Below, piece after piece: positions 1 through 52,582 of a stretch of DNA of 52,582 nucleotides. The notes beneath the pieces are model-generated. The model did no database searches. It was given only the letters and a program-made list of their open reading frames with translations, and was not told the DNA's origin. Position 1 is the stretch's first letter. Each line of letters opens with the position of its first letter. The stretch comes from Victivallales bacterium (GTDB taxonomy: Bacteria; Verrucomicrobiota; Lentisphaeria; Oligosphaerales; Oligosphaeraceae): the NCBI GenBank assembly GCA_017535315.1, contig JAFXUD010000083.1, positions 1 through 52,582 on the forward strand. Direction: 5' to 3'. Made by a program: the position numbers and the translations under genes.

Positions 1-131
1 CCCCCCCCCTCCCACCACCCCCCCCCCCCGTCACACCTCCCACGTCCCACGTCCCACGTCCCACGTCCCACGTCCCACGTCCCACGTCCCACGTCCCACG
101 TCCCACGTCCCACGTCCCACGTCCCACGTCC
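1..131. repeat. poly-C tract and CCCACGT heptamer array
   Basis: A C-rich tract (about positions 1-30) is followed by roughly 13 uninterrupted copies of the 7-bp unit TCCCACG (about 38-131). The units look identical over nearly the whole run. It ends 23 bp before a good promoter. The C tract at the window edge may be partly an assembly or sequencing artefact, but the heptamers are regular. It resembles the short tandemly repeated repetitive sequences seen in some bacteria. No coding function is apparent. Confidence 0.85.
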
Positions 132-153
132 TTTGAAAAAAAGAATTACCCGC

Positions 154-181
154 TTGAAAAGCCATAGATTGAGAGTATAAT
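154..181 (+). promoter_or_regulatory. sigma70-type promoter for pseudopilin gene
   Basis: TTGAAA at 154-159 and TATAAT at 176-181 are separated by 16 bp. This is close to consensus and lies about 50 bp upstream of the first pseudopilin start. It is a sequence match only. Confidence 0.6.
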
Positions 182-232
182 TAAGTACAGTAATAACAAC
201 AAACTACTCCTCATCTAAAATATTAATCCACC

Positions 233-964
233 ATGAAAAAGCACTTCACCCTAATTGAGCTTCTGGTTGTCATCGCCATCATCGCTATCCTAGCAGCCAT
301 GCTATTGCCCGCGTTAGCCAAAGCACGCGAGAAGGCGCGTGCCATCTCCTGCACCAACAATCTGAAACAGATTGGGATAGACCTCGCCATTTATGCAGAC
401 AGCCATGATGGGTTGATTCCCATCCACTGCTGCATCAGCAAGGGGATGCAATGGGCCTGGACTGTTTACAGCGAGAGTGGCACTAAATCCAGTTCATACG
501 TTGCCTCGCTTCCCTACATCATCTGCCCAAGCAACGCCGCCAAACGGGGCATCAGCATCTCATACGCCATCTATGGCGTCCAGACCTTTGGCAACGCATA
601 TGAAGAGGACAAGGGGATCACCTGGAGCATCTCGGAAGCCATTCCTGCATTCGACAACCGCAAGGCAAAGGCTCTGAACTATTACAATCTCAAATCCCCT
701 TCTGACACCCTTCTCATTGGCGACAATATCATCTATGGAACCGATTCCAAACAGGGTTCTCCGCTCTACACCTTCACAACGCACTCTAGCACAGAGGCGA
801 ATGGCCTCCATTTCGTGCATGGAGGAAAAACCAATATCCTTTGGGACGACATGCACGTCTCCTCGCATAACCCAGGAGAAATGAGAACGCACCTATCGAA
901 GGCCACCGCCATTGCCAATGATGCAAGATTCTACCGCCGCACCGTCACGGAACTTGCTAATTAA
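233..964 (+). CDS. type II secretion/type IV pilin-like pseudopilin 1
   Basis: Predicted pseudopilin of 243 residues. It starts with a short basic leader (MKKH) followed by the prepilin peptidase motif and hydrophobic helix [16 protein letters not shown] (residues 5-20), so it should be cleaved and methylated by a prepilin peptidase and anchored in the inner membrane. The basic segment [20 protein letters not shown] follows, typical of DUF1559-like pseudopilins abundant in Planctomycetes and Lentisphaerota. A C-terminal [14 protein letters not shown] segment resembles their conserved H-(X)n-DG motif. The SD sequence before this ATG is poor. It is followed 49 bp later by a paralogue with an almost identical first 47 residues but a diverged C-terminal half. 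Its partner secretion machinery is not in the window, and the substrate is unknown. Confidence 0.88.
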
Positions 965-1013
965 TTTGCAACAAATTAATAAACATACCATAACTTTTTT
1001 GGAGTAAACAGTT

Positions 1014-1754
1014 ATGAAAAAGACATTCACCCTGATTGAGTTGCTGGTGGTCATCGCCATCATCGCCATCCTGGCCGCCATGCTGCTGCCCGCTTTAGCC
1101 AAAGCGCGCGAGAAGGCACGTGCCATCTCCTGCACCAACAACCTCAAGCAGATCGGCCTTCAACTTGGCATTTATGCTGACGACCATGCAGGCGCGATCG
1201 GAATCTGCAGTTGTGTCAGCAAAGAGAGGCAGTGGACGGTACAGCTCTGGAGCGAAGGCAACACAAAAACCTGGTCTCAAATGCTCAGCGAACACAAGGA
1301 AATTCGCTGCCCCAGCAGCCTCAAGACGGTCTCATCGGACAGTCTCGGCTTCACCTACGCTGTCTATGGCGTCTATAACTTCGGCTCTACTTACGATGCC
1401 GAAAAGGGCCTTACCTACCAGACCAAAACCGTAGAACATTTTGACGGACGCACCGCGAAGGCCCTGAACTCCTGGAGCGTCAAGTCCCCGTCGGACACCC
1501 TCCACCTGGGCGACAGTATCATCTACGGCACTGCCAATTACCGCGGCACCCCGCTCTATACCTTCTGCCCCAGCAGCGGTTCAGAAGCGTGCGGCATGCA
1601 TTTCCTGCATGGCGGCAAAGCCAACATCCTTTGGCTTGACTACCACGTCTCCTCGCTCAATCCAGGCGAAGCGAGAAGCACCTTCTCCAAGGCCACCACC
1701 TTGGCCAACGATGCCGCCTTCTACAGGGCAACAGCGGATGCTGTCGCAAAATAA
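1014..1754 (+). CDS. type II secretion/type IV pilin-like pseudopilin 2
   Basis: Second pseudopilin of 246 residues, paralogous to its upstream neighbour. It has leader MKKT, the motif [16 protein letters not shown], then [20 protein letters not shown]. The C-terminal part carries [19 protein letters not shown], matching the equivalent motif of copy 1. A good SD (TTGGAGT, 8 nt before ATG) supports the start. The N-terminal third is nearly identical to copy 1, whereas the middle (about residues 60-190) differs, the usual pattern in this family: a constant assembly helix with a variable globular domain. It probably shares a transcript with copy 1. A small hairpin lies just after the stop codon. 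Confidence 0.88.
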
Positions 1755-1781
1755 CCATTTATAAACGCTATAGAACAGGCT

Positions 1782-1799
1782 CGACAGACTTCTCTGTCG
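1782..1799. repeat. short palindrome, CGACAGA/TCTGTCG
   Basis: A perfect 7-bp stem with loop CTTC, followed by GGGCCTG. The shape and downstream GG(A/G)C resemble the palindromes at 3896-3914 and 47370-47387. There is no T-run, so it is not a classic terminator. Confidence 0.6.
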
Positions 1800-1818
1800 G
1801 GCCTGAATTGCTGAAAGA

Positions 1819-2865
1819 ATGCTGTATAGCAATGTCTGCATTGAATCATTCGGCTACTGCCTCCCCGAGGAGATTGTAACCTCGCTGGAGCTGGAAGAAC
1901 GCCTGCGTCCACTCTATGAACGCATCGGCCTGTGCGAGGGGCGTCTGGAGCTGATGAGCGGCATTCGTGAACGCCGTTTCTGGAAGCCTGGCACACTGCC
2001 TAGCCAGGTCTCTGCAAAAGCAGGTTTAGACGCCTTGCAGAAGGCTGGCCTCTCCCCCGCCCAGGTACAATGCCTCCTGCACTGCTCTGTCTCGCGTGAT
2101 TTCGTGGAACCAGCCACCTCGACAGCCGTCCACAGCCTGCTGGGACTTGGGCATCACACGCTGAACTTTGACATCTCCAACGCCTGCCTGGGCATGGCCT
2201 CAGGTGTTCTGATGTTGGCCAATATGATTGAACTGGGGCAGATTGACTGCGGGCTGGCAGTCTGTGGCGAAAGTTCAGGTCCCCTCGTGCGCAATACCAT
2301 CGCCCGCCTGAACGCAGACCTCACCATGACCCGCAATGGCATGAAGAGCCAGTTTGCCTCCCTCACCATTGGCTCTTGCGCTGCCGCCATCCTGCTCACG
2401 TCGCGCAAGATCAGCAAGACGGGCCATCGTCTGCTGGCTGCGGCAAGCTACACGGATACCTCCGCGAACAAGCTCTGCCAAGGCGACGCCAATGGCGGCA
2501 TGACCGACGGAAGCGCCCCCCTCATGGCAACCGATTCGCAGGAGCTGCTCAAGGCAGGCGTTGCCGTCGCCACGCAGATGTGGTCGCTGTTCAAGCAGAC
2601 CACAGGCTGGGGTGAAACCACCCCTGACGTGATTTGCACCCACCAGGTGGGCAAGGCCCACACTGCGTTGCTTTACCAGACATTGGGGCTGGATTTACGC
2701 AAAGACTTCCCCACCTACCCCACCCTCGGCAACTGCGGCTCCGCCTCCTGGCCCGTCACTTGCGCTCTGGCAGAGGAGGCGGGACGGCTCATACATGGTA
2801 ATAAACTGGCAGTTCTGGGCATCGGCTCTGGCCTAAACTCAACTGGACTCGCCATTCAATGGTAA
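1819..2865 (+). CDS. OleA-like / FabH-type thiolase (3-oxoacyl synthase III family)
   Basis: A 348-residue thiolase-fold condensing enzyme. The sequence resembles OleA, which condenses two fatty acyl-CoAs head-to-head, more than FabH. Shared features are the SVSRDFVEPAT segment with the OleA-specific Glu (E97), the nucleophile in SNACLG (C123), a catalytic His in THQVGKAH, Asn in GNCGSAS, and the C-terminal LGIGSGLNST segment. OleA normally sits with OleB, OleC and OleD to make long-chain olefins, but none of these is in this window. It lies between pseudopilins and kdsD, 36 bp upstream of the latter. The RBS is weak (GAAAG directly before ATG). A role in lipid or hydrocarbon formation is inference; a specialised FabH is the alternative. 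Confidence 0.8.
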   Translation: MLYSNVCIESFGYCLPEEIVTSLELEERLRPLYERIGLCEGRLELMSGIRERRFWKPGTLPSQVSAKAGLDALQKAGLSPAQVQCLLHCSVSRDFVEPATSTAVHSLLGLGHHTLNFDISNACLGMASGVLMLANMIELGQIDCGLAVCGESSGPLVRNTIARLNADLTMTRNGMKSQFASLTIGSCAAAILLTSRKISKTGHRLLAAASYTDTSANKLCQGDANGGMTDGSAPLMATDSQELLKAGVAVATQMWSLFKQTTGWGETTPDVICTHQVGKAHTALLYQTLGLDLRKDFPTYPTLGNCGSASWPVTCALAEEAGRLIHGNKLAVLGIGSGLNSTGLAIQW

Positions 2866-2901
2866 TCGCGAGATAATTACCTCGCTATAAAAGGGAGAAA
2901 A

Positions 2902-3888
2902 ATGAAAACCGAAAAAAACGAAATACTGAAGAAAGCCACAGATGTCATCGACATTGAAATCGAGGCGTTGCAGGCACTGAAAACTGACCTAGGTGACGCC
3001 TTTGTTGACCTCGTCCATCGCTGCCTAAACATCCTCCAGAACGGGGGAAAGCTGGTTCTCTGCGGCGTCGGCAAAAGCGGACACATCAGCAAGAAAATCG
3101 CCGCCACGCTCTCCAGCACGGGGGCGCGTTCCGTCTTCATGCACCCCGTCGAGGCGATGCATGGAGATTTGGGCATCATCTCCCCGAAGGACATCCTGCT
3201 GGCCGTCAGCTACAGTGGCGAAACAGATGAATTGCTGGCGGTGCTGCCAGCCGTCCACCGCCTGGGTGTTGAAATTGTCGCCATCACAGGCAAGGCGGAT
3301 TCGCGCCTGGCAGAGGTTTCCGACCTGGTGGTGCCAATGCCTGTCCCGCGCGAGGCCTGCCCCTTCAACCTGGCTCCGACCGCCACGACCACTGCTCTGG
3401 CCGCCCTTGGCGATGCCCTGGCCATGACCCTTCTCCACTGCCAGAACTTTGCGTTGAGCGACTACGCCAAACTACATCCTGCAGGAGCCATTGGACGTTC
3501 CATCACACTGACCGTCAAGGACTTCATGCGCACAGGCGAACATGCCCCGCGGGTGCAGCCAGGCACTGTCGTACGCGACGCCCTCCTGGCAATGACCAAT
3601 GCACGCGCTGGTGCCGTCGCCATCGTCGATGCCGACAACATGCTCCTGGGCATTTTCACGGATGGCGACTTCCGCCGCCAAATCACACGCGACTCCTCCG
3701 TCCTTGAGGCAGACATAGCGAAAGTAATGACTCCGCACCCCATCTCCATCAATCAGGATGCCCTCGCCGTCGAAATCATGAAACTGCTTGAAAAGCGCAA
3801 AATCGACGACATCCTCGCCGTCGATGGCGAAGGACACTTCGCAGGTCTCGTCGATATTCAGGACCTGCCAAAGTTCAAGGTAATGTAG
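2902..3888 (+). CDS. kdsD: arabinose-5-phosphate isomerase (KpsF/GutQ/KdsD family)
   Basis: A 328-residue protein with the standard family layout: an N-terminal SIS sugar-isomerase domain (about residues 40-190, with GVGKSGHISKKIAATLSSTG and SYSGETDE) and two C-terminal CBS domains (about 205-328, including AIVDADNMLLGIFTDGDFRR). The enzyme interconverts D-ribulose-5-phosphate and D-arabinose-5-phosphate, the first step towards Kdo for lipopolysaccharide, so a diderm envelope is implied. The start follows GGGAG spaced 4 nt from ATG. Length and motifs are typical. It may be cotranscribed with the OleA-like gene. Confidence 0.93.
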   Translation: MKTEKNEILKKATDVIDIEIEALQALKTDLGDAFVDLVHRCLNILQNGGKLVLCGVGKSGHISKKIAATLSSTGARSVFMHPVEAMHGDLGIISPKDILLAVSYSGETDELLAVLPAVHRLGVEIVAITGKADSRLAEVSDLVVPMPVPREACPFNLAPTATTTALAALGDALAMTLLHCQNFALSDYAKLHPAGAIGRSITLTVKDFMRTGEHAPRVQPGTVVRDALLAMTNARAGAVAIVDADNMLLGIFTDGDFRRQITRDSSVLEADIAKVMTPHPISINQDALAVEIMKLLEKRKIDDILAVDGEGHFAGLVDIQDLPKFKVM

Positions 3889-3895
3889 GGTGCAG

Positions 3896-4036
3896 CGACG
3901 GCGTCTCGCCGTCGGACCTGCCCCACAACAAGGCTTTTGCAACGCACCAGACACGGTATTTCCTAACCACTTTGCAAGGGTGTTTGGCGTTGCATAACTC
4001 GGCGGTTGCGCCACACGACGGCGAGGACGCCGTCGT
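3896..4036. repeat. pair of GACGGCG palindromes between convergent genes
   Basis: Two palindromes flank the 3' ends of convergent genes: CGACGGCG/CGCCGTCG at 3896-3914 (loop TCT) and ACGACGGCG/CGCCGTCGT at 4015-4036 (loop AGGA). They share the GACGGCG core and lack T-runs. They could act as REP-like transcript-end stabilisers. Nothing else is visible in this 160-bp gap. Confidence 0.7.
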
Positions 4037-4047
4037 CCCAGTCGTCG

Positions 4048-4947
4048 TTACTCCCTCGCCTCCACGTATTCCATGTACCGCTTGTATAGCGTATGCGCAG
4101 AAGGATACATCGAATAGGGGCTCAGGAAGTGAGGGACCTCAAAGGAGATGATCTTCTCTACATAATCCTGCACGGTCTCCAGCTTGAAGCGCAACTTCGT
4201 CCATTCGATTGGCGGGAAGCGCCAGGGCATGTCGCGGTCAAAGGTCTCCAGATTGGACCAATAGGCGATGCCGTGCTTTTTAAACACCTCTGCCGTCGCC
4301 TTCACGTAGGCGGGCAGGTCCTTGAAATGGACGTGCCCATCCATGAACGCATACGCGGAAATCAGCCCTTCCATCTCTCCAAGCAGGAAATCAAAGTGCT
4401 TGGCGTGGACATCGGGTGGCACGGGATGCTGGCTGTATTTTGGGCCGTGGTAGCGCGGGGAAACGATGATGGGACGCACGCTGTCAAAGGAATGGATTGT
4501 TTGGCAGAGCGGTTTCCAGATACGGTGCGGATGGGTCTGGAGGCTGCCTTCGTGGCACATATACCACCCCTTGAAGGCCTTGCGTTTGCCATAACGCTCG
4601 TTGATTTCGTGAATCAGCTCCGTGTTGATGCCGACTTCGTTGTCCCAGTCATTCTTCAGCCAGTAGTTCAGGGTGTCGAAAAGGCCAATGTAGATGTCAA
4701 TGCCCGTACGTTCGCCTTCACGCAGCATCACATCCACCAGGTCGGGTTCTGCATAGAGCGTGGTTTTCATCACATCGCTTTTGTACATGGCGCTGTCCTG
4801 GAAGCCGACACGTATAATGATGGCGGTGTCAATCCCCATGCGCTTGAACTCGTCGAACTGAAGCGCCCATTCCTCCGCTCCCCAGTTGTTGCTTGGAATG
4901 TCTGCTGCAACGCCGTCAATAAATGTCCCAGTGATTCTCTTTAGCAT
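4048..4947 (-). CDS. DUF4434-type glycosidase-like protein
   Basis: A 299-residue protein beginning MLKRITGTFIDG. This start is chosen because GGAGA sits about 6 nt upstream and the conserved TGTFIDG beginning matches DUF4434 proteins; an in-frame extension of 14 residues upstream lacks support. Family members look like TIM-barrel glycoside hydrolases and are frequent in Bacteroidota and Lentisphaerota. Visible features are EEWALQFDEFKRMGIDTAIIIRVGF (barrel strand and helix), KGWYMCHEG with a possible acidic active-site residue, and a late YWSNLETFD. No signal peptide is seen, so it is probably cytoplasmic. It is the last gene of the minus-strand group with the ABC ATPases. The substrate is unknown. 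Confidence 0.72.
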   Translation of the reverse strand: MLKRITGTFIDGVAADIPSNNWGAEEWALQFDEFKRMGIDTAIIIRVGFQDSAMYKSDVMKTTLYAEPDLVDVMLREGERTGIDIYIGLFDTLNYWLKNDWDNEVGINTELIHEINERYGKRKAFKGWYMCHEGSLQTHPHRIWKPLCQTIHSFDSVRPIIVSPRYHGPKYSQHPVPPDVHAKHFDFLLGEMEGLISAYAFMDGHVHFKDLPAYVKATAEVFKKHGIAYWSNLETFDRDMPWRFPPIEWTKLRFKLETVQDYVEKIISFEVPHFLSPYSMYPSAHTLYKRYMEYVEARE

Positions 4948-4964
4948 TTTCCATCTCCATTTTT

Positions 4965-5030
4965 CGCGGGGCTGAAGCCCCGCGCACAAAATAGGCCACC
5001 TGACCTGTGCGCTGCGCTTCAGCGTGGCGT
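4965..5030. repeat. REP-like palindromes (GCGGGGCT/AGCCCCGC and neighbour)
   Basis: A perfect palindrome GCGGGGCT-GA-AGCCCCGC (4965-4984) is followed by GCAC. A second, imperfect one (about 5006-5030), beginning CCTGTGCGC and centred on GCGCTTCAGCG, runs into the end of the downstream ABC ATPase gene. Both match the family at 8633, 10525, 10588 and 52190: a GC-rich stem around CTnnAG beside CCTGTGCGC or its complement. Confidence 0.65.
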
Positions 5031-5996
5031 CTTAAAACAAGCCACCGCATGTCCTTTGTTATCAGCAAGCTGCGGTACACTCGCCTTGCACGCCTCTGTA
5101 GCGATGCCACAGCGCTCGGCAAAGGCGCAGCCTGGCGGCAGTTTCAAGAGGGAGGGCACCTGCCCTGAAATGTGCGGTAGCCGCTCAACTCCGATGTTCA
5201 TGCTGGGGATAGAGCGCAACAGCCCCTGCGTGTAAGGGTGCAGCGGATTTGCAAACAGCTCTTTCACGCTCCCTGTCTCCACAATGCGGGAAGCATACAT
5301 CACCGCCATCTTCTGGCACATCTCCCAGATGACCCCCATGTCATGCGTGATAATCAGCAAAGCGGCATCGGGCCCCTTCACCTCGCGCATCAAGTCAAGT
5401 ATCTGCGCCTGGATGGTGACATCCAAGGCCGTGGTAGGTTCATCCGCGATAATAAGCTTCGGCTGAAGGATAAGCGCCATCGCAATCATCACACGCTGAC
5501 GCATCCCGCCTGAAAGCTCGAAGGGATAGGCTGAAATGCAACGTCTTGTATCGGGAATCCCAACTTTGTCCAGCCACAAGCGGGCACGCTCCAATGCCTC
5601 TTTGTGATCGATCTTCTCATGCAGATGCACCACCTCCGCAAGCTGCTCGCCAACGCGGATAAGCGGCGAGAGCGCGGTCATGGGTTCCTGAAAAATGACA
5701 CCTATTTCCTTGCCCCGTATTCTACGCAGCTCCTCAATGGGCAGTTTCAACAGGTCGCGTCCGCAAAACAACACCTCACCAGAGGTAATGCTACAGGGAG
5801 GGCATGGTATCAGCCTTGCCAAGCTCATGGAGGTGACACTCTTTCCACAACCCGATTCCCCCACCAGGCCGAATGTCTCGCCTGCCGCTATCGAAAAGGA
5901 GACATGGTCAACGGCACGAAAGAGACCATCCTCCGTTTCAATGTCAACGGTAAGCCCCCTCACATCCAGGAGCTTTGATGATTCAGAGACGCTCAT
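5019..5996 (-). CDS. peptide/nickel-type ABC transporter ATPase, DppD/OppD family
   Basis: A 325-residue ABC ATPase. It has Walker A GESGCGKS, Q-loop FQEPMTAL, signature LSGGMRQR, Walker B LIIADEPTTALD, an H-loop in ITHDMG, and the C-terminal oligopeptide-transporter extension with PGCAFAERCG, whose Cys residues bind an Fe-S cluster in some family members. The start ATG overlaps the stop of the acidic protein by 4 bp (ATGA), indicating translational coupling. It would pair with the DppF-type ATPase encoded upstream. No permease or solute-binding protein lies in the window, so the substrate (peptide or oligosaccharide) cannot be told. Confidence 0.9.
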   Translation of the reverse strand: MSVSESSKLLDVRGLTVDIETEDGLFRAVDHVSFSIAAGETFGLVGESGCGKSVTSMSLARLIPCPPCSITSGEVLFCGRDLLKLPIEELRRIRGKEIGVIFQEPMTALSPLIRVGEQLAEVVHLHEKIDHKEALERARLWLDKVGIPDTRRCISAYPFELSGGMRQRVMIAMALILQPKLIIADEPTTALDVTIQAQILDLMREVKGPDAALLIITHDMGVIWEMCQKMAVMYASRIVETGSVKELFANPLHPYTQGLLRSIPSMNIGVERLPHISGQVPSLLKLPPGCAFAERCGIATEACKASVPQLADNKGHAVACFKTPR

Positions 5997-6487
5997 TTGT
6001 TGCTGTCATCATCGCCATTGTCTTCCTCTACCTCATCTTCCTCAAACTCCGAATCATCATCGAAATCATCATTATCCTCATCAAACTCCTCGTCATCGTC
6101 AGGCAGTTCGATGACTTCATCCAGCCCCTCCGTCTCCTCGTCATCGTCCTCCTCCTTCCGCCTGCGCTTCGTTTTTTTGGGTGCTACAGATGAATAGCTG
6201 GCTTCGTCCTGTTCGGCTGCATTGTTCTTGGGAGGCGTATAGCTGATAATGGAAAAGACGGGAAGTCCCTCCAGGTCATATTTCAGGATACCATGAAACT
6301 CAAGCTCAATATCGTCATAGAAGGCATACTTTTGAAGTTTACGGATTTTCTTTTTGTTCTTGATGTAATACTCATCGCCATCGTCAGTAACGATGACAAG
6401 CGCCTGGGTACCATCATCGCACAGTTCCTCGCTCTCTTCCAGATGCCCCTTCAAGTACATTTCCTTTTTTTCGTCTCTATCACGCAT
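5993..6487 (-). CDS. small protein with extremely acidic C-terminal tail, unknown function
   Basis: A 164-residue protein not matched to any family. The N-terminal part (about 1-80) is mixed charge with a possible small beta domain (QALVIVTDDGDEYYIKN, FYDDIELEFHGILKYD). After a basic patch KKTKRRRKEE, residues 110-164 are nearly all Asp and Glu. It lies between the two ABC ATPases and overlaps the dppD-type start by 4 bp, so it is cotranscribed and coupled. The start is uncertain: Met1 has GGAA about 10 nt upstream, while Met10 has AAAGGAA too close. The acidic tail could bind Ca2+ or basic partners; that is speculation. Confidence 0.65.
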   Translation of the reverse strand: MRDRDEKKEMYLKGHLEESEELCDDGTQALVIVTDDGDEYYIKNKKKIRKLQKYAFYDDIELEFHGILKYDLEGLPVFSIISYTPPKNNAAEQDEASYSSVAPKKTKRRRKEEDDDEETEGLDEVIELPDDDEEFDEDNDDFDDDSEFEEDEVEEDNGDDDSNK

Positions 6488-6574
6488 ACGCAGTTTATTC
6501 CATTCAAAAGCGGTTTTCTATTCAATCACAAGCATAATATATATACACGGCGTATGGTTGCAAATATAAGATGA

Positions 6575-6661
6575 AAAAAAGACCGTCGCTCCCGTCCCTC
6601 CCGTCCCTCAAGTCCCTTGAAATTGTGCCCCTTGCGTCGCTCCCGTCCCTCAAGTCCCTTT
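6575..6661. repeat. 9-bp TCCCGTCCC minisatellite
   Basis: Runs of CTCCCGTCCC and CTCAAGTCCC with spacer GCCCCTTGCGTCG lie between the DppF-type gene's stop and the acidic protein. The same unit family occurs at 18927, 26375 and 36296. Here only one polarity of the repeat is present, so it does not form the long hairpin seen at the other loci. Confidence 0.7.
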
Positions 6662-7627
6662 CTAGGCTAGTTTTGAAAAATGATAGCAAGCACACTTGTG
6701 CTCTGTGCCGACAAACGCTGGCAATGCTGTTCTGCACTCGTCGGTGGCATACGGGCAACGCGGATGGAAAGGGCAGCCTGTCGGAGGATTCGCAGGAGAA
6801 GGCAACTCGCCTTTAAGAATAATGCGCTCCTCCACATTTTTGCCTGGACGCGGCACCGCCGAAAGAAGAGCCTGCGTATAGGGGTGCAAAGGCTTCTCAA
6901 GCACCTCCTCAGCCTTGCCAATCTCGACAATATGCCCCAAATACATCACAGCCACGCGCTGCGAAATCAACCGCACTACGCTCAGATCATGGGAGATGAA
7001 AAGATACGACAGGGAGTGTTTCTCCCTCAAATCCATCAGCAGGTTGATGACTTGCGCCTGAACGGAGACATCCAACGCGCTAACAGGTTCATCGCATACA
7101 ATGAATCGTGGGTTCAACGACAAGGCGCGTGCAATGCTTATCCGCTGGCGCTGTCCACCCGAAAACTCATGGGGGTAGCGGTTCAGCGCATCACGTCCCA
7201 TGCCGACCTCCGCCAGCAACTCCAGGGCCTTTGTCTCGCGTTCACGACTGGAGATCAGGCCATGATAGACCATTGCCTCCGTGATGATGTCGAGCACGGT
7301 CATGCGTGGATTCAGCGATGAATAGGGGTCCTGAAAGACCATTTGGCAGGAACGACAAAAGCGCTGGCGCTCATTATGCCCAAATTGCGAAATATCCTCC
7401 CCTTCAAAAAGAATCTTTCCAGAAGTTACAGGCTGCAGACCGATGATAGCACGGCCAATCGTGGTCTTTCCACAACCCGACTCCCCCACTAGTCCCATTG
7501 TCTCACCTGGCATTATGTCAAGGCTGACACCATCCACGGCGCGGACATTCCCCACCACGCGGTTGAATACGCCCTTGCGGATGGGAAACCACACCTTGAT
7601 GTCGTCTATGGATACTAGGGGAGGCAA
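6662..7627 (-). CDS. peptide/nickel-type ABC transporter ATPase, DppF/OppF family
   Basis: A 321-residue ABC ATPase. It has Walker A GESGCGKTT, Q-loop FQDPYSSLNPR, signature FSGGQRQR, Walker B FIVCDEPVSALD, SHDLS, and the C-terminal GCPFHPRCPYA motif. It energises import with the DppD-type partner two genes downstream. The N-terminus is odd. An in-frame TAA lies 9 nt upstream of a TTG codon at 7627, there is no SD, and a heptamer array begins 4 bp upstream of the TTG. TTG is the only start that keeps the normal PPLVSIDDIKVWFPI beginning, so the original start region may have been replaced by the repeat. Confidence 0.87.
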   Translation of the reverse strand: MPPLVSIDDIKVWFPIRKGVFNRVVGNVRAVDGVSLDIMPGETMGLVGESGCGKTTIGRAIIGLQPVTSGKILFEGEDISQFGHNERQRFCRSCQMVFQDPYSSLNPRMTVLDIITEAMVYHGLISSRERETKALELLAEVGMGRDALNRYPHEFSGGQRQRISIARALSLNPRFIVCDEPVSALDVSVQAQVINLLMDLREKHSLSYLFISHDLSVVRLISQRVAVMYLGHIVEIGKAEEVLEKPLHPYTQALLSAVPRPGKNVEERIILKGELPSPANPPTGCPFHPRCPYATDECRTALPAFVGTEHKCACYHFSKLA

Positions 7628-7630
7628 GAG

Positions 7631-7742
7631 TGATTAGTGATTAGTGATTAGTGGTTAGTGGTTAGTGGTTAGTGATTAGTGATTAGCTATTAGCAATAAA
7701 ATAATACCACTAACCACTAAACACTAATCACTAAACACTTAA
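7631..7742. repeat. inverted heptamer arrays TGATTAG / CACTAAT
   Basis: Eight tandem 7-bp units TGATTAG or TGGTTAG (7631-7686) are followed by a 21-bp spacer and about five inverse units CACTAAC/T/A (7708-7742). The two arms can pair into a long hairpin. The array fills the whole gap between the stop of the SDR gene (7743) and the start of the DppF-type gene (7627), and so directly abuts both coding regions. Confidence 0.9.
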
Positions 7743-8600
7743 CTAGACTCCTGAATAGGCAGCAAAACCGCCGTCAATCGGGATAACGGTGCCCGTCACG
7801 AAACCTGCACCTGCATCGCTGAGGAGCCAGAGCAGTGCGCCGATGAGGTCTTGCGGCACGCCGAACTTGTTCATCGGGGTATGGCTGAGAATCTTGTGGG
7901 AACGTGGGGTCAGGGAGCCATCGGGATTCGTCAAGAGGGCGCGGTTCTGATCGGTCAGGAAGAACCCTGGGGCGATGGCATTCACGCGGATGCCCATCGG
8001 AGCCAGGTGAACAGCCAGCCACTGCGTGAAGTTGCTGACGGCGGCCTTGGCAGCGCTGTAGGCGGGAATCTTGGTGAGCGGACGGAATGCGTTCATCGAG
8101 GAGATGTTGATGATGGTGCCCTTACCATCCTCTGCCATGGACTTGGCGAAGACCTGCGTGGGCAGGAGGGAACCGAGGAAGTTCAGGTTGAAGACAAACT
8201 GGATGCCATTGGGGTCCAGGTTGAAGAAGGTCTTGACGTTCGGGTCGGCGTTCAGCACGTCGGCCTTGGTCATGGTTTCGTTATCCGTGGTGCCCTTGGG
8301 GTTGTTTCCACCAGCGCCATTGATGAGGATGTTGACCTTGCCATAGGCGGCTTCAACGGTTTTGGCGGCCTCTTCGATGCTGGCCTTCTCCAGCACATTG
8401 CAGGAGATGCCCATGGCGGTGCCGCCATTGGCGTTAATCTGCGCAGCCACTTTGTCAGCTGCCTCTTTGCGCAAATCCAGGATAGCGACCTTTGCGCCGC
8501 ATTCAGCAATGGCCTGCGCCATCACGCTGCAAAGAATACCGCCACCGCCAGTGACGACTGCAACTTTGCCTTTCAAATCAATCATAAATGGTACTGACAT
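7743..8600 (-). CDS. short-chain dehydrogenase, fructuronate reductase (D-mannonate oxidoreductase)-like
   Basis: A 285-residue classical-type SDR. It has the cofactor motif TGGGGILCS, NGAGG, catalytic Ser in ISSMNAF, and YSAAK (Tyr-x-x-x-Lys). The segment ISSMNAFRPLTKIPAYSAAK plus the IDGGFAAYSGV C-terminus is typical of SDRs annotated as D-mannonate oxidoreductase (NAD-dependent reduction of fructuronate in glucuronate breakdown). Gluconate-type dehydrogenases are the alternative. A strong SD (AAGGAG, 6 nt before ATG) fixes the start. The role would fit the pectinase and KDPG aldolase elsewhere in the window. It probably leads the minus-strand group with the ABC ATPases, though the heptamer hairpin intervenes. 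Confidence 0.8.
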   Translation of the reverse strand: MSVPFMIDLKGKVAVVTGGGGILCSVMAQAIAECGAKVAILDLRKEAADKVAAQINANGGTAMGISCNVLEKASIEEAAKTVEAAYGKVNILINGAGGNNPKGTTDNETMTKADVLNADPNVKTFFNLDPNGIQFVFNLNFLGSLLPTQVFAKSMAEDGKGTIINISSMNAFRPLTKIPAYSAAKAAVSNFTQWLAVHLAPMGIRVNAIAPGFFLTDQNRALLTNPDGSLTPRSHKILSHTPMNKFGVPQDLIGALLWLLSDAGAGFVTGTVIPIDGGFAAYSGV

Positions 8601-8632
8601 CTTTTTCTCCTTGATTTGTTTTTTATAGACTC

Positions 8633-8699
8633 GCCGCGCTCAAGCGCGGCGCACAGGACAAAAGGTGGCGCGGGGGGCATCAGCTCCCCGTCCTTTGGT
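8633..8699. repeat. single copy of the composite palindrome/66-bp repeat
   Basis: A palindrome GCCGCGCT-CA-AGCGCGGC (8633-8650) is followed by GCACAGG, then GGCGCGGGGGGC and CCCCGTCCTTTGGT. The same order of blocks forms the tandem array at 52183-52582. Here it fills the gap between alaS and the SDR gene. Confidence 0.75.
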
Positions 8700-8703
8700 T
8701 CAC

Positions 8704-10488
8704 CTATTCCAAAACGGCTTTGATACGGCGGACGCCGCGACTGCTGGACTCCTCCTTAAGGATGCGGAAGTGTCCAAGGGCACCTGTATGGGTGGCGTGG
8801 GGACCGCCACAGATTTCCATGGAGAAATCGCCCATCGTATAGAGTTTCACGACATCGCCGTATTTGGATTCAAAGAGGCCGATGGCACCGCGGCGCTTTG
8901 CCTCTTCGAGGGGGACCTCCTCGCAGACGATAGGCAGGTCGCGTTTGATCTGTTCGTTGACCAGGTCCTCGACGGCCTTGAGTTGCTCGGGGGTCATCTT
9001 TTCGCCGTAGGTGAAGTCGAAGCGGAGGCGTTCGGCGGTGATATTGGAGCCAGCCTGAGCAACCTCTTGCTTCAGGACGATACGCAGAGCCTTGTGGAGC
9101 AGGTGTGTCGCGCTATGAAGGGCGGCGGTTGCCTCGGAATGGTCGGCCAGACCACCTTTGAACTTCTGTTCTGCGCCAGCGCGCGATTGTTCCTGGTGTT
9201 TCTCGTAGGCTTCCTGGAAGCCCTTTTCATCGACGGTGAAACCCTTTTCAGCGGCCATCTCCTGGGTCAGTTCCAAGGGGAAGCCGTATGTTTCATAGAG
9301 GTTGAACGCCTTGCGTCCGCTGATGACCTTGTGTTCGATGTTGGGCGGGAATTTCTCGATGAGCTTGTTGAACTCGCGAGTTCCGTTTTCGAGAGCCTTC
9401 TGGAACTGCTCTTCCTCCAGGTGAAGTTCGGAGCGAATGAAGTCGGCCTTTTCACTAAGTTCGGGGTAGAACTCCGAGTATTCAGCGATAATGACATCGG
9501 CTACCTTGGTCGTGAAGGGCTCGGTGATGCCGAGCTTGCGGGCTTCGCGGATGGCGCGGCGGATGAGGCGGCGCAGGATGTAGCCCTGATCAACATTGCT
9601 GGGCTTCACGCCGTCGGAGATAAGGAACGTGGAGGCACGCATGTGCTCCGCCACGATGCGTGCGCTGCGGTTGTCGCTGTTGGCTTCTGGATTGCCAGAA
9701 ATCTCCTGGATGCACTTGAAGATGCCAGCAAACAGCTCCGTGTCGTACGCGCTGCGGACGCCCTGCATGAAGGCGGTCACGCGCTCCACGCCCATGCCTG
9801 TATCGACATTGGGGTGCTCAAGCGGCACATATTTGCCATCTGCGGTCTTGTTGTACTGCATAAAGACGTCGTTCCAGATCTCGACCCATTTGCCGCATCC
9901 GCAGGCAGGTCCGCAGTTGGGGCCGCAGTCAGGCCTGTCGAGGGGGACGAACATTTCGGTGTCGGGGCCGCAGGGCCCAGTCTGTCCAGCGGGTCCCCAC
10001 CAGTTGTCCTCCTTGCCAAGATAATAGATGTTCTTTTCGGGTATGCCAAGGCTCATCCAGATGGATGCGGCCTCAGTGTCACGCGGAGCGTTCTCATCGC
10101 CCGCAAAACAGGTTACCTTGATTTGGTCAGGGGCGAAACCAAGCTGGGTCGTCAGGAACTCGAAGCTCATGGAAATGGCCTCTTTCTTGAAATAATCGCC
10201 CAGCGACCAGTTGCCAAGCATCTCAAAGAAGGTCAGGTGGAAGGGGTCGCCAACTTCGTCGATATCACCTGTGCGCAAACATTTCTGGACATCGGTAAGC
10301 CGCTTGCCCGCAGGGTGCTTCTCGCCAAGCAGATATGGCACCAGCGGATGCATTCCAGCTGTGGTAAAAAGGCAGGTCGGGTCGTTTTCAGGGATCAGCG
10401 ACGCACTTTTTATTTCAGCGTGGCCATGCGCCTTGAAGAAATCAAGAAATTTTCTGCGCAATTCGGCAGCCGTCATCTTTTTAATCAT
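8704..10488 (-). CDS. alaS: alanine--tRNA ligase, short form without C-Ala domain
   Basis: A 594-residue AlaRS. The start chosen is MIKKMTAAELRRKF, since the normal family N-terminus begins there; a longer in-frame start is unsupported. It has the aminoacylation core (FTTAGMHPLVPYL, FFEMLGNWSLGDYFK, GPCGPDTEMF, DTGMGVERV), the editing domain with HSATHLLH (about residue 458), and the CGGPHATHTG metal-binding motif near the C-terminus. The usual ~870-residue enzyme has a further C-Ala tRNA-binding domain, absent here as the stop follows the editing domain. A Cys-rich insert (DCGPNCGPACGCG) sits in the catalytic core and may bind zinc. It charges tRNA-Ala and should be essential if it is the only copy. 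Confidence 0.92.
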   Translation of the reverse strand: MIKKMTAAELRRKFLDFFKAHGHAEIKSASLIPENDPTCLFTTAGMHPLVPYLLGEKHPAGKRLTDVQKCLRTGDIDEVGDPFHLTFFEMLGNWSLGDYFKKEAISMSFEFLTTQLGFAPDQIKVTCFAGDENAPRDTEAASIWMSLGIPEKNIYYLGKEDNWWGPAGQTGPCGPDTEMFVPLDRPDCGPNCGPACGCGKWVEIWNDVFMQYNKTADGKYVPLEHPNVDTGMGVERVTAFMQGVRSAYDTELFAGIFKCIQEISGNPEANSDNRSARIVAEHMRASTFLISDGVKPSNVDQGYILRRLIRRAIREARKLGITEPFTTKVADVIIAEYSEFYPELSEKADFIRSELHLEEEQFQKALENGTREFNKLIEKFPPNIEHKVISGRKAFNLYETYGFPLELTQEMAAEKGFTVDEKGFQEAYEKHQEQSRAGAEQKFKGGLADHSEATAALHSATHLLHKALRIVLKQEVAQAGSNITAERLRFDFTYGEKMTPEQLKAVEDLVNEQIKRDLPIVCEEVPLEEAKRRGAIGLFESKYGDVVKLYTMGDFSMEICGGPHATHTGALGHFRILKEESSSRGVRRIKAVLE

Positions 10489-10524
10489 CTTTAATTTCAA
10501 TCCTTGAGTTATTGGATGGGATTT

Positions 10525-10602
10525 CGCCGTGCTAAAGTGCGGCGCGCCTGTTCGGAGCACGGCACATTAGCGCCAGGGAGGGCTTCACCACGCTAAGCGT
10601 GG
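10525..10602. repeat. two REP-like palindromes upstream of alaS
   Basis: CGCCGTGCT-AA-AGTGCGGCG (10525-10544, one G-T type pair) and CCACGCT-A-AGCGTGG (10588-10602) are each followed by a CCTGTTC-type tail and separated by about 44 bp. They belong to the family also present at 4965, 8633 and 52190. No gene is visible between 10489 and 10747. Confidence 0.65.
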
Positions 10603-10690
10603 CACACCTGTTCTATGCCTGGGGCTTAAGCACGCCAGGTTACGATTATAATGTACATCACATTTGCAAAAATGCACATAGGATAGCAAG

Positions 10691-10718
10691 AAAAAGGCGC
10701 TGGCGAAGTGCCAGCGCC
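10691..10718 (-). terminator. intrinsic terminator of the outer-membrane barrel gene
   Basis: Read on the minus strand, a perfect 9-bp stem GGCGCTGGC/GCCAGCGCC with a 5-nt loop is followed by TTTTT. It lies about 30 bp after the stop of the barrel gene and is a classical Rho-independent terminator. Confidence 0.88.
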
Positions 10719-10747
10719 AATGATCGTTTATTCAGTCGTCGTTTAGT

Positions 10748-11704
10748 TTAGAAGCGGACAAGGAAAGCGAGGTTGCCACCCCAGGCATCAAGGTCCTGGG
10801 TAACAAAGTGGGTACCGACTTCGCCAAAGCTCTTGTCATAGCGGACTTCGGCGGAAAGACCAAACCTCTCGTTAAACCAGAAGGCAGCGCCTGCAGAGAC
10901 AAAAAGGCCGTACTCAACTTCTGTGTCGTTATCGCTACGCTTGCGTTCGCCAGCAGTACGGCAGGTTGAGTCGATATCAGCGATGCTGATTGTGGGTCCA
11001 GCGGAAAGGAAGAGAGAGAGACTGTTCTCGAACTCATAGCCGACGGAGAGACCCAGATCAAAGACATACAGATCCATCTCCATCGTCATCTTTGCAGTGC
11101 CACCACCCAAACCACTGATTGAACCGCCGCCCAGGGAATCGCCATCCAGATTCAATTCCACTGCGGTGTTATTCTTTGATTTTACAGCCAGGTATGTTTC
11201 ATATTCACCTGTTCCACCTGTGTAACTTAGATTCTTCCCAGAATCATTCTGGAAATACTGGAAATCGGCAACCAAGGAAAGGCGCAGACTATTGCTTTCA
11301 GAAAGAGTAAAGCTGCCACCAAGGACAAGACCGCAACTCTCCCACAAGCCATAGTCACCTTTACCACTTGCACTAGCGTCCGACACACTAGCTTTGATGA
11401 TATCGACTTTCGCGTATGGATATGGATTACTCTTGTCATTCAAAATATCATTTTTGACTTTTTCCAAATCATCGAATTTCGCGTAACTTCCAGAAATACG
11501 AGCTGCATTTGCACTGAACTGCACAGCCCTCTTATCCGAGAATTTGGGATCCTTGAATTTTCTGTAGCTTATGCCGAGTTTCAGGTTCCAGTCATTTCCA
11601 GAGCCCTGTGTGGAGATTTCTGGAGCAGTAACGGTCTCCTGGGCAATGGCAGCGCCGCAGATCATTGCCAATGTCAACAAGGTGCTTTTCATCGATTTAT
11701 TCAT
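10748..11704 (-). CDS. predicted outer-membrane beta-barrel protein
   Basis: A 318-residue protein with a Sec signal peptide (MNKSMKSTLLTLAMICGAAIAQE, cleavage likely after the Ala-Gln region). It then has alternating polar/hydrophobic strands typical of porin-like barrels (SLSLFLSAGPTISIAD, YGLFVSAGAAFWFNERFGLSAEVRY) and ends in Phe (LAFLVRF), the usual BAM recognition signal. The SD GAGGGC lies 6 nt from ATG. It is the last gene after the dockerin- and cohesin-type genes, ending at a strong terminator, so it may be made with them and could help display or anchor them. The exact family is not recognised. Confidence 0.75.
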   Translation of the reverse strand: MNKSMKSTLLTLAMICGAAIAQETVTAPEISTQGSGNDWNLKLGISYRKFKDPKFSDKRAVQFSANAARISGSYAKFDDLEKVKNDILNDKSNPYPYAKVDIIKASVSDASASGKGDYGLWESCGLVLGGSFTLSESNSLRLSLVADFQYFQNDSGKNLSYTGGTGEYETYLAVKSKNNTAVELNLDGDSLGGGSISGLGGGTAKMTMEMDLYVFDLGLSVGYEFENSLSLFLSAGPTISIADIDSTCRTAGERKRSDNDTEVEYGLFVSAGAAFWFNERFGLSAEVRYDKSFGEVGTHFVTQDLDAWGGNLAFLVRF

Positions 11705-11742
11705 TTTTATGCCCTCAAATGATTGTTGTTCTGTTTTTTTCA

Positions 11743-11766
11743 GTCGCGGCTGATTTCAGCCGCGAC
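11743..11766. repeat. perfect 11-bp stem hairpin between cohesin and barrel genes
   Basis: GTCGCGGCTGA-TT-TCAGCCGCGAC is a 24-bp near-perfect palindrome in the 91-bp gap. On the minus strand it is not followed by T residues, so it probably stabilises or processes the mRNA rather than stopping it. On the plus strand a T-run precedes it. Confidence 0.7.
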
Positions 11767-11795
11767 CGCTTTACGGTGATTCTTGCTTGTTTTCT

Positions 11796-14700
11796 TTATT
11801 TCACGATATAGACCGTGTAAGGCTCAGATGTTCCATCTGTATAATAGAAGCGAATAACCGCAACATCACCCTTGTCAATGGTGGCACCATTGATTGTAAG
11901 GGTTGCTGTTCCATCCCCTGCGTCTTCCAGATTAACGGCAGAGTCTTTGGTTTTGATGGCATAATACCATGTAACACTGTCATCATCACGGTGAGCAAGC
12001 TGAACATCAACCATATCGACTTTATCAATTCCTGTCATCATAAACGACAAGACATTGTCGGCCGTATTCTCATCCTTGAAAACACTGGCAATGACTGGCT
12101 TGTCGGTCTTCTTGACCAAGGAGAAATCCATCACCTTGGAATAGACCTCAGCCTCGTCTTCGCCAATCGCTATCACATACCAGTTATAACTGGCTTTATC
12201 AGAGAACGAGAGATTCTTTTCATAACTGCACGCCTGGAGATTCTCTGATTCAAAACTCATCGTCTCATTCTCAATGCAGAGAATGTAACTCTTGGCGGCA
12301 TTCACCACAGGCCAGCTGAACTGGACGGCAGCGGATGTGGCATTCTTGTCGATATAGATAACCTTGCCATCGGGGGAGAATTCCCCGTCAGGCCAAACCA
12401 ACTCAACCTCGGTCTGCTCCGCGACGTTGGTAAGGGCGGTCTCTGCGGAGACTGGGCCCTCTCCCTTCGGGTTGGTCCCCTGAATAGTCACGGTGTAATC
12501 GCCAACTTCACCAAAGTCATATTCGAATTCATCAGTGGGCAGGATGTTGCCATCCTCACCTGGGGTGAACTTTTTGGTGATTCTCTTGTATTCCACGCCG
12601 TCCCTATAGATAATCAAGGTGTATTCGGAGGCGAGAGGTGCTTTCACCGTGATGGTGCCATCCTCATAAGAGACCGTGGCATTCCCAGGAGTATCGTAAT
12701 CAGGAACAGTGAGTAGTGTGTCTTCTGGGCAGACTTCCGTGGAAGCACCGCTAGAAACAGTCCATGCATAGGCGGTGACCGTGTAATCGCCAGGCATCAG
12801 CCCCTTGCAACCCTGTTCGTAGTAGTCGGCAGGCTTCAGCTCACCGCCTTTGACAATCAGCGTGGTGCTTGCGCCGCCAGCAACAGGTGTGATGACCAGC
12901 TGGTGGGCATCATGACCCTCTTCGCAATCCTTCTTGTAAGGCGGATACCAAGGCGTGGCACCAAGGGAGACCTTGACGCTGATTTCATCGCTGGTGTCCT
13001 GATAGGGCGTTCCGCCATTATCCTGGACCTTGAACTTGATGGTCGCCTCGGCTCCAGCCTGTGCATTCTGATTGATTCTGCCTTTGACGATGACGCTCTT
13101 GCCGTCCTCTGACTTGTTCACTTCATAGCCATCCAGCAACCCAGCCTCGTTTTCGATCACAAAGTCCAAACACAAAACAATTGTCTGTTCAGCCTCGTCC
13201 GCGCTGGCACCGAAGCTGGTCACAGCGAACGTCTGCTCGAACTCTTCATCGTCAGGATTGACATAGATGTCACTGACTTCCACGACAGGCTTCGTGTTGA
13301 TCGGTTCGATGGTGAGGTAGAACTTGGCCTTGGCAGACGCGCCGTCCTGGTCGGTTGCGACCAGCTCGAAGTACGGAAGCGCGTCCATTCCAACGGTGTT
13401 CACATTGGGTTCTCTGGTAATCACCAGCTTGCCGTCAACGATGGCGGCTGTCGCGAAACCCTCAAGACCAGTTTCGTCAACGGTCACTGCAACCACGTCA
13501 ACCTCAGCGTTCTCGTCTATGTCCTCGTAGGCAAACTTGACGTCGGCGTCTGCGCCGATTGTCAATGTGGCATCTGCCTCGTTGTAGCCTTCGACGAACT
13601 CGTCAATCGCGACCTCGCCATCGCCTTCGGGAACCGTGATGAAAGGAGCGCTATTCTCAATCGCGGTGAGTTTTCCACTCTTGTACTCATCGCTTTCGAC
13701 TTGCACGCCGCCTTGGTAATCGGGCTTGCTGACTGCGGTAACAACGACTTCGGGAACTTGGCCTTTCTTCAGTGCGGTTGTGAATGTCAAGTCGGTGCCA
13801 GGAGCAGTGGCCTCGCTCGTCTCAACAAGTTCGTCATCGACGTAGAGTTCATAGACATAGCTGACTTCATCGCCGTCAGGATCAGCGGCTCCCTGAGCAT
13901 GAGCCTGGATTGTCGCGCCTGTCTTGTTGCCGCCGACATAGACGACATCGCAATTGTTTGGCGCGCTCGCTGGACGATCAGTGTCATTGACTGTCACTGT
14001 GAACTCCTTCTCCGTGGAAACGCCCATTGCGTCTGTGACCACAACCTTGACCTTGTAGTCGGCTGAGGCCGCACGGTCCTTGCCGTTAAGAGTCTCGTAG
14101 CCCTTGGTCTTGACGATGATTTCCATCTCGTCCTTTTCGGGGAAGTTGCCGTTGGCGTCAGCTGGGTTGTTCTTGTTCGTCTCTGTTCCGAAGATGATGC
14201 TGCCTTCACCGTCGGTGATTGTCCAGGCGATGGACTGAATGCCGTAAGGAGCAACCTCCTTCGAGTCGGATGCCTTGACGGTGAGCGTAAGAGCGTTTGC
14301 CTGTTTGTCGGCGTCAACCTCGTCAATTGTGAATTCGGTCGTGCCATCCTCAATCACAGGAGGAGGATTGTCCCTGTAGGAGACTGCCACCGTAACTTCG
14401 TCGCTGTCGTCAGTGCCGTCGTTGACCTTGACGGTGATGCTACCGTCGGTGAACTCGGTGTCGGTGTCGGTGACGGTGTACGTTACGGTGAACTTGCCGT
14501 CAGCCACAGCCGATTTTTCAACTGTGCCCTTGACGCCGTTCGCTGTGACAGTGAACTCGTCGGCTGGGTCTGCATCGGTAATCGTGAATTCGACTGTTCC
14601 AGTGGTCGCCGTGCCCTTGCGGATGAAGATGCTCTCAGATGCTGCCGCTAGTGCGGGTGCGGTGTTGCCGATTTCGATTTCAGGGCCATCGACATATTTC

Positions 14701-16259
14701 CGTGAATCTTTGGTTGTAGTGCCAACCTGGGCGATTGCCCAAATGGTGGCCTTCCATTTCTCGCCCTTAGCTGTGAAATCGGCTTTAAGTGTCTCGCCTA
14801 TCTTTGATACGCTTCCGCAGGTCCACTCAACTGTATAAGTTATTTCATCGCCGTCAGCATCGGTGGCTTCACCATAAACAACGGTGATGTCATCATTGGT
14901 GGTCGGAGCAGCAGGTTCATATTTTGTAAACGTCGGGAAGGTCACCTCGCGGTCAACGTCCTGGATTCCTGTGGAAAGGATTTCAGGATCGGAAGTCTTA
15001 TTGACATCAACTTCCTCTATGCTATCCGTGACCTGGAAGGTAATCGTCCACGGGAGGTAATAAAGACCGTTGACTGAGGTGCCCGTATGCGAGACAAGGT
15101 CCTGCGAGAGAGCCTCTGTGCCCGTAAATGTCCAGACGCCATCTTCCTTGGTGAATCCACCCGCCAAGGTCTCCCCGTTCAGCTTGACGGAGTTGGCAAC
15201 GGGGTGTACCTTCGTCTCGTCTGTCTCGTCGTCATCAGCGTCTGTGATGGTGAAGGTGAACTTGACCTTCATGGTCTCCATCATGGCGTAATCGTCATCT
15301 TTGACTATCGTGAAGTTCGAAACCACTGGAGCGCTGTTCGCGGGCTCCACAGTCAGTGTCAGCGTATTCGTGTCCGTGTATTTTTCGTCGCTTGAAGTGG
15401 CGGTGAAAGGAATCACGAACTCAAGGTTGTTGTGTCCAATGACCTCTGTCACATTGCCATTCCATTCAATCGTCCCTTTATCTTTGTTAAGCAGCTTGAA
15501 CGACCCGAATTTTGCGGCTGTGTAGTCTTTTGCCTCGCCACCGACCTTGACGGTGATGTTCGCGTTGTCAATGGCCGTCACACTACCGCCCTCCGTCGAA
15601 TAGGCTTCGCCCTTTTCATTCGTGTATTGAAGCTTGCTGCCCAGCGAGCTTTCCGCTGAAGTTCCGAGTGTCCATTCCGTAATGGTACTTGTTGCGGAAG
15701 AAACATTGAAGAGCTTCACGACCTCGCCTGTCGCGTCCACAAACACCATACCTATTTTTGTGGTATTGGCGTCAAAAGCACCGATGACAGAATCCATGCC
15801 GTCGCCTGCCGCACCTTTGCTTGCATCATCAAAAAGGTTGAGGGCTATTTCAGTGCCCTTTTCGACACCCTCCTTGACCTTGAAAGTGAATGTCGCGACT
15901 GGGGCATCAAAGCCTGCGGGAATGCAGACGCTTCCATCACCACTGCCGAGACCAACATAGGCGATTCCGTCAGCAACCTCAGAGCCGAAGCTGGAATAGT
16001 ACTTGTTAGGATCCTCATATCCTTCGGCTGGCACGCAACTGACCAGCTCCAGCACCGCAGGATTCCAGTTCATAACTGCAAACACACTCGTCAGACCCGT
16101 CGTTGGGCTCTCCACTTTCGCCACCACTTCGAACTGTGCTCCCGCTTGATTGTCAATGCTGGAAGGATCAAGGCTGATTGTGACATCAGCAAATGCCGCC
16201 ACTCCCGCCACCAGCATGATCAGCGCAAGCAGATTTGCATACAATTTGAATTTCTTCAT
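11796..16259 (-). CDS. giant surface protein with N-terminal cohesin-like domain and cadherin/Ig-like repeats
   Basis: A 1487-residue secreted protein. A signal peptide (about residues 1-24, ending AFA) is followed by a cohesin-like domain (about 25-185). Its features are VTISLDPSSIDNQAGAQF, the VMNWNPAVLELVS strand matching the cohesin D/N-P-x-x-L-E-V motif, and TFTFKVKEGVEKGTEIALN. The rest is many cadherin- or Ig-like beta domains (repeated FTITDADPADEF, DGSITVKVNDGTDDSDEVT). The block around 440-650 is close to residues 55-250 of the 2406-residue neighbour. No sortase motif or SLH domain is seen. The SD AGAGGTGG supports the start. It lies 41 bp after the dockerin-repeat gene and is surely cotranscribed. 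Proposed role: scaffold or adhesin that binds dockerin-bearing partners. Confidence 0.82.
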   Translation of the reverse strand: MKKFKLYANLLALIMLVAGVAAFADVTISLDPSSIDNQAGAQFEVVAKVESPTTGLTSVFAVMNWNPAVLELVSCVPAEGYEDPNKYYSSFGSEVADGIAYVGLGSGDGSVCIPAGFDAPVATFTFKVKEGVEKGTEIALNLFDDASKGAAGDGMDSVIGAFDANTTKIGMVFVDATGEVVKLFNVSSATSTITEWTLGTSAESSLGSKLQYTNEKGEAYSTEGGSVTAIDNANITVKVGGEAKDYTAAKFGSFKLLNKDKGTIEWNGNVTEVIGHNNLEFVIPFTATSSDEKYTDTNTLTLTVEPANSAPVVSNFTIVKDDDYAMMETMKVKFTFTITDADDDETDETKVHPVANSVKLNGETLAGGFTKEDGVWTFTGTEALSQDLVSHTGTSVNGLYYLPWTITFQVTDSIEEVDVNKTSDPEILSTGIQDVDREVTFPTFTKYEPAAPTTNDDITVVYGEATDADGDEITYTVEWTCGSVSKIGETLKADFTAKGEKWKATIWAIAQVGTTTKDSRKYVDGPEIEIGNTAPALAAASESIFIRKGTATTGTVEFTITDADPADEFTVTANGVKGTVEKSAVADGKFTVTYTVTDTDTEFTDGSITVKVNDGTDDSDEVTVAVSYRDNPPPVIEDGTTEFTIDEVDADKQANALTLTVKASDSKEVAPYGIQSIAWTITDGEGSIIFGTETNKNNPADANGNFPEKDEMEIIVKTKGYETLNGKDRAASADYKVKVVVTDAMGVSTEKEFTVTVNDTDRPASAPNNCDVVYVGGNKTGATIQAHAQGAADPDGDEVSYVYELYVDDELVETSEATAPGTDLTFTTALKKGQVPEVVVTAVSKPDYQGGVQVESDEYKSGKLTAIENSAPFITVPEGDGEVAIDEFVEGYNEADATLTIGADADVKFAYEDIDENAEVDVVAVTVDETGLEGFATAAIVDGKLVITREPNVNTVGMDALPYFELVATDQDGASAKAKFYLTIEPINTKPVVEVSDIYVNPDDEEFEQTFAVTSFGASADEAEQTIVLCLDFVIENEAGLLDGYEVNKSEDGKSVIVKGRINQNAQAGAEATIKFKVQDNGGTPYQDTSDEISVKVSLGATPWYPPYKKDCEEGHDAHQLVITPVAGGASTTLIVKGGELKPADYYEQGCKGLMPGDYTVTAYAWTVSSGASTEVCPEDTLLTVPDYDTPGNATVSYEDGTITVKAPLASEYTLIIYRDGVEYKRITKKFTPGEDGNILPTDEFEYDFGEVGDYTVTIQGTNPKGEGPVSAETALTNVAEQTEVELVWPDGEFSPDGKVIYIDKNATSAAVQFSWPVVNAAKSYILCIENETMSFESENLQACSYEKNLSFSDKASYNWYVIAIGEDEAEVYSKVMDFSLVKKTDKPVIASVFKDENTADNVLSFMMTGIDKVDMVDVQLAHRDDDSVTWYYAIKTKDSAVNLEDAGDGTATLTINGATIDKGDVAVIRFYYTDGTSEPYTVYIVK

Positions 16260-16300
16260 TTCAAACCACCTCTTGTTTGTTGTTATTGATATGTTCCTGA

Positions 16301-18109
16301 TTATTCTATCATATCGGCAATCGCGTTGCGGACCCCTGCCGCCTTCTCGCTCTTGTCAGCGCCTGGCAGGTTATTGTATGTCTCCGTACTGAGTCCGGAA
16401 AGCATTGTCGTGTCGCCACGCGCGGTCGCCGCCGAACCGCCAAACGCATAGTTTCTGAAAAGACGGACATCTATCAAGTCGTAGGCACCAGAACCATCAA
16501 TGTCCAGGGAATCGACCATGTCGGTGATTGCAGCGCGAACTCCTGCCGCCTTCTCGCTCTTGTCATTACCAGGCAGACTCTCGTACGTCTCCGTACTAAG
16601 TCCGGAAAGCATCGTCGTGTCGCCACGCGCGGTCGCTGCCGAGCCGCCGAATGCATAGTTGCGAAGGAGACGGACGTCAATCAGGTCAAACGCTCCTGAC
16701 TCGTCGATATCGAGGTTGGCACTTCCCTTGACGCTGATGGTTGCGGTAGTCGTGGAAGCATCCTCGGGAAGTGCGACGGCGGTGGCGTCGTCGGGGAAAT
16801 TGCAGGACACGGAGAGGGAGGCGTTACCCTTCTTGGCGCCAGCGGCGGCGGTAAGTACGAAATTGAAGCCAAGGCCATTGGAAGTGGCGTTGTAGGTGAA
16901 AGTGGCGTTGTTGGAAATTAAGGTGCCATCCACGGGGGCTTCTGCTGGATAATTTATCTTCACTGGGATTTCGCTCCCCTTGTAGTCGCTAGCCGTGACC
17001 GTCCAAGGGCAGGTTTCGAATTTGCCAGACTTGTAAGTCCAGGCAGGAAGTACCAACTTGCCCGTGATGGCTAAGGGGCTCTCGGCAGTGATATCAACAC
17101 CTTGATAGTCTGCGCCAGGGAAATCAAGCTTGTATTTCAGCGTACAGCTGTTGGCGCCTGGCTCAGTGGATTTGATGTCAACCGAAAGTTCTGGTGCGGA
17201 TTCCATCTCCAGGACAGGCTTTTCCACCACGACGGCGCGGATCGAGCCAACGGTGATGCCGCTATTGTCATCGGCGCCTCTGGTGCCACTCTTTTTGAAA
17301 CGATAGATGATAATCGCCTCGTCATAATCTATCTCTGTATTAAAGGTATAGATGAGAGAACCAGTTTCGGGATCGTAGTCAAGACCTTCGGAAGTGGACA
17401 ATACAACTTTATCGGGGGAAGGATCCAGATCAACTATTTTGCGGTCACTCCCTACGCCTTTAAAGAAGGAGATTTCATACTGGTTGTCTATATCCGCAAT
17501 CTTGAAATCGTTGGGATCAAATAGCTTGATGGATATGCTCCCACCTTTATAGACGGCTATCTCCTTTTCAATCAGTGCAGGAACCTCGGGAGCCTCGATC
17601 GTCGCTTCCGTTGCCTTATATCTAATAAGGTAGGTTCCGCTGACTGGATTGGAGAGACTGGCTTCTTTCTGCATGTCCACCGTTGTCCCATTCGGCAGAA
17701 CCAGTTCCAGGATGGCATCTTTATTGGTCAGGGCAGTTTCCGCCTCCCAAATCATTTCACTTGCTGAAAAAATCTCCACATCCATCGTCCAGGTTGTGGC
17801 GTTGTTATCGGTTGAGCGATAATCCTCCGAGAGCTTCAGCATGGCAACATCTGCCCCCCAGGCGTCATTCAAGCCTGGTTGCCCACGGAACGAGATGTAG
17901 TTCATGGCATTGTCCCCTGGGTTTCTTTGCGGAATCGGGAAATCCAACTCGTCCAAACCATCATCAGCACCGCTCAAACGGCCAAATGCATTCGCCGCCT
18001 CCTCAATCTTGCCACTATCAAATACAATTTTGTATTTGAAGGCATCCCCAGCCACGACACACGCCATCAACATTGCACCAGCCAGCACAATCAGCAGTCT
18101 CTTCTTCAT
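16301..18109 (-). CDS. secreted protein with two C-terminal dockerin-like repeats
   Basis: A 602-residue protein with a lipoprotein-like or Sec signal (MKKRLLIVLAGAMLMACVVAG), an unrecognised beta-rich body (about 25-460), and two tandem 69-70-residue repeats (about 464-533 and 534-602). Each holds one dockerin-type F-hand: LDIDGSGAYDLIDVRLFRNY, with Asp and Ser at calcium-ligand spacing and the Y/F-containing recognition helix. Classical dockerins pack two such loops in about 65 residues. Here each loop is followed by about 45 other residues (TARGDTTMLSGLSTETY). The repeats are also close at DNA level (16303-16720), pointing to recent duplication. The SD TTAGGAG fixes the start. The downstream neighbour carries a cohesin-like domain. 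Confidence 0.8.
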   Translation of the reverse strand: MKKRLLIVLAGAMLMACVVAGDAFKYKIVFDSGKIEEAANAFGRLSGADDGLDELDFPIPQRNPGDNAMNYISFRGQPGLNDAWGADVAMLKLSEDYRSTDNNATTWTMDVEIFSASEMIWEAETALTNKDAILELVLPNGTTVDMQKEASLSNPVSGTYLIRYKATEATIEAPEVPALIEKEIAVYKGGSISIKLFDPNDFKIADIDNQYEISFFKGVGSDRKIVDLDPSPDKVVLSTSEGLDYDPETGSLIYTFNTEIDYDEAIIIYRFKKSGTRGADDNSGITVGSIRAVVVEKPVLEMESAPELSVDIKSTEPGANSCTLKYKLDFPGADYQGVDITAESPLAITGKLVLPAWTYKSGKFETCPWTVTASDYKGSEIPVKINYPAEAPVDGTLISNNATFTYNATSNGLGFNFVLTAAAGAKKGNASLSVSCNFPDDATAVALPEDASTTTATISVKGSANLDIDESGAFDLIDVRLLRNYAFGGSAATARGDTTMLSGLSTETYESLPGNDKSEKAAGVRAAITDMVDSLDIDGSGAYDLIDVRLFRNYAFGGSAATARGDTTMLSGLSTETYNNLPGADKSEKAAGVRNAIADMIE

Positions 18110-18182
18110 TTTGCTAACTCCTAAAAAAGGTTATCTCTATTTACATTATATAATTATCAAAACATAAAACTACAAAATTAAT

Positions 18183-18212
18183 ATAATATATGACGTTAAT
18201 CAAGGCCGTCAA
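18183..18212 (-). promoter_or_regulatory. sigma70-type promoter for dockerin-cohesin-barrel operon
   Basis: On the minus strand, TTGACG (18207-18212) and TATTAT (18183-18188) are separated by 18 bp in an AT-rich stretch about 75 bp upstream of the 602-residue gene. It is a sequence match only. Confidence 0.5.
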
Positions 18213-18276
18213 GTCTTTTTCTTTTTTTTTTATTCTTAAGGCTAAAAAAGTCGTAATCCCTCAACGATTGATATGA

Positions 18277-18915
18277 GCCGCGTAGCGGCGGCAAGAGCAT
18301 AGCCATGGGTGGCGCCGCGTAGCGGCGGCTAGAGTATAGCCGTGGGTGGAGCGAGCCATATGAACCGCGTAGCCGCGTTAGCGGCGGCTAGAGTATAGCC
18401 GTGGGTGGAGCGAGCGCCTTTGGCGCGAGCGAAATCCACGGGATAAGCCCCCCACAACTCCTTTGCGCCGTGCCGCGAAGCTGATGCTTCGCGGCACGGC
18501 GCAGAAAAACCAGCGAGCATTATCTAGCTATATTTTGGGAATTATATACTTTAGTTGCCGATTGGACTTTACCCACAGAGAAGAGCCGCGTTAGCGGCGG
18601 CTAGAGTATAGCCGTGGGTAGAGCGAAGCCGCGACAGCGGCGAAGCGAAACCCACGGGATAAGCCCCCCAAAACTCCTGTGCTCCGTGCCGCGAAGCATC
18701 AGCTTCGCGGCACGGAGCACAGGGACTGGGGTGGGCATCTGACCGTGGGTGGCGCCGCGTTAGCGGCGGCTAGAGTATAGCCGTGGGTAGAGCGAAGCCG
18801 CGACAGCGGCGAAGCGAAACCCACGGGATAAGCCCCCCAAAAACTCCTTTGCTCCGTGCCGCGAAGCTAGCTTCGCGGCACGGAGCAAAAAAACAGCGAG
18901 CATTATCTAGCTAAA
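18277..18915. repeat. nested cluster of hairpin-rich interspersed elements
   Basis: No gene is visible between 18110 and 19039. Most of it is three or more tandem, imperfect copies of one module. In order, the module is GCCGCGTTAGCGGCGGC, the segment TAGAGTATAGCC, an outer stem CCGTGGGT...ACCCACGG enclosing a small GC hairpin, GGGATAAGCCCCCC, then a long hairpin such as CTCCGTGCCGCGAAGC/GCTTCGCGGCACGGAG. Copies are at about 18365-18535, 18585-18740 and 18757-18915, with a partial copy at 18277-18355. The segment from 18537 to about 18660 recurs inverted at about 38580-38701. Confidence 0.85.
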
Positions 18916-18926
18916 TTTCTACTAAA

Positions 18927-19016
18927 AAGGGACGGGAGGGACAGCAAAATGGTATTAGCCGCTCTATCCTGTCGCTCCTGTCCCTCCTGTCTCTCCCGTC
19001 TCTCCCGTCCCTTTTT
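18927..19016 (-). terminator. minisatellite hairpin terminator after the 2406-residue gene
   Basis: The left arm GGGACGGGAGGGACAGC pairs with right-arm units CTCCCGTCCC across a loop containing ATGGTATTAGCCGCTCTATCC. On the minus strand the stem ends in CCCGTCCCTTTTTAG, a terminator-like T-run. The loop core is almost identical to the one at 26375-26453. Confidence 0.7.
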
Positions 19017-19039
19017 TGTCAGGGGGTATCGCCAGGGCG

Positions 19040-22000
19040 CTATTGATTCCAGATCACCTGTTCGATGTCAGAATAGATCCAGTAGCCAACGCCTGGGAAG
19101 GCATTCTTTCCAGGCAGGAGACGCTTGTTTCCAGTCTGATCCCAATACCATGTCTGGTCAAGACCAGGATGCGGGACGGCCGCGCCCTCTTCTCCGTAGA
19201 GGGGCGAAACCATGTTCCAGCCCTTGCGCAATGTGATTCCCGCTTCCACAGGTTCGCCACTGTCATAGACCGTGAGGGAGGTTGCCGTGGAGGTAAAGAC
19301 CCAAAGTGCGCTGCCCGCTGCATAGTTCAGGTCGGTGTAGATGTAGCACTGCGCGACTGGATCATACCCCATGGGGCGGAATGGCTGCAGACTCTTGATG
19401 CTCGCGGCATCCAGGTTAAATGGTATGCCGATGAGGTTCCAGCCAGGGAAGAACTCCAATGTGACAGAGCGGGCGTTTGGTCGTCCGACAGTCACCGTCA
19501 GGGTAAAGCTCTTGATGGCGGTGTCTTCAGTGTTCTCCAATACGACGGAGGTCGTCTCGCGCATGTCGAAGGGTTCAGCGTCATCCACAGCAAGAGTAAA
19601 CAGGAACTCCTCAGGCATGGAGTAGATATCGTCTTTGCCAGAGGCGGACTTCTCCCAGTCGAGCGTGAGTTTCATTCCTGCGGGGAGCTTAGCGGAAATT
19701 GTCCAAGTCGCCTGTTCGGCAAAGGTGCGGATATCGGTGGAGAGATTCGTCTCGCCATCGGTGAAGGCCAGCGAATAGGTGGGGCCATCATGCGGGAGAG
19801 CCACCTCGGTGACCGCCTCTGACTCCAGGCCAAAGATGAGCTCGTCATTCGGCTCGACGGCACGCGTGCCGATGCTGTACTCCGTCTGGAGAGCCACGCG
19901 GAAGGGCGTGGGCACAGGCAGGATGGTCACATTGTGTCCCAGCAATTCACGCAGCCTCACCTTGATGGACTCGTTGTTCGTGTAGATGGTAGTGAGGGCG
20001 TCGCAGCCATCGAAGGCATTGTCGGCGATGGAGGTGACGCCGTTTCCGATGACGATGGTGGCCAGGTTTTCGCATCCCGCAAACACACCTTCCGTCTCAC
20101 CGCGCGTGTCGCCGCCGATGGAGGTGACGCTGTCGGGGATGAGAAGGAAGGTCAAGGAAAGACACCTGGCAAAGACGGCATCGGCCAGAGTCTCCAACCT
20201 ATCCGACAATCTCACATACATGAGCATTGTGCATCCAGCAAAAGTCCTCTCGCCCATCATCGTGATGGTGGAGGAGATGATCACTTCCTTCAAGTTGCTT
20301 CCCTCGAAGGCGCCCTCGGCGATGGAGGTGACTGGCACGCCGTCCACCTCTCCAGGTATCTCCAGGGTGTCGTTGTCCTCACCCGCTTCCGAGAGGCCCG
20401 TAATGGTCGCCTCCTCACCGTCGCTCTCATAGATGACATCCTGCGGCGCGGGCTTCTCAGCCATCGGCTTCACGACGACATTCGGCATGTATTCCGCGAA
20501 CCAGCCAGCCACATACTCGTTGTCCGTATAGACGGTGGCAAGGGACTCGGGGAAGGGATATACTGGATTAGTGTCATCTTCAATATAAACATAGTCAAGC
20601 ATTTCGGGGTCATAGTAAGAAACACTCTGATAAGAGATGCCTATAAACTCGACTCCTGCTCCGATGGTCATCTCGACAAGACTGGAGGCATAGGTGAAAG
20701 CACCTTTTTGAATCTTCTTCACGCTGTCGGGGATGGTCACGCTTTGAAGATAGATTGCATCCTCAAAGGCCCACCCGCCAATGGCGGCACACCCAGCGGG
20801 AACGGCAAAAACCTTGCCAGCCTTGGCAGGCGGGTAAAGGATCAGCCATTTGTCCTCATCATACAAAACACCGTCAACAGAGTAGTAGAAGGGATTCCCC
20901 TCCGCGACCTCAATGGCCTGGAGGTTGGGGCTATAGAAATAACCATTCCCCAAGGTTGCAGGGATGACAATGCGCTCAAGGCTCACCAGCTCACTAAAGT
21001 CAAGACGTTCATCCATCGCCACCACTGTGGCCCCGTCGATTTCGGCGGGTATGACCGCCTCCACGATAGCCTTGTCCACAACCTCCATTACGGTCGCCTC
21101 TCCATCCTGGATGAAATAGGTGAAGACGCCATCGGAGACGTAGCGCACGTCGGGCAGTTCATCCTCCATCCCAAGAATCTGAACCTCGGGACGGTAGTAC
21201 TGGAACCAGGAAATCAGCTCCTCGTTATCCGTCTGGAAGAAATAGAGGCGAGTAAGAGGATACTCGGCATAATCACCACCACAGAAGGAGTAGTTTTTAT
21301 CAACACCGAATACCCTTCCAAATGGGAAATAGTCTTCGCTCAAGTCCTTTCCGTTCACGAATCCGACAATCGTCTCCGTGCATCCTGCAAAGGCATAGGG
21401 GGCAATGCTGTGAACCCCGTCAGGAATCGTGACGACTGTGTCTTTTCGACCCGCTGGATAGACCGCCAACTGGGATTCATAGAATAAGTCGTCTTCACCA
21501 CGGTATTCAGGTTCGTCTTGGGGAGGCACTGGCGCATATAGCACTCGGTAAAGCACACCGTCGTTATCAACGAAATCCTCACTTTCCTCCTCGACCAGGA
21601 TGTTCTTCAGGTATTGGTTCTTTGCGAGGCTTGCGTCAACACCCGTTACAGTGGCTGGGATGGTAAAGTCTTCGTCCCTCTTTCCAGCGGGATAGACTTC
21701 CAGGTAATCTGGTTCGCCATCCTCATTTGCCATATACAGCACGCCGTCCATTGCGACAAAGTATTCACTGCCCTCCTCGACCTGGATGCTCTTCAGGTAT
21801 GTGTTCGAGGACAAATTTGAATATTCATAATATTCATCATCTTGAACAACCTCCACCCAAGCAGGCAGGGTAAAACTCTCGTCGCTCTTCCCTGCAGGAT
21901 AAACGAACAACATCCAACAAAAGACATTTTCCTCATTGTCTTCGTCATAATGTGAATCAAACGCATAATAAAGCACGCCATTCCCATCATCGACATAGAT

Positions 22001-25000
22001 CAGATTTCCCTCCTCGACCTGGATGCTCTTCAGGTATGGATTTGTGGCAAGCTCGTCACCCCAAATCTCGCGTGTTCCAGACGGCAAGGTAAAGGTCTCG
22101 TCTCTCTTTCCCTTGGGATAGATAACCAAATAATAGAAGGGCGAAATGACTGCCTCTCCACGGATTGCATCACGATAGTAACCGTCGTAATAGTCATCCT
22201 CATCGCTTGCCATGTAAAGCACGCCGTCCCTGGAGGCATACACATCATTCCCCTCGGCCACTTCAATGGAGGCCAGACTGTCAGCCCCCCTGAAAGCATG
22301 CTCCCAGAGGTCATCAAGGCTGGCTGGCAGGAAGACGCTGGTCAGTTTCGGGCAGGACGCAAAGGCGTAGTCTTCAATCTCCAACACGCCTTCGGATATG
22401 GTGACGCTTTCCAGAAGCGGACATTCCTCAAATGCAGACTCACAGATTTTCCTGACGGGGAGGCCGTCCACCTCGGTGGGAATGACAAGGTTCTTGACTG
22501 TCCTCCTAAAAGAATTCTCACAGCCAGAGACCACCAGACTGCCATCGAAAACATAGTCGTATTCAATGCCATCCACTGTCTTGTAATAGCGGCTCCTCAC
22601 TAGCTCGACATCAGGCAAATGATTCCTAAACCAAGCCAGTACATAATTATTCGCTGTATAAACCACCCTCAGATTGTCGCATTCATCAAATGCATAATTG
22701 CCAATGGACTTCACACCAGAGCCAATGGTCGCCTCTGTCATGCTGGAGCAAAACGCAAATGCACCATCGCCAATCGTCATGACACTGTTGGGTATCGTGA
22801 CGCTTGCCAGGCTCTGGCAACCACTGAAAGCCTCCTTTCCAATGATTTGAACCCCAGAACCCAATTGTATCTCTTCAAGGCTGGCGCATTCTTCAAGCCC
22901 CCAGGAACCAATTTCCACGACACTGTCAGGAATGGTCAACTTCACGATAGGCACCCCCCAAAAACCGCCCGAAGCAATTGCCGTGACTGGGAAGCCGTCA
23001 ACTTTGGATGGGATGGCCAGTTCAGTTATCTCTGAATCGTAGAGTTCTTCCGACGCCGTGCACGCCAGTTTGCCTCCAGGTATCATGTAATATCCAATGC
23101 CATCCAAAAGGGTGTAATACCCCAGCATCACAACCTCTACTCCAGGCATGTTCTCCTCAAACCACTCACCCACATAGGAATTGATGGTATAGACGATCTT
23201 CAGGCTGTCGCATCCCTCAAACGCATCCTCGGCAATCTCAATGGGCTCCGCATAAACAGGCATAAAATATTCCACGCCTCTGAGGGAAACGACTGCAAGA
23301 TTCTTGCAATCTCCAAAAGCCCGTGAAGCAATTGAGGTGATGGAATCGGGAATGACGACACTGGTCAAGTCATTGTCGTTTTCAAACGCTTTCTCACCAA
23401 TGGCCACCACGGTGATGGCGTTCCTCCCACGTTGTTGCCCTTCACCATACTCGAAACTTAGTTCAAAGGGAATGACGACCTCGGCGAGGGAGGCGTCCGC
23501 TATCCCTATCACCGTGGCCTTATCTCCATCAATGGCATAGAGGATTCCATCCTTGCGGACTATTCCGCTTTCCCACACAATGTCATCGACCCAGGCGCAG
23601 TCATCATAATCAGAATCGCTTTCGTCCTTGGCGTAAACCCAACTCAGAACATGCTCGCCCTCCCCAAGGACAGGGAACGATACCCGAGTCCACTCTGTAT
23701 TTCCTGAAATGCTCTTCTGGAATACGCCGTCGATATAGAATGAGAGCTTATCGTACCACTCCGAAGAGGCTTTCCAGCTGAAGGTGACTGTTCCACACCC
23801 CGTGACCTTCGCAATCAAGGAGGTGGATTCATCGTCGTCGATGTCCCCCGACTGCATGGCGGAGGGTGCGCTGTTGTAGGTCTCCGTCTGCAGGAACCAG
23901 GGCGTGCCCGAGGTGTACATCGTCACGCCGTCCCCGGTGACAATGGCCATGGCCTCCACCAGGTCCTCCAAGGGCATCCCCTGCATGATGAACTTGATGG
24001 TGACTTCGTCGCTGGTGTCCTCAAATGGCATTCCGCCATCGTCCTGGATGGTGATGACCATTTCAAGTTCGGAGCCGATCGCCACCTCCTCATCCATCGT
24101 GAACTTGACGCTGAAGCTCTTTCCATCCTCGGCGATTTCAAAAGTGGGTTCATCGGCAAAGAAGCCCTCCCATTCGCAGCTAACCAAATTAACTGCGAGA
24201 ATCTTCTGCTTCTCATCCTCGTAGGCGCAGGCACCCATGCTCTCCATCTCAAAGACAACGCTCTTCTCGGTGCCGTCAAGGTCGGTGGGCAAGATAGCAA
24301 CATTCACGGCTGCGACGACGGGCTTGGTGTTGACAGGAGTGATCTCGACGGGAATTGCCGTCTCCATGGACGTGCCCGACGCGTCAGTGACGCTAATCAC
24401 AAAGCTGGGAAGCGTCTCAAGGCCAACGGTGCTCTTGTTGGCGATGCGGGTGACGGTCAGCTTGCCGTCCGCATATTCGAGAGTGGCGTAGTCGGCGATG
24501 TTGGTGCCGTCAACCGTGATGGTGACGGTATCGACGCCAGCGGCCTCGTCGAGGTCATAGTAGGCGGCGATGGTATTTTCAGCGTCAACTTGTTCACCTC
24601 TGATCTGATTTGTCGGGTACCAATCATCGTAGGATAATGCGTACTGGAAAAAAGCCCTGCCGACATTGCGCACCGCGTTGTCGCCAAGCAAGCGCTTGAT
24701 GCGGGACCAGAGGTCCGATTGGGCTTTTTCGATGTTGAAGACGAGGGGCTCTTGATTGTAGCCTTCGACAGCGCCTTCCCAGGTGACGATCTCCAAGGCA
24801 ACGAGCTCGGGCGCGGTGTTGGCGACAGCGGCCAAATCAGCGGCCAGCTCACCGCCATCAACGTCAACTGTGGCATACGGGGCCTTGCTGACAGCAACAG
24901 CCTTGACATTGGGAACCTCTCCCTTCTTGACCGTTGCGGTGGAAACATATTGCTCGCCATCCGCGACAGCGACGTCGCTCTCCAGGGCAACACCGTCAAC

Positions 25001-26260
25001 GGAGAGGGTCACCTTGTAGAAGATGGCATCGCCGTCCGCATCCTCCGCACCGCTCGGCGTGGCGGAAACGGTGGAGCCCGTTTGAAGCGTCTCAGGCAGA
25101 CCTAGAGAGGTCGGGGCTGTCGCGACGCGATCCACGTCGTTGATGGTGACGTTGAAGATCGCTTCAGTGGAAAGGCCCGCGGCATTGGTCACGGTCGCCT
25201 TGATGACAAAGTCAGCGCTTTCGGGGCGGTCGGCTCCCGCAATGGTGTCATAGCCAGCGGTGGTGACGGCGATTCTGACATCGCGCCCTCTTTCATCGCC
25301 AGTGTATTCATCGACTACTTTATAGCTCCACCCTTCGGGAACCGTCCATTCGATGGGCTTGATGCCGATCTCGCCCTCATCGTTAGGGTCGTTGGCGGAA
25401 ACGCCAATCTCAAATGTCGTGGCGGCGGCGGTACCTGCTTGGGCGGCTGCCGCGTCCTCGGTCACGACCTCGTCCATAACCTCCTCGTCCATGATTGTCT
25501 TGACCAGAGGCGGCCAGAACGAGGAGTAACTGACGGGAATGGTGACTTCGTTGCTGTCCACAGTACCGTCATTGACCTTGACGGTGATGCTTCCGTCGGT
25601 GAACTCTTCTTCGGCGTTCAGCACAGTGATTGTAACCGCAAACTCGCGACCATCAACAGCGCCCTGATTTGGTTCTACTGAAACCTTTGCGCCGAGCGCA
25701 TCAATGGTGAAGGTGTCGGCCTCGTCCGCGTCGGTTATCGTGAAATTGACAGTGGCAGAGGTCGCCTCGCCTTTGGGTATGAAAACGCTCTCTGTGTCGG
25801 CTGCAAGCACAGGCGCGGTGTTGCCGATGATGGTAATTGTGGGGCACACAGCCTGGGTCACGACATCTATGATGGCGGGGCCATACGGCTGGGTGGTCGC
25901 AGTGATGACGGCATGCCAGGTATCACCCTTCTTGGTCTCGGATGCAAGAAGTTTTTCGCCAACATATGCATCACCAGAGCCGCTAGCCCATTCGATCCTG
26001 TAGGTAATCGTGTCGCCGTCCTCGTCGGTGGCTTCGGCGTAAACAACGGTGATGTCATCATTGGTGGTCGGTGAAGCGGGTACGTATTTGATGAATGTCG
26101 GAGCAGTCTGCGGATGGTCGTCATCCTTATTGTTTTGGCTGTCAACATTGGAGTAAATCTGCTCAACCTTAATTCCCTGGGGAGCTGCAAATGCACTCAC
26201 AGCTAAGCAAGCCACAAGCATTCCCATCAGCTTAAAACTTGTCAGGTAATTTTTCTTCAT
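19040..26260 (-). CDS. giant BspA-type leucine-rich-repeat surface protein
   Basis: A 2406-residue secreted protein. It has a signal peptide (MKKNYLTSFKLMGMLVACLAVSAFAA), then cadherin/Ig-like domains to about residue 780. The block at about 55-250 is shared with the cohesin protein. A MAM-like jelly-roll follows (about 790-890, WVYAKDESDSDYDDCAWVDD), then a long BspA-type LRR region (about 920-2110) with the repeat pattern (I/V)GxxAFxxCxxLxxVxIPxSVTxIG and interspersed VYPAGKRDExFTIP units. A C-terminal beta module (about 2240-2406) with GWNLIGIP and KGWNMVSP ends WNQ. BspA LRRs usually mediate adhesion to host or polymer surfaces. No dockerin or cohesin was seen. It is monocistronic: a promoter lies upstream and a hairpin terminator downstream. 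Confidence 0.85.
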   Translation of the reverse strand: MKKNYLTSFKLMGMLVACLAVSAFAAPQGIKVEQIYSNVDSQNNKDDDHPQTAPTFIKYVPASPTTNDDITVVYAEATDEDGDTITYRIEWASGSGDAYVGEKLLASETKKGDTWHAVITATTQPYGPAIIDVVTQAVCPTITIIGNTAPVLAADTESVFIPKGEATSATVNFTITDADEADTFTIDALGAKVSVEPNQGAVDGREFAVTITVLNAEEEFTDGSITVKVNDGTVDSNEVTIPVSYSSFWPPLVKTIMDEEVMDEVVTEDAAAAQAGTAAATTFEIGVSANDPNDEGEIGIKPIEWTVPEGWSYKVVDEYTGDERGRDVRIAVTTAGYDTIAGADRPESADFVIKATVTNAAGLSTEAIFNVTINDVDRVATAPTSLGLPETLQTGSTVSATPSGAEDADGDAIFYKVTLSVDGVALESDVAVADGEQYVSTATVKKGEVPNVKAVAVSKAPYATVDVDGGELAADLAAVANTAPELVALEIVTWEGAVEGYNQEPLVFNIEKAQSDLWSRIKRLLGDNAVRNVGRAFFQYALSYDDWYPTNQIRGEQVDAENTIAAYYDLDEAAGVDTVTITVDGTNIADYATLEYADGKLTVTRIANKSTVGLETLPSFVISVTDASGTSMETAIPVEITPVNTKPVVAAVNVAILPTDLDGTEKSVVFEMESMGACAYEDEKQKILAVNLVSCEWEGFFADEPTFEIAEDGKSFSVKFTMDEEVAIGSELEMVITIQDDGGMPFEDTSDEVTIKFIMQGMPLEDLVEAMAIVTGDGVTMYTSGTPWFLQTETYNSAPSAMQSGDIDDDESTSLIAKVTGCGTVTFSWKASSEWYDKLSFYIDGVFQKSISGNTEWTRVSFPVLGEGEHVLSWVYAKDESDSDYDDCAWVDDIVWESGIVRKDGILYAIDGDKATVIGIADASLAEVVIPFELSFEYGEGQQRGRNAITVVAIGEKAFENDNDLTSVVIPDSITSIASRAFGDCKNLAVVSLRGVEYFMPVYAEPIEIAEDAFEGCDSLKIVYTINSYVGEWFEENMPGVEVVMLGYYTLLDGIGYYMIPGGKLACTASEELYDSEITELAIPSKVDGFPVTAIASGGFWGVPIVKLTIPDSVVEIGSWGLEECASLEEIQLGSGVQIIGKEAFSGCQSLASVTIPNSVMTIGDGAFAFCSSMTEATIGSGVKSIGNYAFDECDNLRVVYTANNYVLAWFRNHLPDVELVRSRYYKTVDGIEYDYVFDGSLVVSGCENSFRRTVKNLVIPTEVDGLPVRKICESAFEECPLLESVTISEGVLEIEDYAFASCPKLTSVFLPASLDDLWEHAFRGADSLASIEVAEGNDVYASRDGVLYMASDEDDYYDGYYRDAIRGEAVISPFYYLVIYPKGKRDETFTLPSGTREIWGDELATNPYLKSIQVEEGNLIYVDDGNGVLYYAFDSHYDEDNEENVFCWMLFVYPAGKSDESFTLPAWVEVVQDDEYYEYSNLSSNTYLKSIQVEEGSEYFVAMDGVLYMANEDGEPDYLEVYPAGKRDEDFTIPATVTGVDASLAKNQYLKNILVEEESEDFVDNDGVLYRVLYAPVPPQDEPEYRGEDDLFYESQLAVYPAGRKDTVVTIPDGVHSIAPYAFAGCTETIVGFVNGKDLSEDYFPFGRVFGVDKNYSFCGGDYAEYPLTRLYFFQTDNEELISWFQYYRPEVQILGMEDELPDVRYVSDGVFTYFIQDGEATVMEVVDKAIVEAVIPAEIDGATVVAMDERLDFSELVSLERIVIPATLGNGYFYSPNLQAIEVAEGNPFYYSVDGVLYDEDKWLILYPPAKAGKVFAVPAGCAAIGGWAFEDAIYLQSVTIPDSVKKIQKGAFTYASSLVEMTIGAGVEFIGISYQSVSYYDPEMLDYVYIEDDTNPVYPFPESLATVYTDNEYVAGWFAEYMPNVVVKPMAEKPAPQDVIYESDGEEATITGLSEAGEDNDTLEIPGEVDGVPVTSIAEGAFEGSNLKEVIISSTITMMGERTFAGCTMLMYVRLSDRLETLADAVFARCLSLTFLLIPDSVTSIGGDTRGETEGVFAGCENLATIVIGNGVTSIADNAFDGCDALTTIYTNNESIKVRLRELLGHNVTILPVPTPFRVALQTEYSIGTRAVEPNDELIFGLESEAVTEVALPHDGPTYSLAFTDGETNLSTDIRTFAEQATWTISAKLPAGMKLTLDWEKSASGKDDIYSMPEEFLFTLAVDDAEPFDMRETTSVVLENTEDTAIKSFTLTVTVGRPNARSVTLEFFPGWNLIGIPFNLDAASIKSLQPFRPMGYDPVAQCYIYTDLNYAAGSALWVFTSTATSLTVYDSGEPVEAGITLRKGWNMVSPLYGEEGAAVPHPGLDQTWYWDQTGNKRLLPGKNAFPGVGYWIYSDIEQVIWNQ

Positions 26261-26310
26261 GTTTTTCTCTTGTTTTTATATTGTCAAGACACACAAACAC
26301 AAAACGAAAT

Positions 26311-26338
26311 AATATATGGTAGCAGTCTAGACAGTCAA
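26311..26338 (-). promoter_or_regulatory. sigma70-type promoter for the 2406-residue gene
   Basis: On the minus strand, TTGACT (26333-26338) and TATATT (26311-26316) are separated by 16 bp, about 50 bp upstream of the start codon. A second TTGACA lies closer, around 26280. It is a sequence match only. Confidence 0.5.
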
Positions 26339-26374
26339 GCTCGTTTTAAATCTTTTGGGTCTAATGAACTAAAA

Positions 26375-26453
26375 AAGGACAGGAGGGACGGGAGAGACGG
26401 GAGGGACAGCAAAATGGTGTTAGCCGCTCTATCCCGTCGCTCCCGTCCCTTTA
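26375..26453 (-). terminator. minisatellite hairpin terminator after the serine hydrolase gene
   Basis: Units GGACAGGAGGGACGGGAG and GGGACAGC form a left arm. TCCCGTCGCTCCCGTCCC forms the right arm, around a loop with ATGGTGTTAGCCGCTCTATCC. On the minus strand it ends CCTGTCCTTTTTTAG. This matches 18927-19016 almost base for base in the loop, differing mainly by A/G and T/C transitions. Confidence 0.7.
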
Positions 26454-26470
26454 GAATTGTCCCTTCCCCC

Positions 26471-27559
26471 TCACCCCTGCAAATCCTGAAGGAGGGCGGT
26501 GACAAGGGAGGGGCGCATGGTCTGATTTGGAGAGGCCAGGACATGCTGCGCGTGGAAGAGGGTCGCCTCGGCGTCAGGGATGACGGCAAGGAAGGCGCCC
26601 GCCGCGCCGCCCCAGCCGTAATCGTGCGTGTCGCATCCAGGCTTCGGGCAGCGCACTCCAAGACCATAGGAGTATCCAGGCCGTTCAAAGACCTGCTGGA
26701 CCTTGCCCGCAATCTGCGGGTGAATCATTTCCGCAATCGTATCGTGGCGGAGTATTTGCTCACCAACGCGTAAAGCCTCCAGAAAACGGATATAGTCATC
26801 GACGGTCGAGACACACCCTGCCCCGCCGCTCTCATACTTTGTTCCAAGCTTATAGGTCTGGATTCTTGGGCCGCAGGGGTCGAAGCTCTTTGTCTCCGCA
26901 TTATAGCGGTACTGTGCGGCGATGCTCCCCAGTTCCTCATCTGGCAGCAGGAAGGTCGATTGGCTCATCCCGATGCGTTCAAAGATGTTGGCCTTCACAT
27001 AACTACCGAACCGCTCGCCAGAAACGACCTCCACAATGGCGGCCAGGACATCGTGGCAAAGGCTGTAGTTCCAGCTTTCGCCTGGCTCGAAAATCAGCGG
27101 GTCAAGGGCCAAGTAGTTCATCGCCTGCCGTGTCGAGAGGGTGCCATTTGTCTCCTCCTTGCCGCGAAGAAGATTTGGCGAGGAGCAATTGTAGGTCAGG
27201 CCAGCCGTCATCGTGAATAGATGCCGCACGGTCATGGTGGTCGCGACGGGCTGCAACTGGTCGTCGCACCGCTTTTGAAGATGGCGGAATTCAGGGAGAT
27301 ACTCATACACGGCGTCATCCAGCCCCAAACGCCCCTGTTCAACAAGCTGAAGCGCCGCCGCGCAAGTTATCGGTTTGGAACAGGAGTAGATGTTATACCG
27401 CTCGCTGCCATCGATTGGCTTCGTCCGTGCCTCGTCGGAAAAACCCGCCTGATGCCGAAAGACGCATTTGCCCTTGTGGTAGATGACGCAGTCAATCGAG
27501 GGAATCCCCATCTTTTCAAACTGCGCCAACAGTTCCATGACCTGACCGTTTTGCTTCAT
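26471..27559 (-). CDS. serine hydrolase, class C beta-lactamase/esterase family
   Basis: A 362-residue protein. The ATG at 27559 is chosen, since AAGG lies 4 nt upstream; an upstream TTG would overlap the preceding gene. It has the active-site tetrad SCSK (Ser-x-x-Lys), a Tyr motif in WNYSLCHD, and a third-box-like DYGWGGAAG where class C enzymes have K/HxG. The family includes DD-peptidases, esterases (EstB type) and true beta-lactamases; no signal peptide is seen, so a cytoplasmic esterase is more likely than antibiotic resistance. It is the last gene of a minus-strand run starting with the PHP protein and follows the GHL10-like gene by 13 bp, so a glycan deacylation role is possible. Confidence 0.82.
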   Translation of the reverse strand: MKQNGQVMELLAQFEKMGIPSIDCVIYHKGKCVFRHQAGFSDEARTKPIDGSERYNIYSCSKPITCAAALQLVEQGRLGLDDAVYEYLPEFRHLQKRCDDQLQPVATTMTVRHLFTMTAGLTYNCSSPNLLRGKEETNGTLSTRQAMNYLALDPLIFEPGESWNYSLCHDVLAAIVEVVSGERFGSYVKANIFERIGMSQSTFLLPDEELGSIAAQYRYNAETKSFDPCGPRIQTYKLGTKYESGGAGCVSTVDDYIRFLEALRVGEQILRHDTIAEMIHPQIAGKVQQVFERPGYSYGLGVRCPKPGCDTHDYGWGGAAGAFLAVIPDAEATLFHAQHVLASPNQTMRPSLVTALLQDLQG

Positions 27560-27572
27560 AATACCTTGTCCG

Positions 27573-28577
27573 TTAGGCAAATTTCTTGATCACGGTATAG
27601 TGCTCGTCCACTGCGCCGTCCAGCGCGAAGAAGGTGCAGCCCTTCATGCCTGCATCGACGCACTCGTTTATATAGCGTTCCACACGGTCGGGAGGATTCA
27701 CGCCCAGAGAGCTCTTCAGGCCGATGCCCGTATAGAAGGTCGATTTCATGTCCTTCGCCAGACGAACATGCCCTTTAAGCACCTCGCTGAAGGTTTCAGG
27801 CACAATGTGGTAGTTCATGCTGGAGATGATGTCCAGGAGTCCCTCCTCGCCCCAGGCAGCCCAGTCCTGCCCTTCGAGGACCGCAGGCCCGAGGCCATAG
27901 ACGGGCGGTTTTGGCAAATCGGCCTGCATGGCGTAGTTGGCGCGCGCCGCCATGGACAACTGCAGACCGTATTTGGCGGTCAACGCACGGTATTTCCGAA
28001 CCAGGTCGGTGATGAAGGCGTTCTTCCAGGCGAACTCTTTGTAGATGACGGCGGGGGCCTTGCGCTCCTCCTCGGTCAGTTGCTCTTTGCCGAAGTACTT
28101 CAGGCGAAGTGCGCGGCAAGCAGGACACTGGCAGGGGCATGCCACCGAGCCGACGGCATTGTCGTCGCGAATGTAGTCCAGGTGGATGCCGTCGATGCGC
28201 TTGCCCTGGGCACGGATGAGCGCCTCGACGTCAGGCAGAATCCGCTCGCGGACGGCGACATCGTTCACGCAGGGGTAGAAACTTTCCTTGCAGCCATCCC
28301 AGTGCTCGGCGTCCGTAAGGCGTTTCATCAGCTTGTCATGCAGTTCGGGACTGCGGAAGGGGATAATCCAGATGTGCACCTTCAGCCCCAGCTCCAGCGC
28401 GACATCCAGATAGGGGTCGAGCGGAAGTCCATTGGGTTTATCAGGCAGAGTGAAGAGTGTGGAAATGCCTGCGTCGGCGGCCATGCCGAGTCGGCGTCTC
28501 ACTAGCTCCATGTCGATTTTTCCATCCTTGGCATATCTGGCGTGATGGTCCCAGGCGGTCAAAACTAGTTTGCTCAT
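27573..28577 (-). CDS. GHL10/YngK-like putative glycoside hydrolase
   Basis: A 334-residue TIM-barrel-like protein. Family hallmarks are AGISTLFTLPD, LGLKVHIWIIPF and especially RIDGIHLDYIRDD, the acidic strand motif of GHL10 (DUF187-like) proteins. A CPCQCPACRALR cluster could bind a metal. Two ATGs overlap the FTR-like stop; MSKLVLTAWDHHAR is chosen because AAGGAG is 5 nt before it. It has no signal peptide. It sits between the FTR-like and serine hydrolase genes in a tight operon. The substrate is unknown; enzymatic action is inferred from the family only. Confidence 0.75.
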   Translation of the reverse strand: MSKLVLTAWDHHARYAKDGKIDMELVRRRLGMAADAGISTLFTLPDKPNGLPLDPYLDVALELGLKVHIWIIPFRSPELHDKLMKRLTDAEHWDGCKESFYPCVNDVAVRERILPDVEALIRAQGKRIDGIHLDYIRDDNAVGSVACPCQCPACRALRLKYFGKEQLTEEERKAPAVIYKEFAWKNAFITDLVRKYRALTAKYGLQLSMAARANYAMQADLPKPPVYGLGPAVLEGQDWAAWGEEGLLDIISSMNYHIVPETFSEVLKGHVRLAKDMKSTFYTGIGLKSSLGVNPPDRVERYINECVDAGMKGCTFFALDGAVDEHYTVIKKFA

Positions 28578-28774
28578 CATTTCTCCTTTTTGTACAACAT
28601 ACAATGGCAGAAACCCTCGAAATCGGGGTCCTTTATCTGGTCGCGGAACTCCTTGCACATGCACTTTGTCTCAGGGGTCCGCTGAAGACGACAGGGACAG
28701 TAGCCGCCCGTGCGCTCAAGCCCCTCCTTGATGGTCTTGACCACCTCGGCGTCGGGATTCAATACAATCTTCAT
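28577..28774 (-). CDS. ferredoxin-thioredoxin reductase catalytic-chain-like protein
   Basis: A 65-residue protein with the FTR-beta cysteine pattern: GYCPCR, then KCMCKEF, then FCHCMLY, i.e. CPC...CxC...CHC with short spacing. The canonical chain uses these cysteines for a [4Fe-4S] cluster next to a redox-active disulfide, passing ferredoxin electrons to thioredoxin-like proteins. This short stand-alone form is common in anaerobes. The ATG at 28774 is chosen for its strong SD (GTGGAGGT, 7 nt). Its stop overlaps the start of the GHL10-like gene (TGATG). Why a redox protein is coupled to a sensor kinase and glycosidase-like genes is unclear. Confidence 0.82.
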   Translation of the reverse strand: MKIVLNPDAEVVKTIKEGLERTGGYCPCRLQRTPETKCMCKEFRDQIKDPDFEGFCHCMLYKKEK

Positions 28775-28808
28775 CGTGTTTACCTCCACTTTTTGGGAGA
28801 GTGGCCTC

Positions 28809-31800
28809 TTACCCATGCACGCACTTTATCAGCAGTTTTTTCAGGCTGTCAGGCGTAATGGGCTTAATCAGAATATCGACCAGTTCGTTCTCACCTGCAT
28901 TGTTTTTCACCTCGACGTCCGCAGTGATGGCAGCCACGGGCAGCTTGGCAAGGCCTGGCATCGCATGGATGGCCTTCACCATCTCCATACCATTCATGCC
29001 AGGCATCCAAAGGTCCGTGAGAACCAAATCGACTTTGTATTTTTTCAGGAGAGAAAGAGCCTCGGTCGGGTCTGTGCAGATATGGCATTCGGCGCCGAAA
29101 CGCTCCAGGAATTTGGAGGTGATCTTCAGGTTCAGGGGCACATCGTCCACCACGAGGATCCGCAGTCCCTTGGGCACCTCCAGCGCTTCAGCCACCTTCT
29201 GCGGCGCCTGCTTTGCCGCCGCCCTGCTGACAAAGCCCACATTCGGGATGGAAATACGGAAAAGACTCCCCTTGCCTATTGAGGAATCAACATCTATGGA
29301 GCCGCCAACCTGTTCGAGAATCGCCTTGACAATGGGCAACCCGAGACCAGTGCCGTTCTGCGTGCGCTGCCCGCGGATTTCATGGTGGACAAAGGGGTCA
29401 AACATAATCTTCTTAATAACCTCGTCGATTCCATTGCCCGTGTCCTTCACCTCCAGCTCCAGGACGCCGACATCACGGGTGGTCGGCTTGAAACGTACCT
29501 CGCACGAAACCGTACCCTCAATCGTGAATTTCATCGCATTGCCGACAAGATTATCCAGCACCTGGCGCACGCAAAAGTCGTTCAGCTTGACAATCGGAAA
29601 ATCATCGCGTTCGATGGAGCACACCAGCTTCACTTCGGAGGCCGCCTTCGGCTCGTATTCTTGCTTCAATTCATCAAGGAGAGCCACCATGTCGCAGTCA
29701 CCATTCTTCACATCCACCCGTCCTGATACGACATTATTCAAAAGCATGATGTCATCCAGGAGATTCAGCAGGGCATTTGCGGGCTGCCTGATTTCACCAG
29801 CATACTCATGAGCTTGCGCGAGGGTCAAATCCTGCGTGTCCATGCACTTGGCAAAACCGATGATGGAGTTGAGCGGAGTGCGTATCTCGTGGCTCATGGC
29901 CGTCAGGAATTCGCCGTGAGCGCTGGCCGACTCCTTGGCATCCACCAGGGCGAGATGCAACCGCTTCTCCTTGGCGGCAATCTCCTTCAGCATGCTGCTG
30001 CGGTGGAGCGCCAACTCGATAATCTTCCCCACATCCTGCACAATGAAGCCGTCCATCTTGCTGAAGGCCTCGCCGCTCTTCTTCAGGAAGCACAAGATAC
30101 CCCATAGCTTCTCGTCATGGTAAATGGGCATGCAGATGACGGATTGCGCGCCGTCCGCATCCATGACAGAATCCAGCAGACGGGCATCGCCGCTGGTATC
30201 CGCCTCATCCCCGCGCCTCCGCATCTTCAGCTCACGGCCAATGCTTTCCTTGAGGCTGCAGATAGCGTCTAGCAGAGTATCGGAAAGCTTGGCTCCCACC
30301 TCTACGTTCCAATAGTTGGAGCATTGGGGCTTCTCCCCGTCGAAGCTCACAACCACGTTACTAGATGCATCAAGAAGCTGGCTCAAGGAGGCCAGCATCG
30401 GTGGCAGGCAGGCAAGGGCGTCGTCCTGAAGCGGCAGCGCCTGAAGTGCCTCATGGGTGATTTCAAGGGAGCGACGCTGCTTGATGGACTCGGTCATATC
30501 CAGCTCGACGCCGATGATCATATCGTGGCCATCTGGATCCTTGATGTGCCGCTTCACGCAGAAAAGATTCATAAGGCGATGGGGCGTCTTCATCGCAATC
30601 ATTCCAGACCAGGAGCCATTCTCCCTGGCGAGGCGGTCGCTGTCCTCAAAGGCGTCCGCCCTTTCGCCAAAAAGCTCGCGGCTAGTCTTGCCCTTGACAT
30701 AGCCCTTTTCCCAGCCCATCGCGTTCTCTAGGTAATCGCTGGCAAGCAGGTAGCGAATTTCATCGCCGCACTCCTTGATGAACGCCGCGCACGGCATCGT
30801 GGAGAGGATGCCTGAAAGCAACTCGGAGATTTTCCTGAAGTGGCGCTCGCTGTTGAGAAGCGCCGTCTGGTCGGTGAAGGCCTGCACCACGTTCACGACG
30901 ACACCATTGTCGTAGATCGGAACGGTGGAGACGCTGTACACGCGGCTACCAAATGACTCCGAAGTCACAATGGTCTTCCCTGTGACAAAAGCCTTGTTGA
31001 CGGGGCATTCATCCTTTTTGTCCTTTGCGCAGAACTCATGCATGCATTTGCCTGAAGCCAGCCTGCGCTCCATTCCAAAACTAATCTCCTTCGCCTTGTC
31101 ATTGGACATGACCGCCTGGTGCTTGGTGTCAAACATGACCATGGCAACGGGGGAGGCGTTGAAGATGCGCTCCCGCTGCTCGGTTGCCATGTTCAACTGA
31201 TGTCTGGTGTCCTCCGCGTTCATGTAAATGTTGAGGGTATGAACATAGACGTCCAGCATCTGCTTCATGCCACCCGCATCCTCCCTTTCCTCGTCAGGCG
31301 CATAATAGGAGATGCTGCCTGTCAAGGCCACATAGCCGTTCAGCTTGCCATTGGCGGCGCGAATGGAGCAGATGGCCAATATCCCCGCGTTCGTCTTCGC
31401 AAAGAAGACATTCGCTAACTCTGCCGCCATCTCCGTGCGCTTTGCATCGTTGACCTCCACCAGAATCTTCCCGCTGGGAAGCACTCTGGCGGAGATTCTG
31501 TCCAGCGACATCTTTTCATCCACGAGTTCGGCCAGGGTACTCCGCTGCAAGTCGTATTCCTCCTGTCCCTGGACGGCATGAAGGTGCCCCCCATCGGCCC
31601 CGTCATCGACATAGAAGAAGAGGTTGTCCTCATCGTCCTCCTCCGTGTTGTTCGCGCGTTCGCCAAAGAGGACAATCCAGCACTGCTCCATACCCGTCTC
31701 CAGGCAGATGAGCTTGCAGATATACTCGAATGCCTGTCGCTTGTCATGGTTGCTCAGAAGGAATTCCAGGCAACTCTGGGACTGGCGGCTCGTACGCAGG

Positions 31801-32819
31801 CTCTGCTCCGCCATGCGGTTGGCATCCTCAAGTTCATTGACCACATCACGCGAACGGAGGCGCTGGTGATTCAGGATGAGAATCGTCAGCAGGAGGGCCA
31901 GCACGACGAGGCAAACCAGAATGGCAATCACCTTCTCCGTGGAGATGAGTTGCCGTGCCCTTGGAATAGAGGTGGTGACAAGGCAGTTGCTCAGCTCATC
32001 CTGCGGTATGATGGAAAGCGTCTTCTCGAAAAGAGCCTTCAAAGAGGGGTCAACATGTTTACTAAACATGAAACGGAATGGAGCTTTGGCGCGACTGGCA
32101 GGCATCTGCTGAATGACCAGGTGCTTATATTTTGAACTGCGCCAAAGCCTGTTCTGGGCGGCATAAAGATAATCCACCAGGTAGTCGGCCTCCCCCATGT
32201 TGACCGCCTTATAGCACTGGTCCATATTCTCGTATTTTTTCGCCCTCCCCTTACCGTTGTCATAGATGCTCCTGTTGCTGTAGTCATCCGCCACGACAGC
32301 AAGAGACTGGCGCGTAAGGCTAGTGAAGACCTCGTTCTTGCGGCAAACCCGCACCATGGGAATCATGACGCACTCATTGCTCCACTCGGCGGCCTCCATG
32401 GGTTCGCAGTTTCCCCCGTAGCACACCCAGATGTCCGACTCCCCCTTTGCCAAACGATATCTTGCTCCAACAGAACTCTTCGGTTCCAGATAGTGGAATG
32501 TCAATCCACTCTCACGCGAGATGATATCCAACAGGTTTTTGGTAAATCCGAAGACCTCTCCCTTCGCCTCATCATAGTCCTTCAACGGCGGAGCCAGAAC
32601 TGAAACATCAACGCGGAGGAGTTTCTCTTCATCCGTATCCTGTTCCTTTTCTGCAGCCTTGTCTTCATTATCAACAACACCGTCTTGAAGCTGCGCCACA
32701 GGTAGCCTCCATACGACTGCCTTGCCAGCTATTCTGGCAGCATACACCACGTCCAATGGCATCAGTAGCGCCCAGGCGATTATCGCCGCAAAAACTCTCA
32801 TGGTTTTTCTTAGATTCAT
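28809..32819 (-). CDS. hybrid sensor histidine kinase with periplasmic solute-binding-type sensor
   Basis: A 1336-residue membrane kinase. It has a signal/TM segment (about 1-27) and a periplasmic family-3 solute-binding-like domain (about 67-290). TM VIAILVCLVVLALLLTIL follows (about 297-315), then a GAF-like region (345-530), PAS (548-665, with a Cys-rich KCMHEFCAKDKKDECPV loop), a second PAS (665-780) and GAF (790-950). The HisKA domain has SHEIRTPLNS (phospho-His near 976) and the ATPase has NLVGNAMKF and DTGNGI. The C-terminal receiver domain carries ILVVDDVPLN, LVLTDLWMPGMNG (phospho-Asp near 1265) and KPI. No DNA-binding output is present, so a phosphorelay partner elsewhere is implied. 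It is 54 bp after the PHP gene and 34 bp before the FTR-like gene. The SD is weak. Confidence 0.9.
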   Translation of the reverse strand: MNLRKTMRVFAAIIAWALLMPLDVVYAARIAGKAVVWRLPVAQLQDGVVDNEDKAAEKEQDTDEEKLLRVDVSVLAPPLKDYDEAKGEVFGFTKNLLDIISRESGLTFHYLEPKSSVGARYRLAKGESDIWVCYGGNCEPMEAAEWSNECVMIPMVRVCRKNEVFTSLTRQSLAVVADDYSNRSIYDNGKGRAKKYENMDQCYKAVNMGEADYLVDYLYAAQNRLWRSSKYKHLVIQQMPASRAKAPFRFMFSKHVDPSLKALFEKTLSIIPQDELSNCLVTTSIPRARQLISTEKVIAILVCLVVLALLLTILILNHQRLRSRDVVNELEDANRMAEQSLRTSRQSQSCLEFLLSNHDKRQAFEYICKLICLETGMEQCWIVLFGERANNTEEDDEDNLFFYVDDGADGGHLHAVQGQEEYDLQRSTLAELVDEKMSLDRISARVLPSGKILVEVNDAKRTEMAAELANVFFAKTNAGILAICSIRAANGKLNGYVALTGSISYYAPDEEREDAGGMKQMLDVYVHTLNIYMNAEDTRHQLNMATEQRERIFNASPVAMVMFDTKHQAVMSNDKAKEISFGMERRLASGKCMHEFCAKDKKDECPVNKAFVTGKTIVTSESFGSRVYSVSTVPIYDNGVVVNVVQAFTDQTALLNSERHFRKISELLSGILSTMPCAAFIKECGDEIRYLLASDYLENAMGWEKGYVKGKTSRELFGERADAFEDSDRLARENGSWSGMIAMKTPHRLMNLFCVKRHIKDPDGHDMIIGVELDMTESIKQRRSLEITHEALQALPLQDDALACLPPMLASLSQLLDASSNVVVSFDGEKPQCSNYWNVEVGAKLSDTLLDAICSLKESIGRELKMRRRGDEADTSGDARLLDSVMDADGAQSVICMPIYHDEKLWGILCFLKKSGEAFSKMDGFIVQDVGKIIELALHRSSMLKEIAAKEKRLHLALVDAKESASAHGEFLTAMSHEIRTPLNSIIGFAKCMDTQDLTLAQAHEYAGEIRQPANALLNLLDDIMLLNNVVSGRVDVKNGDCDMVALLDELKQEYEPKAASEVKLVCSIERDDFPIVKLNDFCVRQVLDNLVGNAMKFTIEGTVSCEVRFKPTTRDVGVLELEVKDTGNGIDEVIKKIMFDPFVHHEIRGQRTQNGTGLGLPIVKAILEQVGGSIDVDSSIGKGSLFRISIPNVGFVSRAAAKQAPQKVAEALEVPKGLRILVVDDVPLNLKITSKFLERFGAECHICTDPTEALSLLKKYKVDLVLTDLWMPGMNGMEMVKAIHAMPGLAKLPVAAITADVEVKNNAGENELVDILIKPITPDSLKKLLIKCVHG

Positions 32820-32873
32820 AAACTATGTCTGAAATGGGAAGGCAACTTATCGTGCGGATTTAGACGGATGGCG

Positions 32874-34154
32874 TCAAGCCCAAAGCTTCTTGTAGAGGTC
32901 GGCAACACGATTTCTGCAGAGGGAAATCATCTTCGCGGCGGAACGGTCTCCTGCAAAGTACTTCATCATCAGCCTCCCCTCCTCGGCGCATTCGTCATGA
33001 TGAAGCGGAAGAATCTCCCGCAGGCAGAAATAGGCGAACTTCACATAGCGGAAGCGTCCGTGCAATTGGGGAGCCTCCTCTTCTATCGCATGGACTGCCA
33101 CGCTTCGCTCTGCGCGAATCGCTTCGCTCAAGTCCGCAAACTCGCATGACGGAGCAAAGATAATGGTGTAGTACCAGTTGAAAAGCCCCTTGTTCACAGT
33201 GCCGTGCGAATCGGAGATGCCCACCACGGGAATACGCTTCCCCTGCTCACGCATCTCGCTCCAGAGGGAGACCTGGAGCGAGTTCGCCTCGGCCTGGTGC
33301 TTCCAAAAACCGCCGATGAGTTCGAACGCGTCAAACTCCCCCGTCTCGAAGAAGGCGCGCAACAGCGCATCGCTGACATTGAAATGGTCGCCGTAAATCC
33401 AGTAGGGATGGCAAAGGATGGAGATGCCGCCTGCCTCGCGTATCTTTTGAAAGACCCATCTGGACGAGGCAAAACGGTAGAGGTCATCGCCCTTCAGGTA
33501 GGGTATCCTGATCTTCTTCTGGATGGCGGCGACTTCCTTCTCATATTGCTCGGTCTGCCTGTGAAGGTCATTCACGCTGAAGGAGCCTCCGAAGTTGATA
33601 TGATGCACGCAATTGCGGGGCGGATGAACCTCCTCGCCAGGGAAAACCCTGAAATCCGTGTCCAGCTTCTTGAACGCCTCGACGACCTCCAGGGAGGGGC
33701 CATACTGATGATGGTCCGTGAGCGCGAAAAAGTCGAACCCTGCCCGCCTGTAGTTGGAGGCGACAAAGACGGGGCTCTCCTTCCCGTCGGAGCGACAGGA
33801 GTGAAGATGAAAATCCCCCTTCCAGGGTCTGCAGGAAAAGAGGTCCTTCTCCACTGCATACAGGCAGAACTCCGTCTTGACGGAACGCGGACCGTTGTTC
33901 TCCCAGGAATCGGTCAGGACGATGGTGTACTCCTGCTCCTTGTCTGGCGTGAAGGTCACCTTGATGGCCCCGTTTTTGATGACCAGCGGAATCTCGTTCT
34001 TGATGTATGTTTCACGCTCTGAAAGCAGAAGTGTATAGTTATGCCCCTCCATTATGGCCGCATGGTCATATTTGGGGCGAATGGTGACTGTCACCTTCTT
34101 GCCGACTTTCAGCACTTTCGGAAATACTTCGTAACTGTAATCCTGAGATTTCAT
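32874..34154 (-). CDS. PHP-domain metal-dependent phosphoesterase-like protein
   Basis: A 426-residue protein. After about 120 residues of beta-rich N-terminal sequence comes a complete PHP active-site set: FHLHSCRSDGK (HxH and D), ALTDHHQYG, EEVHP...VHH, ILCHPYW, and GISDSHGT. These bind up to three metals in phosphoesterases such as PolX/HisK-type enzymes and nucleotide phosphatases. Family members attached to a beta domain occur widely in glycan-degrading bacteria with unknown substrates. The SD AGAGGAAC, 6 nt before ATG, supports the start. It is the first gene of the minus-strand run ending at the serine hydrolase and diverges from the GH127 gene. Confidence 0.82.
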   Translation of the reverse strand: MKSQDYSYEVFPKVLKVGKKVTVTIRPKYDHAAIMEGHNYTLLLSERETYIKNEIPLVIKNGAIKVTFTPDKEQEYTIVLTDSWENNGPRSVKTEFCLYAVEKDLFSCRPWKGDFHLHSCRSDGKESPVFVASNYRRAGFDFFALTDHHQYGPSLEVVEAFKKLDTDFRVFPGEEVHPPRNCVHHINFGGSFSVNDLHRQTEQYEKEVAAIQKKIRIPYLKGDDLYRFASSRWVFQKIREAGGISILCHPYWIYGDHFNVSDALLRAFFETGEFDAFELIGGFWKHQAEANSLQVSLWSEMREQGKRIPVVGISDSHGTVNKGLFNWYYTIIFAPSCEFADLSEAIRAERSVAVHAIEEEAPQLHGRFRYVKFAYFCLREILPLHHDECAEEGRLMMKYFAGDRSAAKMISLCRNRVADLYKKLWA

Positions 34155-34415
34155 GTGTTTGTTCCTCTGTGTTTGGAGAAGAAAAGAATATGCATATAAT
34201 TATACAACTACTTTATGAAAAATACTACCTGCGATTATGAAAAAAACTGTCTCCAATGAAAAAATTGCTATGAAAAAGCATTGCAGAGGGTGAAAAATGC
34301 ACCCTCCTCTTCTGGCAAAATGAAAGATGTGGAATTATGTTATGTGAGAAAGAGGCAGAGGCCTTCGAAACCACGGGTGCATTTTTAGAAAACACGCTTA
34401 CCAAGGAGCACACAC
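34155..34415. promoter_or_regulatory. divergent intergenic region with possible attenuator-like pairing
   Basis: The gap between the PHP gene (minus) and the GH127 gene (plus) is AT-rich. A hairpin GAGGGTG/CACCCTC lies at 34286-34306. A 12-bp perfect inverted repeat pairs AAAAATGCACCC (34293-34304) with GGGTGCATTTTT (34375-34386), about 30 bp before the GH127 start. The two pairings share the CACCC strand, so they exclude each other. No promoter could be assigned with confidence. Confidence 0.5.
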
Positions 34416-36293
34416 ATGCTTAGGTTCAATCCCATTTCTCTTCAAAATGTCAAGTTGTCCGATTCGTTCCTTGCAAAATGGGTGAACCTGAACAGCAAAA
34501 GCGTCATTCCATACAATATCCAACGCTGCAAGGAGACAGGGCGGATCGACGCCTTCAAACTCAAATGGAAAGAAGGAATGCCCAACATGCCGCATGTATT
34601 TTGGGATTCGGACTTCGCCAAGGTCATCGAGGGGATGTGCCTCGACCTCATCTCCCATCCCGACAAAAAACGCGAAAAGGAACTGGACAAATATGTCGAT
34701 CTCATCATCTCCGCACAGCAGCCAGACGGCTACCTGAACACCCATTTCACCGTCGTGGAGCCTGAAAAACGCTGGTCGCACCTGGGGCGCGCCCATGAAC
34801 TCTACTGCGCAGGTCACCTAATGGAGGCGGCAGTCGCCCATTTCCAGGCAACTGGCAATCGAAAATTCCTCGACTGCCTTTGCCGCTATGCCGATTATAT
34901 CGCCAAAGTCTTCGGCAAGAAAAAGGGGCAGAAGAAAGGCTACCCTGGTCACGAGGAGATCGAGCTGGCGCTCTGCAAGCTGGCGGATGCAAGCGGCAAT
35001 AAAAAATACGCGGAACTGGCAAAGTACTTCATCGACCAGCGTGGTCAGAAGCCAAACTATTTCGTGGAAGAGTGCAAGAGGCTGAACCTCCCAGTGCCCG
35101 CCAGCTTTGACAACGTGCAGGCGCACATCCCCGTCCGTGAACAGAAGGACGCCGTTGGACACGCCGTGCGCGACATGTACCTTTGCTGCGGCATGGCTGA
35201 AGTCGCCGCACGCTTCGACGACAAGGAGCTCCTGAAGGTCTGCGAAAACATCTACGACAGCGTGACGAAGCGCAGGATGTACATCACGGGCGGCATCGGC
35301 TCAAGCGAAAAGGGCGAGCGCTTCACCGCCGACTATCACCTGCCGAACGCCTACGCCTACGCGGAATCTTGCGCCTCCATCGGACTGGCACTCTTTGCCA
35401 TGCGCATGGGAAACATTACAGGAGAAGCCAAGTACTTCGAGACGATGGAACGCGCTATCTTCAACGGCATCCTCAGCGGATTGGCCTTGAACGGAACTGA
35501 ATTCTTCTATGAGAACAAGCTTGAGGTCAACCAGGCAATTGCGGACGCCGTTGGCCACCACGAGGGCATTCGCCAGCCCTGGTTCAACTGCTCTTGCTGC
35601 CCGACAAACTTCTGCCGATTCCTGGCGCAGATTCCCCAGCTTGCTTTCTCATATACCGACAAGGCCTTCCGCGTGAACATGCCTATCAACGCCGAAATCG
35701 ACCTTCCCATGGCGGACGGACGACTGAAAGCGACCATCACAGGCGACTACCCTCAGCGAAACTATTACACCCTGCGCATTGAGGAAACCTGCAAGAAACT
35801 TGAGATTTCCCTGCGCATCCCCGCATGGGCGGACAACACAGCCGTCTATATGAACGGAAAACTGGTTTCCAGGAATCCCAAAGAGTTCTACAAAGCAAAA
35901 GGGCCCTTCAAAAAGGGCGACGAGATTGAAGTCCACTATGACTTGAATGTCCATTTCAATTATGCGGACCCGCGCGTCTCCGACGCTGCGGGCAAAGTCG
36001 CACTCTCCTACGGGCCGTTCATCATGGCGCTGGAAAGCATAGACAATGAAACCGCCGACATGAGCACAATCCTCATCAACACGGCCAGCACCTTCTGGCC
36101 CTCATTGGTAAAGGGTCTGCCAGGCCTAATCGGCATCAAGGGCAGTGGCTTCATCGAAACGGCAGCGGAACCAGGAATCCTTTATTCCAGCAAGCCACCT
36201 AAACGCAAGGCATGCACCATCACGGCTATCCCCTATTGCCTTTGGCAGAACCGCGGCCCCTCCAACATGGCTGTATGGTTCAGGAGGGCTTGA
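34416..36293 (+). CDS. GH127 family beta-L-arabinofuranosidase-like
   Basis: A 625-residue cytoplasmic-looking enzyme of the GH127 (DUF1680) family, which removes terminal beta-L-arabinofuranose from plant glycans. Residues corresponding to the Bifidobacterium HypBA1 zinc and catalytic set are visible. Glu301 in GERFT is the probable acid/base. Glu317 and Cys319 are in YAESCAS, and Cys394-Cys395 in CSCCPTN supply the zinc ligands and Cys nucleophile. The (alpha/alpha)6 barrel region includes SAQQPDGYLNTHF and GRAHELYCAGHL, typical of the family. A strong SD (AAGGAG, 7 nt) sets the start. It is transcribed alone, followed by a bidirectional minisatellite hairpin. Confidence 0.9.
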   Translation: MLRFNPISLQNVKLSDSFLAKWVNLNSKSVIPYNIQRCKETGRIDAFKLKWKEGMPNMPHVFWDSDFAKVIEGMCLDLISHPDKKREKELDKYVDLIISAQQPDGYLNTHFTVVEPEKRWSHLGRAHELYCAGHLMEAAVAHFQATGNRKFLDCLCRYADYIAKVFGKKKGQKKGYPGHEEIELALCKLADASGNKKYAELAKYFIDQRGQKPNYFVEECKRLNLPVPASFDNVQAHIPVREQKDAVGHAVRDMYLCCGMAEVAARFDDKELLKVCENIYDSVTKRRMYITGGIGSSEKGERFTADYHLPNAYAYAESCASIGLALFAMRMGNITGEAKYFETMERAIFNGILSGLALNGTEFFYENKLEVNQAIADAVGHHEGIRQPWFNCSCCPTNFCRFLAQIPQLAFSYTDKAFRVNMPINAEIDLPMADGRLKATITGDYPQRNYYTLRIEETCKKLEISLRIPAWADNTAVYMNGKLVSRNPKEFYKAKGPFKKGDEIEVHYDLNVHFNYADPRVSDAAGKVALSYGPFIMALESIDNETADMSTILINTASTFWPSLVKGLPGLIGIKGSGFIETAAEPGILYSSKPPKRKACTITAIPYCLWQNRGPSNMAVWFRRA

Positions 36294-36295
36294 TT

Positions 36296-36700
36296 TCAAG
36301 GGACAGGAGGGACAGGAGAGACGGGAGGGACGCAAGGGGCATCGACAGGAGGGCAAATTCTCAAGGGACTGGAGCGACGGGAGGGACTGGAGCGACGCAA
36401 GGGGCAAGATTACTTGGGACATGCCCTCTTGTCGATGCCACTTGCGTCGCTCCCGTCTCTCCCGTCGCTCCAGTCTCTCCCGTCGCTCCAGTCCCTTGAG
36501 AATTTGCCCTCCTGTCCGTGCCACTTGCGTCGCTCCAGTCCCTCCCGTCCCTCAAGTCCCTTGAAAAATGGCCCTCCTGTCCGTGCCCCTTGCGTCGCTC
36601 CAGTCCCTCCTGTCCCTCAAGTCCCTTGAGAATTTGCCCTCCTGTCCGTGCCCCTTGCGTCCCTCCCGTCCCTCCCGTCCCTCAAGTCCCTTGAAAATTT
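36296..36700. repeat. large 9-bp minisatellite inverted repeat between convergent genes
   Basis: The 412-bp gap holds only repeats. The left arm has GGGACAGGA/GGGACGGGA/GGGACTGGA units with GACGCAAGGGGC (36296-36410). The right arm has many CTCCCGTCC/CTCCAGTCC/CTCAAGTCCCTTGA units with GCCCCTTGCGTC (36425-36700). The arms are complementary. Sub-repeats of about 70-85 bp (TTGAGAATTTGCCCTCCTGTCCGTG type) recur in the right arm. It could end transcription from both the GH127 and symporter genes. Confidence 0.85.
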
Positions 36701-36705
36701 GCCAT

Positions 36706-38094
36706 CTATCTCGCCGCTTTTGCGACAATGGCGGAAAGCGCGATGAGCGCCAGAACGTTGGGCAGAACCATCAGTTGGTTGAACATGTCCTGCAGCTCCC
36801 AGACCAGGTCATTCTTCACAACCGTGCCAAGAAAGATGAAAGCAATGGAACAGGCGGAATAGATGACGACATATTTCCGCCCGAAGAGATACTCGAAGTT
36901 GATTTTGCCAAAGAAATTCCAGCTCAGGATGGTGGACAGCGCAAAGAAGACCAGGCAGACGGCAACAAAGAGATTCCCCACTGTCGCATTGGAGACGGAC
37001 GCGAAGGCAATCTGGACGAGATTGGTCTTCTGCAGCCCCGCGCTTTCCAGCAGCTGCGTGTAGGTGGAACCTGTCGCGCCAGCCAGCGGGCCATCGCCCG
37101 CATAGATGGTTGAGATGACGATGAGGGCGGTCATCGTCAGCACCACGAAGGTATCGATGAACACCCCGACCATGGCGGCTATTCCCTGCGTGTGCGGCAA
37201 ATCCACATTGGCCATCGCGTGCGCGTGGGGTGTGGAGCCCATACCCGCCTCATTGGAGAAGAGTCCTCGCTTCACCCCCTGGCTGATGGCAGTTTTCAGC
37301 GCATAGCCGATGCTGCCGCCAATGAGCGCCTCGGGGTTGAAGGCATACTTGAATATCATGGCGAATGTCTCTGGTATGAAGCGGATGCGGATTGCCAGGA
37401 GAATGAGGCCGCCTACCAGATAGAGGACGGCCATCAGGGGCACCAACTTCTCCGTCACATGCGCGATTCTGCTCAGGCCACCGATGAAGATCAGCATGGA
37501 GATGATGGCGATGACAAGACCAATGCTCCAAGTGGGAACGCCAAAGGCATTATGGCAAACTTCCCCGATGGAATTCGCCTGAACCATGCAGCCAATGAGT
37601 CCCAGCGAAAGAATGGCCGCCACCGCGAAGAAGACCGCGATGTATTTGCCGAAGAGGTTCGGGAAGGCCTTCTTCATGTAGTAGGTCGGCCCGCCGTGAA
37701 TGGTATGCTCGTCCAGCTTGACACGGGTCTCCTGCGCCAGAATCGCCTCCGCATAAATGGTTGCCATGCCCAGGAAGGCGATGAGCCACATCCAGAAGAT
37801 GGCTCCTGGGCCACCTGTAAGAATGGCTCCCGAGGCGCCTACGATGTTGCCTGTCCCCACCTGTGCGGCAATTGCGGTAAAGAGCGCCTGGAGAGAGCTC
37901 ACACCCGAGCTTCCAATGGCTCCATGAAGACTGAAATGACTGAACGCATCCTTGAAGCCCTTTCCTAGGCAGCGCACCTGCACAAAGTGCGTCCGTATTG
38001 TAAAGAACAGCCCAGTGAAAACCAGAAGCGTGATGAGAACGTAGTCGGAAAGATAGCTGTTGACAGAGCAGACAAAACTGTATAGAGTATTCAT
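36706..38094 (-). CDS. alanine/glycine:cation symporter (AGCS) family protein
   Basis: A 462-residue polytopic inner-membrane protein of normal AGCS length. Signature segments include GTGNIVGASGAILTGGPGAIFWMW, LDEHTIHGGPTYYMKKAF, GLFSNEAGMGSTPHAHA and the later GATGSTYTQLL. Family members import alanine or glycine with Na+ or H+. At least ten hydrophobic helices are visible. No SD precedes the ATG, so the start could be leaderless or coupled to an unseen element. A MITE lies 30 bp upstream and may influence its promoter. Confidence 0.9.
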   Translation of the reverse strand: MNTLYSFVCSVNSYLSDYVLITLLVFTGLFFTIRTHFVQVRCLGKGFKDAFSHFSLHGAIGSSGVSSLQALFTAIAAQVGTGNIVGASGAILTGGPGAIFWMWLIAFLGMATIYAEAILAQETRVKLDEHTIHGGPTYYMKKAFPNLFGKYIAVFFAVAAILSLGLIGCMVQANSIGEVCHNAFGVPTWSIGLVIAIISMLIFIGGLSRIAHVTEKLVPLMAVLYLVGGLILLAIRIRFIPETFAMIFKYAFNPEALIGGSIGYALKTAISQGVKRGLFSNEAGMGSTPHAHAMANVDLPHTQGIAAMVGVFIDTFVVLTMTALIVISTIYAGDGPLAGATGSTYTQLLESAGLQKTNLVQIAFASVSNATVGNLFVAVCLVFFALSTILSWNFFGKINFEYLFGRKYVVIYSACSIAFIFLGTVVKNDLVWELQDMFNQLMVLPNVLALIALSAIVAKAAR

Positions 38095-38132
38095 GTTTCG
38101 TTTATGGGGAAGGGATGTATAGTAACCTAAAG

Positions 38133-38329
38133 GTAACTATTCAGAAGAGTAAGCCGCGTAGCGGCGGCAAGAGCATAGCCGTGGGTGAAGCGAGCGCCAT
38201 CGGCGCGAGCAAAACCCACGGGCTGGCGATCCCCCAGTTCCTTTGCGCCATGCAGCATAGCACAGCGGAGCGGCATGGCGCAGAAAAGCTGGCAGCTTGT
38301 GCCAATATGCTCCCCTTCTGAATAGTTAC
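38133..38329. mobile_element. 197-bp MITE with IS66-like ends and 8-bp target duplication
   Basis: Perfect 15-bp terminal inverted repeats GTAACTATTCAGAAG (38133-38147) and its complement (38315-38329) are exactly flanked by the direct repeat ACCTAAAG (38125-38132 and 38330-38337). IS66-family elements typically begin GTAA and make 8-bp duplications, so this is a likely non-autonomous IS66-type MITE. Inside is the hairpin module seen at 18.3-18.9 kb (GCCGTGGGT...ACCCACGG, then GCGCCATGC/GCATGGCGC). No transposase is encoded. Confidence 0.8.
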
Positions 38330-38460
38330 ACCTAAAGAATATTACTTTACCCTCACATTCTCCATTCTGCAAATCTGGAAAAGGCAGATTTCCGACAAAA
38401 AACTTCAAAAGGGAATTGCAGGAGCAAAAAAAAGGTTTATTTTATGAGGTAAATAAAAAA

Positions 38461-38701
38461 GTGAATTATATACTTGAGTTTCCTGACGACATTATCCCTC
38501 ATTGGTCGATGGCCTGGATGCGCCTTGCCGCTTCGCTGCGCTACGCGGCAAGGCGCACGGGGACTGGGGTAGGCATCTGACCGTGGGTTTTGCTTCGCCG
38601 CTGTCGCGGCTTCGCTCTACCCACGGCTATGCTCCTGCTGCCGCTTACGCGGCTCTTCTCTGTGGGTAAAGTCCAATCGACAACTAAAGTATATAATTCC
38701 C
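38461..38701. mobile_element. 241-bp second MITE-like element with TIRs and 8-bp direct repeats
   Basis: The left end GTGAATTATATACTTGAGTT (38461-38480) and the complement of the right end, GGGAATTATATACTTTAGTT (38682-38701), match at 18 of 20 positions. They are flanked by ATAAAAAA (38453-38460 and 38702-38709), a plausible but low-complexity target duplication. The inside holds GCGCCTTGCCG/CGGCAAGGCGC and the CCGTGGGT/CCCACGG module. The right part is the inverted match of 18537-18660. The right end supplies a TATAAT-like box pointing at cca. Confidence 0.68.
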
Positions 38702-38730
38702 ATAAAAAACACTATATCCCATTCCATCCC

Positions 38731-40116
38731 ATGCAACCAACACCCAACGATATACATTCAGCGGTCACGCGCATCGCGGAGCTACTGACGGCACGAGGCG
38801 GTCATCCGCTTCTCGTGGGTGGTTGCGTGCGGGACGCAATCCTGGGCATTGAAAGCAAGGATTTCGACATGGAGGTCTATGGCCTCTCCATCGACGACAT
38901 CCGCGACGCCCTTGCGTCTGAGTTCGCCCTTGATTTCGTGGGAATGGCCTTCGGTGTGTTGAAAGTCCATCACTTCGACATCGACATCTCGCTTCCGCGC
39001 GTGGAAAACAAAACCAATTCAGGCCACAAAGGCTTCGATGTCGCCTTCGTCCCCCACCTCAGCTACGCCGATGCCGCCAGCAGACGAGACTTCACCATCA
39101 ACGCCATTATGCGCGACCCGCTGACAGATGAAATCATCGACCCGTGGCACGGACAGGATGACCTGCACAAAGGCATTCTACGACATGTCTCCAGCCACTT
39201 CACAGAAGACCCCCTGCGCGTGCTTCGTGCGATGCAGTTTGCTGCTCGCTTCAACTTTGAGGTGGCTCCCGAAACCATCCAGCTCTGCTCCACCCTCTCG
39301 CAGGACGAGCTCCCTCGCGAGCGTCTGGCCACTGAATGGGAGAAACTCCTGCTCAAAGGACGCACGCCTTCAACAGGCCTCCGTTTCCTGCGTGATTGCA
39401 ATTGGATTCGCTACTATCCAGAGCTGGTTCCCCTCATCGGCTGCAAACAGGACCCCATCTGGCATCCAGAGGGCGATGTCTGGGAGCACACCCTGCGAGT
39501 CCTCGATGCCGCCGCAACCCTGCGGAATTATGACGAGTTGGACAACCTGATTCTGATGCTCGCCGCCTTGTGCCACGACTTCGGCAAACCAGCCGTCAGC
39601 GAAGTGGACTACCGTGGACGCATCATCAGCCATGGGCACGAGTCTGCGGGTCTCGCACCCACTCAAAGTTTCATGGCACGCATCTGGAACAGGCTGGAGC
39701 TGAATGCAGTCCTGCCTCTCGTCGATAAGCACATGCGCCCAATCATGTTTGTGACAAATAATGTGCCAGACAGGACATACAGGCGCCTCGCCCTGGAGGT
39801 CAAAAGCTTGGAGCTCCTCGCAGACCTCGCCGAGGCCGACATCCTTGGGGCCTCCCTTCCAGGAGAGGAGCGTGAAAGCCGTCTGCAGCCCATCACCGCC
39901 TTCCGCGAACGTTCACGCTCCCTCAATGTCAGCAGTTCCGCTCCCAAGCCCATCGTGCTGGGACGGTACCTGCTGGAACGGGGTTTCCAGCCAGGCCCGA
40001 AGTTGAAGCCTATCCTCAACCAGTGCTTCGACGCACAGTTGAACGGGGAGTTCAACGACTTGGAGGGAGGACTGAAGTTTTTAGACAAACTGCTAGCCAA
40101 GAAGGAGACCCCATGA
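38731..40116 (+). CDS. cca: CCA tRNA nucleotidyltransferase / poly(A) polymerase family with HD domain
   Basis: A 461-residue class II nucleotidyltransferase. It has LLVGGCVRDAILG, the metal-binding KDFDMEVYG (DxD-type), ASRRDFTINAIMRDP, EDPLRVLRAMQFAARF, the nucleotide-selecting ERLATEWEKLL region, and an HD domain with ALCHDFGKP and HGHESAG. It adds or repairs the 3'-CCA of tRNAs; a poly(A) polymerase is the alternative, and length alone does not decide. MQPTPNDIHSAV is taken as the start because upstream in-frame codons lie inside the MITE-like element. No SD is visible. The end overlaps the next gene by 4 bp (ATGA). Confidence 0.88.
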   Translation: MQPTPNDIHSAVTRIAELLTARGGHPLLVGGCVRDAILGIESKDFDMEVYGLSIDDIRDALASEFALDFVGMAFGVLKVHHFDIDISLPRVENKTNSGHKGFDVAFVPHLSYADAASRRDFTINAIMRDPLTDEIIDPWHGQDDLHKGILRHVSSHFTEDPLRVLRAMQFAARFNFEVAPETIQLCSTLSQDELPRERLATEWEKLLLKGRTPSTGLRFLRDCNWIRYYPELVPLIGCKQDPIWHPEGDVWEHTLRVLDAAATLRNYDELDNLILMLAALCHDFGKPAVSEVDYRGRIISHGHESAGLAPTQSFMARIWNRLELNAVLPLVDKHMRPIMFVTNNVPDRTYRRLALEVKSLELLADLAEADILGASLPGEERESRLQPITAFRERSRSLNVSSSAPKPIVLGRYLLERGFQPGPKLKPILNQCFDAQLNGEFNDLEGGLKFLDKLLAKKETP

Positions 40117-41474
40117 CGCTCCCCACCCTTGAAGAGCATCGCGCGCGCATCGCCAACATCGATGCCGCCGAACTGGACAACCTGAAATACTTTCGGCGGC
40201 ACCGCATCCGTGACTATCTGCCAGGTCAAGGCATCTACTACCTCGGCGACTACCCTGAACGCTACTCCGTCGAGCCAACCGAATACGACTTCAACCACCT
40301 GAAGCAGCTCGCCGAAAACGGCGTCCAGCTCATCCAAGTCCACGAGGAATGGAACGACGCCGTTCGCCATCTCGGCGCCGACAAATTCTCCTGCTTCGAC
40401 CCAAAAGGCATGACGAACTTCGTCAACCTCTGCCACTATTTCGGCATCAAGGTCATCCCCTACGTCTCCTCGGCCTATTTCCACGAGCCCGACCCCGACT
40501 TCCGTGAATCTTTCGCCGTCACAAACCACTACAATACGAAGAAGTACTGCACTGGATGCCACTTCAAGTACCGTGTCTGCTCGGCAGGCAGCCCTGAATG
40601 GCGCGACTATGTCCTCCCGCGCACCTTCCAGGCGATGGAGACATACGGCTTCGACGGCATCTACAATGACTTCCCGCCATACGGCCCCTACAAAGACCAG
40701 GGACTGCTCAAGCGTCCTGTCATCGGCAGCTACGACCCAGAAATCGAGGACCTGCTCAGCATCATCTACTCCGAAGTCAAGAAACGCGGCGGCATCTACA
40801 AGGTGCATTGCGGACATAACATGCCCGTCCCCGCCGTCGATAAGGTCTATGACTACCTTTGGATTGGCGAGGGCGTCGATACATCGGAAATCGGCGTTGG
40901 CAAGGACTACGACTACTACGTGGTCCCCTGCCAGCACAAAGAGCGCCTCACCTTCAAAGACCCCGATTACTATTTTGCGACCGTCATCCCTTTCCTGCAA
41001 TTCCCGCTTCTGACCGCCTGCGGGCGACCCATGGGCGGCGGCGGGCTTCATGAAAAAGACCTCATCTACTACTCCAAAACAGGTGAATACAATTTCCGCG
41101 AGCGCATCGGCGAACACCGCAAGACACATCCGAACGGCCCCTACACCTACAGTCTCTGGTCATCAATCCCAGACGACCCTGGAGAATTTTCACGGTGGAG
41201 ACGCTATCTGAAATTGTACAGACCGATGGTGACGGAAAACAGCATCGCCTACATCGAACTGAGAGAATGTGCCAACATCCTCTCACCGCTCCCCGAAAAC
41301 ATCTACACGTCCATGTTCGTGAACGAGAAGAAATACCTAGTGCTCTCCAATCTCTCGGAAGCCCCATACGATCTTCAACTTCGCGAAAACTGGACGGACA
41401 GGGTGACGCAGCTCTCCAGCACCACCTTCACCATTCAGCCCAAAACCATGATCTTCCTTCAGCAAGACAACTAA
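40113..41474 (+). CDS. putative TIM-barrel glycosidase-like protein, unknown specificity
   Basis: A 453-residue cytoplasmic protein, family not firmly recognised. Features suggest a glycoside-hydrolase-like barrel: GVQLIQVHEEWND, FGIKVIPYVSSAYF, and YGFDGIYNDFPPYGPY with acidic residues at strand ends. A later LWIGEGVDTSE and a C-terminal beta sandwich-like portion (VNEKKYLVLSNLSEAPYDL) follow, as in alpha-galactosidase-like or GHL proteins. A Cys-containing CTGCHFKYRVCS may bind metal. The start overlaps cca by ATGA and has a strong SD (AAGGAG, 5 nt). It is therefore in an operon with cca, an unusual partner for a catabolic protein. Confidence 0.7.
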   Translation: MTLPTLEEHRARIANIDAAELDNLKYFRRHRIRDYLPGQGIYYLGDYPERYSVEPTEYDFNHLKQLAENGVQLIQVHEEWNDAVRHLGADKFSCFDPKGMTNFVNLCHYFGIKVIPYVSSAYFHEPDPDFRESFAVTNHYNTKKYCTGCHFKYRVCSAGSPEWRDYVLPRTFQAMETYGFDGIYNDFPPYGPYKDQGLLKRPVIGSYDPEIEDLLSIIYSEVKKRGGIYKVHCGHNMPVPAVDKVYDYLWIGEGVDTSEIGVGKDYDYYVVPCQHKERLTFKDPDYYFATVIPFLQFPLLTACGRPMGGGGLHEKDLIYYSKTGEYNFRERIGEHRKTHPNGPYTYSLWSSIPDDPGEFSRWRRYLKLYRPMVTENSIAYIELRECANILSPLPENIYTSMFVNEKKYLVLSNLSEAPYDLQLRENWTDRVTQLSSTTFTIQPKTMIFLQQDN

Positions 41475-41505
41475 ATAACCACCCCAAACCAAAAGGAGAA
41501 CGACT

Positions 41506-42321
41506 ATGAAGAAACTACTCTACACCCTCGCAACCGCAGGCGTTTTCGCGCTTGCCGCCAACACCTTCGCACAGCCTGGCAGACGCCCAGACGACAAGCC
41601 TGGCTTCCAGCAGCAAGGTCCAGTGCAGCCTGGCTTTAAACCAGGTGACCATCGCCCAGCGCAGCCCCATCCAGGCCCTGCCGCACCGCACCATGACCCC
41701 AAACCAGCACCGCATCATCCCGCACCTGGCCCAGCTGTTCCACACCACAACCCTGCACCAAAGCCACCAGCACCGCAACCAGTGCCACCTGCGCCACACC
41801 CGCACCCAGTGCCACCTGCGCCACACCCGCACCCAGTGCCACCCGCGCCACACCCGCACCCAGTGCCACCCGCGCCACACCCGCACCCAGCACCCATGCC
41901 GCCTGCACCAATCTACCGCCCTGGCTTCAAGACACACTCCCTGCCCAAACCGTTTGCGGTTGAGTACTACAGGGAGTGGATACGTCCCACCCACAAGCAG
42001 TACTTCACATTCATCTCCATGCCTGACACCATGCAGCTCCGCCTCTGGCCAGGCCAGGAGTTTGAAATCAAACTGGAAGAGGAACGGAAGGAAGGCTACA
42101 CCTGGTTTGCCCGCTATGACGCCTATTATGTGGATGTCGATGTTGACCATGAGAAGGGACACCGAAACATCTTCGGCCACAGAGACCGCTATGCGGAGAT
42201 TGAAATCAAGGGCAAACGCCCTGGAGCCTCCTTGGTCGAACTCATCTACGCCAACAGGATGGCCTGGGACAATGGCGAAGCACCTGAAAAGGTCATTCAA
42301 ATCTTCGTACTAACCGAGTAA
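41506..42321 (+). CDS. secreted Pro/His-rich protein with C-terminal chagasin-like (I42) domain
   Basis: A 271-residue protein. It has a signal peptide (MKKLLYTLATAGVFALAANTFAQ) and a low-complexity Pro/His region (about 24-140) with four exact or near-exact PVPPAPHPH units. The C-terminal beta domain (about 175-271) has the chagasin/ICP pattern: LRLWPGQEFEIKLEE, a GYTW loop, a central H-G-H stretch, and ANRMAWDNGEAPEKVIQIFV in place of the usual RPW(E)xGxAP. Chagasin proteins block papain-like cysteine peptidases. Here the NPTTG loop reads ERKEG, so activity is doubtful. The His-rich stalk could bind metals or span the periplasm. The SD AAAAGGAGAA supports the start. Confidence 0.75.
   Translation: MKKLLYTLATAGVFALAANTFAQPGRRPDDKPGFQQQGPVQPGFKPGDHRPAQPHPGPAAPHHDPKPAPHHPAPGPAVPHHNPAPKPPAPQPVPPAPHPHPVPPAPHPHPVPPAPHPHPVPPAPHPHPAPMPPAPIYRPGFKTHSLPKPFAVEYYREWIRPTHKQYFTFISMPDTMQLRLWPGQEFEIKLEEERKEGYTWFARYDAYYVDVDVDHEKGHRNIFGHRDRYAEIEIKGKRPGASLVELIYANRMAWDNGEAPEKVIQIFVLTE
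41779..41886 (+). repeat. 27-bp in-gene tandem repeat, four copies
   Basis: Four nearly identical copies of a 27-bp unit encode PVPPAPHPH in the Pro/His linker. Differences are silent (CCT/CCC), so copy-number changes would alter linker length in steps of nine residues. Confidence 0.9.
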
Positions 42322-42333
42322 AAACACTCTCCC

Positions 42334-44622
42334 ATGACCATACGTGACATTTGCATACGGATGGGCGAGCTGAATGCGTCCGACCTGTTTCTCAGCGTCG
42401 GGCGCATTCCTGCCATGCGGCAGCACGGAAGCGTCCTTCCCATGCCCGATACACAGCCACTTGTCCACCAGGATTTTGTTGATTTCATCCAGAAGCATCT
42501 GCCAGCAGGAACGCTTCAGCGCCTTGAGGCAGAAAAAGACCTGGATTTGAGCGCATCCCTTGAGATGGACCAGGCGACGCAAGCCCGCTTCAGGTGTAAT
42601 CTGTCTTTTCAGCGCGGGCTTCTCTCCCTGGCGATTCGGCGTATCCCATCGGGTAAAATCTCACCCGCATTGCTGAACATTCCAGAATCAGTCATCAAGC
42701 TGGCCGATGCCCCGCGTGGCCTAATTTTGGTAACTGGCTCCACGGGCAGTGGCAAAACCACCACCCTCGCCTGTCTCCTCAACCACATCAACGAAACCTC
42801 CCGAAGGCATATTGTCACCATCGAAGACCCCATCGAATACCTGCACAGCGATGACAAATCCGTCATCTCACAGCGCGAAATCGGCAACGACACCAAGGAC
42901 TTCGCCAGCGCCCTGCGCCACGTCGTCCGACAGAATCCCGATGCCATCTTCATCGGCGAAATGCGCGACCAGGAAACCATCCAGACCGCTCTCTCCGCCG
43001 CCATGACGGGACATCTCGTCGCCGCGACCATGCATACGATGGATGTGCCACAGACCATCGAGCGCATTCTGAGCTACTATCCAGAGGGGATGCGCGAGCA
43101 GGTCTCCCTGGATCTTTCCTACGTGTTGGTCGGCATTATCTCGCAACGTCTCCTGCCAATGGCGGAAGGCAAAGGACGCATCCCCGCCTTCGAGGTTCTC
43201 ACCAGCACCCCGCTTGCCCAACGCCTCATCGCCAAGCACGACCTCGTCTCCCTGCCCGAACTCATCAAGACCAGCCCGAACGACGGAATGCTGACCTTCA
43301 ACCAGTCCATCCTGAAACTCTACCATGCGGGAACCGTCACTTTGGAAACAGCCTGCGCCTTCTCGCCCAACAAGGACGAATTGCTCCTGCTTGTCCAGGG
43401 AATGAAAACAGGCATCGACACGCTCCGCCACTATTCCGCAAACATGGACGAGGGCCTGAGCCTCAAGAAACTTCTCCTGGCCGCCGTGATGTTCAAGGCC
43501 TCTGACATGCTGCTCACGGCAGGTGCATCACCTACCCTGCGTATCGACGGCATCCTTCGAACCTTTGAAATGCCCTATAGAATGCCTGACGGCTCCATGC
43601 AGTACATAGAGATGCCCCTCCTCGCCCCAGGCGACACGCAAAAACTTCTTTTCAGCGTGCTGAATGCCACCCAGCGAGCCGACTTCGAGGAACAACGCGA
43701 AATCGACTTCGCGCTCGCCATACAGGGGCTTGACCCCAGGGACAATGCGGAAAAGGAGTACCGCTTCCGCGTCAACGGCTACTACCAGAAGGGAAGCATC
43801 GCGGCAGCCTTCCGAGCCATCCCCAGCGTTATCCCAGACCCCGTCACCCTTGGCATCCCGCCGCAGATACTGGAACTGGCCAAACGGCAGCAGGGACTGG
43901 TACTTGTAACGGGGCCGACGGGCTCTGGCAAATCCACCACCCTCGCCACCATCATCCAACTCATCAACAAGACCAGACCCTGCCATATCATCACGATTGA
44001 AGACCCCATCGAATTCGTCCATACCAACCAAGTCGCCGTCATCGACCAACGAGAGCTCAACTCGGACACGCACTCCTTCGCCAACGCCCTGAAATATGTG
44101 CTAAGGCAAGACCCTGACGTCATCCTCGTCGGTGAAATGCGCGACATGGAAACTATCGCGACCGCCCTGACTGCCGCCGAAACAGGACACCTCGTCTTCG
44201 CCACGCTTCACACGAACGACGTGACCCAGTCCGTTGACCGCATCATCGATGTATTCCCCGCAGACAGGCAGAACCAGGTGCGCGCGCAACTCGCAGCCTG
44301 CCTGGAATGCATCATCTCTCAGCGGCTCCTCCCGCGCGTTGCGCCCGCCGCCAACGCTGACAACGCCATCTCACCTGGACGCGTCGCCGCCTACGAAATC
44401 CTCATGGCCAACACCGCCATCAAGGCAATGATTCGCGACAAGAAGACACACCAGCTCGCGGGCATGATGGAAAACTTCTCTGCAGAGGGCATGATCACCA
44501 TGGAGCGCGCCGTGAAGAACCTCTACGAGGCTGGCGTCATCAGCAAGGAGACATACCTCTCCATGATGCCACGCGACCAGGTCTCCAATATCCTCCGCAA
44601 CCGAAAGGCATACAACATTTGA
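42334..44622 (+). CDS. tandem PilT-PilT fusion, type IV pilus retraction-type ATPase
   Basis: A 762-residue protein made of two complete PilT/PilU-like halves; a normal PilT is about 350-390. Half 1 (about 1-375) has Walker A GSTGSGKTT (near 134), TIEDPIEYLHSD, DAIFIGEMRDQET and AATMHTMDV. Half 2 (about 390-762) has Walker A GPTGSGKST (near 526), TIEDPIEFVHTN, DVILVGEMRDMET and ATLHTNDV. Both look catalytically intact. Half 2 is closer to canonical PilT, half 1 could be PilU-like. PilT hexamers power pilus retraction; a two-domain chain might form a trimer of dimers. No SD is seen. It lies 12 bp after the chagasin-like gene, with no other pilus genes adjacent. Confidence 0.9.
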   Translation: MTIRDICIRMGELNASDLFLSVGRIPAMRQHGSVLPMPDTQPLVHQDFVDFIQKHLPAGTLQRLEAEKDLDLSASLEMDQATQARFRCNLSFQRGLLSLAIRRIPSGKISPALLNIPESVIKLADAPRGLILVTGSTGSGKTTTLACLLNHINETSRRHIVTIEDPIEYLHSDDKSVISQREIGNDTKDFASALRHVVRQNPDAIFIGEMRDQETIQTALSAAMTGHLVAATMHTMDVPQTIERILSYYPEGMREQVSLDLSYVLVGIISQRLLPMAEGKGRIPAFEVLTSTPLAQRLIAKHDLVSLPELIKTSPNDGMLTFNQSILKLYHAGTVTLETACAFSPNKDELLLLVQGMKTGIDTLRHYSANMDEGLSLKKLLLAAVMFKASDMLLTAGASPTLRIDGILRTFEMPYRMPDGSMQYIEMPLLAPGDTQKLLFSVLNATQRADFEEQREIDFALAIQGLDPRDNAEKEYRFRVNGYYQKGSIAAAFRAIPSVIPDPVTLGIPPQILELAKRQQGLVLVTGPTGSGKSTTLATIIQLINKTRPCHIITIEDPIEFVHTNQVAVIDQRELNSDTHSFANALKYVLRQDPDVILVGEMRDMETIATALTAAETGHLVFATLHTNDVTQSVDRIIDVFPADRQNQVRAQLAACLECIISQRLLPRVAPAANADNAISPGRVAAYEILMANTAIKAMIRDKKTHQLAGMMENFSAEGMITMERAVKNLYEAGVISKETYLSMMPRDQVSNILRNRKAYNI

Positions 44623-44652
44623 AACAGTTTTTTCTACATCAGGAAATAAACC

Positions 44653-45405
44653 ATGGCTTTTCTCACTTGTCATTTCAAATCCGACGTTCTCGGCAAGGCA
44701 TGCGCGATGAACGTCATCATCCCGCAGAAACCCAGTAGAAAGGATTGTCCCCCCTATCCTGTCCTCTACCTGCTCCATGGCTTGAGCGACGACTACTCCA
44801 TCTGGTCGCGCCTCACCTCCATCGAACGCTACGCCTGGGACTACGAGGTGGCCATCGTGATGCCAGACGGCGAACGCGGCTTCTACACCGACGCGCAGGT
44901 CGGCTTCAAATACTGGACAATGCTCAGCCAGGAACTGCCTGAAATCGTTGCCAACATCTTCCCCATCAGCCGCAAACGCGAAGACACCTTCGCAGCGGGC
45001 CTCTCCATGGGCGGATACGGCGCCTTGAAGCTGGCCCTCAAGCAACCCGACAAGTTTGCAGGAGCCGTCGGCATCTCTACCGTCGCCGACATCAAGGACT
45101 GGTTCACCAACGTCCGCGCCACCCCTGAAATGACCAATATCTTCGGCTCCAACGAAATCATCGACCGCGAGGGCAACGACCTTTTCGCATTGGCGGAGTC
45201 CGCGAAAGAGACCGCAAATCCGCCCAAAATCATGACCATCTGCGGCACGGAAGACTTCCTCTACCAGAACAACCAAAACCTCCGCAACCACTTCCTGAAA
45301 ATTGGCTACCCTGGCTATGAATACCGCGAAGGTCCAGGAGTCCACACCTGGTCTTTCTGGGATCAGTGGATTCAGGTCGCCCTGAAATTCCTCTTGGAGA
45401 AATAG
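44653..45405 (+). CDS. alpha/beta-hydrolase esterase (tributyrin esterase/FrmB family)
   Basis: A 250-residue putative esterase of the family containing S-formylglutathione hydrolase and tributyrin or acetyl-xylan esterases. It has the oxyanion region YLLHGLSDDYSIW, nucleophile elbow GLSMGGYG (Ser118), a late Asp in CGTEDFLY and His in PGVHTWSFW, giving a full Ser-Asp-His triad. No signal peptide is seen. AGGAAA about 6 nt before ATG is the SD. The adjacent GH28 gene starts 3 bp after its stop, so deacetylation of pectic fragments is a reasonable but unproven role. Confidence 0.87.
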   Translation: MAFLTCHFKSDVLGKACAMNVIIPQKPSRKDCPPYPVLYLLHGLSDDYSIWSRLTSIERYAWDYEVAIVMPDGERGFYTDAQVGFKYWTMLSQELPEIVANIFPISRKREDTFAAGLSMGGYGALKLALKQPDKFAGAVGISTVADIKDWFTNVRATPEMTNIFGSNEIIDREGNDLFALAESAKETANPPKIMTICGTEDFLYQNNQNLRNHFLKIGYPGYEYREGPGVHTWSFWDQWIQVALKFLLEK

Positions 45406-45407
45406 TG

Positions 45408-46805
45408 ATGCGCATCAATGTCCGTGACCTGGGGGCTGTCGGCGACGGCAAGACTCTCGAAACGCAGGCCTTCCAACGCGCGACCGACGTCGCAAAGGCG
45501 GCCGCCGAGCATACTGTCATTGTCGTACCGCCTGGCTGCTACATCTGCGGCACCATCGAGCTCCCCTCCCGCACCACCCTCCACCTGGAGGCGGGAGCCA
45601 CCATCAAGGCCTCCACGGAGATCCGCGACTTCCAGCGAAATCCCTATATCTTCCAGACCCTCAACCTCCCGTCGGACAGCCCATACTATGACTTCCTCCC
45701 CTACTACTTCATCGGCTCGCACAACCAGGAGGAGGTCATCATCGACGGCGACGGTGTCATCGACGGCACTGGCGAAGCCTTCTGGGAGGAGGTCTGCTTC
45801 GACGGTATGCCCCCCATTGAGAATGACCCAACCTTCCCCGCCAGCTACAGGGTGCTTAAACCCAAGCTGTCGCGCCCTGTCGTTGTCAGCTTCTGGAAGT
45901 GCCAAAACATCATTGTGCGTGGAGTGCGCATCAACAACGCCTCTGCCTACACTGTCTGGCCGCAGGGGTGCGACAATGTGCGCATCCAGGACATCACCAT
46001 CCGCAACAGCTTCCTCGGCCCCAACACCGACGCATTGGACATCGACTGTTCCAGCAATGTCATCATCACAGGTTGCGATATCGCCGCAGGCGACGACTGC
46101 ATCGCCCTGAAGTCCGATTCCGCTCGCATGGGCGAGGAGAAGCCCTGCGAACATGTAGTCGTCGCCAATTGCATCTTCGCCTCTACCGCCTGCGGCATCC
46201 GCATCGGCTACGAGGGCGACGCTCCCATACGCGACTGCTCCTTCTCCAACATCGTCATCCACGATTCGAAGAACGGGCTGGACATCCTCTCCATCACGCC
46301 AATCAAGCGCCCGCACTTCCTCCACGGCACCCCCATAGAGCGCATCGCCTTCACCAACATCGTCATGCGGAACGTCGCACGCCCATTTTTCGTGTGGAGC
46401 GGCACAGAGAACGATACCTGCCCCAACTCCTCGTACATACGCGACCTGGTGTTCTGCGACATCGTGGCGGAGGCCTGTGGCGGCAGTTTCATCGGCTCCA
46501 AGGACGGTGCCCCCGTCCAGAATCTCCTCTTGTCCAACGTGCGCATCCACCTGAAGGAGCATCCCTATTTTAGGAGAGCACAGCCCATTGACTACCCGAA
46601 CGTCTGGGGTGCAGGTCGAATGCCCGATGTACTTCGCCTCCATAATGTCGCAAATTGCAGGCTCTCGTCGCTACAGCTCTCGCGTGAAGGCGAAACTGAC
46701 GACTTGAAAACCATTGAGCCCCCTGCGCTCCTCCGCTGGAACCACGCTTCACAGCTCGTGATTGACAACGTCCTCCAATCCTCCGACGGCAAATCATTCG
46801 CATGA
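45408..46805 (+). CDS. GH28 polygalacturonase-like glycoside hydrolase
   Basis: A 465-residue right-handed beta-helix protein of family GH28, hydrolysing galacturonan or related pectic chains. It begins MRINVRDLGAVGDGKTLETQAF, the family's N-terminal motif, with GGAG 8 nt upstream. Active-site segments are NTDALDIDCSSNV (NTD, with Ala for the usual Gly), AAGDDCIALKSD (GDD) and a CGIRIGYEG region. The usual G-H-G loop is not obvious, so specificity may differ from endo-polygalacturonase. There is no signal peptide, suggesting cytoplasmic action on imported oligosaccharides. The stop overlaps the next gene's ATG (ATGA). Confidence 0.88.
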   Translation: MRINVRDLGAVGDGKTLETQAFQRATDVAKAAAEHTVIVVPPGCYICGTIELPSRTTLHLEAGATIKASTEIRDFQRNPYIFQTLNLPSDSPYYDFLPYYFIGSHNQEEVIIDGDGVIDGTGEAFWEEVCFDGMPPIENDPTFPASYRVLKPKLSRPVVVSFWKCQNIIVRGVRINNASAYTVWPQGCDNVRIQDITIRNSFLGPNTDALDIDCSSNVIITGCDIAAGDDCIALKSDSARMGEEKPCEHVVVANCIFASTACGIRIGYEGDAPIRDCSFSNIVIHDSKNGLDILSITPIKRPHFLHGTPIERIAFTNIVMRNVARPFFVWSGTENDTCPNSSYIRDLVFCDIVAEACGGSFIGSKDGAPVQNLLLSNVRIHLKEHPYFRRAQPIDYPNVWGAGRMPDVLRLHNVANCRLSSLQLSREGETDDLKTIEPPALLRWNHASQLVIDNVLQSSDGKSFA

Positions 46806-47368
46806 CTGAATCCAACACACAACCAACGCTTGAATCCCTTGCCCAGGACGTCGCCCTCTGCCGCGCATGCCCTCTGGGGGCAGGACGCACCAACGCCGTC
46901 TTTGGCGAGGGAAATCCAAAGGCAGAATTGATGTTCATCGGCGAAGGCCCTGGGCGCGATGAAGACCTACAGGGACGCCCTTTCGTCGGACGCGCTGGCC
47001 AACTCCTCGACAAGATGATTGCCGCCATGGGCTTCCGCCGCGACCAGGTCTATATCGCCAATGTGGTCAAATGCCGCCCACCAGGCAACCGCACGCCTCT
47101 GCCCGACGAGGCCGCTGCCTGCGGCAACTACCTGCTCTGGCAGATTTACCTTATCCGTCCGAAGGTCATTGTCCTTTTGGGGGCCACTGCTGCGCACTAC
47201 CTTCTCAACGACCAGCGCGGCATCATGCGTCTGCGCGGCAACTGGCTCGACTACCAAGGCATCCCCGTCATGCCAACCTACCACCCCGCCTTCCTCCTCC
47301 GACAGGAAGCCGCCAAACGCGATGCCTGGCACGACCTCCAACTCGTCATGAAACGTCTTAGGGAGTAA
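46802..47368 (+). CDS. uracil-DNA glycosylase, family 4 ([4Fe-4S])
   Basis: A 188-residue family-4 UDG, which removes uracil from DNA. Four cysteines for the iron-sulfur cluster are present (C20, C23, C91, C107). The motifs GEGPGRDED, GRPFVGRAGQLLDK and the late TYHPAFLLR (DNA-intercalation loop with His) are intact, as is NVVKCRPPGNRTP. The length is normal. The start overlaps the GH28 stop by 4 bp, so DNA repair is translationally coupled to a catabolic gene; this is probably incidental operon packing. Confidence 0.93.
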   Translation: MTESNTQPTLESLAQDVALCRACPLGAGRTNAVFGEGNPKAELMFIGEGPGRDEDLQGRPFVGRAGQLLDKMIAAMGFRRDQVYIANVVKCRPPGNRTPLPDEAAACGNYLLWQIYLIRPKVIVLLGATAAHYLLNDQRGIMRLRGNWLDYQGIPVMPTYHPAFLLRQEAAKRDAWHDLQLVMKRLRE

Positions 47369-47369
47369 A

Positions 47370-47387
47370 CGACGACATGCGTCGTCG
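47370..47387. repeat. short palindrome CGACGAC/GTCGTCG
   Basis: A perfect 7-bp stem with loop ATGC directly after the UDG stop, followed by GGAC. It resembles the palindromes at 1782 and 3896. There is no T-run. Confidence 0.6.
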
Positions 47388-47461
47388 GACAAACCACCCT
47401 CATCATTAACTATGCAAAATTCGATAAAAACCGCCCCCCTTCCGCCAGCCTGAAGGAGCTG

Positions 47462-47629
47462 ATGGGTCAGGCATTAACCATCGCAGAGTTATTTATCTAT
47501 AACAACAGCTTCATCAGCATTGACATTTACGATCTGGCTGAAAAAAACTATTTTGCTCCTGCGAAGTTGCGTCTTTACAAATATGCATTATATTCATTAT
47601 TTGCGTTTTATTGTGTAATAAAAAAATAA
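47462..47629 (+). CDS. possible 55-residue small protein upstream of yajC
   Basis: A short open frame (MGQALTIAELFIYNNS...) ends FYCVIKK. AAGGAG lies only 3 nt before the ATG. The frame stays open back to the UDG stop codon. The C-terminal half is aromatic and hydrophobic (YKYALYSLFAFYCVIKK) and could be a membrane segment. No family is recognised; it may be a chance frame or a gene remnant. It ends 21 bp before yajC and its end lies in AT-rich DNA that may hold the yajC promoter. Confidence 0.3.
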   Translation: MGQALTIAELFIYNNSFISIDIYDLAEKNYFAPAKLRLYKYALYSLFAFYCVIKK

Positions 47630-47650
47630 TATAACCATAGGAGAATAGAC

Positions 47651-48022
47651 GTGACATTTTTCTCACAACTTAATGGAATGCTGGCGGCCGCAGGTGCTGG
47701 CAATGCCTCACCGCAGGGCAGCATGTGGAGCAGTTTGCTCATCATGATTCCCTTGTTTGCCATCATGTATTTCCTGATGATACGCCCGCAGCAGAAAAAG
47801 CAAAAAGAGCACGATGAGATGCTGACCCGTGTGAAAGCAGGCGACAAGGTCATGACCACCAGCGGTATGCTCGGGACCGTCGTCAAAGTCAGCGACAAAT
47901 ATGTCACGCTGACCATCGCCGACAAGGTCAATGCGGAATTTGTCCTGGCCGCCATCGCAGACATCATTACCGATGACAAGGACGACGCTGACAAGAAAGA
48001 AGCCAAGAAAGCTGACAAGTAA
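47651..48022 (+). CDS. yajC: preprotein translocase subunit YajC
   Basis: A 123-residue inner-membrane accessory subunit of the Sec translocon. It has one TM helix (SLLIMIPLFAIMYFLMIRPQQKKQKEHDEM) with the signature IRPQQKKQKEHDEML and the KAGDKVMTTSGMLGTV domain, then a charged C-terminal tail (DDKDDADKKEAKKADK). The start is GTG, preceded by AGGAG 7 nt upstream. It is 65 bp before secDF, the usual pairing. Confidence 0.93.
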   Translation: MTFFSQLNGMLAAAGAGNASPQGSMWSSLLIMIPLFAIMYFLMIRPQQKKQKEHDEMLTRVKAGDKVMTTSGMLGTVVKVSDKYVTLTIADKVNAEFVLAAIADIITDDKDDADKKEAKKADK

Positions 48023-48087
48023 GCTGCGGCTTCACTCCCCAAAAACAACAAAATAAAATATAACATTCGCTTGGAGATTAAAACCGT

Positions 48088-51000
48088 ATGAAAAAGTCGC
48101 TGATTATCCGCTGGGTGATTATCGCAATCGTCATCCTGGTCTGGACACTGGCCATGTTCCCCATCAAGGACAAGGACTACATGTCCGTGTTCCGCAAGCT
48201 CTCCGCCAAGACAGTTGCAGAGCTTCAGGCAAAGGGAACCGAGTTTGAAAAGGCAAATGGCAACCCCGCCGACATCATCAAAAAGCTGGGTCAGGCCACG
48301 GACAAGAACTCGCAGGAATACAAGGATCTCGCGGAAAAACTGGAAACCCTTCGCAAGGCGGAGAACTTCGATGCATGGCGCAAGGCCGAGGACTTCAAGG
48401 AACTGGAGAAGCGCCTTGACCTCATCGATAAGAAGAGCACCTACGAGAGCGCCGTCGCCATCAAGGCAGAGATGGATGCCATCCAGAACAAGGAGCTTCC
48501 TGAATACAAGGATTACGAGGCCGCCTACAACGCCATCGTCTCCAATGCCGAATACAAGAAATGGACCGAGACCGACGAATACAAGGAACTGCTCCGCAGG
48601 CTCCCCGTCGAAAAACTCAAACAGGAAATCGAGCTGATACAGGACAAGACCAGCGAGGCGTACCGCACAAAACTCGCCGACTACAACAAGCAGGCCGAAG
48701 CACTTGACAAGCTCCCCGACTTCGACACGCCTGAGAAGAAAGCCGCATATGAGGAGATTGTCAAGCACCTTTCCCTCATCTATGACGTTGATAGAAGCAT
48801 CTCTGCGTTCAAGAAAATTGAAAAGGCGGCCAACGGCAACTCCAGCCTCTACAGAATCTACCTGAACGACTTCGTGAAGGTTCCGTTCCACCCGAATTGC
48901 TCGAACAAGGTCGTCCTCCGCTACATCCGCCACAATGCTGCTGGCAAGCTCCGCCTGGGCCTTGACCTCCGCGGCGGTACGGAGTTCGTGCTGGACTTCA
49001 ACATGGACGAAGCGAACGGCCTCATCGTTACCGAAAAGACGATGCAGGCATTCATCGTCAATGTCCTCTCGGACAGCCAGAAATATAGCCAGGAACTTCC
49101 CAAGGAGCTGAACGATTCCATCGTCGCCTTCAAGGAAGCCAACAAGAACCTGGACGCACAGGACACTGCACGCGCCATGCTGAAGAACGCAGAACTGGCG
49201 GGCAGCATCCGCGAATTCCTCGCCAAGAACAGCAAGTTCATCCCCAAGCATGACATGACGGGATACGGCGATGTGAAAGACATTCGTGACCGCATCCTCT
49301 CCATCATGGACAACCGCCTGAACTCCATGGGTGTCACCGAACCTGAAATCAAGGCATCTGGTGAAAACACCATCTCCGTCCGCATGCCGAGCGTGGATGA
49401 AGCCGACAAGAACGAAATCCGCAACACCATCAAGAAGGCCGCCAAACTGGAGTTCTATCTGGTTGCAGAGAACAATAACGAACTGGTCCAGGCCTACGAG
49501 AACGACCGCCAGGGCTTCGTGACCCCTGCAGGGGTTATCCGCACGGAAATCGAGAACGAACGCTCCAATGGGCAAATCGACTATCAGACCATCTTCCTGG
49601 AGGCGCAGCCCACCCCCGTCAAGGGCGAGGACATCGAACGCGCCTTCGCCACCTCCGACGAGCTGGGCCGCTGGGTCATCAGCTTGAAGTTCAATTCAGA
49701 GGGCACCATTGCCTTCCGCGATGTTACCTCCAAGAACGTCGGGCGTCTCCTTGCCATCGTTCTCGACAACAAGGTCTATAGCGCTCCCCGCCTGAAGACC
49801 GCTATTGACAATGGCGCCGCCATTATCGAAGGCACCTTCACGCTGGAGGAGGCCAAGCGCCTTGCCTCTGTCATTGCCTCTGGTAACGTCCCCGTCACCA
49901 TCAACATCGGAAGTGAATTCGGCACCGACCCGACCCTGGGCCGTGACTCCATCCAGACTGGTACCTACGCTGGCATCCTGGGTCTCATCGTGGTCGTGCT
50001 GTTTATGCTGTGGTACTACCGCTTCGCTGGTTTCGTGGCCGTCTGTGCCCTCACCGTCAACACCATCCTGGTCTTCGGCACCATGGCCATCACCCACGCA
50101 ACCATCACGATGCCTGGCATCTCTGGTATGATCCTGACCATCGGTATGGCGGTTGACGCCAACGTCATCATCTTCGAGCGCATCCGCGAAGAGATTATCG
50201 CGAAGGCCTCCATCACCAACGCCATCAAGGCAGGCTATGCAAGAGCCTTCTCCAGTATCTTCGACTCCAACCTGACCACGCTGCTCACCGCGTTCGCACT
50301 CTACGTCTGCGGCTCTGGCTCCATCAAGGGATTCGCCGTCACGTTGGGCTTCGGTATCCTTGCCAGTATGTTCACAGCCATCTTCATGACGCGCGCCATC
50401 TTCGACATCTTCATCTTCAAGGACATCATCAAGTCCCTCCACATGGTCACCATCAAGAAACTTTACGACATCAAGTTCGACTTCATGGGTGCCAAAAAAG
50501 CGGCCCTCGGCATTGCAATAGCACTGGTGGTCTTCTGCCTCCTCACCTTTGCCGTCAAAGGGCGCGGCATGATGGGCATCGACTTCACGGGCGGTACGGA
50601 ACTCTCCTACGAGTGCCATGGACAAGCCCCCAATGTGGAGCAAATCCGCGAATTCCTGAAGACCAAAAACTATTCGGACAACGTGCGTGTCGGCTACAAG
50701 CGCGGACAGTCTGGCGAGCGTCTTCTGGAAATCGTCCTCCCCATCGTGAAGGAGGATGGCATGGAGAAGGCCATTGACTACACCGACTTCAACCGCCAGT
50801 TGGATGAGAAGTTCCCCGAAGTGAAAATCAGTCTGAAGCAGACCAACACCGTCGGCGCGAATGTCGGTGCCCAGTTCAAGAGCGCCGCCTTCTGGGCCGC
50901 CTTCTGGGCTGTGGTCGGTATCATCGTCTATCTGGCCTTCCGCTTTGAGTTCATGTACGGTGTCGCAGCCACCATCGCCATCATCCACGATGCCATCGTT

Positions 51001-51429
51001 TCCTGCGGCCTCTACGTCCTGCTTGGTGGGACAGTCTCGTTGACTGTTGTCGCCGCCATCATGACCATCATGGGTTACTCGCTGAACGACACTATCGTTA
51101 TCTTCGACCGTGTCCGCGAGACCAAAAACACGAGGAAGGATCTGACCTATACGCAGATCATCAACAAGGCCATCGGCGACTGCATGTCCCGTACCATCAT
51201 GACCTCCTTGACCACGATGCTTGTCGTCATCTCCCTGCTGGTCTTCGGCGGCGGCGCCGTCCGCGACTTTGCTCTGGTCATGTTCTTTGGTGTCATCTCT
51301 GGTACCTACTCCTCCATCTTCCTCTCCAACGCCATCATCAACACCTGGCATAAGCGCTCCATCGCAAGCGAAAAGGCAGAGGCCAAGGCTAAAGCCAACA
51401 GCAAGAAAGAGGCCGTTGCCAAAGCATAA
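48088..51429 (+). CDS. secDF: fused protein translocase SecDF with long periplasmic insertion
   Basis: A 1113-residue SecD-SecF fusion that uses the proton gradient to pull proteins across the inner membrane. The SecD part has TM1 (7-25), LRLGLDLRGGTEFVLDF (near 287), and GMAVDANVIIFERIREE in TM4. The SecF part has GIDFTGGTELSYE and MGYSLNDTIVIFDRVRET. Between TM1 and the DLRGG motif (about 30-280) lies an extra Lys/Glu-rich, helical, probably coiled-coil segment, where E. coli SecD has only about 20-30 residues. The start follows GGAG spaced 11 nt. A strong terminator follows the stop. Confidence 0.94.
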   Translation: MKKSLIIRWVIIAIVILVWTLAMFPIKDKDYMSVFRKLSAKTVAELQAKGTEFEKANGNPADIIKKLGQATDKNSQEYKDLAEKLETLRKAENFDAWRKAEDFKELEKRLDLIDKKSTYESAVAIKAEMDAIQNKELPEYKDYEAAYNAIVSNAEYKKWTETDEYKELLRRLPVEKLKQEIELIQDKTSEAYRTKLADYNKQAEALDKLPDFDTPEKKAAYEEIVKHLSLIYDVDRSISAFKKIEKAANGNSSLYRIYLNDFVKVPFHPNCSNKVVLRYIRHNAAGKLRLGLDLRGGTEFVLDFNMDEANGLIVTEKTMQAFIVNVLSDSQKYSQELPKELNDSIVAFKEANKNLDAQDTARAMLKNAELAGSIREFLAKNSKFIPKHDMTGYGDVKDIRDRILSIMDNRLNSMGVTEPEIKASGENTISVRMPSVDEADKNEIRNTIKKAAKLEFYLVAENNNELVQAYENDRQGFVTPAGVIRTEIENERSNGQIDYQTIFLEAQPTPVKGEDIERAFATSDELGRWVISLKFNSEGTIAFRDVTSKNVGRLLAIVLDNKVYSAPRLKTAIDNGAAIIEGTFTLEEAKRLASVIASGNVPVTINIGSEFGTDPTLGRDSIQTGTYAGILGLIVVVLFMLWYYRFAGFVAVCALTVNTILVFGTMAITHATITMPGISGMILTIGMAVDANVIIFERIREEIIAKASITNAIKAGYARAFSSIFDSNLTTLLTAFALYVCGSGSIKGFAVTLGFGILASMFTAIFMTRAIFDIFIFKDIIKSLHMVTIKKLYDIKFDFMGAKKAALGIAIALVVFCLLTFAVKGRGMMGIDFTGGTELSYECHGQAPNVEQIREFLKTKNYSDNVRVGYKRGQSGERLLEIVLPIVKEDGMEKAIDYTDFNRQLDEKFPEVKISLKQTNTVGANVGAQFKSAAFWAAFWAVVGIIVYLAFRFEFMYGVAATIAIIHDAIVSCGLYVLLGGTVSLTVVAAIMTIMGYSLNDTIVIFDRVRETKNTRKDLTYTQIINKAIGDCMSRTIMTSLTTMLVVISLLVFGGGAVRDFALVMFFGVISGTYSSIFLSNAIINTWHKRSIASEKAEAKAKANSKKEAVAKA

Positions 51430-51452
51430 CCTCTAGTCATGTACAATCCAAG

Positions 51453-51487
51453 GCCATCCAGCGGATTCCCCACTGGATGGCTTTTTT
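51453..51487 (+). terminator. intrinsic terminator after secDF
   Basis: A perfect 9-bp stem GCCATCCAG/CTGGATGGC with an 11-nt loop is followed by TTTTTT (51482-51487). It lies 23 bp after the secDF stop. Confidence 0.92.
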
Positions 51488-51535
51488 GCACCTGCTGCAC
51501 CAACAGCGGGAAACACAACAAAGGAACCACCCACG

Positions 51536-52171
51536 ATGTTAGAAAAACTACGCAAGCACGGCGTCGTCCCCGTCATCGCCGTTGACACTCCCGAAGATGG
51601 CCTTAAGCTGTGTGAGGCCCTGCTGAAAGGCGGTCTGCCTGTTGCTGAAATCACTTTCAGAACCGCAGCAGCAGCCGAGACCATCAAGGCTGCCTCCACG
51701 CACTTCCCAGAGCTGATACTTGGAGCGGGTACTGTCCTCACGACAGACCAGCTCAAGCAGGCCGTTGACGCTGGCGCCAAGTTCGCCGTCGCTCCTGGCT
51801 GCAACCCACGCATCATTGAGGCGGCTCAAAAGGCGGGGCTTTTCTTCGCGCCAGGCATTTGCACGCCCAGCGACATCGAGCGTGCCCTCGAACTGGGCTG
51901 CAAACTACTGAAGTTCTTCCCTGCCGAGGCGTCGGGCGGTGTCAAGATGCTCAAGGCTCTCATTGGCCCGTATGGCCATACAGGTGTCCAGTTCTGCCCC
52001 ACAGGAGGTGTCACCACCCAGAACCTGGCCGACTACCTCGCTCTGCCGCAGGTCGCCTTTGCGGGCGGGACCTGGATTGCTGCCAAAGACGCCATCAAGG
52101 CGAAGGACTGGGCAAAAATCGAGCAGATCGCCCGCGAAGCCGTCGCCATTGTGAACTCCATCCGTGCCTGA
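51536..52171 (+). CDS. eda: 2-dehydro-3-deoxyphosphogluconate (KDPG/KHG) aldolase
   Basis: A 211-residue class I aldolase cleaving KDPG to pyruvate and glyceraldehyde-3-phosphate. It has the family start (VVPVIAVDTPEDGLKL), AEITFRT with catalytic Glu, GAGTVLT, the Schiff-base Lys in LLKFFPAE, and TGGV near the phosphate site. AAAGGA about 10 nt upstream of ATG is the likely SD. It completes hexuronate breakdown and thus fits the GH28 enzyme and fructuronate-reductase-like SDR, although it stands apart from them. Confidence 0.94.
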   Translation: MLEKLRKHGVVPVIAVDTPEDGLKLCEALLKGGLPVAEITFRTAAAAETIKAASTHFPELILGAGTVLTTDQLKQAVDAGAKFAVAPGCNPRIIEAAQKAGLFFAPGICTPSDIERALELGCKLLKFFPAEASGGVKMLKALIGPYGHTGVQFCPTGGVTTQNLADYLALPQVAFAGGTWIAAKDAIKAKDWAKIEQIAREAVAIVNSIRA

Positions 52172-52182
52172 TGGTGGCGCAA

Positions 52183-52582
52183 CCGCTTCCCCTGTGCGCG
52201 GCACTTTAGCGTGGCATGTCCCTGTCCTGTGCGCGGCGCAGGGGGCGCGGGGGGCGTCAGCCCCGTCCTTGGGTGCTTTTTCTGCGCACGGCACTTTAGC
52301 GGCGCAGGGGGCGCGGGGAGTGGCAGCCCTGTCCTTTGGTGCTTTTTCTGCGCACGGCATTTTAGCGGCGCAGGGGGCGCGGGGGGCGACAGCCCTGTCC
52401 TTTGGTGCCTTTTCTACGCTCGGCACTTTAGCGGCGCAGGGGGCGCGGGGGGCGACAGCCCTGTCCTTTGGTGCCTTTTCTACGCTCGGCACTTTAGCGG
52501 CGCAGGGGGCGCGGGGGGCGTAGCCCTGTCCTTTGGGGCCTTTTCTACGCTCGGCACTTTAGCGGCGCAGGGGGCGCAGGGG
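52183..52582. repeat. 66-bp tandem array running to the window end
   Basis: After one leading variant (52183-52289), units start at 52290, 52356, 52422, 52488 and 52553, giving a period of 66 bp with one of 65. Each holds GGCACTTTAGC, GGCGCAGGGGGCGCGG, CAGCCCTGTCCTTTGGTGC and a CTTTTTCTGCG or CTTTTCTACGC segment. Both strands stay open for most of the array because 66 is a multiple of 3, but no start signal supports translation. The array continues past the window. Confidence 0.88.

Follow-up and report, generated by a model that had tools for sequence, protein, structure and literature searches.

Three adjacent genes of a Victivallales bacterium probably encode a private, Ca2+-dependent two-piece surface fibre standing beside an outer-membrane β-barrel, and not a cellulosome; we put the probability of this reading at roughly 0.7. 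The genes lie in a 52,582-nucleotide stretch of DNA, which was analysed as a whole and is called the window below. In the mechanism that we infer, the 602-aa and 1487-aa proteins would be exported via their signal peptides, and the C-terminal dockerin of the 602-aa protein would bind the N-terminal cohesin of the 1487-aa protein with Ca2+. This would give an end-to-end fibre composed of an N-terminal domain, the dockerin:cohesin joint, an Ig/cadherin-like rod and a conserved C-terminal domain. Since secretion signals occur together with a barrel, the fibre is expected on the outer surface, and the barrel probably holds or exports the C-terminal end of the rod at the outer membrane. The N-terminal domain of the dockerin protein would then be the distal tip, which is probably ligand-binding and would most likely serve to attach the cell to feed particles, to matrix or to other cells.

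The three genes are arranged as one putative unit

All genes of the trio are on the minus strand. The gene for the 602-aa protein is followed after 41 bp by that for the 1487-aa protein, and after another 91 bp by that for a 318-aa protein:

18185..18212, minus strand: promoter-like site TTGACG-N16-TATATT upstream of the 602-aa gene (consensus scan only)
16301..18109, minus strand: dockerin-type surface protein, 602 aa (ORF; homologues in relatives)
11796..16259, minus strand: cohesin and multi-Ig/cadherin-like rod protein, 1487 aa (ORF; syntenic homologues)
10748..11704, minus strand: outer-membrane β-barrel protein, 318 aa (PF13505 over cut-off; class-wide linkage to the pair)
10696..10718, minus strand: intrinsic-terminator-like hairpin 3' of the barrel gene (9-bp stem with 8 G-C pairs, then TTTTT; consensus match)

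The promoter-like site and the strong terminator-like hairpin thus bracket the three genes as one unit, as judged from sequence; promoter-like sites around the trio are not more numerous in the consensus scan than in shuffled sequence. The barrel gene product scored 32.5 bits with PF13505, over the cut-off of 28.7, and neither Pfam nor NCBIfam detected a catalytic domain or CBM above its cut-off in the 602-aa or the 1487-aa protein. The host belongs to the Lentisphaerota, Victivallales, and is a PVC diderm with a 4.9 Mb, 96% complete assembly; the nearest named relatives are the Victivallales/Lentisphaerae MAGs RGIG3631 (goat rumen), ADurb.Bin082, AS22ysBPME_247 and RA.bin70. The original prediction had described two neighbours separated by 41 bp, a barrel protein in the same unit, partners devoid of catalytic domains and a diderm PVC-type host, and all of this was borne out.

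The region upstream of the trio has features of its own. Between the dockerin gene and the next gene, positions 18270-18900 contain GC-rich direct repeats of 43-89 bp and perfect 21-bp hairpins, a block which resembles a dispersed repeat element. The product of that next gene (19040-26260) is a BspA-type LRR_5 protein of 2406 aa (6 copies). Its N-terminal Ig segments are very similar to the Ig segments of the 1487-aa cohesin protein, and its C-terminal 'GWNLIG' modules also terminate dockerin-less homologues in two relatives (G003, G008).

The 1487-aa protein begins with a cohesin module

The cohesin-like start that had been predicted for the 1487-aa protein was recovered by profile search:

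15846..16163, minus strand: cohesin module, residues 33-138 (PF00963 30.4-30.5 bits, cut-off 24.1)

The isolated N-terminus gave 30.4 bits (E 5e-7), and a genome scan gave 30.5 bits for the same protein as the sole PF00963 match in the assembly. The Pfam scan of the full-length protein omits the cohesin, which is revealed when the N-terminus is scanned alone. A phmmer search of the 1487-aa protein against the PDB led to clostridial CipA cohesins (3kcp/1aoh, E 0.003-0.006), while a profile built from 4 cohesin sequences had no PDB matches; for the rest of the protein, weak matches to tandem-95, PKD and Sde0182_C were obtained, all below the Pfam/NCBIfam cut-offs. The AlphaFold model of the window cohesin, based on only 4 sequences in the alignment, is beta-sandwich-like with a pLDDT of 56 and no clear PDB match, and Foldseek/VIA searches with it were uninformative. 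Because this model is too poor to confirm the nine-stranded cohesin fold, the cohesin assignment rests on sequence.

In most relatives, the N-terminal module at the cohesin position is not recognised as a cohesin by Pfam. Comparison of profiles ties these modules to recognised cohesins only partly (win~A 94.6%, B~G029 93.4%, where A is the module type of G005a/G015 and B that of G005b/G022), and gave no such link for a C/D/K/L/M cluster.

The 602-aa protein ends in a long-linker dockerin tandem

The 602-aa protein consists of a signal peptide, a conserved unannotated N-terminal domain of ~160 aa, further beta domains and the C-terminal tandem, ahead of which neither Pfam nor NCBIfam yielded a match. 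The tandem contains the following features:

16304..16714, minus strand: dockerin module, two 68-69-aa repeats with one F-hand each (repeats 85% identical; Dockerin_1 below cut-off; family profile leads to PDB dockerins)
16676..16711, minus strand: Ca loop of F-hand 1, DIDESGAFDLID (sequence; ligand positions 1, 3, 5, 9, 12)
16469..16504, minus strand: Ca loop of F-hand 2, DIDGSGAYDLID (sequence; ligand positions 1, 3, 5, 9, 12)

Both loops, DIDESGAFDLID and DIDGSGAYDLID, carry D at positions 1, 3 and 12, as in a canonical F-hand; D at positions 1 and 12 is invariant across 14 relatives, and two F-hands per dockerin protein were present in all of the first 14 relatives. With PF00404 (Dockerin_1) the window protein reached 12.8-16.5 bits against a cut-off of 22.9, whereas tandems of three relatives exceed it (G045, 39.6; G004, 32.8; G014, 28.6 bits). 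When a 14-sequence tandem profile was compared with the PDB, the best match was the Acetivibrio ScaB dockerin 4uyp (2.9e-6), and all leading matches were dockerins save calmodulin-based calcium sensors (K-GECO, 6.9e-6). The dockerin-like repeats of the original prediction are therefore upheld by the two F-hands, the PDB dockerins and the relatives over the PF00404 cut-off, the window protein itself staying below it.

The F-hands are separated by 69 residues in the window protein and by 55-70 in the relatives measured. In textbook dockerins they are about 30-35 residues apart and the whole module measures ~60-70 aa, and because of this difference in spacing the window dockerin is to be classified, by its sequence, as a long-linker variant. 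The repeats within one dockerin protein are 85-96% identical and yet strongly divergent between species (window 16304-16714, L057 9306-9722, L059 9393-9722), so they look homogenised within each gene.

The sub-threshold score, together with the many unrecognised modules at the cohesin position, would suit a simpler explanation, namely that the F-hand tandem does no more than form a C-terminal domain stabilised by Ca, as a spacer or sorting signal, that the cohesin binds something else and that adjacency reflects a common operon and not direct binding. We hold this to be unlikely; the family profile reaches PDB dockerins before calmodulin, and further arguments against it are given below.

The genome contains one dockerin tandem and one cohesin, encoded by adjacent genes; no second tandem was found in it, even with the family profile. 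These counts bear on the idea of a cellulosome in reduced form, or of another kind of enzyme scaffold, which would be compatible with the co-occurrence of cohesin and dockerin and with the rumen habitat of one same-genus genome. However, the pair carries no catalytic domain or CBM that passes its cut-off, the genome has no other dockerin protein, and its single cohesin is not part of a repeated scaffoldin. A cellulosome, which would call for enzymes, CBM, further cohesins or dockerins and a multi-cohesin scaffoldin, was thus rejected as extremely improbable.

Modelling of the complex made use of a tethered chain, obtained by translating natural L058 DNA through its stop codons (TAA=Q, TGA=W), which places dockerin and cohesin in a single polypeptide. 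AlphaFold gave a pTM of 0.39 and no interface, a model too weak to speak for or against a complex; the dockerin part was modelled with pLDDT 73-90 and helices at 11-24, 39-50, 66-76 and 94-112, and the cohesin part was poorly folded. Foldseek ranked cohesin chains 4uyp_A and 1g1k second and fifth for this model, with E above 0.05 and thus not significant.

The cassette is conserved across Lentisphaeria

By searching with a barrel profile and inspecting the upstream genes, we located the trio at about 20 loci, which represent 8 GTDB families from a single class, always in the order F-hand tandem protein, Ig-type protein of 1,440-2,600 aa, barrel. The cassette was found in G000, G004, G005, G008-G010, G015, G017, G018, G020, G024, G026-G029, G041 and G050, and was judged by eye in G032, G034 and G037. 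Two genomes (G049, G053) have a variant tandem (HSADF...EL..I..F), and five (G008, G010, G017, G020, G027) have a second F-hand that is degenerate or interrupted by an insertion. The gap between genes 1 and 2 is mostly 23-90 bp. No barrel matches outside the class were obtained in 388 genomes sampled from the phylum.

The tandem is always C-terminal in gene 1 and the beta module always N-terminal in gene 2, an arrangement that argues against a mere spacer or sorting signal. G005 has two cassettes (G005a, G005b) with different module types. Pairs of Ig-rod and barrel also exist as paralogues (G001 C226, G002 C593 and G017 C313, in all of which the upstream DNA is cut off, and G024 C1), which is why the conserved C-terminus of the rod is likely to lie near the barrel. 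At the G024 C1 locus (L158 2081-7852), a 1923-aa protein encoded upstream has a different type of EF-hand-like motif, in two copies, at its end.

Several further observations concern individual relatives. A fourth gene for a secreted propeller-like protein, absent from the window, is often located 3' of the barrel gene (L148 5870-6500, L149 8997-9500, L049 13841-16001, L050 1-812). In six relatives, though not in the window, a gene for a zinc-ribbon-like Ser/Thr protein kinase adjoins the dockerin (or fused) gene (L014 10220-11323, L043 6261-7508, L016 2018-3085, L017 5709-6716, L045 10552-11520, L049 5017-6186). The dockerin-less homologue without partner in G008 was considered as a loss of the pair, which was rejected, as a full cassette is present elsewhere in that genome. 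In G014 (L047 2291-3571), an Ig rod has at its C-terminus a dockerin tandem that hardly differs from the tandem of the dockerin protein in this genome, and this sequence similarity suggests that the same cohesin may bind the rod as a second partner.

Dockerin and cohesin are replaced together

The cassettes of G015 and G005b occupy an orthologous locus with common kinase, Gfo/Idh and phosphomannomutase neighbours. In gene 1 the identity is mostly 50-80% as far as the start of the dockerin at residue ~460, and 22-35% from there on. The cohesin part of gene 2 shows about 22-32% identity; from residue ~220 onward the values are mostly 60-85%, and the barrels are 80% identical. The pattern is repeated between G015 and G022; G022 resembles G005b, and G005a resembles G015. 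As both flanks remain about 65% identical and dockerin and cohesin are down to about 25-35%, both presumed interacting modules changed together. Dockerin similarity still correlates with cohesin similarity across 8 cassettes once the similarity of the flanks is removed, with a partial r of 0.88 and a permutation p of 8e-4. A Mantel test over 15 subgroups (r 0.61, p 2e-4) is uncorrected for phylogeny and is given no weight here. The cohesins of type B share an origin with the cohesins of G029/G032; a corresponding shared origin of the dockerins was suspected, and comparison did not support it.

Because dockerin and cohesin abut on the DNA, a single recombination could swap both modules without selection for binding, which is a point in favour of the spacer explanation. 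The notable part, in our opinion, is how well the replaced block fits the module borders on either side.

A putative natural fusion in a same-genus genome

In G002, which belongs to the same genus, a single 1290-aa ORF takes the place of the two proteins; this fusion is known from one fragmented metagenome-assembled genome. Residues 1-422 of the chain match the first protein (the G015 homologue aligned to residue 463, and its dockerin starts at 465), and the remainder corresponds to the Ig rod of the 1487-aa protein, beginning near its residue 582 and running through the C-terminus. The join lacks both the dockerin and the cohesin, along with some Ig domains. Judged by this alignment, a covalent chain stands where the relatives have dockerin and cohesin at facing protein ends. 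The absence of both modules together counts against a spacer or sorting signal, and the joint module swap and the fusion together support pairing of the 602-aa and 1487-aa proteins.

Both results also bear on interspecies adhesion, in which the cohesin would take dockerins of other cells, be they those of a host or of partner bacteria, while foreign cohesins would receive the 602-aa dockerin, as proposed for ANME/SRB consortia. Both partners of the ANME-2c/Seep-SRB2 association express cohesin/dockerin proteins highly (PMC10553843), and the two cassettes of different module type in G005 could be read in the same way. However, in the window both halves are encoded as single copies in one operon of one genome, and matched replacement and fusion favour pairing in cis, which makes foreign partners quite improbable.

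Relation to known systems and significance

Non-cellulosomal cohesin- and dockerin-like modules in non-enzymatic extracellular proteins outside cellulolytic Firmicutes were described by Peer et al. 2009, as cited in PMC8542988 and PMC9012536. Relative to those modules as presented in the two citing papers, the window has one dedicated pair, an operon with a barrel gene, class-wide occurrence and a long inter-F-hand linker. The 'planctosome' of freshwater Planctomycetes (Nemodlikiaceae; PMC6461901) likewise involves a PVC diderm, non-cellulose use of cohesin and dockerin and proposed outer-membrane anchoring, but it has an adaptor protein, peptidases and a lamin-tail-domain anchor, whereas the window trio has a barrel protein and neither enzymes nor adaptor. 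The cohesin/dockerin proteins considered as candidate adhesins in ANME archaea and in syntrophic SRB (PMC9012536, PMC10553843) are also non-catalytic, keep Ig-like/cadherin company and have adjacent cohesin/dockerin domains; they are many variable proteins, in contrast to the fixed gene order and one pair each of the Lentisphaeria cassette. The Clostridium/Ruminococcus cellulosome shares the cohesin family and the Ca-binding F-hand pair with the window, which lacks its repeated cohesins, enzymes, CBM, SLH and sortase anchor. The cellulosome-like complex of Cloacimonadota (Ca. Stygibacter, PMC8542988) also comes from a diderm with cohesin and dockerin proteins, but the tandem-cohesin/CBM scaffoldin and dockerin-bearing enzymes described there are both absent from the window. 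A camel-rumen survey (PMC6071333) listed no cohesin/dockerin proteins in two Lentisphaerae bins, a blank which fits the sub-threshold scores reported here.

Our literature search found no description of a one-pair-plus-barrel cassette conserved across Lentisphaeria. The expectation of an undescribed system is thus satisfied for the cassette and not for its components, since non-cellulosomal cohesin–dockerin proteins are already known, PVC bacteria included; what appears to be new is the class-wide single-pair cassette, the long-linker dockerin, the block swap and the fusion. Similarly, for the predicted adhesin or matrix complex at the outer membrane, pairing and the outer-membrane setting gained support from cassette conservation, module swap and fusion, while 'adhesin or matrix' is a role we can only infer.

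Non-cellulosomal cohesins and dockerins occur here and there in every domain of life, and for most of them neither partner nor function is known. In the Lentisphaeria cassettes the partner, the order of the genes and the borders of the modules are constant class-wide. Because nature offers swapped and fused versions of the pair and, in G005, a duplicated one, specificity and function become directly testable, and the cassette pairs could be a source of new orthogonal connectors in protein engineering. We also propose, tentatively and with the odds against it, that the two-part fibre is class-wide and that its joint is a fast-diversifying, mutually orthogonal pair, passed on and exchanged as a single DNA block (the 3' end of gene 1 plus the 5' end of gene 2) and sometimes replaced by covalent fusion. 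If this were true, different strains, or two cassettes within one cell, would assemble their fibres without cross-talk.
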